29,173 nt of DNA from a virus, in the IMG/VR virus record IMGVR_UViG_3300017917_003343, positions 1 through 29,173 of that record. One strand, written 5' to 3'. Within the stretch, counting starts at the first letter, position 1, and the number at the start of each line of letters is the position of its first letter. Positions 1-29,173 of the stretch are shown piece by piece. The position numbers and the translations under genes are program-made. Below the pieces are notes generated by a model. The model made no database searches and was not told the DNA's origin. It saw only the letters and a list, made by a program, of their open reading frames with translations.

Positions 1-38
1 ATCCATCCTTCAGGTAAAGGTTTAGGTTCTTTTTCCAT
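1..38 (-). CDS. 5' end of a leftward gene (partial)
   Basis: An ATG at 38-36 on the minus strand opens a frame with no stop to the window edge, reading MEKEPKPLPEGW. It overlaps the end of the RepL-like gene by 17 bases, the same tight coupling seen elsewhere in this window. The product cannot be identified from so few residues. Confidence 0.5.
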   Translation of the reverse strand, partial: MEKEPKPLPEGW

Positions 39-468
39 TATAAAAATAATTTGGATTAATGTAATAGCTGTTAGCTTTAGTATCTGCAGGAGTAATAAAA
101 TCAAGAAACACTAATTCATTGATACCTTTGTAGACACTTTTTAAAGTTTTATAATTCATCCATTCCATAGCATCTGGAGGATAAATATATACCTGTCCTT
201 TTTTAGGCTCTAATACCTGCAGTATGTAAAGAAGTGTCTGAAATCCGGGAGTACTTAACTGCATCATAGTCGGTAATGCACATTTATAAAGCTTTATATA
301 CTCTAGAGTGTCTTTTATAAAGGTCACTTTTTTACCTATTTCCTGCATAGTATAATATTTATTCTCAGAAGATACAATTTCAACTTCTTTAGGTTTAGTG
401 GTAAATGAATATGGTTTTAACCCTTCTATTGTATAAGGGCTATCTAAAGCATCTTTATTCCTTTTCAT
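22..468 (-). CDS. RepL-like winged-helix replication/regulatory protein
   Basis: A 148-residue protein from ATG at 468. The C-terminal half has the winged-helix pattern of plasmid RepL-type and phage replication proteins: a helix-rich stretch, then MNYKTLKSVYKGINELVFL as a recognition-helix region, and the C-terminal signature YYINPNYFYNGKR, close to the 'INPxxFFNGDR' ending I know from this family. It would bind DNA and act in replication initiation or transcription control. I placed the start at 468 because a TATCTTTG -7 box ends only four bases upstream. An in-frame ATG at 546 would add a 26-residue hydrophobic, Phe-rich extension that runs through the promoter. It is transcribed away from the main operon. 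An ordinary wHTH regulator is the main alternative. Confidence 0.65.
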   Translation of the reverse strand: MKRNKDALDSPYTIEGLKPYSFTTKPKEVEIVSSENKYYTMQEIGKKVTFIKDTLEYIKLYKCALPTMMQLSTPGFQTLLYILQVLEPKKGQVYIYPPDAMEWMNYKTLKSVYKGINELVFLDFITPADTKANSYYINPNYFYNGKRT

Positions 469-472
469 AATA

Positions 473-480
473 CAAAGATA
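473..480 (-). promoter_or_regulatory. Bacteroidota -7 box TATCTTTG for the RepL-like gene
   Basis: Read on the minus strand the bases are TATCTTTG, matching the Bacteroidota consensus TAnnTTTG. Four bases separate the box from the ATG at 468, so transcription would begin at or inside the start codon (leaderless mRNA). A clear TTTG -33 element at 19-21 bases is not seen; the region upstream is T-rich. Confidence 0.6.
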
Positions 481-494
481 CAAAAGATTGGTAC

Positions 495-528
495 AAAATG
501 GAAAAAATTTATTCCAAAATGGAAAAAA
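495..528. promoter_or_regulatory. Two 13-base direct repeats, period 21: candidate operator
   Basis: AAAATGGAAAAAA occurs at 495-507 and again at 516-528, a 21-base period or two helical turns. The pair sits just upstream of the RepL-like promoter, where a repressor or activator dimer would bind on one face. Autoregulation by the RepL-like protein is a possibility, not shown. Confidence 0.45.
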
Positions 529-564
529 GAAAGTGAGTAAAATCAAGGGTTTCGGGGTTACCTA

Positions 565-583
565 TTCTTATTATATATAAGAA
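565..583 (-). terminator. Weak hairpin after the leftward small gene
   Basis: TTCTTA (565-570) pairs with TAAGAA (578-583) around a 7-base A/T loop, between the stop of the 602-778 gene and the next promoter. The stem is all A/T except one pair per side and no strong T-run follows, so it is at best a weak terminator. Confidence 0.25.
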
Positions 584-601
584 AGAAGTAAGCAATCAGT
601 A

Positions 602-778
602 TTAAACCCAGATAATAATTTCCAGATAAAATGAAGTAGGCCCTATGTAAATGGTAGTCTCATATTTAGATATAGTACCTTTATACACAGCAGGTTCTAA
701 GACATCTGTAAAGAATTTTTCTTTTTGAAGAAGCTCTCCTACAGAATCATAAGGCAGTATATGTACTTTCATTTCCAT
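602..778 (-). CDS. Small hypothetical protein, leftward
   Basis: A 58-residue frame from ATG at 778 (MEMKVHILPYDSVGEL...) to TAA at 602. The composition is mixed, with two short beta-prone stretches (ETTIYIGPTSFYLEIIIWV at the C terminus) and no recognisable motif. The main support is a TATATTTG -7 box three bases before the ATG. A second in-frame ATG at 772 is an alternative start that would leave a short leader. Confidence 0.5.
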   Translation of the reverse strand: MEMKVHILPYDSVGELLQKEKFFTDVLEPAVYKGTISKYETTIYIGPTSFYLEIIIWV

Positions 779-781
779 GTA

Positions 782-789
782 CAAATATA
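782..789 (-). promoter_or_regulatory. Bacteroidota -7 box TATATTTG
   Basis: The minus strand reads TATATTTG, then TAC, then ATG at 778. This matches TAnnTTTG and repeats the 'box + 3-4 bases + ATG' arrangement of the RepL-like gene. Confidence 0.55.
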
Positions 790-939
790 CAAGCCCCCTC
801 CCTAAAGAGTTACAAAAATAGCCCCCCTCCCTCTTAATATATACATTATCAGAAGAATAATTTTAAGCAAGGGGTAAAAGGTATTAAAATTTTTTGTAAT
901 GTATAAGAGGGGATTCTAACCCACCTAAGCACCCCCTCC
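790..939. promoter_or_regulatory. Divergent control region with C-tracts and inverted repeat (candidate origin)
   Basis: This stretch between leftward and rightward genes has no credible gene. It holds three copies of an AGC4-6TCC-type C-tract (near 792-803, 820-834 and 928-939). It also has an interrupted palindrome: CCCTCTTA (829-836) plus TACATTA (842-848) pairs with TAATGTATAAGAGGG (897-911), 15 pairs with a 5-base bulge. The space between arms is A/T-rich. Such repeats in a divergent region next to a RepL-like gene fit a replication origin or a switch operator. The assignment is inference. Confidence 0.4.
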
Positions 940-966
940 TAACTTTGGCAGGGAAATAGGTCCCTG
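940..966 (+). promoter_or_regulatory. Candidate promoter and 5' leader hairpin of the first rightward gene
   Basis: TAACTTTG at 940-947 matches TAnnTTTG, with no clear -33 TTTG at the usual distance. Immediately after, CAGGGA (949-954) pairs with TCCCTG (961-966) in a 6-bp hairpin within the leader before the ATG at 990. Confidence 0.35.
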
Positions 967-989
967 TGAAATTTTAAAACCATACACAC

Positions 990-1235
990 ATGGCAAAGCT
1001 GATTAACATTTCTGTTGGCGAGTTTAAAACTCGCTTTTCTTGCACAACTTTACAGATTGTGCGTAATCCAAACACCGGTAAACTCTTTGTTTCCACTGAT
1101 AACGGTAAGAATTTCCGCTGTCAGCAGAACATAGACCTTACAAAGGTGCTCACTTTTCTTAAAGAAGATGAAGCTTCGGAGAACGATTGGTGCTTGGCTA
1201 ATGGTTCAGGTGATAATATCGTGGGTACTTTATAG
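990..1235 (+). CDS. Small hypothetical protein
   Basis: An 81-residue, soluble-looking protein (MAKLINISVGEFKTRF...), first rightward gene after the divergent region. It has no motif I recognise. The codon choice includes CGC, CGT and ACC, richer than the A/T-biased neighbours and like the presumed highly expressed genes at 3129 and 20852. It is probably an abundant early protein. Confidence 0.65.
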   Translation: MAKLINISVGEFKTRFSCTTLQIVRNPNTGKLFVSTDNGKNFRCQQNIDLTKVLTFLKEDEASENDWCLANGSGDNIVGTL

Positions 1236-1458
1236 TACTCACGGTATTTCTATCTATAGTGTAAACACAATAGTGTAAACATTGTAGCTTAACTATTGAT
1301 AGTCAAGCAGTTAGATGGGTTCTTATAACCCTACCCACAATTTTACAAAATTAACGCTGTAAAAATCTTAGTCCTTAATTGGTCTAAAATTCTATAGCCA
1401 AAACTCTGATGTGTTCCTTTGGACAGAGTATAAATAAATCCATAAATACAAGGAGTGC
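1236..1458 (+). other. Intergenic stretch with small hairpins and a short direct repeat
   Basis: No gene is visible. TAGTGTAAACA is repeated at 1257-1267 and 1271-1281. Small stems include GGGT/ACCC around TCTTATA (1317-1331) and CTCTG/CAGAG near 1405-1427. It could be a leader or processed RNA. Confidence 0.4.
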
Positions 1459-1719
1459 ATGGTAGCTCAAACTCAAAATTTATTTAAAATGACACTTCAA
1501 GACTTTAACAAATTAACAGGTCCAGAAAGACTGAACATGATGAATAATCATTTTTCTGAATGGATAATTCCTTATGATTCAAGGCAAGATAATTTTGATG
1601 CCAATGTACAAAGATGGCAAGAAATATATGGTTTTGAATTACCACACACAGATAAAGTTATTTATAATGACTTTATGCGTAAAAAAGCTGGTAAACTTTG
1701 GAATTATACTGGAGATTAA
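1459..1719 (+). CDS. Hypothetical protein, 86 aa
   Basis: A soluble protein beginning MVAQTQNLFKMTLQDFNKLTG. An unusually good Shine-Dalgarno, AAGGAG at 1450-1455, lies four bases before the ATG; most genes here have none. It is aromatic and acidic in the second half, with no known family. A strong terminator follows directly, so this gene ends a transcription unit. Confidence 0.7.
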   Translation: MVAQTQNLFKMTLQDFNKLTGPERLNMMNNHFSEWIIPYDSRQDNFDANVQRWQEIYGFELPHTDKVIYNDFMRKKAGKLWNYTGD

Positions 1720-1724
1720 ATGTT

Positions 1725-1768
1725 TTGAGTTCACCTGAGATAACATCAAAGGTGAACTCAATCTTTTT
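1725..1768 (+). terminator. Intrinsic terminator
   Basis: TTGAGTTCACCT (1725-1736) and AGGTGAACTCAA (1750-1761) form a perfect 12-bp stem with a 13-base loop, followed by TCTTTTTC. It lies six bases after the stop of the preceding gene. Confidence 0.85.
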
Positions 1769-2158
1769 CTCTTTGCACAACTCACATGGTAACTTTTTGT
1801 CGTTGCTCTGCTTGATGAGTCAAGATGTGAAACCACCTGATTAATACTCAAGGCTATTAAAATTGTTTAGCGATTACTGTTAGGTAAGGTTCCATTCCTT
1901 ACTGGTATGTTAAGAGAGTTAAATTAGTCAGCTTCCAAGGGTGAGCAGTTGTAATACAGTAATATCACAGCATAACTACAAGAATGGACAGTGACTTTAG
2001 TCAACCAGTCATCTTGTAGCTCTATTAGTCTGGCTTAACAGCGTGGTATTACAACTGAGTGCAGAGGAATTCATAGGACTTTATCTGTTGGACTTCATAC
2101 AACAGAGGCTTTTTGGTGAGGCTTAAACCATTTATTTTGTAACTAATTAACACACAAT
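1769..2158 (+). ncRNA. Structured intergenic region; candidate noncoding RNA
   Basis: There is no gene in this 390-base stretch, but it has several good helices in order. GTAAGG/CCTTAC (1884-1889 with 1897-1902) is a hairpin. CAGTTGTAATAC (1946-1957) pairs with GTATTACAACTG (2046-2057) over 12 perfect pairs. This encloses CTACAAGA (1976-1983) with TCTTGTAG (2012-2019), itself extended by short stems to a TTTA loop. TCTGTTG (2084-2090) with CAACAGA (2100-2106) is followed by GGCTTTTTGG, possibly terminating. The nested helices suggest a folded RNA. No known riboswitch or RNA family is recognised. Confidence 0.5.
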
Positions 2159-2341
2159 ATGTACTCTTTAATTTTTCTATTAACAACATTGATAAGCCTT
2201 ATTTTAATAGTGCTTAATCAGGACAGTCATTCAATTATTTCAGTAACATGTCTCGCAATTCTGATAATATCAGCTATTATTGTAGCCACATTATTAGATA
2301 AAGTAGATCAAAAATTAAATGCAAAGCAAAACCAAAAATAG
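2159..2341 (+). CDS. Small two-helix membrane protein
   Basis: Sixty residues: an N-terminal hydrophobic helix (about 3-20), a short loop QDSHS, a second hydrophobic helix (about 26-46), and a charged Lys/Gln tail. It is predicted to sit in the inner membrane as a hairpin. It overlaps the next gene by 23 bases. A holin-like or spanin-like role is imaginable but not supported by position. Confidence 0.55.
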   Translation: MYSLIFLLTTLISLILIVLNQDSHSIISVTCLAILIISAIIVATLLDKVDQKLNAKQNQK

Positions 2342-2534
2342 TGGAATTGTTGAGGGATTCAGCAAACCACGCAGACAAAGAATTACAAGAACTGTAATTC
2401 ACTGGGTAAACGTAAAACATTTACCCAAAACTCCAAGACAATGTATTGATGCTAAAATTAAGCAACTTTACAAAGAATTGGAGATGGATTCTAATCAAAT
2501 TTTAACACACAAACTAAAATTATGCAAAAACTGA
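2319..2534 (+). CDS. Hypothetical basic protein, 71 aa
   Basis: A small basic protein (MQSKTKNSGIVEGFSKPRRQ...), rich in Arg and Lys and with a predicted C-terminal helix. It overlaps its neighbours on both sides (23 and 13 bases), as expected for translational coupling. It could bind nucleic acid, on charge alone. Confidence 0.5.
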   Translation: MQSKTKNSGIVEGFSKPRRQRITRTVIHWVNVKHLPKTPRQCIDAKIKQLYKELEMDSNQILTHKLKLCKN

Positions 2535-2782
2535 ATTGTAACAACGATGTTCAAATGGTGGCTGAAAAAATTCGGCCACCAAAACTTTCTCTTGACCAAT
2601 CTCTTTTCAGAAAAACAGAACATGAAAGGAGAGTACTTAAGCTACAGAAGAGAAATAATAAGCCTTCTGAAACTGAAGCTTTGTTTAAAGAATTTCTTCC
2701 TTATCTTATGGGTGAAAAAGAATATACTTTAAACCTGGGTAAGTTCATTGCAGAAGGACTTGTAAGAATTGCACATGATTAA
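2522..2782 (+). CDS. Hypothetical protein, 86 aa
   Basis: Begins MQKLNCNNDVQMVAEKIRPP and has a strongly charged centre (KTEHERRVLKLQKRNNK) that could form a helix. No motif is recognised. It overlaps the following gene by 8 bases. An alternative frame over the same DNA is lower in coding quality and was left out. Confidence 0.55.
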   Translation: MQKLNCNNDVQMVAEKIRPPKLSLDQSLFRKTEHERRVLKLQKRNNKPSETEALFKEFLPYLMGEKEYTLNLGKFIAEGLVRIAHD

Positions 2783-3023
2783 TATAACCTATAGATGTGA
2801 TAAGTATGGGGATCATACTGCGCATCAAGATGATCTGTGTGACACACAAACAAAAAGGTTTGAGCAAGATGAAGAATTTGAGGCAGCAGCATTTGTAGAT
2901 GAATGCACAGAAACTGTCCAAATCTATTCAGAATTAGATCTGCTTGGAATTTTACAGCTTAAACAAAACTCTGAAATACAGGAGCTGTACAAAGCTTTGT
3001 TTGAAGAAGAAGAGGAACTTTAA
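2775..3023 (+). CDS. Hypothetical acidic protein, 82 aa
   Basis: Start chosen at ATG 2775 (MINITYRCDKYGDHTAHQDD...). The protein has two Cys/His-rich positions near the N terminus, too few for a clear zinc site, and ends in a run of Glu. Very acidic small phage proteins are often inhibitors or DNA mimics, but nothing here proves that. Confidence 0.6.
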   Translation: MINITYRCDKYGDHTAHQDDLCDTQTKRFEQDEEFEAAAFVDECTETVQIYSELDLLGILQLKQNSEIQELYKALFEEEEEL

Positions 3024-3128
3024 ATCCTCAATTATTTACAGTCAGTATCATTAGGTCTCAACAGAGAATTTGCAAGGTACTGAATACTCAATTATTCAAT
3101 CATTTATTTACTCATTTAAAAAAAGTTT
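3024..3128 (+). promoter_or_regulatory. Leader region before a probable highly expressed gene
   Basis: This 105-base gap has a repeated CTCAATTATT (near 3034 and 3087) and an inverted pair TCAGTA/TACTGA. No clear TAnnTTTG box is present. It probably holds the promoter or leader for the gene at 3129. Confidence 0.3.
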
Positions 3129-3668
3129 ATGAAAACTACATTTGGAAAACTTACAGTTGATTCAGTATCAGAAAATACTTACAAAAAAGGTATTTTTCAA
3201 GCACAAATCCGTCAGGTTGTTACTACAGAATATCCTTCTATGAGGGTAGGTAACAGTTCATCTGATTTGTTGTTCAGTGAATCATCTTTCAACATTCCTG
3301 CAGGTCAATCTTACAACTCTACACGGGTTACCTGGATTCCTGTTCCTGCAGGCACTACTGCTGCACAGGTTGCTGAACGTCTGGCTGCTGTTCCTGATGC
3401 ACGTATTTACCGTGTTATCAGCAACAATGTAAATGATGTACTTACCAGTGAGCAACATCAGGCTATTTCTGCAGGTCTGCGTACATTGGAATCTTTTAAA
3501 GATTCTCTGTTAGTACGTGATTCTGAAGGGAATGCAGTTGTTCCTGCACAGTATCGTCAAAACTTCTTCTCTGCAACAGGCAAAGAAGATGTTGATATGC
3601 GCACAGCTAAAACTGCAAATGTTCCTGCAGCTGCTGCTCCTGTATTTGCAGGTGCAACTATTGAATAG
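3129..3668 (+). CDS. Abundant early phage protein of unknown function, 179 aa
   Basis: A soluble protein starting MKTTFGKLTVDSVSENTYKK and ending in an Ala/Pro-rich flexible tail (AKTANVPAAAAPVFAGATIE). Codons are distinctive: CGT for Arg and CTG for Leu appear often, unlike the AGA/TTA bias around it. This is the same shift as in the SSB-like and ubiquitin-like genes and suggests strong translation. It is a single-gene unit with long flanking leaders and hairpins. No family is recognised; a DNA-binding or virion-internal role is possible. Confidence 0.7.
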   Translation: MKTTFGKLTVDSVSENTYKKGIFQAQIRQVVTTEYPSMRVGNSSSDLLFSESSFNIPAGQSYNSTRVTWIPVPAGTTAAQVAERLAAVPDARIYRVISNNVNDVLTSEQHQAISAGLRTLESFKDSLLVRDSEGNAVVPAQYRQNFFSATGKEDVDMRTAKTANVPAAAAPVFAGATIE

Positions 3669-3690
3669 TAGTTGTTTTGGTTTGTTAATA

Positions 3691-3720
3691 GGTATAGGGC
3701 TATTGGTTTAGCCCTATACC
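3691..3720 (+). terminator. Perfect 12-bp hairpin after the 3129 gene
   Basis: GGTATAGGGCTA (3691-3702) pairs exactly with TAGCCCTATACC (3709-3720) around a 6-base loop, 22 bases after the stop. No T-run follows, so it may be a transcript-stabilising 3' hairpin rather than an intrinsic terminator. Confidence 0.55.
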
Positions 3721-3735
3721 ACTAATTTAATTACA

Positions 3736-3804
3736 ATGATTATATTGGGAATTATTTGTATATTAGCTCTATTGATAATATATAAATGGTCAATAGAAGA
3801 ATAA
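3736..3804 (+). CDS. Possible 22-residue membrane microprotein
   Basis: The frame reads MIILGIICILALLIIYKWS then IEE and TAA: a single hydrophobic helix with a charged tail. It sits between two hairpins. Similar one-helix peptides recur at 4399, 6124, 6232 and 6670. It is short enough to be chance. Confidence 0.35.
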   Translation: MIILGIICILALLIIYKWSIEE

Positions 3805-3810
3805 TAACTA

Positions 3811-3840
3811 AGTCAGGATAGATTGGTTTCTGTCCTGACT
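3811..3840 (+). terminator. Hairpin, possible terminator or processing stem
   Basis: AGTCAGGA (3811-3818) pairs with TCCTGACT (3833-3840), and inner AGA/TCT extends the stem past one mismatch. No T-run follows. Confidence 0.4.
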
Positions 3841-3848
3841 ACAAAGTG

Positions 3849-3932
3849 TGTACGGTTAAATCCAATCGTACAAAAATGGTGTAAAATTAAAGCTCCTTAG
3901 GAAACAATCAGAAGCATACTGCGCCATTTTTG
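3849..3932 (+). ncRNA. Compact folded element upstream of the 3956 gene
   Basis: TGTACG (3849-3854) pairs with CGTACA (3867-3872). CAAAAATGGTG (3871-3881) pairs with CGCCATTTTTG (3922-3932), eleven pairs with one G-T. The two helices share bases 3871-3872, so they are stacked or alternative. It ends 23 bases before the ATG at 3956. A regulatory leader is possible; no known riboswitch is recognised. Confidence 0.35.
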
Positions 3933-3955
3933 TATGATTTAAAAACTAATTAATT

Positions 3956-4249
3956 ATGAAAGTTGGAGACAAAGTAATATGTATTGATGATTCATTTCCA
4001 CTGATAGATGTGTTAAAACATTTTGACTATTGGATTAAAAAAGGAAATGAATATACAATCAGAGGTATCAGACAATGGTATGGTGAAGATTCTTTATTAT
4101 TAGAAGGTCTTAAAAACCAACCAATGTATAATCCTGAAATATTTGGACATTGTGAGCCTGGATACAACAAAAAAAGATTTATTTTAAAACCTAAACAAGA
4201 TGAACTACTTAATGAATTTACTGAAGAAGAAAGAACACTCACAACTTAA
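3956..4249 (+). CDS. Hypothetical protein with SH3-like start, 97 aa
   Basis: Begins MKVGDKVICIDDSFPLI; the 'VGDKVxCID' opening followed by KKGNEYTIRGI is typical of small SH3/KOW-like barrels found in many phages. Function is unknown. It opens a run of closely spaced small genes. Confidence 0.7.
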   Translation: MKVGDKVICIDDSFPLIDVLKHFDYWIKKGNEYTIRGIRQWYGEDSLLLEGLKNQPMYNPEIFGHCEPGYNKKRFILKPKQDELLNEFTEEERTLTT

Positions 4250-4253
4250 ACCA

Positions 4254-4409
4254 ATGGGTGTAAGAACTGTAAATGCACATTTCTTAAATATACCCAAAGA
4301 TGATAAGTTTGTAAGAGAACTTTCACAAGCAAGACAATCTGTTGAAGGTATATTAACATCAACAGATATTATTAAAGATACATTTAAAAACAAAGACTAT
4401 GTCGTTTAA
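4254..4409 (+). CDS. Small hypothetical protein, 51 aa
   Basis: Start placed at ATG 4254 (MGVRTVNAHFLNIPKDDKFV...), four bases after the previous stop; an in-frame ATG at 4200 would overlap that gene by 50 bases. It is predominantly helical and charged, with no known motif. Confidence 0.5.
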   Translation: MGVRTVNAHFLNIPKDDKFVRELSQARQSVEGILTSTDIIKDTFKNKDYVV

Positions 4410-4569
4410 AAAGAATTTATTAAAATTACTTAATACTATATTTCAATTAACTGCTTTTATTGGAGCTTTTTATTTAATTACAGATAATATAAAACAGTCT
4501 ATTGGATTAAGTTATATTTTTGCCTTACTTTGGTGGCAATTAAATGATTACAAAAAATCTAAAAACTAA
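4399..4569 (+). CDS. Two-helix membrane microprotein, 56 aa
   Basis: Reads MSFKKNLLKLLNTIFQLTAF..., with a basic N terminus, hydrophobic helices at about 10-26 and 36-47 and a Lys-rich tail. It overlaps the previous gene by 11 bases. Likely in the inner membrane. Confidence 0.5.
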   Translation: MSFKKNLLKLLNTIFQLTAFIGAFYLITDNIKQSIGLSYIFALLWWQLNDYKKSKN

Positions 4570-4589
4570 TTGCATATCTCGATATGCAA
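4570..4589 (+). terminator. Perfect 8-bp hairpin with CTCG loop
   Basis: TTGCATAT (4570-4577) and ATATGCAA (4582-4589) pair fully around CTCG, directly after the stop codon. No T-run follows. It could be a weak terminator or an mRNA 3' end. Confidence 0.4.
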
Positions 4590-4618
4590 TAATATAGTTA
4601 TTAATTAAATTTTAAATT

Positions 4619-4978
4619 ATGAATGCAACATTAATTGTATGGATAGTAATGAATTTACTATCTAAACCAAATGTATATAGAGAAATTGTACAAGCTGATA
4701 TAAAGCATCCAAAAATTGTATATGCTCAATATGTACAAGAAACAGGTAGATGCAAATCCAAAGCATGCAGGGAGAAAAATAACCTGTTCGGATTTATGTA
4801 TAAGGGCGAGATTATGTCCTTTAAATCTAAAAGACATTGTATTAAGTATTACAAAAAATGGCAAGATAAACGCTACAAAGGTGGTAATTACTATCAATTT
4901 CTTGTAGATATTAATTACGCAAGTGATTCTTTGTATACAGAAAGATTGAAAAAAATTGTTAAAACAGAAAGGTTATGA
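4619..4978 (+). CDS. Glucosaminidase (GH73-like) cell-wall lytic protein
   Basis: A 119-residue protein with an N-terminal hydrophobic stretch (residues 1-15) that may act as a signal or anchor. The body follows the FlgJ/Bax type glucosaminidase pattern: HPKIVYAQYVQETG with the presumed catalytic Glu41, an NNLFG motif at 54-58, then the 'F.S...CI.YY..WQ' and 'YY.FL....YA.D..Y' blocks. The family cleaves glycosidic bonds in peptidoglycan. The location among accessory genes rather than with lysis genes suggests entry, superinfection control or release. It is short but complete for the core domain, and it overlaps the next gene by 4 bases (ATGA). Confidence 0.8.
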   Translation: MNATLIVWIVMNLLSKPNVYREIVQADIKHPKIVYAQYVQETGRCKSKACREKNNLFGFMYKGEIMSFKSKRHCIKYYKKWQDKRYKGGNYYQFLVDINYASDSLYTERLKKIVKTERL

Positions 4979-5571
4979 AACTAATAAAGATTAACACAGA
5001 CCACTACATTATAGTGGATGATTCAGAGATTCGAGAAGGGGATTACTTTTATTCTATAAGAAATCTTATAGAAAAAGCAATTATCAATTACTCAATTAGA
5101 GAGCATATTGGTAAAATCACCCATTCAACACAACCACTTGGTATAGGTTGGCAACAAGAGGTTATTGAGCTTACTTTATCAGAAGTAAAAGAACTTCTTG
5201 GTGAGGTGGATATCGAGAAGAAAGTGGTGGAGTTATATAATAACTTCAAACTTAAACCATTTGAAGCAATATATCCATTAGAGGGTGCTACAAAGAGATT
5301 TGTTGAAAACGTTTACAACCAAGCCCTTGAAGATAACAAGAAGAAGAAATATACAGAGGAGGATTTGAGGAAAATTATAGAGTGGTTAAATAAAAATTAC
5401 TCAAAAGTTGAAGATGAATTAGCAAAACCTTATCAAGATAAAGGAGAAGATTTGTATGATGGATTTTTTAAAGATGCTTACGAAGAAGCATTAAAAAGAG
5501 CAATCAATTCTATCCAACCCAAAACAGAGTGGGAAGTAGAAATCGTAGATGGTAAACTTAAACTGAAATAA
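4975..5571 (+). CDS. Hypothetical protein, 198 aa
   Basis: Begins MKLIKINTDHYIIVDDSEIR. The N-terminal half is beta-rich; the second half is helical and charged, with a KYTEEDLRKIIEW segment that I recall recurring in Bacteroidota phage proteins. No catalytic motif is seen. It ends one base before the next ATG. Confidence 0.7.
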   Translation: MKLIKINTDHYIIVDDSEIREGDYFYSIRNLIEKAIINYSIREHIGKITHSTQPLGIGWQQEVIELTLSEVKELLGEVDIEKKVVELYNNFKLKPFEAIYPLEGATKRFVENVYNQALEDNKKKKYTEEDLRKIIEWLNKNYSKVEDELAKPYQDKGEDLYDGFFKDAYEEALKRAINSIQPKTEWEVEIVDGKLKLK

Positions 5572-5572
5572 T

Positions 5573-6127
5573 ATGATTAAAGAATTTGTACCTTATAAAG
5601 AAAGTATAGAACTTAAAGAACTTGGATTTGATGAACCTTGTATAACATCATACAATGAAAGTGGAAAACTTTTTAAAATATGGGAAGATGAGCAAGTCAT
5701 TGGTATTACAAAGTGTTTAGCACCAACATTCTCACAAGCATTTAGATGGTTTAGAGAGAAGTATGACTTACATGTGCAAATAAGAAAGGAAAATTATTTT
5801 TATAAAAGCAAATATGAATATTTTCATTATGACATAAGTAGGGGTGAAGAAAATGATATAACCAATCAAGAAGAATTGCATTCAAACATTATGGATGAAT
5901 GTAGACAAAATATACCAGGCAATTATCTAAATGATGATAAGCTTGCTAAATTAATTTTTGAAAAAAAATTTGCTTTTTATACTTATGAAGAAATTGAATT
6001 AGAATGTCTTAAAAAATTAATTGAAATTGTAAAATCCCATAAACTACCTGATTTAACTTGGAAAGATGCTTCAGAAGAAGAACTTAAATCAAAAGAATTA
6101 AAATCTATGAAAGGAAAAAGATTATGA
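5573..6127 (+). CDS. Conserved phage hypothetical protein, 184 aa
   Basis: Begins MIKEFVPYKESIELKELGFD. The pattern 'EFVPYxxxxxLKELGFxEPC ... QAFRWFREKY ... YEExELxCLKKLIEIVK' is one I recognise as recurring in Bacteroidota phages and mobile elements, without an assigned function. It starts one base after the preceding stop, so it is co-transcribed. Confidence 0.75.
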   Translation: MIKEFVPYKESIELKELGFDEPCITSYNESGKLFKIWEDEQVIGITKCLAPTFSQAFRWFREKYDLHVQIRKENYFYKSKYEYFHYDISRGEENDITNQEELHSNIMDECRQNIPGNYLNDDKLAKLIFEKKFAFYTYEEIELECLKKLIEIVKSHKLPDLTWKDASEEELKSKELKSMKGKRL

Positions 6128-6228
6128 AAAAATTTATTAAATGTTATATAACATTATCACTTACTAGTATTGTAATATTTTACTTAATGTTTTCTTTTAT
6201 CTTTTTATCAGTAGATTTTTCTACTTAG
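6124..6228 (+). CDS. One-helix membrane microprotein, 34 aa
   Basis: MKKFIKCYITLSLTSIVIFY followed by a second hydrophobic half. The ATG overlaps the previous stop (ATGA), which supports translation. It has a basic N terminus and a hydrophobic remainder, so it is probably inner-membrane. Confidence 0.5.
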   Translation: MKKFIKCYITLSLTSIVIFYLMFSFIFLSVDFST

Positions 6229-6231
6229 TCA

Positions 6232-6324
6232 ATGAATGCAAGAAGTTTATTTACTGTAATTAGTACAATGTGTTTTATAATATCAGCAATAATATCAACA
6301 GCAATAATATCTGATAGGTGGTAA
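6232..6324 (+). CDS. One-helix membrane microprotein, 30 aa
   Basis: Reads MNARSLFTVISTMCFIISAI and ends SDRW. The single hydrophobic helix starts three bases after the previous stop. It is very short; its position in a row of similar peptides is the main support. Confidence 0.35.
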   Translation: MNARSLFTVISTMCFIISAIISTAIISDRW

Positions 6325-6391
6325 TATAATTTTAATTCACCAACAGAAGCTTATGAAGCAGCAATTGAATATACACTTTAAACAACTTAAT

Positions 6392-6673
6392 ATGAAAAAA
6401 CAAACAGTTTATTTACCTGTAAATGGTGATCAAGAAAAATATGTTGTATCTGATAATGATTCTGGGTACTTTAATGGAGTAATAGAACAAAAAGGTTATT
6501 TTTTCACACCAGAACAACTCAATGAATACACAGCTAATGTAATTCGACAAGCTCTTGAAACTGCTGCTGAGAAAGCTAATGTTAAAGTTATTGGAGAACA
6601 TTATGTTGGTTCAGTTGTAAAAGAATCAATAACAAACACATTTGAAGAAACCTTTAAAGAATTTGAAGTATGA
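6392..6673 (+). CDS. Hypothetical protein, 93 aa
   Basis: Start taken at ATG 6392 (MKKQTVYLPVNGDQEKYVVS), which begins a recognisable 'YLPVNGDxxK' type opening; an upstream ATG at 6353 would add 13 residues. The C-terminal half is helical (EQLNEYTANVIRQALETAAE). Similar short proteins are common in Bacteroidota phages; function unknown. Confidence 0.65.
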   Translation: MKKQTVYLPVNGDQEKYVVSDNDSGYFNGVIEQKGYFFTPEQLNEYTANVIRQALETAAEKANVKVIGEHYVGSVVKESITNTFEETFKEFEV

Positions 6674-6849
6674 TTTACACAATGATATTTATATTACTAC
6701 TATATTGTAATTTGATTAGATATTTTGAGTTAAGACAAAATACAAGTATGTGTACATGGAAACAATATTGGTTTAAATGTAACGGTATTTTGTATTCTTT
6801 TAATGTTGTCGGGATTAGTATTATAATTTATTTATCTTCAATGTTATGA
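6670..6849 (+). CDS. Membrane microprotein, 59 aa
   Basis: Reads MIYTMIFILLLYCNLIRYFE, then a polar loop with two Cys, then a second hydrophobic segment (VVGISIIIYLSSM). It shares 4-base overlaps (ATGA) with the genes before and after, which strongly supports translation. Confidence 0.6.
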   Translation: MIYTMIFILLLYCNLIRYFELRQNTSMCTWKQYWFKCNGILYSFNVVGISIIIYLSSML

Positions 6850-7187
6850 AAGACGAATACATCATTATAAACAAAACAGCTATTCAGAAAAGAATAGAAA
6901 AAATAGATATTCAAAAAAAGGATATTTTAAAAATTCGTAAAGAATTATATTCTAAATATGGTCATACTATTAATTATTTTAACTCAATTGAATCTTGGAA
7001 TAGTACATATTCTCAATTAGTTATTGAAAGTAAATCATTAAAACAAATTTTATCTCAATCAACTCCTTTAATTCCTGAGATTGAAAAGGCTTTTGAACAA
7101 GGTAGAGTTAGTGCAGAAGTTGGTTCAGATGATAAAGATTATGTAAATAAACAAGACTACATCTCAAACTTAAAACTTGATATATAA
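6846..7187 (+). CDS. Coiled-coil hypothetical protein, 113 aa
   Basis: Begins MKDEYIIINKTAIQKRIEKI. Residues about 12-35 and 60-75 look like coiled coil. The segment STPLIPEIEKAFEQG I recall from a group of Bacteroidota phage proteins of unknown function. Its stop overlaps the next start by one base. Confidence 0.7.
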   Translation: MKDEYIIINKTAIQKRIEKIDIQKKDILKIRKELYSKYGHTINYFNSIESWNSTYSQLVIESKSLKQILSQSTPLIPEIEKAFEQGRVSAEVGSDDKDYVNKQDYISNLKLDI

Positions 7188-7372
7188 TGGCAATGACTAA
7201 AAAACAAGAAGAAGAGGTTAAAAGGGCTATGAAACAAGAGCCACCTAAACAATGGCACCCAAGCAAATTCCTTTTTTCGCTCCGAGGTTGTCCAGGATAT
7301 GAAGGTTACATACCAGAAAACCTCAAACATGAAGTGTGTAAATATTGTGGAACAATTGAATATTATCATTAA
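7187..7372 (+). CDS. Small hypothetical protein with CxxC, 61 aa
   Basis: Begins MAMTKKQEEEVKRAMKQEPP. A single CKYCG near the C terminus with another Cys at residue 35 gives only part of a zinc site. An internal ATG at 7193 is an alternative start. Confidence 0.6.
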   Translation: MAMTKKQEEEVKRAMKQEPPKQWHPSKFLFSLRGCPGYEGYIPENLKHEVCKYCGTIEYYH

Positions 7373-7388
7373 ACTTAAAACTTGATAT

Positions 7389-7613
7389 ATGAGAGAATTA
7401 TTAATAAAACTGACTAGTATAGAAAATGATATAGTTCTTGTAGGAACAGAATCTATTATAACAGTAAAAGAGTTTATCTTAAAGCCTTATGACAAGCCTT
7501 CTATATTTTGTACTAAAATACAATTAAGAGGAGCAATGATTGAGACAGTTTATGTAAAAGAGAGTCCTGAAGAAATATTTAAACTTTATAAAAATGAAAA
7601 AAATAATGATTGA
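7389..7613 (+). CDS. Small hypothetical protein, 74 aa
   Basis: Begins MRELLIKLTSIENDIVLVGT. It alternates beta-prone segments and ends in an Asn/Lys-rich tail, which may be a small beta-barrel. It overlaps the next gene by 20 bases. Confidence 0.6.
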   Translation: MRELLIKLTSIENDIVLVGTESIITVKEFILKPYDKPSIFCTKIQLRGAMIETVYVKESPEEIFKLYKNEKNND

Positions 7614-8031
7614 ATGCTCACAAGATGAAGCATTCCTGATAGAAAGAGCTTTAGATATGTACTCAAGAATAGGTATTCTACAATTTGAATACCTTACAAT
7701 GTGTTCATCATTACAAAAGCTTATATGGAATAAGAAACTACATTGGAAATTTGAATTAGCTGCAAATAACATGAAGGCTGTATTTGATTATCATCCTAAC
7801 TCTCATGCAGGTGTATTTAATACAGAAGATGTACAGGATGATGTAAGAACAGCAGCTCATTTGTATCAAGCTATGAGACATGAGAGATATTTACATAGAA
7901 AAGCTACAGGTGAGCAATTAGAAGATAGTCATAGTGTAGCTGAGTATCCTGCTGATATATGTAATATAGCTAAGATAAAAATTCCTAATTTTAAAATGAC
8001 TATTAAAGATGAAGGAGAGGCTGAGAGTTAA
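7594..8031 (+). CDS. Conserved phage hypothetical protein, 145 aa
   Basis: Begins MKKIMIECSQDEAFLIERAL. The central segment 'HAGVFNTEDVQDDVRTAAHLYQAMRHERYL' region (about 70-100) matches a hypothetical family I recall from Bacteroidota phages. No catalytic residues are known. The gene is followed by an overlapping zinc-ribbon gene. Confidence 0.7.
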   Translation: MKKIMIECSQDEAFLIERALDMYSRIGILQFEYLTMCSSLQKLIWNKKLHWKFELAANNMKAVFDYHPNSHAGVFNTEDVQDDVRTAAHLYQAMRHERYLHRKATGEQLEDSHSVAEYPADICNIAKIKIPNFKMTIKDEGEAES

Positions 8032-8173
8032 ATGGAACTCAGGTATGGGAGCTATTCTATGTTCTAAATGCAGTGTAATAATTAAAACATGGAGTGAGTT
8101 TACTGATGATGAAAAGAAGGCATTTAAAGGAGAACTTGATTTGCCTGGACAATATTGTAATAAATGTAAATAA
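8009..8173 (+). CDS. Zinc-ribbon microprotein, 54 aa
   Basis: Reads MKERLRVKWNSGMGAILCSK, with two CxxC pairs (CSKC and CNKC) about 30 residues apart, a likely single zinc-ribbon. Start chosen at 8009, overlapping the previous gene by 23 bases, because the KWNSGMGAILC opening appears in relatives I recall; ATG 8045 would give 42 residues. It may bind nucleic acid or a partner protein. Confidence 0.65.
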   Translation: MKERLRVKWNSGMGAILCSKCSVIIKTWSEFTDDEKKAFKGELDLPGQYCNKCK

Positions 8174-8174
8174 T

Positions 8175-8825
8175 ATGAATCCTTTTAAAAATATGTTTAA
8201 ATACATAAAACTAAGATTTGAATGGAAATTCAAGTGGATTAAAATTCTATTTACTCCATTTGTATTACCACAAGTAAAGTTTTATGCAGGTAAAACAAGA
8301 GTAGGTGTACCTTACTTTTACCCTAGAAAATGGGTTAAGCTTACTCATAAAGATAAACATAAAGCCGCTCTGAAAGATCTTGCCAAGTTTAAAAAGTACA
8401 TAGAAGAAAATCCTGATAGTAAAGTACCTGTAAAAACCTATGAACAATTGTATGATTCTTTTAAAAATTATACTAAACCTGTTGATTTAAAGATAGGATT
8501 TAGTTCATGTGGTCTTGGATATAAAACTAAATGGTCAAATACAGACTATAGATATGAATATGGACCTGTATATTCATTTGTATTCTTTGGTTATCAAATA
8601 GCTATTATGATTGGACATGACCATCCAGACCAATATTGGTGTGCTTGGTTATATTATGAAAAACATACTGATAAAAGATTGTCAAAAGAAGAAAGAATTA
8701 AGGATTGTATTAAAAACTTTCCTTTGATTTATACTGTGTGGAATAAAGCAGGAGAAAGGTCAGTAAATTATTATTATGAAGTATTAAAGCCTGAATATCG
8801 TAAATTTATAAAAGATGGAAAATAA
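8175..8825 (+). CDS. Hypothetical protein, 216 aa
   Basis: Start at ATG 8175, right after the previous stop (MNPFKNMFKYIKLRFEWKFK). The N terminus is basic and aromatic. The middle contains GFSSCGLGYKTKWSNTDYRY and FGYQIAIMIGHDHPDQYW. It has many Trp and Tyr and no known catalytic motif. Related hypotheticals occur in Bacteroidota phages. It overlaps the next gene by 11 bases. Confidence 0.7.
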   Translation: MNPFKNMFKYIKLRFEWKFKWIKILFTPFVLPQVKFYAGKTRVGVPYFYPRKWVKLTHKDKHKAALKDLAKFKKYIEENPDSKVPVKTYEQLYDSFKNYTKPVDLKIGFSSCGLGYKTKWSNTDYRYEYGPVYSFVFFGYQIAIMIGHDHPDQYWCAWLYYEKHTDKRLSKEERIKDCIKNFPLIYTVWNKAGERSVNYYYEVLKPEYRKFIKDGK

Positions 8826-9063
8826 AACAGCAGTAGAGTGGTTAGCAGAAAAGTACAACTATGTTACTTGGATGCGAAACAGAGATGAAATTTCAGCAAG
8901 TACAGCCGATGAATGGCGGGCTGAGTTTTTAGAACAAGCCAAAGAAATGGAAAAGGAACAGATGATTGATTCATATTGGAATGGTTGCCAAAATTGGGAT
9001 AATGATAAAAATGCCGAACAATACTACAACGAAACTTATGGAAACAAAGCAGCAGATACTTAA
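8815..9063 (+). CDS. Small acidic helical protein, 82 aa
   Basis: Begins MENKTAVEWLAEKYNYVTWM. It is mostly helical and acidic and resembles short 'AVEWLxEKY' proteins that recur in Bacteroidota phages. Function unknown. It overlaps the radical SAM gene by 26 bases. Confidence 0.65.
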   Translation: MENKTAVEWLAEKYNYVTWMRNRDEISASTADEWRAEFLEQAKEMEKEQMIDSYWNGCQNWDNDKNAEQYYNETYGNKAADT

Positions 9064-9910
9064 GAAAGTTGTAAGAAAAGAGATGTTGATTAGAGAATCT
9101 GGCAGAAGCACAGATTTTATCAGCCCTTCATTTGGTTATGGCTGTTTGTATAACTGTACATATTGTTATATGAAACGGCATAAACCTGAAGGATTGAGCA
9201 TTGCTAATAATACAATGAACATTCTTACAGAGATTAACAATCATGCTTACTTTACTCCTGTTTTTAAACCTAATCAAACTCATCCTGTCTATACAACCTA
9301 TGATATATCCTGTAATGAGGATTTTGCACTTCATGCTAAGTTCCATGAATGGAGAAAGATATTTGATTTCTTTAAGGGACATCCGATAGCTATGGGTTCA
9401 TTTGCTACTAAGTATGTGAATCCTATGCTGTTGGGTTATAATCCTGAACAGAAAATTAGAATCAGATACAGTCTTATGCCTCAAAAGTATGCTGATTTAT
9501 TGGAACCTAAAACAAGTTCTATTGAGACCAGAATACAGGCAATAGATACATTTATAGAAGCAGGATATGATGTGCACATAAACTTTAGTCCTGTTATAGT
9601 TACAGATGGTTGGTTAAATGAATACAGGTTATTATTTGAGCAAGTGAGTGATGTGGTAAGACATAAAGATGTAGTTAAAGCTGAAGTTATATTTCTTACT
9701 CATAACATAAAGAAGCACAAGTATAACTTAGAAAATGGTCTTACAGGTGAGGAGTTATTGTGGAGGCCTGAAATACAGGAAGCTAAAATATCTCAATATG
9801 GTGGTGAGAACATAAGATACAATCATAAACTGAAAGCAGGATACATTAAAGAATGGACTGCATTACATGATATAATTATTAATTGGAATACAATAAGATA
9901 TATATTTTAA
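9038..9910 (+). CDS. Radical SAM enzyme, spore photoproduct lyase-like
   Basis: Start at ATG 9038 (METKQQILKKVVRKEMLIRE), 290 residues. The Fe-S cluster motif C36-x3-C40-x2-C43 lies in GYGCLYNCTYCYMKR. The radical SAM family uses this cluster to cleave S-adenosylmethionine. The layout FISPSFGYGCLYNCTYCYM, followed by a TYDISCNED and an SL-type strand, is close to spore photoproduct lyase (SplB)-like proteins, which reverse thymine photodamage. A nucleic-acid repair or modification role would suit a phage. The 4Fe-4S motif is certain; substrate is inferred. No partner gene for a base-modification pathway is visible nearby. Confidence 0.85.
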   Translation: METKQQILKKVVRKEMLIRESGRSTDFISPSFGYGCLYNCTYCYMKRHKPEGLSIANNTMNILTEINNHAYFTPVFKPNQTHPVYTTYDISCNEDFALHAKFHEWRKIFDFFKGHPIAMGSFATKYVNPMLLGYNPEQKIRIRYSLMPQKYADLLEPKTSSIETRIQAIDTFIEAGYDVHINFSPVIVTDGWLNEYRLLFEQVSDVVRHKDVVKAEVIFLTHNIKKHKYNLENGLTGEELLWRPEIQEAKISQYGGENIRYNHKLKAGYIKEWTALHDIIINWNTIRYIF

Positions 9911-9913
9911 ATT

Positions 9914-10129
9914 ATGGCAACAATGTTAATTAGAAAAGATGCTAAAAGTAAGTCTAACTGGAAAAGAATGTTAGATGCTGCTAATAAATTAGAATTTAGT
10001 GATGGCAGACTTATGGCAGGTAAAGGATGGAAAATATCTGATATGGATGTAAATACCATCTCAACTAAACTTAACAGTTTAGGTATAGAACATGAGGTAA
10101 ATGGATTATATAGTATAAGTGTTTTATGA
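9914..10129 (+). CDS. Small hypothetical protein, 71 aa
   Basis: Begins MATMLIRKDAKSKSNWKRML. It is small, basic and alpha/beta, with no known motif. It overlaps the next gene by 4 bases. Confidence 0.6.
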   Translation: MATMLIRKDAKSKSNWKRMLDAANKLEFSDGRLMAGKGWKISDMDVNTISTKLNSLGIEHEVNGLYSISVL

Positions 10130-10392
10130 ATGTAATATTAGATTATTGGGACAGAGTTGATTATACTACAATCCATTCAGAAATTAAAAAACAAAAAGAA
10201 ATCAGTGGTAATGATGACATTAAGATATTTGAAGAGTTTTATAAATTAAATAACAGTCTCAGATATTGCAATGGTAGTTACTATACATTTCAAGATAAAG
10301 AATGGGATGATAAATACAAAGAATGGTTGAAGTCAGATGACTATAAAAAGAAATCTTTTGATTTATATTATGGAAATGGTGTGGTGGATTAA
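10126..10392 (+). CDS. Small hypothetical protein, 88 aa
   Basis: Begins MNVILDYWDRVDYTTIHSEI. Charged and aromatic (Tyr/Trp/Lys/Asp), likely helical. Function unknown. Confidence 0.6.
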   Translation: MNVILDYWDRVDYTTIHSEIKKQKEISGNDDIKIFEEFYKLNNSLRYCNGSYYTFQDKEWDDKYKEWLKSDDYKKKSFDLYYGNGVVD

Positions 10393-10633
10393 GCCAAAAA
10401 CATGTTTTAAGTGCAAAATAGAGTATCCTAACCTGATGTATCCTAAAAATAGGATGAAATATCAGAGACCTGATGATTTAGGAACTTGTAAAAATTGCTA
10501 TATTTGTACATATAAAACATGGGCTAAGAATAAAAGTGCCTGGTTGTATAATCCTGTTACAGGCAAGTTTAATAAAATAGAATTTAAGAGTAAATGGGAA
10601 ATTATTAAAAGACTATTTAATTATGAGAGATAG
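10376..10633 (+). CDS. Zinc-finger-like protein, 85 aa
   Basis: Reads MVWWIKPKTCFKCKIEYPNL. Two Cys clusters, CFKC and CKNCYIC, can form a zinc site. A similar Cys arrangement appears in treble-clef nucleases, but no HNH residues are visible. ATG 10370 is an alternative start. It overlaps neighbours on both sides. Confidence 0.6.
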   Translation: MVWWIKPKTCFKCKIEYPNLMYPKNRMKYQRPDDLGTCKNCYICTYKTWAKNKSAWLYNPVTGKFNKIEFKSKWEIIKRLFNYER

Positions 10634-10919
10634 TAGATTTGAAGAAATTCTAATGGAAGTTTATAGAGAAGCATATAAAGCTGCTACTCCATCAGCAAAT
10701 TTTGATGATTTAATAGCAAATGCCGAGTTAAATGAATTTGGTCAGAAAATAATTAAGTTTATGGATTACACTATTCCTGAAAAAGTATCTGATGAGATAG
10801 TTATGAAAGTGTGTAAAAAATATAGACTTAATAAAGAAAATACAAGAAAAATACAAATTAATTATGCACTTGGATGCTCCCCAAAATATGCAAAAGAGGA
10901 TGGAGAAGCTGTTGAATAA
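10623..10919 (+). CDS. Conserved small helical protein, 98 aa
   Basis: Begins MRDSRFEEILMEVYREAYKA. All-helical in appearance. The pattern 'EELMxxxYREAYxxATPS' I recall from Bacteroidota phage small proteins. It overlaps the next gene by 20 bases. Confidence 0.65.
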   Translation: MRDSRFEEILMEVYREAYKAATPSANFDDLIANAELNEFGQKIIKFMDYTIPEKVSDEIVMKVCKKYRLNKENTRKIQINYALGCSPKYAKEDGEAVE

Positions 10920-11175
10920 AGCTTCTTATCTAACTTATATAGACAGGCTTAGTCTTAAAAATGCAAAAGGCAAAAAACATATAGAGATACTTAAGGTCAG
11001 AGATTTAATTATATACATTCTTATGGAGGAATATCCTCATGTAGTGATTAAAGAATGGAAGAAAGAATTTCCTTCAGTTCTTGATATGTCTAATGCTGAA
11101 ATAAGAAAGAAAGTACACAGAAGAATGAATGGCAATAATGATTACATTGACTTATATTTAAAACTAAAAGGATGA
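10900..11175 (+). CDS. Hypothetical protein next to the polymerase, 91 aa
   Basis: Start at ATG 10900 (MEKLLNKASYLTYIDRLSLK). It is basic and helical, and its stop overlaps the polymerase ATG by 4 bases. The position suggests a replication accessory role, but no motif supports one. Confidence 0.55.
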   Translation: MEKLLNKASYLTYIDRLSLKNAKGKKHIEILKVRDLIIYILMEEYPHVVIKEWKKEFPSVLDMSNAEIRKKVHRRMNGNNDYIDLYLKLKG

Positions 11176-13190
11176 TTTATTTTATCAGTAATCAGACTTC
11201 CATAGAAGAATCTGATTATTACCAAAGGGCAACTATTGATGAATTTTTTGAGTGGCTTAGTAAACAGACAGAAGTTCAGATAGATACAGAGACAACGGGA
11301 TTTGATGCATATACACATAACATTATTTGTGCTCAGTTTGGTAATTATGATGTTCAATGGGTGATTACTGAAGATATAATATTTTCTGAAAGTTCTAAAG
11401 CAAGGCTTAAACCTATATTAGAATCTAAAGATATATTATGTATTCTGCAAAATGCCCTGTTTGACTTAAGATTTTTTTATGTACAGAAGATATATCCAAG
11501 AAGAATATATGATACATTTCTTGCAGAAATATGTATAAACCTGGGTTATGATCCAGGGACATATAGAAAAGGGTTAAAAGCTCTTGCAGAAAAGTATCTT
11601 GGAGTATATCTGAATAAGGACATCAGAGGTCAGATACATTATAAGGGATTATCAACTGATGTTATTGTATATGCAGCCAATGATGTAAAGTATTTACAGG
11701 CTATCAAGCATGAGCAGGAAAAGATTATTGCAGAGAAAGAATTACAAACTGTAGTAGAACTTGAGAATTCTTTTGTAAGAGTACTTACTTATCTTACTTT
11801 ATCAGGTATTCATCTTGATGTAAACAAGTGGACTGAGAAGTGTAAGAAAGATAAAGAGATACTTGCAGAGCTTGAGAAAAAGCTGCATGATTGTATATTA
11901 GAAGACCCAAAAAGATTTAATAAGTACATAAACAATCAGCTTGATTTATTCTCAGATGAGATAACTACAAATATTAACTTCTCTTCCCCTGCACAAGTAG
12001 TAAAACTGTTTAAAGAACTTGGACTTAATCTTGAGACTAAGGATAAAAAGACAGGTAAACTAAAGGATTCTGTTGAGGCTAATATACTGATACCTCAAAA
12101 AGACAAACATCCTATTATATCTGTATATCTTGATTTTAAGTCTCAAGAAAAGATTGTATCTACTTATGGTGAAAACTGGCTTAAGCATATAAATCCTGTC
12201 TCAGGCAGAATACATACTCAATATACTCAAATGCTTGATACAGGCAGGATGAGTTCAGGAGGTAAAGATAAATACAACAAAGTTGAATATCTTAACTTTC
12301 TAAATATACCACAGGATAATGAAATCAGAAACTGTATAATTCCTAAAGAAGGATACAGTTTTGTAGATTGTGATTTTACAGGTCAGGAAACTATGATATT
12401 TGCAGAGTTTTCTCAGGAGCCTGCTATGGTAGAATTTCTTAATTCAGATGGTTCTGACATGCATTCATTTGTTTGTTCAAAAATATATTCTGAACTTTCT
12501 AATGTACCTTTACATGAAATTAAAACCAAGTATAAAAAAGAGAGAAATTCTGCCAAGGCGGCGGGATTTGCCATACAATATGGCGGTGTGGGAGCTACAA
12601 TAGCTAAGAATTTATCTATATCTACTGAAGAAGGTGAGTTTGTATATAACTCTTACATGAAAGCATTTCCTAAGATTTCAGAGTATTTTAAAAAATGTAA
12701 GGCACAGGTTCTTTCTAAGGGTTATATTGTAACTAATCAATTGACCAAAAGAAGAATTCACTTTACAGATTTTGAAAAATATAAAGAATTATCTAAAGAA
12801 ATAACAGGAGAGTTTTGGGAAGAATACAGAGAGCAGAAAAAATTAAATTCTCTTAAATTCTCTTTAATGAAAGAAACTATAAGAGAGTATTTCTTAATTA
12901 AAGGTAAACTTGAAAGAGCTTCTCTCAATTATCCTATCCAAAGTACAGGTGCAGACATGACTAAACTTGCAGCTATGTATCTGTTTAATCATATTATTGA
13001 AACAGATAATATGTTTAGAGTATTTATTCCTCTTGTAGTCCATGACCAAATTGTTGTTGAGTGCCCTGATTCTGAAACAGAGTATTGGGCTAAAATAACT
13101 TCTGATTGTATGGTCAAAGCAGGAGATTTATTTTGTAAATCAGTTAAAATTAAAGCAGAACCAGAAATACTTAAAAAATGGAAAAAATAA
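11172..13190 (+). CDS. polA: Family A DNA polymerase with 3'-5' exonuclease
   Basis: This 672-residue enzyme copies the phage genome. The exonuclease domain has Exo I (D38-T-E40), Exo II (NALFD) and Exo III (YAANDVKYL). In the polymerase domain, motif A is VDCDFTGQETMIFAEFS with D399 or D401 as metal ligand, motif B is R458-xxx-K462-xxx-F466-xxx-YG, and motif C is VHDQ at 623-626. Motif C has Gln where most family A enzymes have Glu (HDE). A Phe at the O-helix site favours deoxynucleotides. There is no 5'-3' nuclease domain, as usual in phage polymerases. The next gene overlaps it by 13 bases. Confidence 0.95.
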   Translation: MIYFISNQTSIEESDYYQRATIDEFFEWLSKQTEVQIDTETTGFDAYTHNIICAQFGNYDVQWVITEDIIFSESSKARLKPILESKDILCILQNALFDLRFFYVQKIYPRRIYDTFLAEICINLGYDPGTYRKGLKALAEKYLGVYLNKDIRGQIHYKGLSTDVIVYAANDVKYLQAIKHEQEKIIAEKELQTVVELENSFVRVLTYLTLSGIHLDVNKWTEKCKKDKEILAELEKKLHDCILEDPKRFNKYINNQLDLFSDEITTNINFSSPAQVVKLFKELGLNLETKDKKTGKLKDSVEANILIPQKDKHPIISVYLDFKSQEKIVSTYGENWLKHINPVSGRIHTQYTQMLDTGRMSSGGKDKYNKVEYLNFLNIPQDNEIRNCIIPKEGYSFVDCDFTGQETMIFAEFSQEPAMVEFLNSDGSDMHSFVCSKIYSELSNVPLHEIKTKYKKERNSAKAAGFAIQYGGVGATIAKNLSISTEEGEFVYNSYMKAFPKISEYFKKCKAQVLSKGYIVTNQLTKRRIHFTDFEKYKELSKEITGEFWEEYREQKKLNSLKFSLMKETIREYFLIKGKLERASLNYPIQSTGADMTKLAAMYLFNHIIETDNMFRVFIPLVVHDQIVVECPDSETEYWAKITSDCMVKAGDLFCKSVKIKAEPEILKKWKK

Positions 13191-13606
13191 GACAAAGACG
13201 TGGTATGTTAACCACAGAACAAATCTATTCAGATTTAAAGAAAACTAAACAGTTTATAGATTTTTCTAAAGAACCTGTAAGAAGTTGGCATTTGGTATCT
13301 AATAAAGAGAAAGGCACAATAGGATTTATGAGTGGTCCTATGGTAAGAATTCTTACAAGCAATAATGTTTTAAAATCTTCTGTCAGAGACGGCTATACAT
13401 GGAATTCAAAAATTCCTGTAACCTATGTACTTGCAACCAAGATTAAAAAAGAATGGGAAACTTATAAAGAAAGTTTAGAAAAAAATCCCGTTGCTCCCTG
13501 CACAGCCCATGAAAATGAGCCTGAGGTTGCTAAAGTTTCTGTTGTAAGGAAAAGAAAGACTAAAAAAGAAGGTTGGTTAAAAAGATTTTTTAAATGGATT
13601 TGGTAA
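13178..13606 (+). CDS. Hypothetical protein after the polymerase, 142 aa
   Basis: Begins MEKIRQRRGMLTTEQIYSDL. The middle has beta-prone stretches; the C terminus is strongly basic and aromatic (KRKTKKEGWLKRFFKWIW), possibly a membrane- or DNA-binding tail. Stop and next start share one base (TAATG). Confidence 0.65.
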   Translation: MEKIRQRRGMLTTEQIYSDLKKTKQFIDFSKEPVRSWHLVSNKEKGTIGFMSGPMVRILTSNNVLKSSVRDGYTWNSKIPVTYVLATKIKKEWETYKESLEKNPVAPCTAHENEPEVAKVSVVRKRKTKKEGWLKRFFKWIW

Positions 13607-13869
13607 TGGGAAAGTTTAAAGATTACAGGTTAGCCCATAACTTTATGAACCCGGGGGAAGATCTCAAAAAATGGGTTGATAAAGATAATTATTCCAATCA
13701 TTATTTAGAAGATTGGAATGCTCTTATGGAACTTGCGGAAGAATGTCTGACTAATGCATACGTTATTCCAAAAATAGATTCACATAAACTTGAAACAGCT
13801 TTATTAAATTTTGATAAAAAGAAAGTTTTTAAAGCTTGTGTAAAAATTATTAAAGAAATAATTAAATAA
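13606..13869 (+). CDS. Hypothetical protein, 87 aa
   Basis: Start at the TAATG overlap (MGKFKDYRLAHNFMNPGEDL). Mostly helical; its last base is the first base of the helicase ATG. A helicase-accessory role is only positional. Confidence 0.6.
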   Translation: MGKFKDYRLAHNFMNPGEDLKKWVDKDNYSNHYLEDWNALMELAEECLTNAYVIPKIDSHKLETALLNFDKKKVFKACVKIIKEIIK

Positions 13870-14915
13870 TGACTTTAAGAGACCAAAGACAGAAAGAATT
13901 TGCAGAATTAGCCCTGAATAAAAAGAATGGATTACTTCATGTTGCTGCCCGTTTTGGTAAAATTAAGCTGACATTTAACTTTTTAAAGCCTGAAGATAAA
14001 GTTCTTATTATTTACCCTAAAAAGCCTATTAAGCTGTCTTGGTTAGCTGATGCAGAAAAGTGGGGATTTGATATATCTAATATCAAATTCACCACTACTG
14101 CTTCATTATCTAAACATATACATAATCAGTATGATTGGGTAATATGGGATGAACCTCAGGAAGTTCTCAGTCCTAAAGTACTTTCATGTATAGCAGCTTT
14201 AAAAAAGAATAATAACATTATAGGGCTTTCAGGTTCTCTAAGTGTTAAAACACAGGCTAAAATACAGGAATGGACAGGACTTGAAGTTATTGCAGAGTAT
14301 TCTACTTCACAGGCTATTGCTGAAGGCATTATTACAGATTACCAAATATCTGTAATCAAAGTGCCTTTAGATGATTCTTTAATAAGTAAATATAAATGGA
14401 TGACTGATACTATAGAAATTTATAAACAGACTATGCAGTATGCAAGACAAAAACAATTGGCTTTGGCAAGAATGAGGCTGTTACATAATTCAGTCAATAA
14501 ACTGAGTAAGGCTAAGAATTTTGTTAATAAGTTTAAACATGAAAGGTTTATAGTATTCACTCATTTGACTAAATTTGCAGACTCTTTAGAGATTCCCGTT
14601 TATCATTCTAAAAATAAAGATGAGCAGATACTTGACCTGTTTAAAGAAGGTCATATAAATCATCTTGCCACTTTAGATATGATAGGTGCAGGAGTCACCT
14701 TTAAAAAGATAAACAAGGCACTTATATGTACATTTACAAGCAATTCTGAAGAACTTTATCAGAGGATAAACAGAATCACTTCAGTTGAGATGGATAATCC
14801 TGATAAAAAAGCTCATGTATTCATTCTTTGTTTAAAGAATACTCAGGAAGAAATATGGCTTGAATCAGCATTAAGTATGTTTGACAAAGAAAAAATTAAA
14901 TATTATGATACTTAG
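13869..14915 (+). CDS. SF2 (DEAD/SNF2-like) helicase
   Basis: A 348-residue protein with a two-domain SF2 core. Motif I lies at AARFGKIKL (about 26-34), keeping only G30-K31 of the usual GxGKT. Motif II is DEPQ at 94-97, motif III is SGS at 121-123, and motif VI contains Q298-R-I-N-R302. It would couple ATP hydrolysis to DNA or RNA remodelling in replication. The degenerate motif I may lower or change ATP use. A flat Pro replacing Ala in DEAQ/DEAH is also unusual. It lies between polymerase and helicase loader. It overlaps the next gene by 11 bases. Confidence 0.8.
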   Translation: MTLRDQRQKEFAELALNKKNGLLHVAARFGKIKLTFNFLKPEDKVLIIYPKKPIKLSWLADAEKWGFDISNIKFTTTASLSKHIHNQYDWVIWDEPQEVLSPKVLSCIAALKKNNNIIGLSGSLSVKTQAKIQEWTGLEVIAEYSTSQAIAEGIITDYQISVIKVPLDDSLISKYKWMTDTIEIYKQTMQYARQKQLALARMRLLHNSVNKLSKAKNFVNKFKHERFIVFTHLTKFADSLEIPVYHSKNKDEQILDLFKEGHINHLATLDMIGAGVTFKKINKALICTFTSNSEELYQRINRITSVEMDNPDKKAHVFILCLKNTQEEIWLESALSMFDKEKIKYYDT

Positions 14916-15354
14916 AAATGCAATACAGACTCCTGATGGAACCATCCTTGAGTCTTTTCACAGGCATGATTACAAGAGTCATATTGACTCTGTTAATAAT
15001 CATGTATATGGAGTAGATGGAGGGCATGATTACCTGAGAAGGTTTGGTCCTCCAGGGTACAAAGAGCTTACTGTGCATGATGATGGTAACCATGAAACAA
15101 GGAGAAACAATTTAAAGTGGGGTCAAAACTTTGATAAAGAAGGAAATAAATTACCAGAGACAAAGTGGGTACTTGTAAAAGATTTAACTGATTCTCATCT
15201 TGACGGGATAATTAAATACTTAGATAAGTATACTACAAAAGACCCAGAATCTACAGGAGCAATAATTTACCAAATACTACTAGATGAAGTTAAATACAGA
15301 AAAGAATCAAAGGCTGCTGTTGAAACACTTGTTGATAACACAGTTACATCTTGA
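14905..15354 (+). CDS. Conserved phage protein, 149 aa
   Basis: Start at ATG 14905 (MILRNAIQTPDGTILESFHR). The opening 'RNAIQTPDGTxLxSxHRHDYxxHxD', with VDGGxDYLRR after it, is one I recall as widely conserved in Bacteroidota phages near replication genes. Conserved His and Asp hint at metal binding. Function is unknown. Confidence 0.75.
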   Translation: MILRNAIQTPDGTILESFHRHDYKSHIDSVNNHVYGVDGGHDYLRRFGPPGYKELTVHDDGNHETRRNNLKWGQNFDKEGNKLPETKWVLVKDLTDSHLDGIIKYLDKYTTKDPESTGAIIYQILLDEVKYRKESKAAVETLVDNTVTS

Positions 15355-15628
15355 GATATCAGATGAGTGTTTAAACAGAAGATTAATTACACAATATGAA
15401 AAACAGATAACCAAAAGATTCAGTGAGTCTATGGAAAAGATTCACGGTAAGAATCTGTTGAGTCTGTGTAATCAGGATTCAGAAGCTTTTCTTAAGCTTA
15501 CTGAAGTAATTGACAGTATAATAGAGGCAATCTCTGAGTTGTCCATAAATGAATTAGTAACTTTTAATAAACAATTAGATGAGTATATCACAACAGTTAA
15601 AGAGGACACTGCAGCAATTAAGTCATAA
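15284..15628 (+). CDS. Helical hypothetical protein, start uncertain
   Basis: The frame is well supported from about 15335 onward (LEISDECLNRRLITQYEKQI) to the stop. The only ATG is at 15284, overlapping the previous gene by 71 bases; a TTG at 15329 or 15332 may be the true start. Helical, no motif. Confidence 0.55.
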   Translation: MKLNTEKNQRLLLKHLLITQLHLEISDECLNRRLITQYEKQITKRFSESMEKIHGKNLLSLCNQDSEAFLKLTEVIDSIIEAISELSINELVTFNKQLDEYITTVKEDTAAIKS

Positions 15629-15815
15629 TGAATTGCTGGTATTTATGGATGTTATTAAACAGAGGTATGACAGACAATTTTGGGATACCTATGAATTGAT
15701 GGCAGAGAGACTGAGCACAGACTTTGATTTACACATAACAGAGGAAGATTTATATTATCATTTTGCAGTTGAGCCTGTTGAGCTTGATGCAAGATTAATT
15801 TGGGAAAGAATATGA
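15579..15815 (+). CDS. Small hypothetical protein, 78 aa
   Basis: The start at 15579 (MSISQQLKRTLQQLSHNELL) overlaps the previous gene by 50 bases; ATG 15645 would give 56 residues beginning MDVIKQRYDRQFW. The ending EEDLYYHFAVEPVELDARLI resembles small acidic phage proteins. Function unknown. Confidence 0.55.
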   Translation: MSISQQLKRTLQQLSHNELLVFMDVIKQRYDRQFWDTYELMAERLSTDFDLHITEEDLYYHFAVEPVELDARLIWERI

Positions 15816-16024
15816 TTGATTATTTAATATTGGCTATTTTGGTAGTAAAAATGTTACCAAGAGTCAAGTTTATGTCAGACCATAAGGGTGTCAGGATTAT
15901 AGTATTTTATGAAAGATATTACTATTCTGACCCTGATAGTCTGGTAGAAGGTTATTTTGAAAGAACAAGTGCATACTGGTTAAAAAAGAACAAAGAATGG
16001 TGGGATCTGCTAAACAAAGGCTAG
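15812..16024 (+). CDS. Small hypothetical protein with hydrophobic N terminus, 70 aa
   Basis: Starts at ATG 15812 (MIDYLILAILVVKMLPRVKF), with a hydrophobic N-terminal helix (residues 1-14) and a Tyr/Trp-rich remainder. Possibly membrane-anchored. ATGA overlaps the previous stop. Confidence 0.55.
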   Translation: MIDYLILAILVVKMLPRVKFMSDHKGVRIIVFYERYYYSDPDSLVEGYFERTSAYWLKKNKEWWDLLNKG

Positions 16025-16182
16025 GAAGAAGAAAGATAAACAATTTTACCCTGTCAGAAAAAGAAGCTTTGTTACTTAACCGTAAAAAGCTAAATGGTAA
16101 TTACATAATATTTGATTTTGATATACTTCAATTTGTATACAAATCAGCTTTAAATGACTTGGAAAATGACGATAACAATTGA
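15997..16182 (+). CDS. Small hypothetical protein, 61 aa
   Basis: MVGSAKQRLGRRKINNFTLS; basic N terminus, alpha/beta C-terminal part. It overlaps by 28 bases on the left and 17 on the right. Moderate support only. Confidence 0.45.
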   Translation: MVGSAKQRLGRRKINNFTLSEKEALLLNRKKLNGNYIIFDFDILQFVYKSALNDLENDDNN

Positions 16183-16687
16183 AACAGACAGTCTTCCTGA
16201 AGATTTAAGTCCTGTAGAATATGTAATCTTGTATTGTATTCACTTTAAAATTCCTGCAGAATATATGCCTCAGGAATTATATAGATTACAAGACAAGAAA
16301 TATTTGAAACTGACTGACACTGTAGAATTAAGAGATAAAGCCATACAGCTTTTGACTCCTTCTCATGATGCAGCTTTTCAGAAGTTTCTTGAAGTATTTG
16401 GTACATATCCTATCAAGACTTATTCAGGCAGGAGATTAAGACCTGTTAAATTAGATGCCAAAGAGACCTTGGATTTATTTCAAAAATATAAAAAGAGAGT
16501 ATTGGAAAAAGGGAAACACTCCTATGTGAAAGCTTGTTTGGATGCAGAACTCAAGCAAAGAAAAATGGCTAATACTCTTGAATATATGCATGAGATGATT
16601 ACATGGGTCAACGGTGAAAAGTGGGATAGATTTGCTCCTGAGGATAATCAAGTTCCTGAAATAACAGAAAGGGTAGATAGTATATGA
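16166..16687 (+). CDS. Probable helicase loader / replisome organiser
   Basis: Start at ATG 16166 (MTITIETDSLPEDLSPVEYV), 173 residues. The second half has 'FGTYPIKTYSGRRLRPVKLD', then a helix KYKKRVLEKGKHSYVKACLD, and ends with LEYMHEMITWVNGEKWDRF. A 'TWxN...W' C-terminal block is typical of phage proteins placed just upstream of DnaB-type helicases, thought to load them. The 4-base ATGA overlap with the helicase gene supports that pairing. The family link is my recollection; function is inferred. Confidence 0.6.
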   Translation: MTITIETDSLPEDLSPVEYVILYCIHFKIPAEYMPQELYRLQDKKYLKLTDTVELRDKAIQLLTPSHDAAFQKFLEVFGTYPIKTYSGRRLRPVKLDAKETLDLFQKYKKRVLEKGKHSYVKACLDAELKQRKMANTLEYMHEMITWVNGEKWDRFAPEDNQVPEITERVDSI

Positions 16688-18719
16688 GTTTAGAGAAAAG
16701 AATCCAAGATGGCTTAGAAGGTAAGTATAAAGGCCTTGCAAACGGTTTTTCTGATATTAACAAGTACATATTTGGAGTACAGAGAAAATGTTATACTTTG
16801 GTAGGCGGTGCATCAGGCAGTTATAAGACAACCATATTGGATTTTATTATTCTAAATGCTCTTATAGATGCCGAGAAGCAAGGAATACCTATAGACATAT
16901 TTTATTATTCTTTTGAGATTGACGAGGTTACCAAGAAATGTAATTGGACATCCCAATTGGTTTATATGACTTATGGTACAGTCATTCCTCCTGAGAAAAT
17001 AAAAGGTCTTGGTGATAACAGGTTATCTGCTGAAGAACTTGCTTTAGTCAAAACTGTGATACCTGAAGTAGAGAAATTATTTGCAAAAATTAAATTTACA
17101 TTTGAGCCCACTAATCCTACAGGTATTTACAATGAGCTGTTCAGGCATTGTAAAACTACGGGAGAATTGATTTATGAGGATTATATTGATGAGCATGGAA
17201 AGGCAGGTAAAAGGATAAATGGGTTTAAATCAAATGATGACAGATACATATTGGTAGCTATTGACCATTTGTATTTATGCAAGAAAGAAAGAAATTTTTC
17301 TACTAAGGAAAACATGGACAAGATGAGTGAGTATCTTGTTTTACTCAGGAATATATTTGGCATATCTCCTTTTGTATTGCAGCAGTTTAATCAAGGGTTA
17401 ACACAAAAATTAATGAAAATTTTGTATATTTGCATTATGAATGCAAGTGTATATATAATAAAAAATTTAGTAAACAAAAAAGTTTATATAGGAAGCAGTG
17501 TAAAAGTGAAAAGAAGATTTTATGAGCATACAAGAAAATTAGATAAAAATATTCATATAAATCTTCATCTGCAAGCTGCTTGGAATAAATATGGTAAAAA
17601 TAATTTTGAATTTAAAGTTATTTACACTATAAAAAAAGAATTAATAAGAAAAACAGAACAATTTTTTATAAATAAATACCAAAGTTTAAATCCAAAATAT
17701 GGATATAACAAAACAGTTGTTATCAGTAATTGTTGGGATGATTTAAACATAAACAAAACACAAGAAAATAAATTTTACTTTGTGTGTTATGATAAAAATG
17801 GAATTATAAAAAAAGTGTTTAAAACTATACAAGATGTTTATGATTTTTTAGGAGGTAGATATACCAGAATTTATGATGCCTGCAATAGTAATTTTTCAAA
17901 AACTTGTAAAAATTATTATTGGAGTAAAATAAATGTGACAAAAGATAAAATACCTTCTAAAATAATTCCTAAAGAAAGAAAAGGTAGACACAAACAATTG
18001 TATCAGTATGATTTAAACATGAATTTTATCAAAAATTGGTCTTGTGCTGCAGAAGCAGCGAGAGTTTTAAAATTAAGTTCTTTTAATATTACCAGATGTT
18101 TACGAAAAAATAATAAGTATAAAAATTTTTATTGGTTTTATAGCCCAGTTGTATAGTAATATACAATTAAAAATATGGGAAGAATTGCTGGAAACCCTAA
18201 GTCTGAAAAGATATGGAAATCAGCAGCCGAGCTACTAACCATTTAGTAGAAGGTTCAGAGACTACTGGAGAGAAAATGGGTTCTCTTAATAACCAGATGT
18301 AGCATCCCACTACCTAAAATCAGGTAGAAGATATAGTCCGAGCTTATAGGAAACTATAAGAAGTGAAAAAGAAAGATTTTCACGATAACAAAACTGTAAG
18401 TGCAGTAGACAGACAAAAGTTTAAAGGTGTGGATTTATCTCCTCAACAGACAGACTTTAAAGATACTACAAACCCATATCAGGATGCAGATGTAGTAATA
18501 GGTCTTATGAATGCCTATAAAATGGGGCTTGACAGTTCTTTGGGGTATAGACTGGACATATTTAAAGACAGATTTCTTATGTATAAGATAATCAAAAACA
18601 GACTATCCAGAGATAATATTGCCAAAGGTCTTATAGCTTACCCTCAATCAGGCAGGTTTATGGAGCTTCCTAAAGCAGAAGAATTTAATATGAATCCAAA
18701 ACTTTATACAGAATATTAA
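16684..18719 (+). CDS. dnaB: DnaB-type replicative helicase, split by a group I intron
   Basis: Exon 1 is 16684-17398 and exon 2 is 18397-18719; joining them gives 345 residues in one frame. This RecA-fold hexameric helicase unwinds DNA at the fork. Walker A is GASGSYKTT (42-50, Lys48), with Tyr in place of a Gly. A Glu at 78 (SFEID) and Walker B AIDHLYL (Asp194) follow. The QQFNQGL motif at 233-239 is the sensor region and is exactly where the intron sits, splitting codon 239 after its first base. The spliced junction QQFNQGL/SAVDRQKFKG and then DFKDTTNPYQDADVV reads as a continuous conserved block. Unspliced, translation runs from exon 1 into the endonuclease and ends at 18156, losing the C-terminal motifs. 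Confidence 0.92.
17425..17432 (+). promoter_or_regulatory. TATATTTG box before the intron endonuclease
   Basis: TATATTTG, then CATT, then ATG at 17437. This matches TAnnTTTG and the same 'box + 4 bases + ATG' layout as the RepL-like gene. It could let the endonuclease be transcribed independently of dnaB. Confidence 0.45.
17437..18156 (+). CDS. GIY-YIG homing endonuclease (intron-encoded)
   Basis: From ATG 17437 (MNASVYIIKNLVNKKVYIGS), 239 residues. The GIY-YIG signature is VYII and VYIGS, with Arg-rich KVKRRFYEHT next, LQAAWNKYGKNNFEF, and Glu in RKTEQFFINKY as the expected metal-binding residue. The C-terminal half carries two intron-nuclease helix-turn-helix repeats of NUMOD type (around 125-160 and 180-230; LYQYDLNMNFIKNWSCAAEA). 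It cuts intronless alleles so the intron spreads by repair. It is in frame with exon 1, so it may also be made as a fusion; ATG 17413 is another start. Codons are more A/T-rich than the host gene. Confidence 0.9.
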   Translation: MNASVYIIKNLVNKKVYIGSSVKVKRRFYEHTRKLDKNIHINLHLQAAWNKYGKNNFEFKVIYTIKKELIRKTEQFFINKYQSLNPKYGYNKTVVISNCWDDLNINKTQENKFYFVCYDKNGIIKKVFKTIQDVYDFLGGRYTRIYDACNSNFSKTCKNYYWSKINVTKDKIPSKIIPKERKGRHKQLYQYDLNMNFIKNWSCAAEAARVLKLSSFNITRCLRKNNKYKNFYWFYSPVV

Positions 18720-18720
18720 T

Positions 18721-19008
18721 ATGGACTTTGATTACACAGTTGACAAAACAATGCTTGAGATAGGCGAAATGCTTAAAGAGAAAAATAAGTCTTATGGTAA
18801 TGCTGCTTTAGAGCCTATCAGAATATTCTCTAAAGCGGATGCTTTGGAACAGCTTAAGGTAAGAATAGATGATAAGCTGAGCAGAATATCTAAAGGCAGT
18901 GAGTTTATAGGGGATGATACTATTAAAGACCTTATAGGCTATTTAGTGTTATATAAAATTAAGACAAATGAGCAAGAGAACAAAACAGGATTATCTGGAC
19001 ATGCTTGA
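18721..19008 (+). CDS. Nmad1 (DUF1599)-like protein, 95 aa
   Basis: Begins MDFDYTVDKTMLEIGEMLKE. The pattern EKNKSYGNAALEPIRIFSKA, then RIDDKLSRI and DTIKDLIGYLVLYKI, is that of the nucleotide-modification-associated domain 1 family (DUF1599), thought to act in phage base modification. The conserved Asp and Glu would bind metal and nucleotide in a MazG-like helical fold. No base-modifying enzyme other than the radical SAM protein is visible in the window. One base separates it from the helicase stop. Confidence 0.7.
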   Translation: MDFDYTVDKTMLEIGEMLKEKNKSYGNAALEPIRIFSKADALEQLKVRIDDKLSRISKGSEFIGDDTIKDLIGYLVLYKIKTNEQENKTGLSGHA

Positions 19009-19396
19009 AAATACAGTAAATTATTATTCTGAAGATACTTCAAGGAGAGCTACAAATCCAGATTCAGGAATTGGTTGTGTTTATTCAAAAGAAGATGGTA
19101 AAAATTGTGCAGTAGGCAGATGGATAAACTATGATAATTTTGATTTACAAAGTTATAATGAAGCTTGTTCAATTACAGATTTGCTTCAAATAGATGATGG
19201 AGAAGACTTTATCTACACTGATGAAGAGTTATTTGTACCTAAAGCTCAAGGATTTCATTATCAATTTTGGGCAGATTTACAAGACTTTCATGATGGAGAT
19301 AAGTCTTGGGATGAGGCAGGACTGACAAGTGAAGGACAGGCAAAAATTGATAGAATAAAAGAGAGATTAGAGCTTGGATATTATGGAAATTTTTAG
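18968..19396 (+). CDS. Hypothetical protein, 142 aa
   Basis: Begins MSKRTKQDYLDMLENTVNYY. It has a short Cys-containing section GCVYSKEDGKNCAVGRW followed by a helical, acidic half; such 'C.Y...CAVGR' stretches recur in small phage and bacterial hypotheticals. It overlaps the previous gene by 41 bases. Function unknown. Confidence 0.65.
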   Translation: MSKRTKQDYLDMLENTVNYYSEDTSRRATNPDSGIGCVYSKEDGKNCAVGRWINYDNFDLQSYNEACSITDLLQIDDGEDFIYTDEELFVPKAQGFHYQFWADLQDFHDGDKSWDEAGLTSEGQAKIDRIKERLELGYYGNF

Positions 19397-19407
19397 TATC
19401 TTTATAC

Positions 19408-19599
19408 ATGATTTTTATAGTACAGCTCTCGGTTTTACAGGAAAAACTTCCTGAACTTTTACCCACTATTTTAAGTCAGGCTGTTAAAGAAACAGAGGAT
19501 TATTATATGGTAGATTTTAATGTGATATATTCCATAGGAATAACCTTAGGAATGTTACCACATAATATAAGTTATAAATACTTACAAATAAATAAATAA
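19408..19599 (+). CDS. Small hypothetical protein, 63 aa
   Basis: Begins MIFIVQLSVLQEKLPELLPT. It is hydrophobic and helical, lying in the gap between two clear genes. Support is limited to an open frame and tight spacing. Confidence 0.45.
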   Translation: MIFIVQLSVLQEKLPELLPTILSQAVKETEDYYMVDFNVIYSIGITLGMLPHNISYKYLQINK

Positions 19600-19602
19600 C
19601 AA

Positions 19603-20280
19603 ATGGCAGAATTAGTTGCAATTTTTGGCCCATCGGGTAGTGGGAAATCTACCTCTATTGAAACCCTTAAACCTGAGGATACAGTAGTTATTAATGTGGC
19701 TTCCAAGCCTTTGCCTTTTAAAGGTTGGAAATCTAAGTACAAGGAAGGGTTATCCTCAGGTGGTAATTATGCTGCTTTACATATAGCTAAGGATATATGT
19801 GCAGCTATTAAGTATGTATCAGACAATAGACCTGAAGTTAAGCAGATTGTGCTTGATGACGTAGGCTATAACATGAGTTTTCAGGCTTTGGAGAAAGCTA
19901 CTGATAAAGGTTTTGACAAGTTTTCTGTTATAGCCAAGGACATGTTTACCATTCTTAATACTTCCCGTACCTCAAGACCAGACCTAAAGATTTTCTTTAT
20001 GTTCCATGATGAGGTAGAGGATATGGGTAATGGTAAGAAGCGTAAAATCAGGACTATCGGTAAAATGCTTGACAGTACTTTGACTGTAGAGGGTTTGTTT
20101 ACCGTAGTACTTTATGCAGAGCCTTTAATTAACAATATGGCAGGTACTGTAGAATACAGGTTCCTTACCCAGACTGACGGTGTTACAACTGCTAAGTCTC
20201 CAAAAGGAATGTTTGAAACAAAAGAAATCCAAAACAGTCTTGCTTTGGTAGTACAAAAAATGGATGAATATAACAATTAA
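19603..20280 (+). CDS. Sak4-like RecA-fold ATPase (recombination)
   Basis: A 225-residue P-loop protein. Walker A is GPSGSGKS at 9-16, and Walker B ends in QIVLDDVGY (about 95-103). A second strand has KIFFMFHDEVEDM, and the core is a single RecA-like domain without extra DNA-binding domains, as in Sak4-type annealing proteins and related phage AAA ATPases. Sak4 promotes single-strand annealing with SSB; here an SSB-like gene lies two genes downstream in the same unit. Codon use (CGT, GGT) is richer than neighbours, suggesting good expression. A generic AAA ATPase is the main alternative. Confidence 0.7.
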   Translation: MAELVAIFGPSGSGKSTSIETLKPEDTVVINVASKPLPFKGWKSKYKEGLSSGGNYAALHIAKDICAAIKYVSDNRPEVKQIVLDDVGYNMSFQALEKATDKGFDKFSVIAKDMFTILNTSRTSRPDLKIFFMFHDEVEDMGNGKKRKIRTIGKMLDSTLTVEGLFTVVLYAEPLINNMAGTVEYRFLTQTDGVTTAKSPKGMFETKEIQNSLALVVQKMDEYNN

Positions 20281-20284
20281 TAAT

Positions 20285-20599
20285 ATGAAACAAGTAACAG
20301 TAAGCAACCGTGATTTGACTATTATGGTTAAAGTTGATGGTTTGACTGCAGACCAAATTGCAGCAAAACTCTCTTTTGAAAATGGAGTACACATTAATGG
20401 TGAAGATGTGGTAAATCTTGTAAGAGAAAGAGGTATTCAGCAAAAGAACATTAAGCGCAGTACAAACTTTGTGTTTGTAAATCCTGATGAATTACCTATG
20501 ACTAACATGGGTGAGGCTATGGAGCTTGTAGCTGCCACAGCTTTTGTTGAGGAAACTACTCAAGATATTGAGAACAGGATTATACATACAATTGAATAA
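20285..20599 (+). CDS. Hypothetical protein, 104 aa
   Basis: Start at ATG 20285 (MKQVTVSNRDLTIMVKVDGL). A repeated helix with 'GLTADQIAAKLSFENGV' reads like an HTH or small DNA-binding domain. It sits between the Sak4-like and SSB-like genes, so a recombination accessory role is possible. Codons are again richer in CGT and GTA. Confidence 0.65.
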   Translation: MKQVTVSNRDLTIMVKVDGLTADQIAAKLSFENGVHINGEDVVNLVRERGIQQKNIKRSTNFVFVNPDELPMTNMGEAMELVAATAFVEETTQDIENRIIHTIE

Positions 20600-20600
20600 C

Positions 20601-20849
20601 ATGGAGAACAATCAATTATCAGAAGCTCAATTGGAGCTTCAAAAGGAACAACTGGCTCATGCCATAGAGATGCACAAGCTTAATCTTGAGCAATTTCAGC
20701 ACAGAGCTAAAATGGAGAAATTGCAGGCTCTTTTTTCTGCCCGTGAGTTTGCAAACACTCTTAAGAATTACACTTGGGGAGATTCTCTTCAAAAACAAAT
20801 TGAACAGTTAACGGCAGAAATTTATCCAATATCTAAACTTACATTATAA
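20601..20849 (+). CDS. Coiled-coil protein, 82 aa
   Basis: Start at ATG 20601 (MENNQLSEAQLELQKEQLAH); an upstream in-frame ATG overlaps the previous gene. Residues about 6-55 form a clear coiled coil, Gln- and Glu-rich. Probably a scaffold or linker among recombination proteins; not identified. Confidence 0.65.
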   Translation: MENNQLSEAQLELQKEQLAHAIEMHKLNLEQFQHRAKMEKLQALFSAREFANTLKNYTWGDSLQKQIEQLTAEIYPISKLTL

Positions 20850-20851
20850 TT

Positions 20852-21622
20852 ATGGAATTTGAACAAAGCTCAGGCTCAGGGAGTGCATCTTACTCTCTTT
20901 ACACAGGTGTAACCAATTTAGAAGTAGTACTGGTTAACCCTACACTTGCAGAAATTCAACAGTACAATCCTAATGCCAAACGTGAACCTATCTATACTGA
21001 TGGTGGCGTAGAATTTTGGCTTAAGAATGATGATGTATTTACATCAGTACGTTTTATCTTAGCTCCAGAACCACGTGTTAATAATGCAGGAGATAAGCGT
21101 GTATATACTAATGATTTTGGTCAGTCAGTATATGCAGTATCTGCAGATTTTATCAAAGAAACTTACGCTTGGTTTAACCAGGAAGGTCTTCGTGAAGCCT
21201 ATACAGGTGAGGCTGAACTGATGCAGTTTATCCGCAGTTGGTTGGCAGTGCCTATGAAAGGTAAATGTAAATTTGTAAATCGTGAAGCTATCTTCAATGG
21301 AGATTTGACTGAACTTAAGCAGACATTTGCCAATAATAAACTGGCTAAGGATGGTAAAATACGTCAAGTAAAAGTTGCTCTTATGGTAACTTCTACTGAA
21401 ACTGATAACGGAGTTAAGAGATACCACAGAGTATATGCACGTTATTTTGAGCCTGCATGGATGACTTCTCTTAAATCTTGGCAAAAAGAACTGTTTAATG
21501 AAGACGGAAGCCCAAGATTTTCTGCAGATATGCAAAACTCATTAGAGTATAAAAAATATGTTGCTCCCACAGAAGCAACAGGAGTGTCTGTACCTACAGA
21601 ATCTGCTCCCCTTCCGTTTTAA
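20852..21622 (+). CDS. Single-stranded DNA-binding-like protein
   Basis: A 256-residue, beta-rich protein beginning MEFEQSSGSGSASYSLYTGV. The C terminus ends TESAPLPF: a flexible tail with an aromatic final residue, like the partner-binding tip of SSB proteins (which end DDDIPF), though with fewer acidic residues. Codons are enriched for CGT and CTT relative to neighbours, fitting an abundant protein. It follows the Sak4-like gene and precedes a strong terminator and the primase. The SSB identity rests on the tail, size, expression signs and context; the OB fold itself is not proven by motif. Confidence 0.55.
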   Translation: MEFEQSSGSGSASYSLYTGVTNLEVVLVNPTLAEIQQYNPNAKREPIYTDGGVEFWLKNDDVFTSVRFILAPEPRVNNAGDKRVYTNDFGQSVYAVSADFIKETYAWFNQEGLREAYTGEAELMQFIRSWLAVPMKGKCKFVNREAIFNGDLTELKQTFANNKLAKDGKIRQVKVALMVTSTETDNGVKRYHRVYARYFEPAWMTSLKSWQKELFNEDGSPRFSADMQNSLEYKKYVAPTEATGVSVPTESAPLPF

Positions 21623-21642
21623 TAATTACTTATTTTTGTCTC

Positions 21643-21675
21643 AGCAGGGGGAGTCTAATCTTCCCCTGCTTTTTT
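21643..21675 (+). terminator. Intrinsic terminator abutting the primase start
   Basis: AGCAGGGG (21643-21650) pairs with CCCCTGCT (21663-21670), then TTTTT. The primase ATG begins at 21676, directly after the T-run. Readthrough or anti-termination is required for primase unless a promoter lies inside. Confidence 0.85.
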
Positions 21676-22641
21676 ATGGAGTTTGATATCAGCATAACAA
21701 AAGATTTATTATTTTCTAAAGTTTCTCAGGAAGAGGTATTTGAAAAAATATTAGGAATTCAGGTAGTCTATAATAAAAAGATTATAAATCCTCTGAGAAA
21801 AGATTTAAGACCTACGGTAAGTTTTAAGTGGTTTGGAGATACTCTGCTTATGGCAGATTACTCAGGTTGGTTTACAGGTAATTGTATTCAACTTGTGATG
21901 AAACTGAACTACTGCACTTACCAGGAAGCTCTTAAATTTATTTATGATGATTTTAATTTAGCTATTGACAGAACTCCTAAAGATTATTTAAAACCTGCTC
22001 CTGAGAGTACTTTATTTAAAGTATATACAGAGCCTCTTAATGAGATACAGCTTGCATGGTGGAATTCTTTTAAAATAACAAAAGACATTCTTGACCTGTA
22101 TGAAGTGTCTAAGATAAGAGAAGCCCATATAAAGAAATATTCTTATTATTATTTTGACTCAGATCCAGGCTATCACTACACAGTCAGAGATTTACAGGGA
22201 GAGCCCAAAAGTAAATTGTATTTTCCCAACAGACAGGAGTATAGGTTTTTCAGTAATATACCTAAAGACTCCTGGAATATTCAGGGATTATTTCAATTGA
22301 AAACAGAAGCTACAGATTATCTGGTAATAACTAAATCTCTTAAAGATGTAATGGCTATGCACAGATTTGAGATACCTGCAATAGCATTAAATTCAGAAAG
22401 TACTATGCTTTATGAGCCTGTACTTGAGTATTTAAGTAACCGCTATAATAAAATCTATATCAACATGGATTATGATTATGCAGGTATCAGAATGATGAAT
22501 AAGTATAAAAAGAAAGGATTTCCTTTACTGTTCTTTGATAAAACCTATAGTCCTGTAAAGGATTTTGCAGACTATTGTAAATTAACCGATGAATTAACTA
22601 TTAAAAACTTTTTAAATAAAATAAAAAATGAGAACTATTAA
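21676..22641 (+). CDS. DnaG-type (TOPRIM) primase
   Basis: A 321-residue protein with an N-terminal domain shaped like the primase zinc domain ('NPLRKDLRPTVSFKWF' then 'DYSGWFTGNCIQLVM') but without a Cys/His zinc set. The TOPRIM domain is LVITKSLKDVM (216-226) and IYINMDYDYAG (260-270), where Asp265 and Asp267 are the metal-binding DxD pair. The usual first Glu (ExxxD) is Lys220 in TKSLKD. It would make RNA primers for the polymerase. The Lys substitution appears in some Bacteroidota phage primases I recall. It overlaps the ubiquitin-like gene by 14 bases. Confidence 0.85.
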   Translation: MEFDISITKDLLFSKVSQEEVFEKILGIQVVYNKKIINPLRKDLRPTVSFKWFGDTLLMADYSGWFTGNCIQLVMKLNYCTYQEALKFIYDDFNLAIDRTPKDYLKPAPESTLFKVYTEPLNEIQLAWWNSFKITKDILDLYEVSKIREAHIKKYSYYYFDSDPGYHYTVRDLQGEPKSKLYFPNRQEYRFFSNIPKDSWNIQGLFQLKTEATDYLVITKSLKDVMAMHRFEIPAIALNSESTMLYEPVLEYLSNRYNKIYINMDYDYAGIRMMNKYKKKGFPLLFFDKTYSPVKDFADYCKLTDELTIKNFLNKIKNENY

Positions 22642-23203
22642 GTTTGTAAATGACACAGGTTCACCTGTTCGTATTGAAGCTCCTGAAAACATCACAGTTA
22701 ATCAGTTTATTGAGCTTTTGATTGAAAAAGAAAACGTAGCTGTTAATCTTTCTAAAGTAGTATTGACTGAGCTGAAAAGCAAAGCTATTTTTGCTACGGG
22801 AGATGCAATTCTTCCTGATGGAGATTTGCGTTTATTCACCACTATTAAAGACCCTAAAGGTAATGGTAAATTTGATGAGTTGACTCGTAAACAAATTTAC
22901 ACTATTATCAATACTTACAGAACTCTTGATGGTGAAAGAGCTATTGAGCATTTTAGTGCTGAAGGCAACATTACTCAAGTTGCAAGTTGGTTGTTGGTTG
23001 AATTGATTAAAACTTATCGCCCTTCCAATAAATCCCGTGCTGCAATTAATGCAATACTTGAAGGAGATAATACTCCTGCTCCTGTGCGTCCTGCTGCTCC
23101 CAAAAAGACAGCAGCTTCAAGTGGATTGACTGAAGATGCTGATTTTGCAGCCCTCCGTGCTGCTCAGGCTTCTTTTAATCCAAGTTTAACACGTAAGTCC
23201 TAA
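22628..23203 (+). CDS. Ubiquitin-like (beta-grasp) protein with long tail
   Basis: A 191-residue protein. Residues 1-75 have a beta-grasp pattern: strand MRTIKFVNDT, strand SPVRIEA, helix NQFIELLIEKENV, strand KAIFATGDA, and the turn-strand ILPDGDLRLFTTI seen in ubiquitin-like and PRTRC-C-like proteins. A helical part (82-130) and a Pro/Ala-rich linker (149-163) follow; the end is LTRKS, with no Gly-Gly. In the ubiquitin system such a protein is adenylated by E1 and transferred to E2. Without a terminal Gly it may need cleavage (perhaps at the GNG at 78-80) or may serve another role. A primase gene overlaps it and a terminator follows. Frequent CGT and CTG codons suggest high expression. Confidence 0.55.
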   Translation: MRTIKFVNDTGSPVRIEAPENITVNQFIELLIEKENVAVNLSKVVLTELKSKAIFATGDAILPDGDLRLFTTIKDPKGNGKFDELTRKQIYTIINTYRTLDGERAIEHFSAEGNITQVASWLLVELIKTYRPSNKSRAAINAILEGDNTPAPVRPAAPKKTAASSGLTEDADFAALRAAQASFNPSLTRKS

Positions 23204-23210
23204 TCTAAAG

Positions 23211-23235
23211 GGGGGAGAGAAATCTCCCCCTTTTT
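23211..23235 (+). terminator. Intrinsic terminator after the ubiquitin-like gene
   Basis: GGGGGAGA (23211-23218), a GAAA tetraloop, and TCTCCCCC (23223-23230), then TTTTT. The perfect 8-bp stem and tetraloop make this a very strong terminator. It separates the ubiquitin-like gene from the E2/JAB/E1 genes, so the latter should be transcribed at a lower level. Confidence 0.9.
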
Positions 23236-23247
23236 ATTTTAATTATT

Positions 23248-24111
23248 ATGAATGTAAGAGAAACATTAGAAAAACTGATAGAAGAAGACGGTCTTGATAA
23301 TATATCTTTAAATGAAAATAGTTTTACAATATATTTTGGAGACGTTCTTAATACAGAAACACAAACAGGAAACACTTATTATTTACTTGATACCTATGTA
23401 CAGATTCCTTATAGCTTAGAAGATGGACATGTAAAGTTACATAGAGGTATAGTAAATGAATATGAAACAGGTGGTCCTGATGAAGATTATAACTACTCAG
23501 GTTTTGTGCATTATGGTGGGACTCACTTTTGTTGGGGTCAATGTGGTGTAGATGCTATCTTAAAAAATGCAAGATTAGAAAATGCTTTTACTGAAGATAC
23601 TTATTATTCTCTTGTACTTCATTTCCAAAAGTATCTAGCTACATCTTCCCATGACTCAGGAGCAAGAACTTCTTTATTTAAAAAACTGGATTTGCCTGAT
23701 TCTGTAAAATCTACAATACATATTCCTACTAAAGTAAGGTATATTAATGACCTTCCTTTTATATCAGAGTACACAGAGATTACAAAGACTTCTGGTAGTA
23801 TGAGCGTAGATTATTCTAAACCATATAAACATGTGATTAAAGAAGATAGAAATAAACAATTTACTTACAAAGGAGAAATTATTACTCCTAAAGTAGTAAA
23901 GCATTATATGAAGGAAGACACTAAATTAGATATTGAAACAAAATTTACAAGTCCTTCAAAGTTTTTTGAATTAGTAGAAGAATACAAATTAAAAAAAGTT
24001 AAAAATGAAATTAATAATAAAAAAAGAATTACTCTCCAAAATTGCCTACATAAACTCACAGATACACAACATAGAGTGGATGGGGGTATTCGCATACAAA
24101 GCCAAGGGTAA
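23248..24111 (+). CDS. E2-like (ubiquitin-conjugating fold) candidate
   Basis: A 287-residue protein starting MNVRETLEKLIEEDGLDNIS. The middle, GFVHYGGTHFCWGQCG (85-100), followed by a helix, looks like the prokaryotic E2 flap 'H...CxG': H88 and H93 with Cys95 or Cys99 as possible active site. E2 would accept a ubiquitin-like protein from E1. The call rests mainly on placement between a beta-grasp gene and JAB and E1 genes. The frame overlaps the JAB gene by 107 bases. At 23991-23997 an in-phase A-AAA-AAA slippery run lies just before a -1 frame stop (TAA 24000-24002), so the natural end may be near 24002. Sequencing error in the A-run is an alternative. Confidence 0.4.
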   Translation: MNVRETLEKLIEEDGLDNISLNENSFTIYFGDVLNTETQTGNTYYLLDTYVQIPYSLEDGHVKLHRGIVNEYETGGPDEDYNYSGFVHYGGTHFCWGQCGVDAILKNARLENAFTEDTYYSLVLHFQKYLATSSHDSGARTSLFKKLDLPDSVKSTIHIPTKVRYINDLPFISEYTEITKTSGSMSVDYSKPYKHVIKEDRNKQFTYKGEIITPKVVKHYMKEDTKLDIETKFTSPSKFFELVEEYKLKKVKNEINNKKRITLQNCLHKLTDTQHRVDGGIRIQSQG

Positions 24112-26102
24112 ATTCCCTTCCAGTTTTGTAATGGAAGCAGTTGATGTATTTTTGGTAGCTAAAGGTTCTGCTGCAGAAGTAGGATATAAAGTTACCGCAG
24201 ATTTAATGGGAGATTTGGATGAAGCAGGACTATTGGAAGAAGGTGTGTACAGAGGTCTTATACATTTGTGAAAGAGTGTCATTAATCAGTAATGGTTAAA
24301 AGTAAACAGGATGAATTGCTGGAACGGGTACAGAAAGCCTCAATCAGCAGCCAAGCTATAAGTACACTTATAGAAGGTTCAACGACTACCTGAGCAGTAT
24401 AGTCTGCTTAATAACAGGAAGTAGCTATTAGTAGTGTAATAGTGAAAAAGCGTCCTGCCCCTAACATTATATTAGGGTGAAGATATAGTCTGGTCTTGTA
24501 TAATTTTCTGAAAAGAAGTATGGTTAATTCTACTTTGAATTTTATCATATTTTCTTTTTAAATAAAAGTTTAAATGATTATAACAATTTAAAAATTGAAC
24601 AATTTGTTCTTTTTTACACAAGCTTAATATATAAGTTTTATTAAAAACTAAATTTTTTTGAATATTAAGATGATTTAAAATTCCAGTAAGAAGTTCTTTT
24701 GTGCCTCTTATTGAAATTTGAATACTATAAGATGGATAATATTTATTATTTGTTTTTTTTATTTTGCCTTTTGGTAATAAAACACTTCCATCTCCATCAA
24801 AATATCCAATAATAAATGAATTTCTAAACTCATAAGGAATGTTTTTTATAATATTTCCAATTGTCAAAGATTTACGATTAAAAATTCCTAAATTATTCAA
24901 ATCTTGAATTAATTTAGGGTTTGATAAAGTAAATCTTATATGGGAAGTCATTTCATCAGAGCCCTTATATAAAGGACGAATAATATTAATAAGAGGTTTT
25001 TTACATCCTATTTCTCTTTTAAGAGTATCTAATATTTCTTTGTCTTTTTTATGAATAGTAATTGTTAAAGTATTTTTTACAATTCCTCCATCTGCTGCAA
25101 TAAATCCTAAAAAATAAGCTTTTAAAGAAGTGTCTATATTTTGAAAATATCTTACATTTCCTTGGTCAGGCCTAAATTTATATCCTAACTTATTACACAT
25201 TTGTTGGGTTGAACAATAGACTAAATTAAGCAAATTAGATATTTCATTAGGTGTTTTACCTTCTTCTAAAAAAGATAAAATTTCTTTTTTAAAATTAGAA
25301 GGAACATTTTTGTTTTTCATTGTAGATATTACTTATAATCATTATAACGATAAAATAAAATACAAGTTACATTACGTCGCATCATAATATGGCTACCAAC
25401 TTTTCAGGCACAGACTATGAGCAACTGAAACTTGCCTGTCAGAGTAATCCATATTATCTCTCAGTAGTAGTAAACAATGTACTTGACTTTACTGCTAAAG
25501 TTGCTATTGAATCTAAAGAAGTGTTAAATGGCTACAGCTATTTTAAGACACCTAATAACAAAGAAGTAAAGACTCCCAAGACATATACTAAAACAACATT
25601 TGAAGTAATTGAGGTAGGTGTAGAATGTCAATGGCCTGATTATATGCTGACAGTAGATGAGCAGATTAACAATATTCAAAAGTATTCTCCTGCTCCTACT
25701 TATGCAAATGGTTATTCATGGAATTCTCCTGCTTATAATGCATATTCTCATAACCAACAGTACAAGAATAACTATCAAAAAAGAGATGCTTGGGAATTGC
25801 CTTTACAATATTATGATGCTCCAAAAACAACTCCTGCTTCTAAGCCTGCAGTCCCTGTAGTAGAAGAAGAAGATGAGTATGAATTGTATGCACAGCACAT
25901 TGAGACAATTGTAGAAGTTCTTAAAACTGAAAAACTTGATTACAAAAAGTTTGCAGATACTTTATTGTCTACTTGTGATGAAGCAGGAATTCCTTATCAG
26001 TTTTTATGGGAATATCTTTTGACTGAAACTGTAATCAGTGAAGAGTATGATAATAAAGTGGTAGAATATTTAGAACCTATTATATACAAAGAAGTAAAAT
26101 GA
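24005..26102 (+). CDS. JAB/MPN (JAMM) isopeptidase, split by a group I intron
   Basis: Exon 1 is 24005-24265 and exon 2 is 25377-26102; joined they encode 328 residues. JAMM metalloproteases cut ubiquitin-like proteins at isopeptide or C-terminal bonds. The spliced motif is complete: E24 (IEWMGVFAY), then GLIH/SHHNMATNFSGTD giving H87-x-H89-x7-S97-x2-D100. The intron lies exactly between the H87 and S88 codons. Unspliced, translation of exon 1 stops at 24271, two codons later (Leu-stop), and an ATG at 25389 gives a C-terminal part lacking H87, H89 and E24. Residues 101-328 are a variable region with an acidic stretch (VVEEEDEYELYAQHIE). It overlaps the E1-like gene by 4 bases (ATGA). Confidence 0.93.
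24266..25376 (+). mobile_element. Group I intron in the JAMM gene
   Basis: The 1111-base element starts after a U (24265) and ends in G (25376). The core, near its 5' end, matches the dnaB intron: GAATTGCTGG (24313-24322), AATCAGCAGCCAAGCT (24342-24357), AGAAGGTTCAACGACTA (24372-24388) and GAAGATATAGTC (24479-24490). A CATTA/TAATG hairpin lies near 24280-24294, and GTGT at 24276-24279 can pair with exon ACAU using U-G at the splice site. Splicing restores the JAMM motif. The nuclease gene sits after the core, antisense. Confidence 0.9.
24472..25320 (-). CDS. LAGLIDADG homing endonuclease, antisense within the intron
   Basis: A 282-residue protein on the strand opposite to the host gene. Two LAGLIDADG helices, AYFLGFIAADGGI and SFIIGYFDGDGSV, each end in a metal-binding Asp, as in single-chain enzymes. 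An N-terminal helix-turn-helix (FKKEILSFLEEGKTPNEISN) adds DNA contact. It would cut an intronless JAMM gene. Its last codons and stop (24472-24474) overlap the conserved GAAGATATAGTC of the intron core, so the reverse complement of that catalytic segment codes for protein. Its promoter should be in 25321-25376 on the minus strand; no good TAnnTTTG box is seen. Confidence 0.92.
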   Translation of the reverse strand: MKNKNVPSNFKKEILSFLEEGKTPNEISNLLNLVYCSTQQMCNKLGYKFRPDQGNVRYFQNIDTSLKAYFLGFIAADGGIVKNTLTITIHKKDKEILDTLKREIGCKKPLINIIRPLYKGSDEMTSHIRFTLSNPKLIQDLNNLGIFNRKSLTIGNIIKNIPYEFRNSFIIGYFDGDGSVLLPKGKIKKTNNKYYPSYSIQISIRGTKELLTGILNHLNIQKNLVFNKTYILSLCKKEQIVQFLNCYNHLNFYLKRKYDKIQSRINHTSFQKIIQDQTISSP

Positions 26103-26794
26103 GTGGAGTACAATTTAGATTTGAAGGTGCATCTTGGTATCCTTTAATGAAAAGTAAAAAAGCAGTTATTGCAGGTGCAGGTGCTACAGGTTCTTTTTTT
26201 GCATTTTTCTTGGCAAGAGCAGGAGTACCAAATATATCAATAATAGATTTTGATACATTTGAGCCTCATAACTTAGGGTCTCAAATGATTTCTTATGATG
26301 CTGTAGGACAAAATAAAGCAGAAGCAGTAGCAAATATGCTTGGGCAGTTTACAAATGCTTCTAATATAAAACGCCACAATAACAGACTTGAAGAAATATC
26401 TTCAGGATATGCTTATAAATGGAATGATATATATGTATCTGCAATAGACTCTATGAGTGCAAGAAAAGAAATGTTTGAGTCTTTCTTAAATACTTACGAT
26501 GTTAATCCTATATTTATAGACACAAGGATTTCTGCAGAGTATTGGGAAGTATATGCTGTTACAAAAAATAATAAATCTGCTATTGACAGGTACAGAGAAA
26601 CTTTGTTTAGTGATGACCAAGGCAATACAGGGGCCTGTAACTATCAACAGTCTTCTCACTCAGCTGCAGGAGCTGCAATACAAGGTGTAGAATTAATTAC
26701 TAACTATCTTAACAACATTTTGATGGATGATGATTATCTTCCTTTTAAATGTTCTAAAGATTTAAGAACACAGAATTACAATGTTATCTATTAA
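26099..26794 (+). CDS. ThiF/E1-like adenylating enzyme
   Basis: A 231-residue Rossmann-type protein. The nucleotide-binding loop is GAGATGS (26-32), followed by IIDFDTFEPHNLGSQ with Asp50 and Asp52 and the N58-Leu motif, close to the usual 'DxD...NLxRQ' of E1 enzymes, and QNKAEA with Lys73. SAIDSMSAR (114-122) is the second conserved block. A single well-placed Cys180 (GACNYQQSSHSAAGAA) is the likely thioester site. E1-like proteins activate the C-terminal Gly of beta-grasp proteins by adenylation. It overlaps the JAMM gene by 4 bases and the next gene by 14, so it belongs to the same transcript. Confidence 0.9.
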   Translation: MSGVQFRFEGASWYPLMKSKKAVIAGAGATGSFFAFFLARAGVPNISIIDFDTFEPHNLGSQMISYDAVGQNKAEAVANMLGQFTNASNIKRHNNRLEEISSGYAYKWNDIYVSAIDSMSARKEMFESFLNTYDVNPIFIDTRISAEYWEVYAVTKNNKSAIDRYRETLFSDDQGNTGACNYQQSSHSAAGAAIQGVELITNYLNNILMDDDYLPFKCSKDLRTQNYNVIY

Positions 26795-27521
26795 AAGTAA
26801 ATTCCAATTATTTATTCCTTTTATTAACCAAGAAAATATCATGCATTATTTTGGGCTTCAGTATGTAAAAGTTTACAAAAGAAAAACTTCCAGATTATTA
26901 TACTGCTTGTTAAATCCAAAAAGAACAAGATTTGATTTTGCTGCAGGTGATACTGCTTTAAAATGTGTTTCAGGTTTAATATACAATGAAAATAATGTAC
27001 TTGCAGGCGGTTATTATATGATTAACCCCGTAATTAAAGAGTTTTTACATTTGTATAATTTTTCAAATCATTCTGTTTGTATATTTAATAAAGATACTCT
27101 TACTGAAAGGAATATAAAGTTTTTGTCAAGTGCTCTTTCTTATGAAAAACCTTCTTTTGTAAGTGGATTTTTATTTAATATGCTGGTTAATCAAGACCTT
27201 AAATCTTTTATGGATTCATTGCCTAAAGATGTAATAGAAAGCATTGTTACAGAGTGGGCAGTAAGACAAGATTTCCATTCTGGAGATTGGCAATATGACC
27301 CTGAAACAGGAGTTCAGTTTAACAGGTCTGTAGAAGAAGTACTAGCTGAAATAAAACAAGAAGAAGTTGAAACGCCTGAAAATGAACCCATAGCAGTAGC
27401 AGAAGGTGTTGCTTTAGATTTGACTGTAACACCTGATGACAGGATTACAATAATAAATCCTGATACAATTGTTACTGATGCAGATGTTACAGCATTTTTA
27501 GACGCAATAACTAATGGCTAA
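26781..27521 (+). CDS. Unrecognised protein in the ubiquitin-like operon, 246 aa
   Basis: Begins MLSIKSKFQLFIPFINQENI. The N-terminal 150 residues look like an alpha/beta domain with FDFAAGDTALKCVSGLIYNE. The second half is acidic, ending FLDAITNG with a Gly at the C terminus. I do not recognise a family. The 14-base overlap with E1 and 8-base overlap with the following nuclease tie it to the E1/JAMM operon, so it may be a target, adaptor or an E2/PRTRC-B-type component. Confidence 0.7.
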   Translation: MLSIKSKFQLFIPFINQENIMHYFGLQYVKVYKRKTSRLLYCLLNPKRTRFDFAAGDTALKCVSGLIYNENNVLAGGYYMINPVIKEFLHLYNFSNHSVCIFNKDTLTERNIKFLSSALSYEKPSFVSGFLFNMLVNQDLKSFMDSLPKDVIESIVTEWAVRQDFHSGDWQYDPETGVQFNRSVEEVLAEIKQEEVETPENEPIAVAEGVALDLTVTPDDRITIINPDTIVTDADVTAFLDAITNG

Positions 27522-28053
27522 AAGAACTCAAACATTGAGCTATCAAGGAATACTATGTGATTCTTTTGAAGAAGTATATATGCTGATGTATCTTTTTGAG
27601 TTACAAGAAAAGGGGCTTATCTTTGATATAGAGAGAGCCCCTTCTTTTGTTCTCTCACAAGAAGTTGCAGAAGTGTACCAAGAAGAAGTAATACTTAAAA
27701 CTAAGACTAAGATTGTACAAAAGAAAAAAGTACTGCTGAAACAACATGTTTACACTCCTGAGTTTACTGTAAATATACATAAACTAAACTTATTTTACCA
27801 CAAAGATTCTAAAGCTTATTTAGAGGTAAAGCCTGTGTATGACCAGAATAATATGACAAGGCTATTCAAAATAAATCAAAAGTGGATGTATCAGAAGTTT
27901 GGTATTATGGTAAATTTAGTAACTCCTGAGATACTATTTCAGCAGACATTTACTCCCAAGAAGTATTTAAAAACAGCTACAGGTAAACAAAGAAAAATTA
28001 AATGGAAAATTAAAACAATTGAGGATTGGTTATATGAGCAAGGACAAGGATAA
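27514..28053 (+). CDS. PD-(D/E)XK nuclease-like protein
   Basis: A 179-residue protein with a possible restriction-like fold: Glu-rich helix DSFEEVYMLMYLF (Glu19/20), YTPEF with Glu83, LEVKP (Glu104-x-Lys106), then a helix NQKWMYQKFG. This order matches the PD-(D/E)XK core, with Glu in place of the first Asp. Similar small phage nucleases act on branched or damaged DNA. It is next to another nuclease gene, consistent with a recombination or resolution role. Substrate unknown. Confidence 0.65.
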   Translation: MAKRTQTLSYQGILCDSFEEVYMLMYLFELQEKGLIFDIERAPSFVLSQEVAEVYQEEVILKTKTKIVQKKKVLLKQHVYTPEFTVNIHKLNLFYHKDSKAYLEVKPVYDQNNMTRLFKINQKWMYQKFGIMVNLVTPEILFQQTFTPKKYLKTATGKQRKIKWKIKTIEDWLYEQGQG

Positions 28054-28243
28054 TTTTATAGGATTTAAAACTAACAAAGATTCAAGAGAAAAAGCTTTGC
28101 AGTTTAAAAGCCCTGATACTTCTAAACTAGAAGCAATACAATTTGATAAAAATACAATTGTATATTTTAAGAAAGGCACTCCCAAAGAAAAGATAAAAAG
28201 AAAATTAGAAATTTATAAAAATTCAAAATATTCATGGGAATAG
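28034..28243 (+). CDS. Small basic hypothetical protein, 69 aa
   Basis: Start at ATG 28034 (MSKDKDNFIGFKTNKDSREK), which overlaps the nuclease gene by 20 bases. Lys-rich, with beta-prone middle and helical end. No motif is seen; it lies between two nuclease genes. Confidence 0.6.
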   Translation: MSKDKDNFIGFKTNKDSREKALQFKSPDTSKLEAIQFDKNTIVYFKKGTPKEKIKRKLEIYKNSKYSWE

Positions 28244-29160
28244 AATATGTAAGTTACTCAAGATTGAGTACATTAGACAAAGGGCTTTTCTTATTTAAAA
28301 GAAAATACATTGATGGAATCCAGACAGAAAGAGATTCTAAAGCCCTTTCACTTGGAGCTGCAGCTGATTGTCTGCTTACTACTCCTGATAAATTTTATAA
28401 ACTGTTCACAGTATCTACTGTGACTAAACCTACGGGACAGATGGGAGATTTTGTAGACAATTTAATTAAGACAGGAAGCACAGAACTTGCTTATGAAGCT
28501 GCAGGTTTTAAAAGAGATTCATTAGAAAAGGTACTATCAAGATTTGAAACAGAAGGCAAAGATTATTATGAATTTACATTGGCAGCTGAAGGTAAAACAA
28601 TCCTCAGTTTTGAAGAGTTTACAAAAGCGCAGGGTATTGCAGAGAGCTTTAAGAATGGTAAATATACATCGTATCTATTTACTGAGCAATTAGGAATAGA
28701 AAGACAATATCAAGCTTCTTTTGAAGTGTATGTACCAGTGATTGACAGGACTGTTAAAGGTATAATAGATATTTTGGATATTGACCATGAACGTAAGCAC
28801 ATTGTAATTACAGATATAAAGACAACTTCTAAGTCAGTGCTTTCATTTGGTAGGGAAGTATTTGAATGGCGGTATGATATTCAGGCATTTCTTTACTATA
28901 TGGCTGTAGATGCCATGTATCCTGATTATACTATTCACATGCAATATGCAGTAGAGAATTCTGAATACCTCAATATACCTGTAATTTGGAAAATGCCTTT
29001 ATACTATATTACAAGTCATGCACATTATGAGCCCATAATAGTAAATGACAGGCAATACAAAACTGTGAAACAATTGCTTAAGGAGTTATCGTATTATGAA
29101 GAAGAAGGATTTGATGAGTATTATGAGAGTGCGATAAATGAAGGTAAATTTACAGTTTAA
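28234..29160 (+). CDS. RecB/Cas4-type PD-(D/E)XK exonuclease
   Basis: A 308-residue nuclease. The N terminus has YSRLSTL and the SLGAAADCLL (39-48) stretch typical of the fold. The active-site series is GIIDIL with Asp179, ITDIKTT with Asp194 and Lys196, and the RYDIQAFLYY helix with Tyr214 and Gln217. This is the arrangement of phage exonucleases that process double-strand ends for Sak4/SSB-type annealing, which fits the Sak4-like and SSB-like genes upstream. It starts within the previous gene (10-base overlap). Confidence 0.88.
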   Translation: MGIEYVSYSRLSTLDKGLFLFKRKYIDGIQTERDSKALSLGAAADCLLTTPDKFYKLFTVSTVTKPTGQMGDFVDNLIKTGSTELAYEAAGFKRDSLEKVLSRFETEGKDYYEFTLAAEGKTILSFEEFTKAQGIAESFKNGKYTSYLFTEQLGIERQYQASFEVYVPVIDRTVKGIIDILDIDHERKHIVITDIKTTSKSVLSFGREVFEWRYDIQAFLYYMAVDAMYPDYTIHMQYAVENSEYLNIPVIWKMPLYYITSHAHYEPIIVNDRQYKTVKQLLKELSYYEEEGFDEYYESAINEGKFTV

Positions 29161-29173
29161 TGTTAAAGCGTGA
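29160..29173 (+). CDS. Start of the next gene (partial)
   Basis: The TAATG overlap at 29158-29162 opens a frame reading MLKR to the window edge. The same stop-start coupling occurs elsewhere in this operon. No product can be given. Confidence 0.35.

Follow-up and report, generated by a model that had tools for sequence, protein, structure and literature searches.

The window analyzed here comprises an entire virus record (29,173 bases) and carries a replication module consisting of a DNA polymerase A gene (11172-13190), a helicase and a primase. Among the matches listed, the polymerase resembles that of a Leptolyngbya phage (43%) and those of crAss-like phages (34-39%). The region of interest is flanked by genes for two proteins (990-1235 and 3129-3668) whose named-phage relatives were found only in 29 Flavobacterium phage records. 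A search with the 3129 protein alone yielded no relatives; an alignment including the Fpv1 protein as query retrieved 38 loci. Elsewhere in the window, a group I intron (24256-24510, plus strand, 74.9 bits) overlaps with its 3' end an endonuclease gene on the minus strand (24472-25320; phrog_4645, weak HNH match), and the C-terminal half of a 490-aa protein (16684-18156) matches homing-endonuclease PHROGs, one of them named GIY-YIG.

Between 1719 and 2159 the plus strand has no ORF of at least 60 aa. The preliminary description called this stretch gene-free, which is true of the plus strand; the minus strand contains one ORF (1639-1851, 70 aa, TTG start) that overlaps gene 1459-1719 as well as the 5' portion of the element described below. 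The terminator said to precede the stretch is present as a terminator-like hairpin followed by Ts (Table 1). A perfect 12-bp closing stem and an extended hairpin within it, proposed as parts of a candidate noncoding RNA, were both recovered, the stem as inverted repeat I9, and both fold more stably than shuffled sequence. The hairpin 1976-2019 has an energy of -13.7 kcal/mol (z -2.58, none of 200 shuffles as good), the stem with its contents (1946-2057) one of -30.7 (z -2.92, one of 200 shuffles as good). The statement that there is more structure than chance offers applies to these two and not to the entire interval 1852-2158 as first drawn, which folded no better than chance on the plus strand (z -0.55, 26 of 100 shuffles) or on the minus strand (z -1.77, 7 of 100 shuffles). 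Its boundaries also had to be moved: the true unit begins about 85 nt further upstream, and the part at 1767-1851, with the outer stem, the upstream strand of P4 and the upstream side of an extra domain, falls outside the interval. Stem and hairpin are one arm, P5, of a larger RNA at 1767-2070. For 1764-2076 the energy is -81.0 (z -1.92, 5 of 100 shuffles), and the minimum-energy fold itself shows the outer stem, P4 and P5 that were deduced from homologues. What most clearly sets the element apart from chance is its conservation and covariation among relatives rather than its folding energy.

Table 1. Features of the element in the window, and hatchet ribozymes in records with copies
Feature	Position	Strand	Basis or remark
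Terminator-like hairpin with T-run	1725-1761	+	Inverted repeat I4: 17-nt arms, 88% complementary, 3-nt loop; 3' of gene 1459-1719
Whole twister-like element, long-loop class, 'zipped' L1	1767-2070	+	Model R1, descriptor search, minimum-energy fold
CUU replacing the conserved UAA (twister L1 5' strand; cleavage step elsewhere)	1771-1773	+	Descriptor rows
P2 5' strand UGCAC, partner 2059-2063	1774-1778	+	Descriptor search, fold; P2 covaries in homologues
P4 5' strand CUCAC, partner 1941-1945 GUGAG	1781-1785	+	P4 two-sided changes in 5/5 pairs
P4 loop, 155 nt, holding the extra domain	1786-1940	+	Comparison with other long-loop copies
CUGAUUAAU pairing with AUUAGUCAG (1923-1931), inside the extra domain	1837-1845	+	Fold; same pairing readable in other long-loop copies
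Hairpin GUAAGG-UUCCAUU-CCUUAC	1884-1902	+	Same module inside P5 of L090
T1 pseudoknot 5' strand UCC, can pair with GGA 2066-2068	1934-1936	+	Compensatory to CCC:GGG of most copies
P4 3' strand GUGAG	1941-1945	+	Descriptor search, fold
P5: stem 1946-1957/2046-2057 and variable insert including hairpin 1976-2019	1946-2057	+	Arms conserved in homologues
P2 3' strand GUGCA	2059-2063	+	Descriptor search, fold
Tail GAGGA, twister L1 3' strand; can pair partly with 1770-1773	2064-2068	+	GAGGG in 125/133 rows
Hatchet ribozyme over Rfam threshold	L081 3088-3239	-
Hatchet ribozyme over Rfam threshold	G002/G007 30306-30438	+

Recurrence and genomic setting of the element

When 46 loci of related phages were searched with a nucleotide profile, a single match emerged, L014 6501-6638. 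It lies roughly 1.4 kb upstream of the local 3129 homologue; both arms and their outer flanks are conserved in it and the middle is not. A gapped pattern of the two outer flanks occurred in 90 stretches of viral contigs; among 94 pattern instances, not deduplicated, 82 had at least seven complementary bases directly inside the flanks and 12 had fewer. The 3' flank alone yielded at least 120 matches. In a prokaryote collection with one genome per species it occurred once, in an 8.2-kb Neisseriaceae MAG contig (L139 6108-6126) that we suppose to be phage DNA; this copy is a complete long-loop one with UAA. Altogether 156 distinct rows, a few of them false, were collected from IMG/VR phage loci up to L231; such counts refer to distinct sequences, not independent events, many loci being fragments and some near-identical. 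Records often contain several copies, three of them within 604 bases in G011.

A covariance model, R1, was built from a 40-sequence alignment (A3) that left out the window and L014. In 525,739 bases, comprising the window and 39 loci, it found L014 with an E-value of 3.5e-25 and the window (1877-2076) with 42.8 bits and an E-value of 9.1e-9, followed by L020 at 5.6. The window copy accordingly belongs to the family by a model from which it was absent. In 30 of the 38 loci of 3129 relatives, together with others, L014 was the sole match besides the window. The 3' half and P5 of the window copy are placed rightly by R1, but the 5' half is misplaced; its actual position, 100 nt further upstream, was located by descriptor search and minimum-energy folding. 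Matches with an E-value of at most 0.01 were obtained in 32 of 35 virus records, most of them picked for holding the pattern, and none in Fpv1 (W01) and two relatives, L018 and L029; weak matches on the opposite strand are echoes of the P5 inverted repeat. A closing stem in Fpv1 that by eye resembles that of the window (L004, ~7500-7350, minus strand) is not a member according to R1.

Window 1200-2400 had no nucleotide match among named phages, and the 5' frame of L094 had three weak, unrelated ones. On the window, Rfam reported, at gathering score and relaxed E-values, the group I intron and chance snoRNA-type matches only. A literature search, with subscription papers and preprints mostly outside its reach, returned no description of the element. 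In these searches of the window and of copies elsewhere, the element is a recurrent phage RNA family absent from Rfam 15. The earlier view that it matches no known RNA class holds for Rfam 15; in its layout it follows the type-P1 twister ribozyme, with modifications.

The polymerase and structural genes of the loci suggest kinship with crAss-like, Flavobacterium-type and cyanophage-like phages. The closest matches of PolA of L099 are Leptolyngbya phage Lbo-JY46 and crAss-like phages, a structural protein of L178 is 62% like that of cyanophage S-RIM50, and the L117 polymerase and L195 ATPase have only distant named relatives. As a phage marker, phrog_2, which we take to be the large terminase, gave weak matches in 5 of 28 records. 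The next ORF (at least 70 aa, within 600 nt) is on the same strand in 87 rows and on the opposite strand in eight; 19 rows have no ORF within 600 nt and four lie inside an ORF. Of the 87 same-strand rows, counted without merging those of one contig, 26 lie 28-60 nt before the ATG. The window's own next ORF begins 91 nt past the tail, outside this cluster.

Known ribozymes occur beside the copies. In 5 of the 35 records a twister (below gathering score) or hatchet match is located no more than 1 kb from a copy; in the matched records the nearest copy is 0-1.0 kb away, and 14 control genomes had no such match. The twister matches, in three records, score 36.9-49.4 bits, all below the gathering score of 67.2: that of G008 (48.5 bits; UUAAUGCA...UGCAGAUGG, UUGUUAAUGCA...UGCAGAUGGACAA) precedes a copy by 105 nt, that of G010 (49.4 bits) adjoins a copy and that of G015 (36.9 bits) is ~0.4 kb away. 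Hatchet exceeds its threshold in three records (G002, G007 and G010, the first two apparently near-identical), ~0.96 kb from copies. Enrichment of self-cleaving ribozymes near other self-cleaving ribozymes and Mu-like phage genes is described in the available text of PMC10085705.

Two further observations concern the same loci. A tmRNA is often situated upstream of the 3129-3668 homologue (L004 6382-6796 and L005 5806-6220, both on the minus strand, L017, L018, L024, L028, L040 and others), with a tag mostly ending in ..AVAA or similar; it was reported by ARAGORN in 11 of 37 loci, and by Rfam in 5 of 11 loci and in Fpv1 and FPSV-S29, whose listed features have none there. A second recurrent frame, ACTCTCATCCAATTGCAGG and GCAACCTTGTGAGAGT separated by a variable 60-120 nt, was found in nine places, in L011 (two copies, more by eye), L119, L155, L163, L178, L205, L213 and L219; several of these loci also hold the twister-like element. 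This frame is possibly another unnamed RNA family.

Architecture, covariation and copy classes

Descriptor searches for a P2 of 5 bp, a P4 of 5 bp and a P5 of at least 8 bp kept 133 rows, a few of them false (among these L016, L190 and a second window row, the last of which was dropped for the ORF and T1 counts). The short-loop consensus reads P1-UAA-UGCAC-CAUAA-CUCAC-UUCCCAAGG-GUGAG-CAGUUGUAAU-insert-AUUACAACUG-A-GUGCA-GAGGG-P1'. The frame thus consists of P1, an internal loop UAA/GAGGG, P2, P4 capped by UUCCCAAGG, and P5, whose arms CAGUUGUAAU/AUUACAACUG are conserved in homologues and whose variable insert comprises ~50-160 nt. The P4 loop is short in 99 rows and long in 34. TAA precedes P2 in 111 rows, CAA in six and AAA in one (xAA in 118 of 133), CTT in five, the window among them, and other triplets in ten. 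The tail is GAGGG in 125 rows, a number inflated because the scan patterns demanded part of it (GAGTGCAGAG, then GAGGG); UAA and UUCCC were in neither pattern.

Since the selection of rows demanded P2, P4 and P5, only two-sided changes carry weight in these helices. In alignment A3 such changes affect all five pairs of P4, with up to four pair types, three of five pairs of P2 and all eight pairs of P1, which pairs in 53% of the cells. When the partner was slid by 1-3 columns, pairing fell from 87% to 30-48%. P1 pairing was not used in picking copies. In 116 deduplicated copies P1 has 2.57 contiguous pairs, compared with 1.41 +- 0.10 in 2000 shuffles (maximum 1.81), and the excess is seen only in register with UAA and GAGGG: within 7 nt there are 3.28 Watson-Crick pairs in register, 3.09 and 2.74 when both flanks are moved by one and two, and 2.0-2.3 otherwise. 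A pseudoknot, T1, between the P4 loop and the tail can form all three pairs in 123 of the 129 rows that have the loop frame, among 132 examined. The pairing is CCC with GGG in 119 rows and compensatory in others, CAC:GTG in L138 and L204, which have the same unusual P2, and TCC:GGA in L082 and the window. Six rows (L016, L101 twice, L103, L127 and L190) cannot form the full set of three; L101, L103 and L127 break T1 only in part, and L016 and L190 are probably not members. Shuffles gave a mean of 115.5 and a maximum of 120, and none of 5000 reached 123; these shuffles, like those for P1, take no account of relatedness. Six members folded alone had z-scores of -2.06 to -4.19, and their minimum-energy folds contained P2, P4 and P5 in five cases and P1 in four; for L138, P5 alone of the model appeared. 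Covariation in homologues had been named as one of the checks: P1, P2, P4 and the loop-tail pseudoknot covary, and with the recovery of the window by a model built without it the proposal of a structured noncoding RNA is supported.

By a loose test (AA before a P2 partner, then a P4 partner), 128 of the 156 distinct rows class as UAA-type. Eleven are 'zipped', the tail being paired with the L1 5' strand, and two of these (L053, L210) look false; in the remaining 17, some of them not members, the 5' half was not found. The zipped copies L120, L148, L103 and that of the window read ..CUU-UGCA..

Long-loop copies have in common GUGGAUAUAAAGACUUCUUA...UAAGAUGUGAAACCACCUGAUUA...UAAUCAGCUCCCAAGG. 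A CCCAAGGGTGAG-like sequence then follows in 25 of the 28 places with both domain halves, and the other three (L125, L160, L189) nonetheless start with the 5' half of the frame. Among 24 copies selected on their first eight letters, each of the next ten positions holds one letter in 19-24 copies. From its sequence the domain appears to be a conserved internal loop, as in aptamers or tertiary contacts. In the window the 3' half of the P4 loop, AAGAUGUGAAACCACCUGAUUAAU, is conserved and the 5' half has diverged from GUGGAUAUAAAGACUUCUUA. The window hairpin GGUAAGGUUCCAUUCCUUACUGG occurs in its P4 domain and also inside P5 of L090, which indicates that modules move between positions. A T-arm-like hairpin, AUGGGUUCAAUUCCCAU, is located inside the extra domain of a long-loop copy in L081 (1862-1846, minus strand), and the tmRNA model gave short matches to the T-arm only in G012, G029 and G031. 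The conserved internal loop GUGGAUAUAAAGACUUCUUA/UAAGAUGUGAAACCAC has the 5' strand of P4 on one side and, within L4, the T1 strand on the other. It is conceivable, if unlikely, that the long-loop copies (34 of 133 rows, a few false, the window included) are allosteric self-cleaving ribozymes in which this loop is a ligand-binding aptamer that gates T1, and through it the active site, and lets the phage sense the state of the infected cell; zipped copies such as that of the window would then be cleavage-free descendants retained as sensors or scaffolds.

Interpretation and rival explanations

In the reading that we prefer, with a probability of roughly 0.6, window 1767-2070 belongs to a recurrent phage RNA family that follows the type-P1 twister plan; most copies would cleave and the window copy would fold without cutting. 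The plan comprises P1, the loop UAA/GAGGG, P2, P4 with UUCCCAAGG, and T1 as CCC:GGG, the long P5 and its free insert replacing an open L2 and T2. Most copies retain the putative catalytic pair, the A after U and the first G of GAGGG, and they probably cut their own transcript at U^AA. As copies lie on the strand of the genes, often shortly before a start codon, a cut would leave the mRNA downstream starting at a defined position, beneath a stable fold. By analogy, copies with UAA would trim phage polycistrons, the folded ribozyme staying behind as a 5' leader. In the window UAA has become CUU, which can pair with the tail, and the catalytic A is gone; this copy is therefore predicted not to cleave. 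Its fold would be kept, with T1 possible via UCC:GGA, and it may function as an RNA spacer or a protected leader between the terminator on its 5' side and the small genes that start at 2159.

The most serious alternative, possible in our judgment but doubtful, holds that all copies are a non-catalytic structural RNA, such as a protected 5' leader, an exonuclease block or a protein-binding scaffold, whose likeness to twister is convergent or ancestral. The conservation of UAA and of the first tail G, which are in no Watson-Crick helix, the start of P1 exactly beside UAA and the tail, and the twister and hatchet matches in the same islands argue against it. It would accommodate the position of 26 of the 87 same-strand rows 28-60 nt before an ATG, the conserved folded frame with a free insert, the persistence of zipped copies that lack UAA, and the failure of the Rfam twister models to match copies. 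This last point, the lack of T2 and of the L2 UAAA, and P5 inserts of a length (~50-160 nt) atypical of small ribozymes speak against the twister-plan reading.

A mobile DNA element of the MITE/REPIN type, in which an inverted-repeat frame ferries variable inserts between islands, is quite improbable. It would explain the extended inverted repeat CAGTTGTAATA/TATTACAACTG, the sharing of one insert by L137 and L084 despite their different 5' flanks, the L090 insert in the P4 domain of the window, and the several copies per record, but it is weakened by the strand bias of 87 to 8 relative to downstream ORFs and by compensatory changes in P4, P1 and the pseudoknot that are sensible only in RNA. 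Descent from a tmRNA, which fills the corresponding gene-free stretch in relatives with a 3129-type gene, is suggested by the place of tmRNA in Fpv1 and others, where it precedes the 3129 homologue, and by T-loop-like hairpins in some copies. It is highly improbable: neither tag frame nor acceptor stem is seen, the frame differs, Rfam and ARAGORN found no tmRNA in the window, the L014 record has no tmRNA match either, and the family model refutes it as well. Chance hairpins in A/T-rich intergenic DNA, with which the z of -0.55 for the interval as first drawn would agree, are refuted by covarying homologues and hardly merit belief.

If copies with UAA do cleave, as the twister-plan reading holds, they form a recurrent twister variant without T2 that is missed by the current Rfam twister model, and the active site UAA/GAGGG with T1 can rest on another scaffold. 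Natural derivatives that are apparently cleavage-dead, such as that of the window, would separate folding from catalysis. Twister, hatchet and the twister-like family share the gene-free islands of these phages, joined in some records by tmRNA, which makes the question why phages collect small ribozymes testable.

Comparison with known ribozymes

The consensus of twister type P1 in Rfam (RF03160; gathering score 67.2) reads ccuuUAAcgCcGCC...GcCGGUCCCAAGCCCGggUAAAgGcgGAGGGaagg, with UAA unpaired, P2, then unpaired GAGGG and P1; UAAcgC, UCCCAAG and GAGGG are located at the corresponding places of the element. P1, P2 and P4 are essential in twister and P0, P3 and P5 optional; L4 pairs with L1 in T1 and with L2 in T2, and an A and a G act at the active site, where the pairs A7/G45 and A6/G48 are named (PMC5408937). 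The element has the order P1-L1-P2-P4, an L1 of UAA opposite GAGGG, and in the P4 loop UUCCCAAGG, which stands in the same order relative to UAA, P2', GAGGG and P1' as the UCCCAAG of twister L4. Which letters of GAGGG the pairs A7/G45 and A6/G48 denote in the O. sativa sequence is presumed here. T1 has its counterpart in the pairing of loop CCC with tail GGG, the conserved A of L1 and the invariant G are present in the family, and both RNAs occur in phage intergenic regions near other ribozymes.

The element differs from twister in lacking T2 (GCC:GGU) and the L2 sequence UAAA: the linker between P2 and P4, mostly CAUU, CACAA or CAUAA, contains no GCC and L4 no partner for it, a single C-G contact being possible. 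P5 is present in all rows studied, as the selection required, with 50-160 nt between its arms, and P3 is missing. P4 covaries freely, unlike that of twister, and in long-loop copies L4 holds an additional domain. In the window copy the twister UAA is absent, and with it the A at the cleavage step of L1; CUU at this place can pair with GAG. The Rfam twister models gave no match on L175 or two L081 copies at an E-value of at most 10, nor on copies in six loci at 0.5. RF03160 at 0.01 matched no copy of the element in the 35 records, only the three separate twisters. Since Rfam does not call the element a twister, the copies falling short of the gathering threshold, it is not filed as a member; from its layout, we say that it would work like one. 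According to the available text of PMC10085705, further twister permutations were sought by its authors without success.

Hatchet (RF02678) has in common with the element the gene-free islands of G002, G007 and G010 and a GUGCAGA string near the 3' end; its stems and core differ, so that the fold is not the same, and it is cleaved at a different site. Hammerheads of phages and prophages (HHphage, haloviruses HF1 and HF2) are likewise situated shortly upstream of the start codons of early genes and, like the element, form tandem copies flanking genes (PMC3088659); their catalytic core is unrelated to it. Twister-sister is, as the element is, vaguely similar to twister in sequence and secondary structure, but it cuts the opposite strand and, in the available text of PMC5408937, is without evidence of a pseudoknot, whereas the element has T1.
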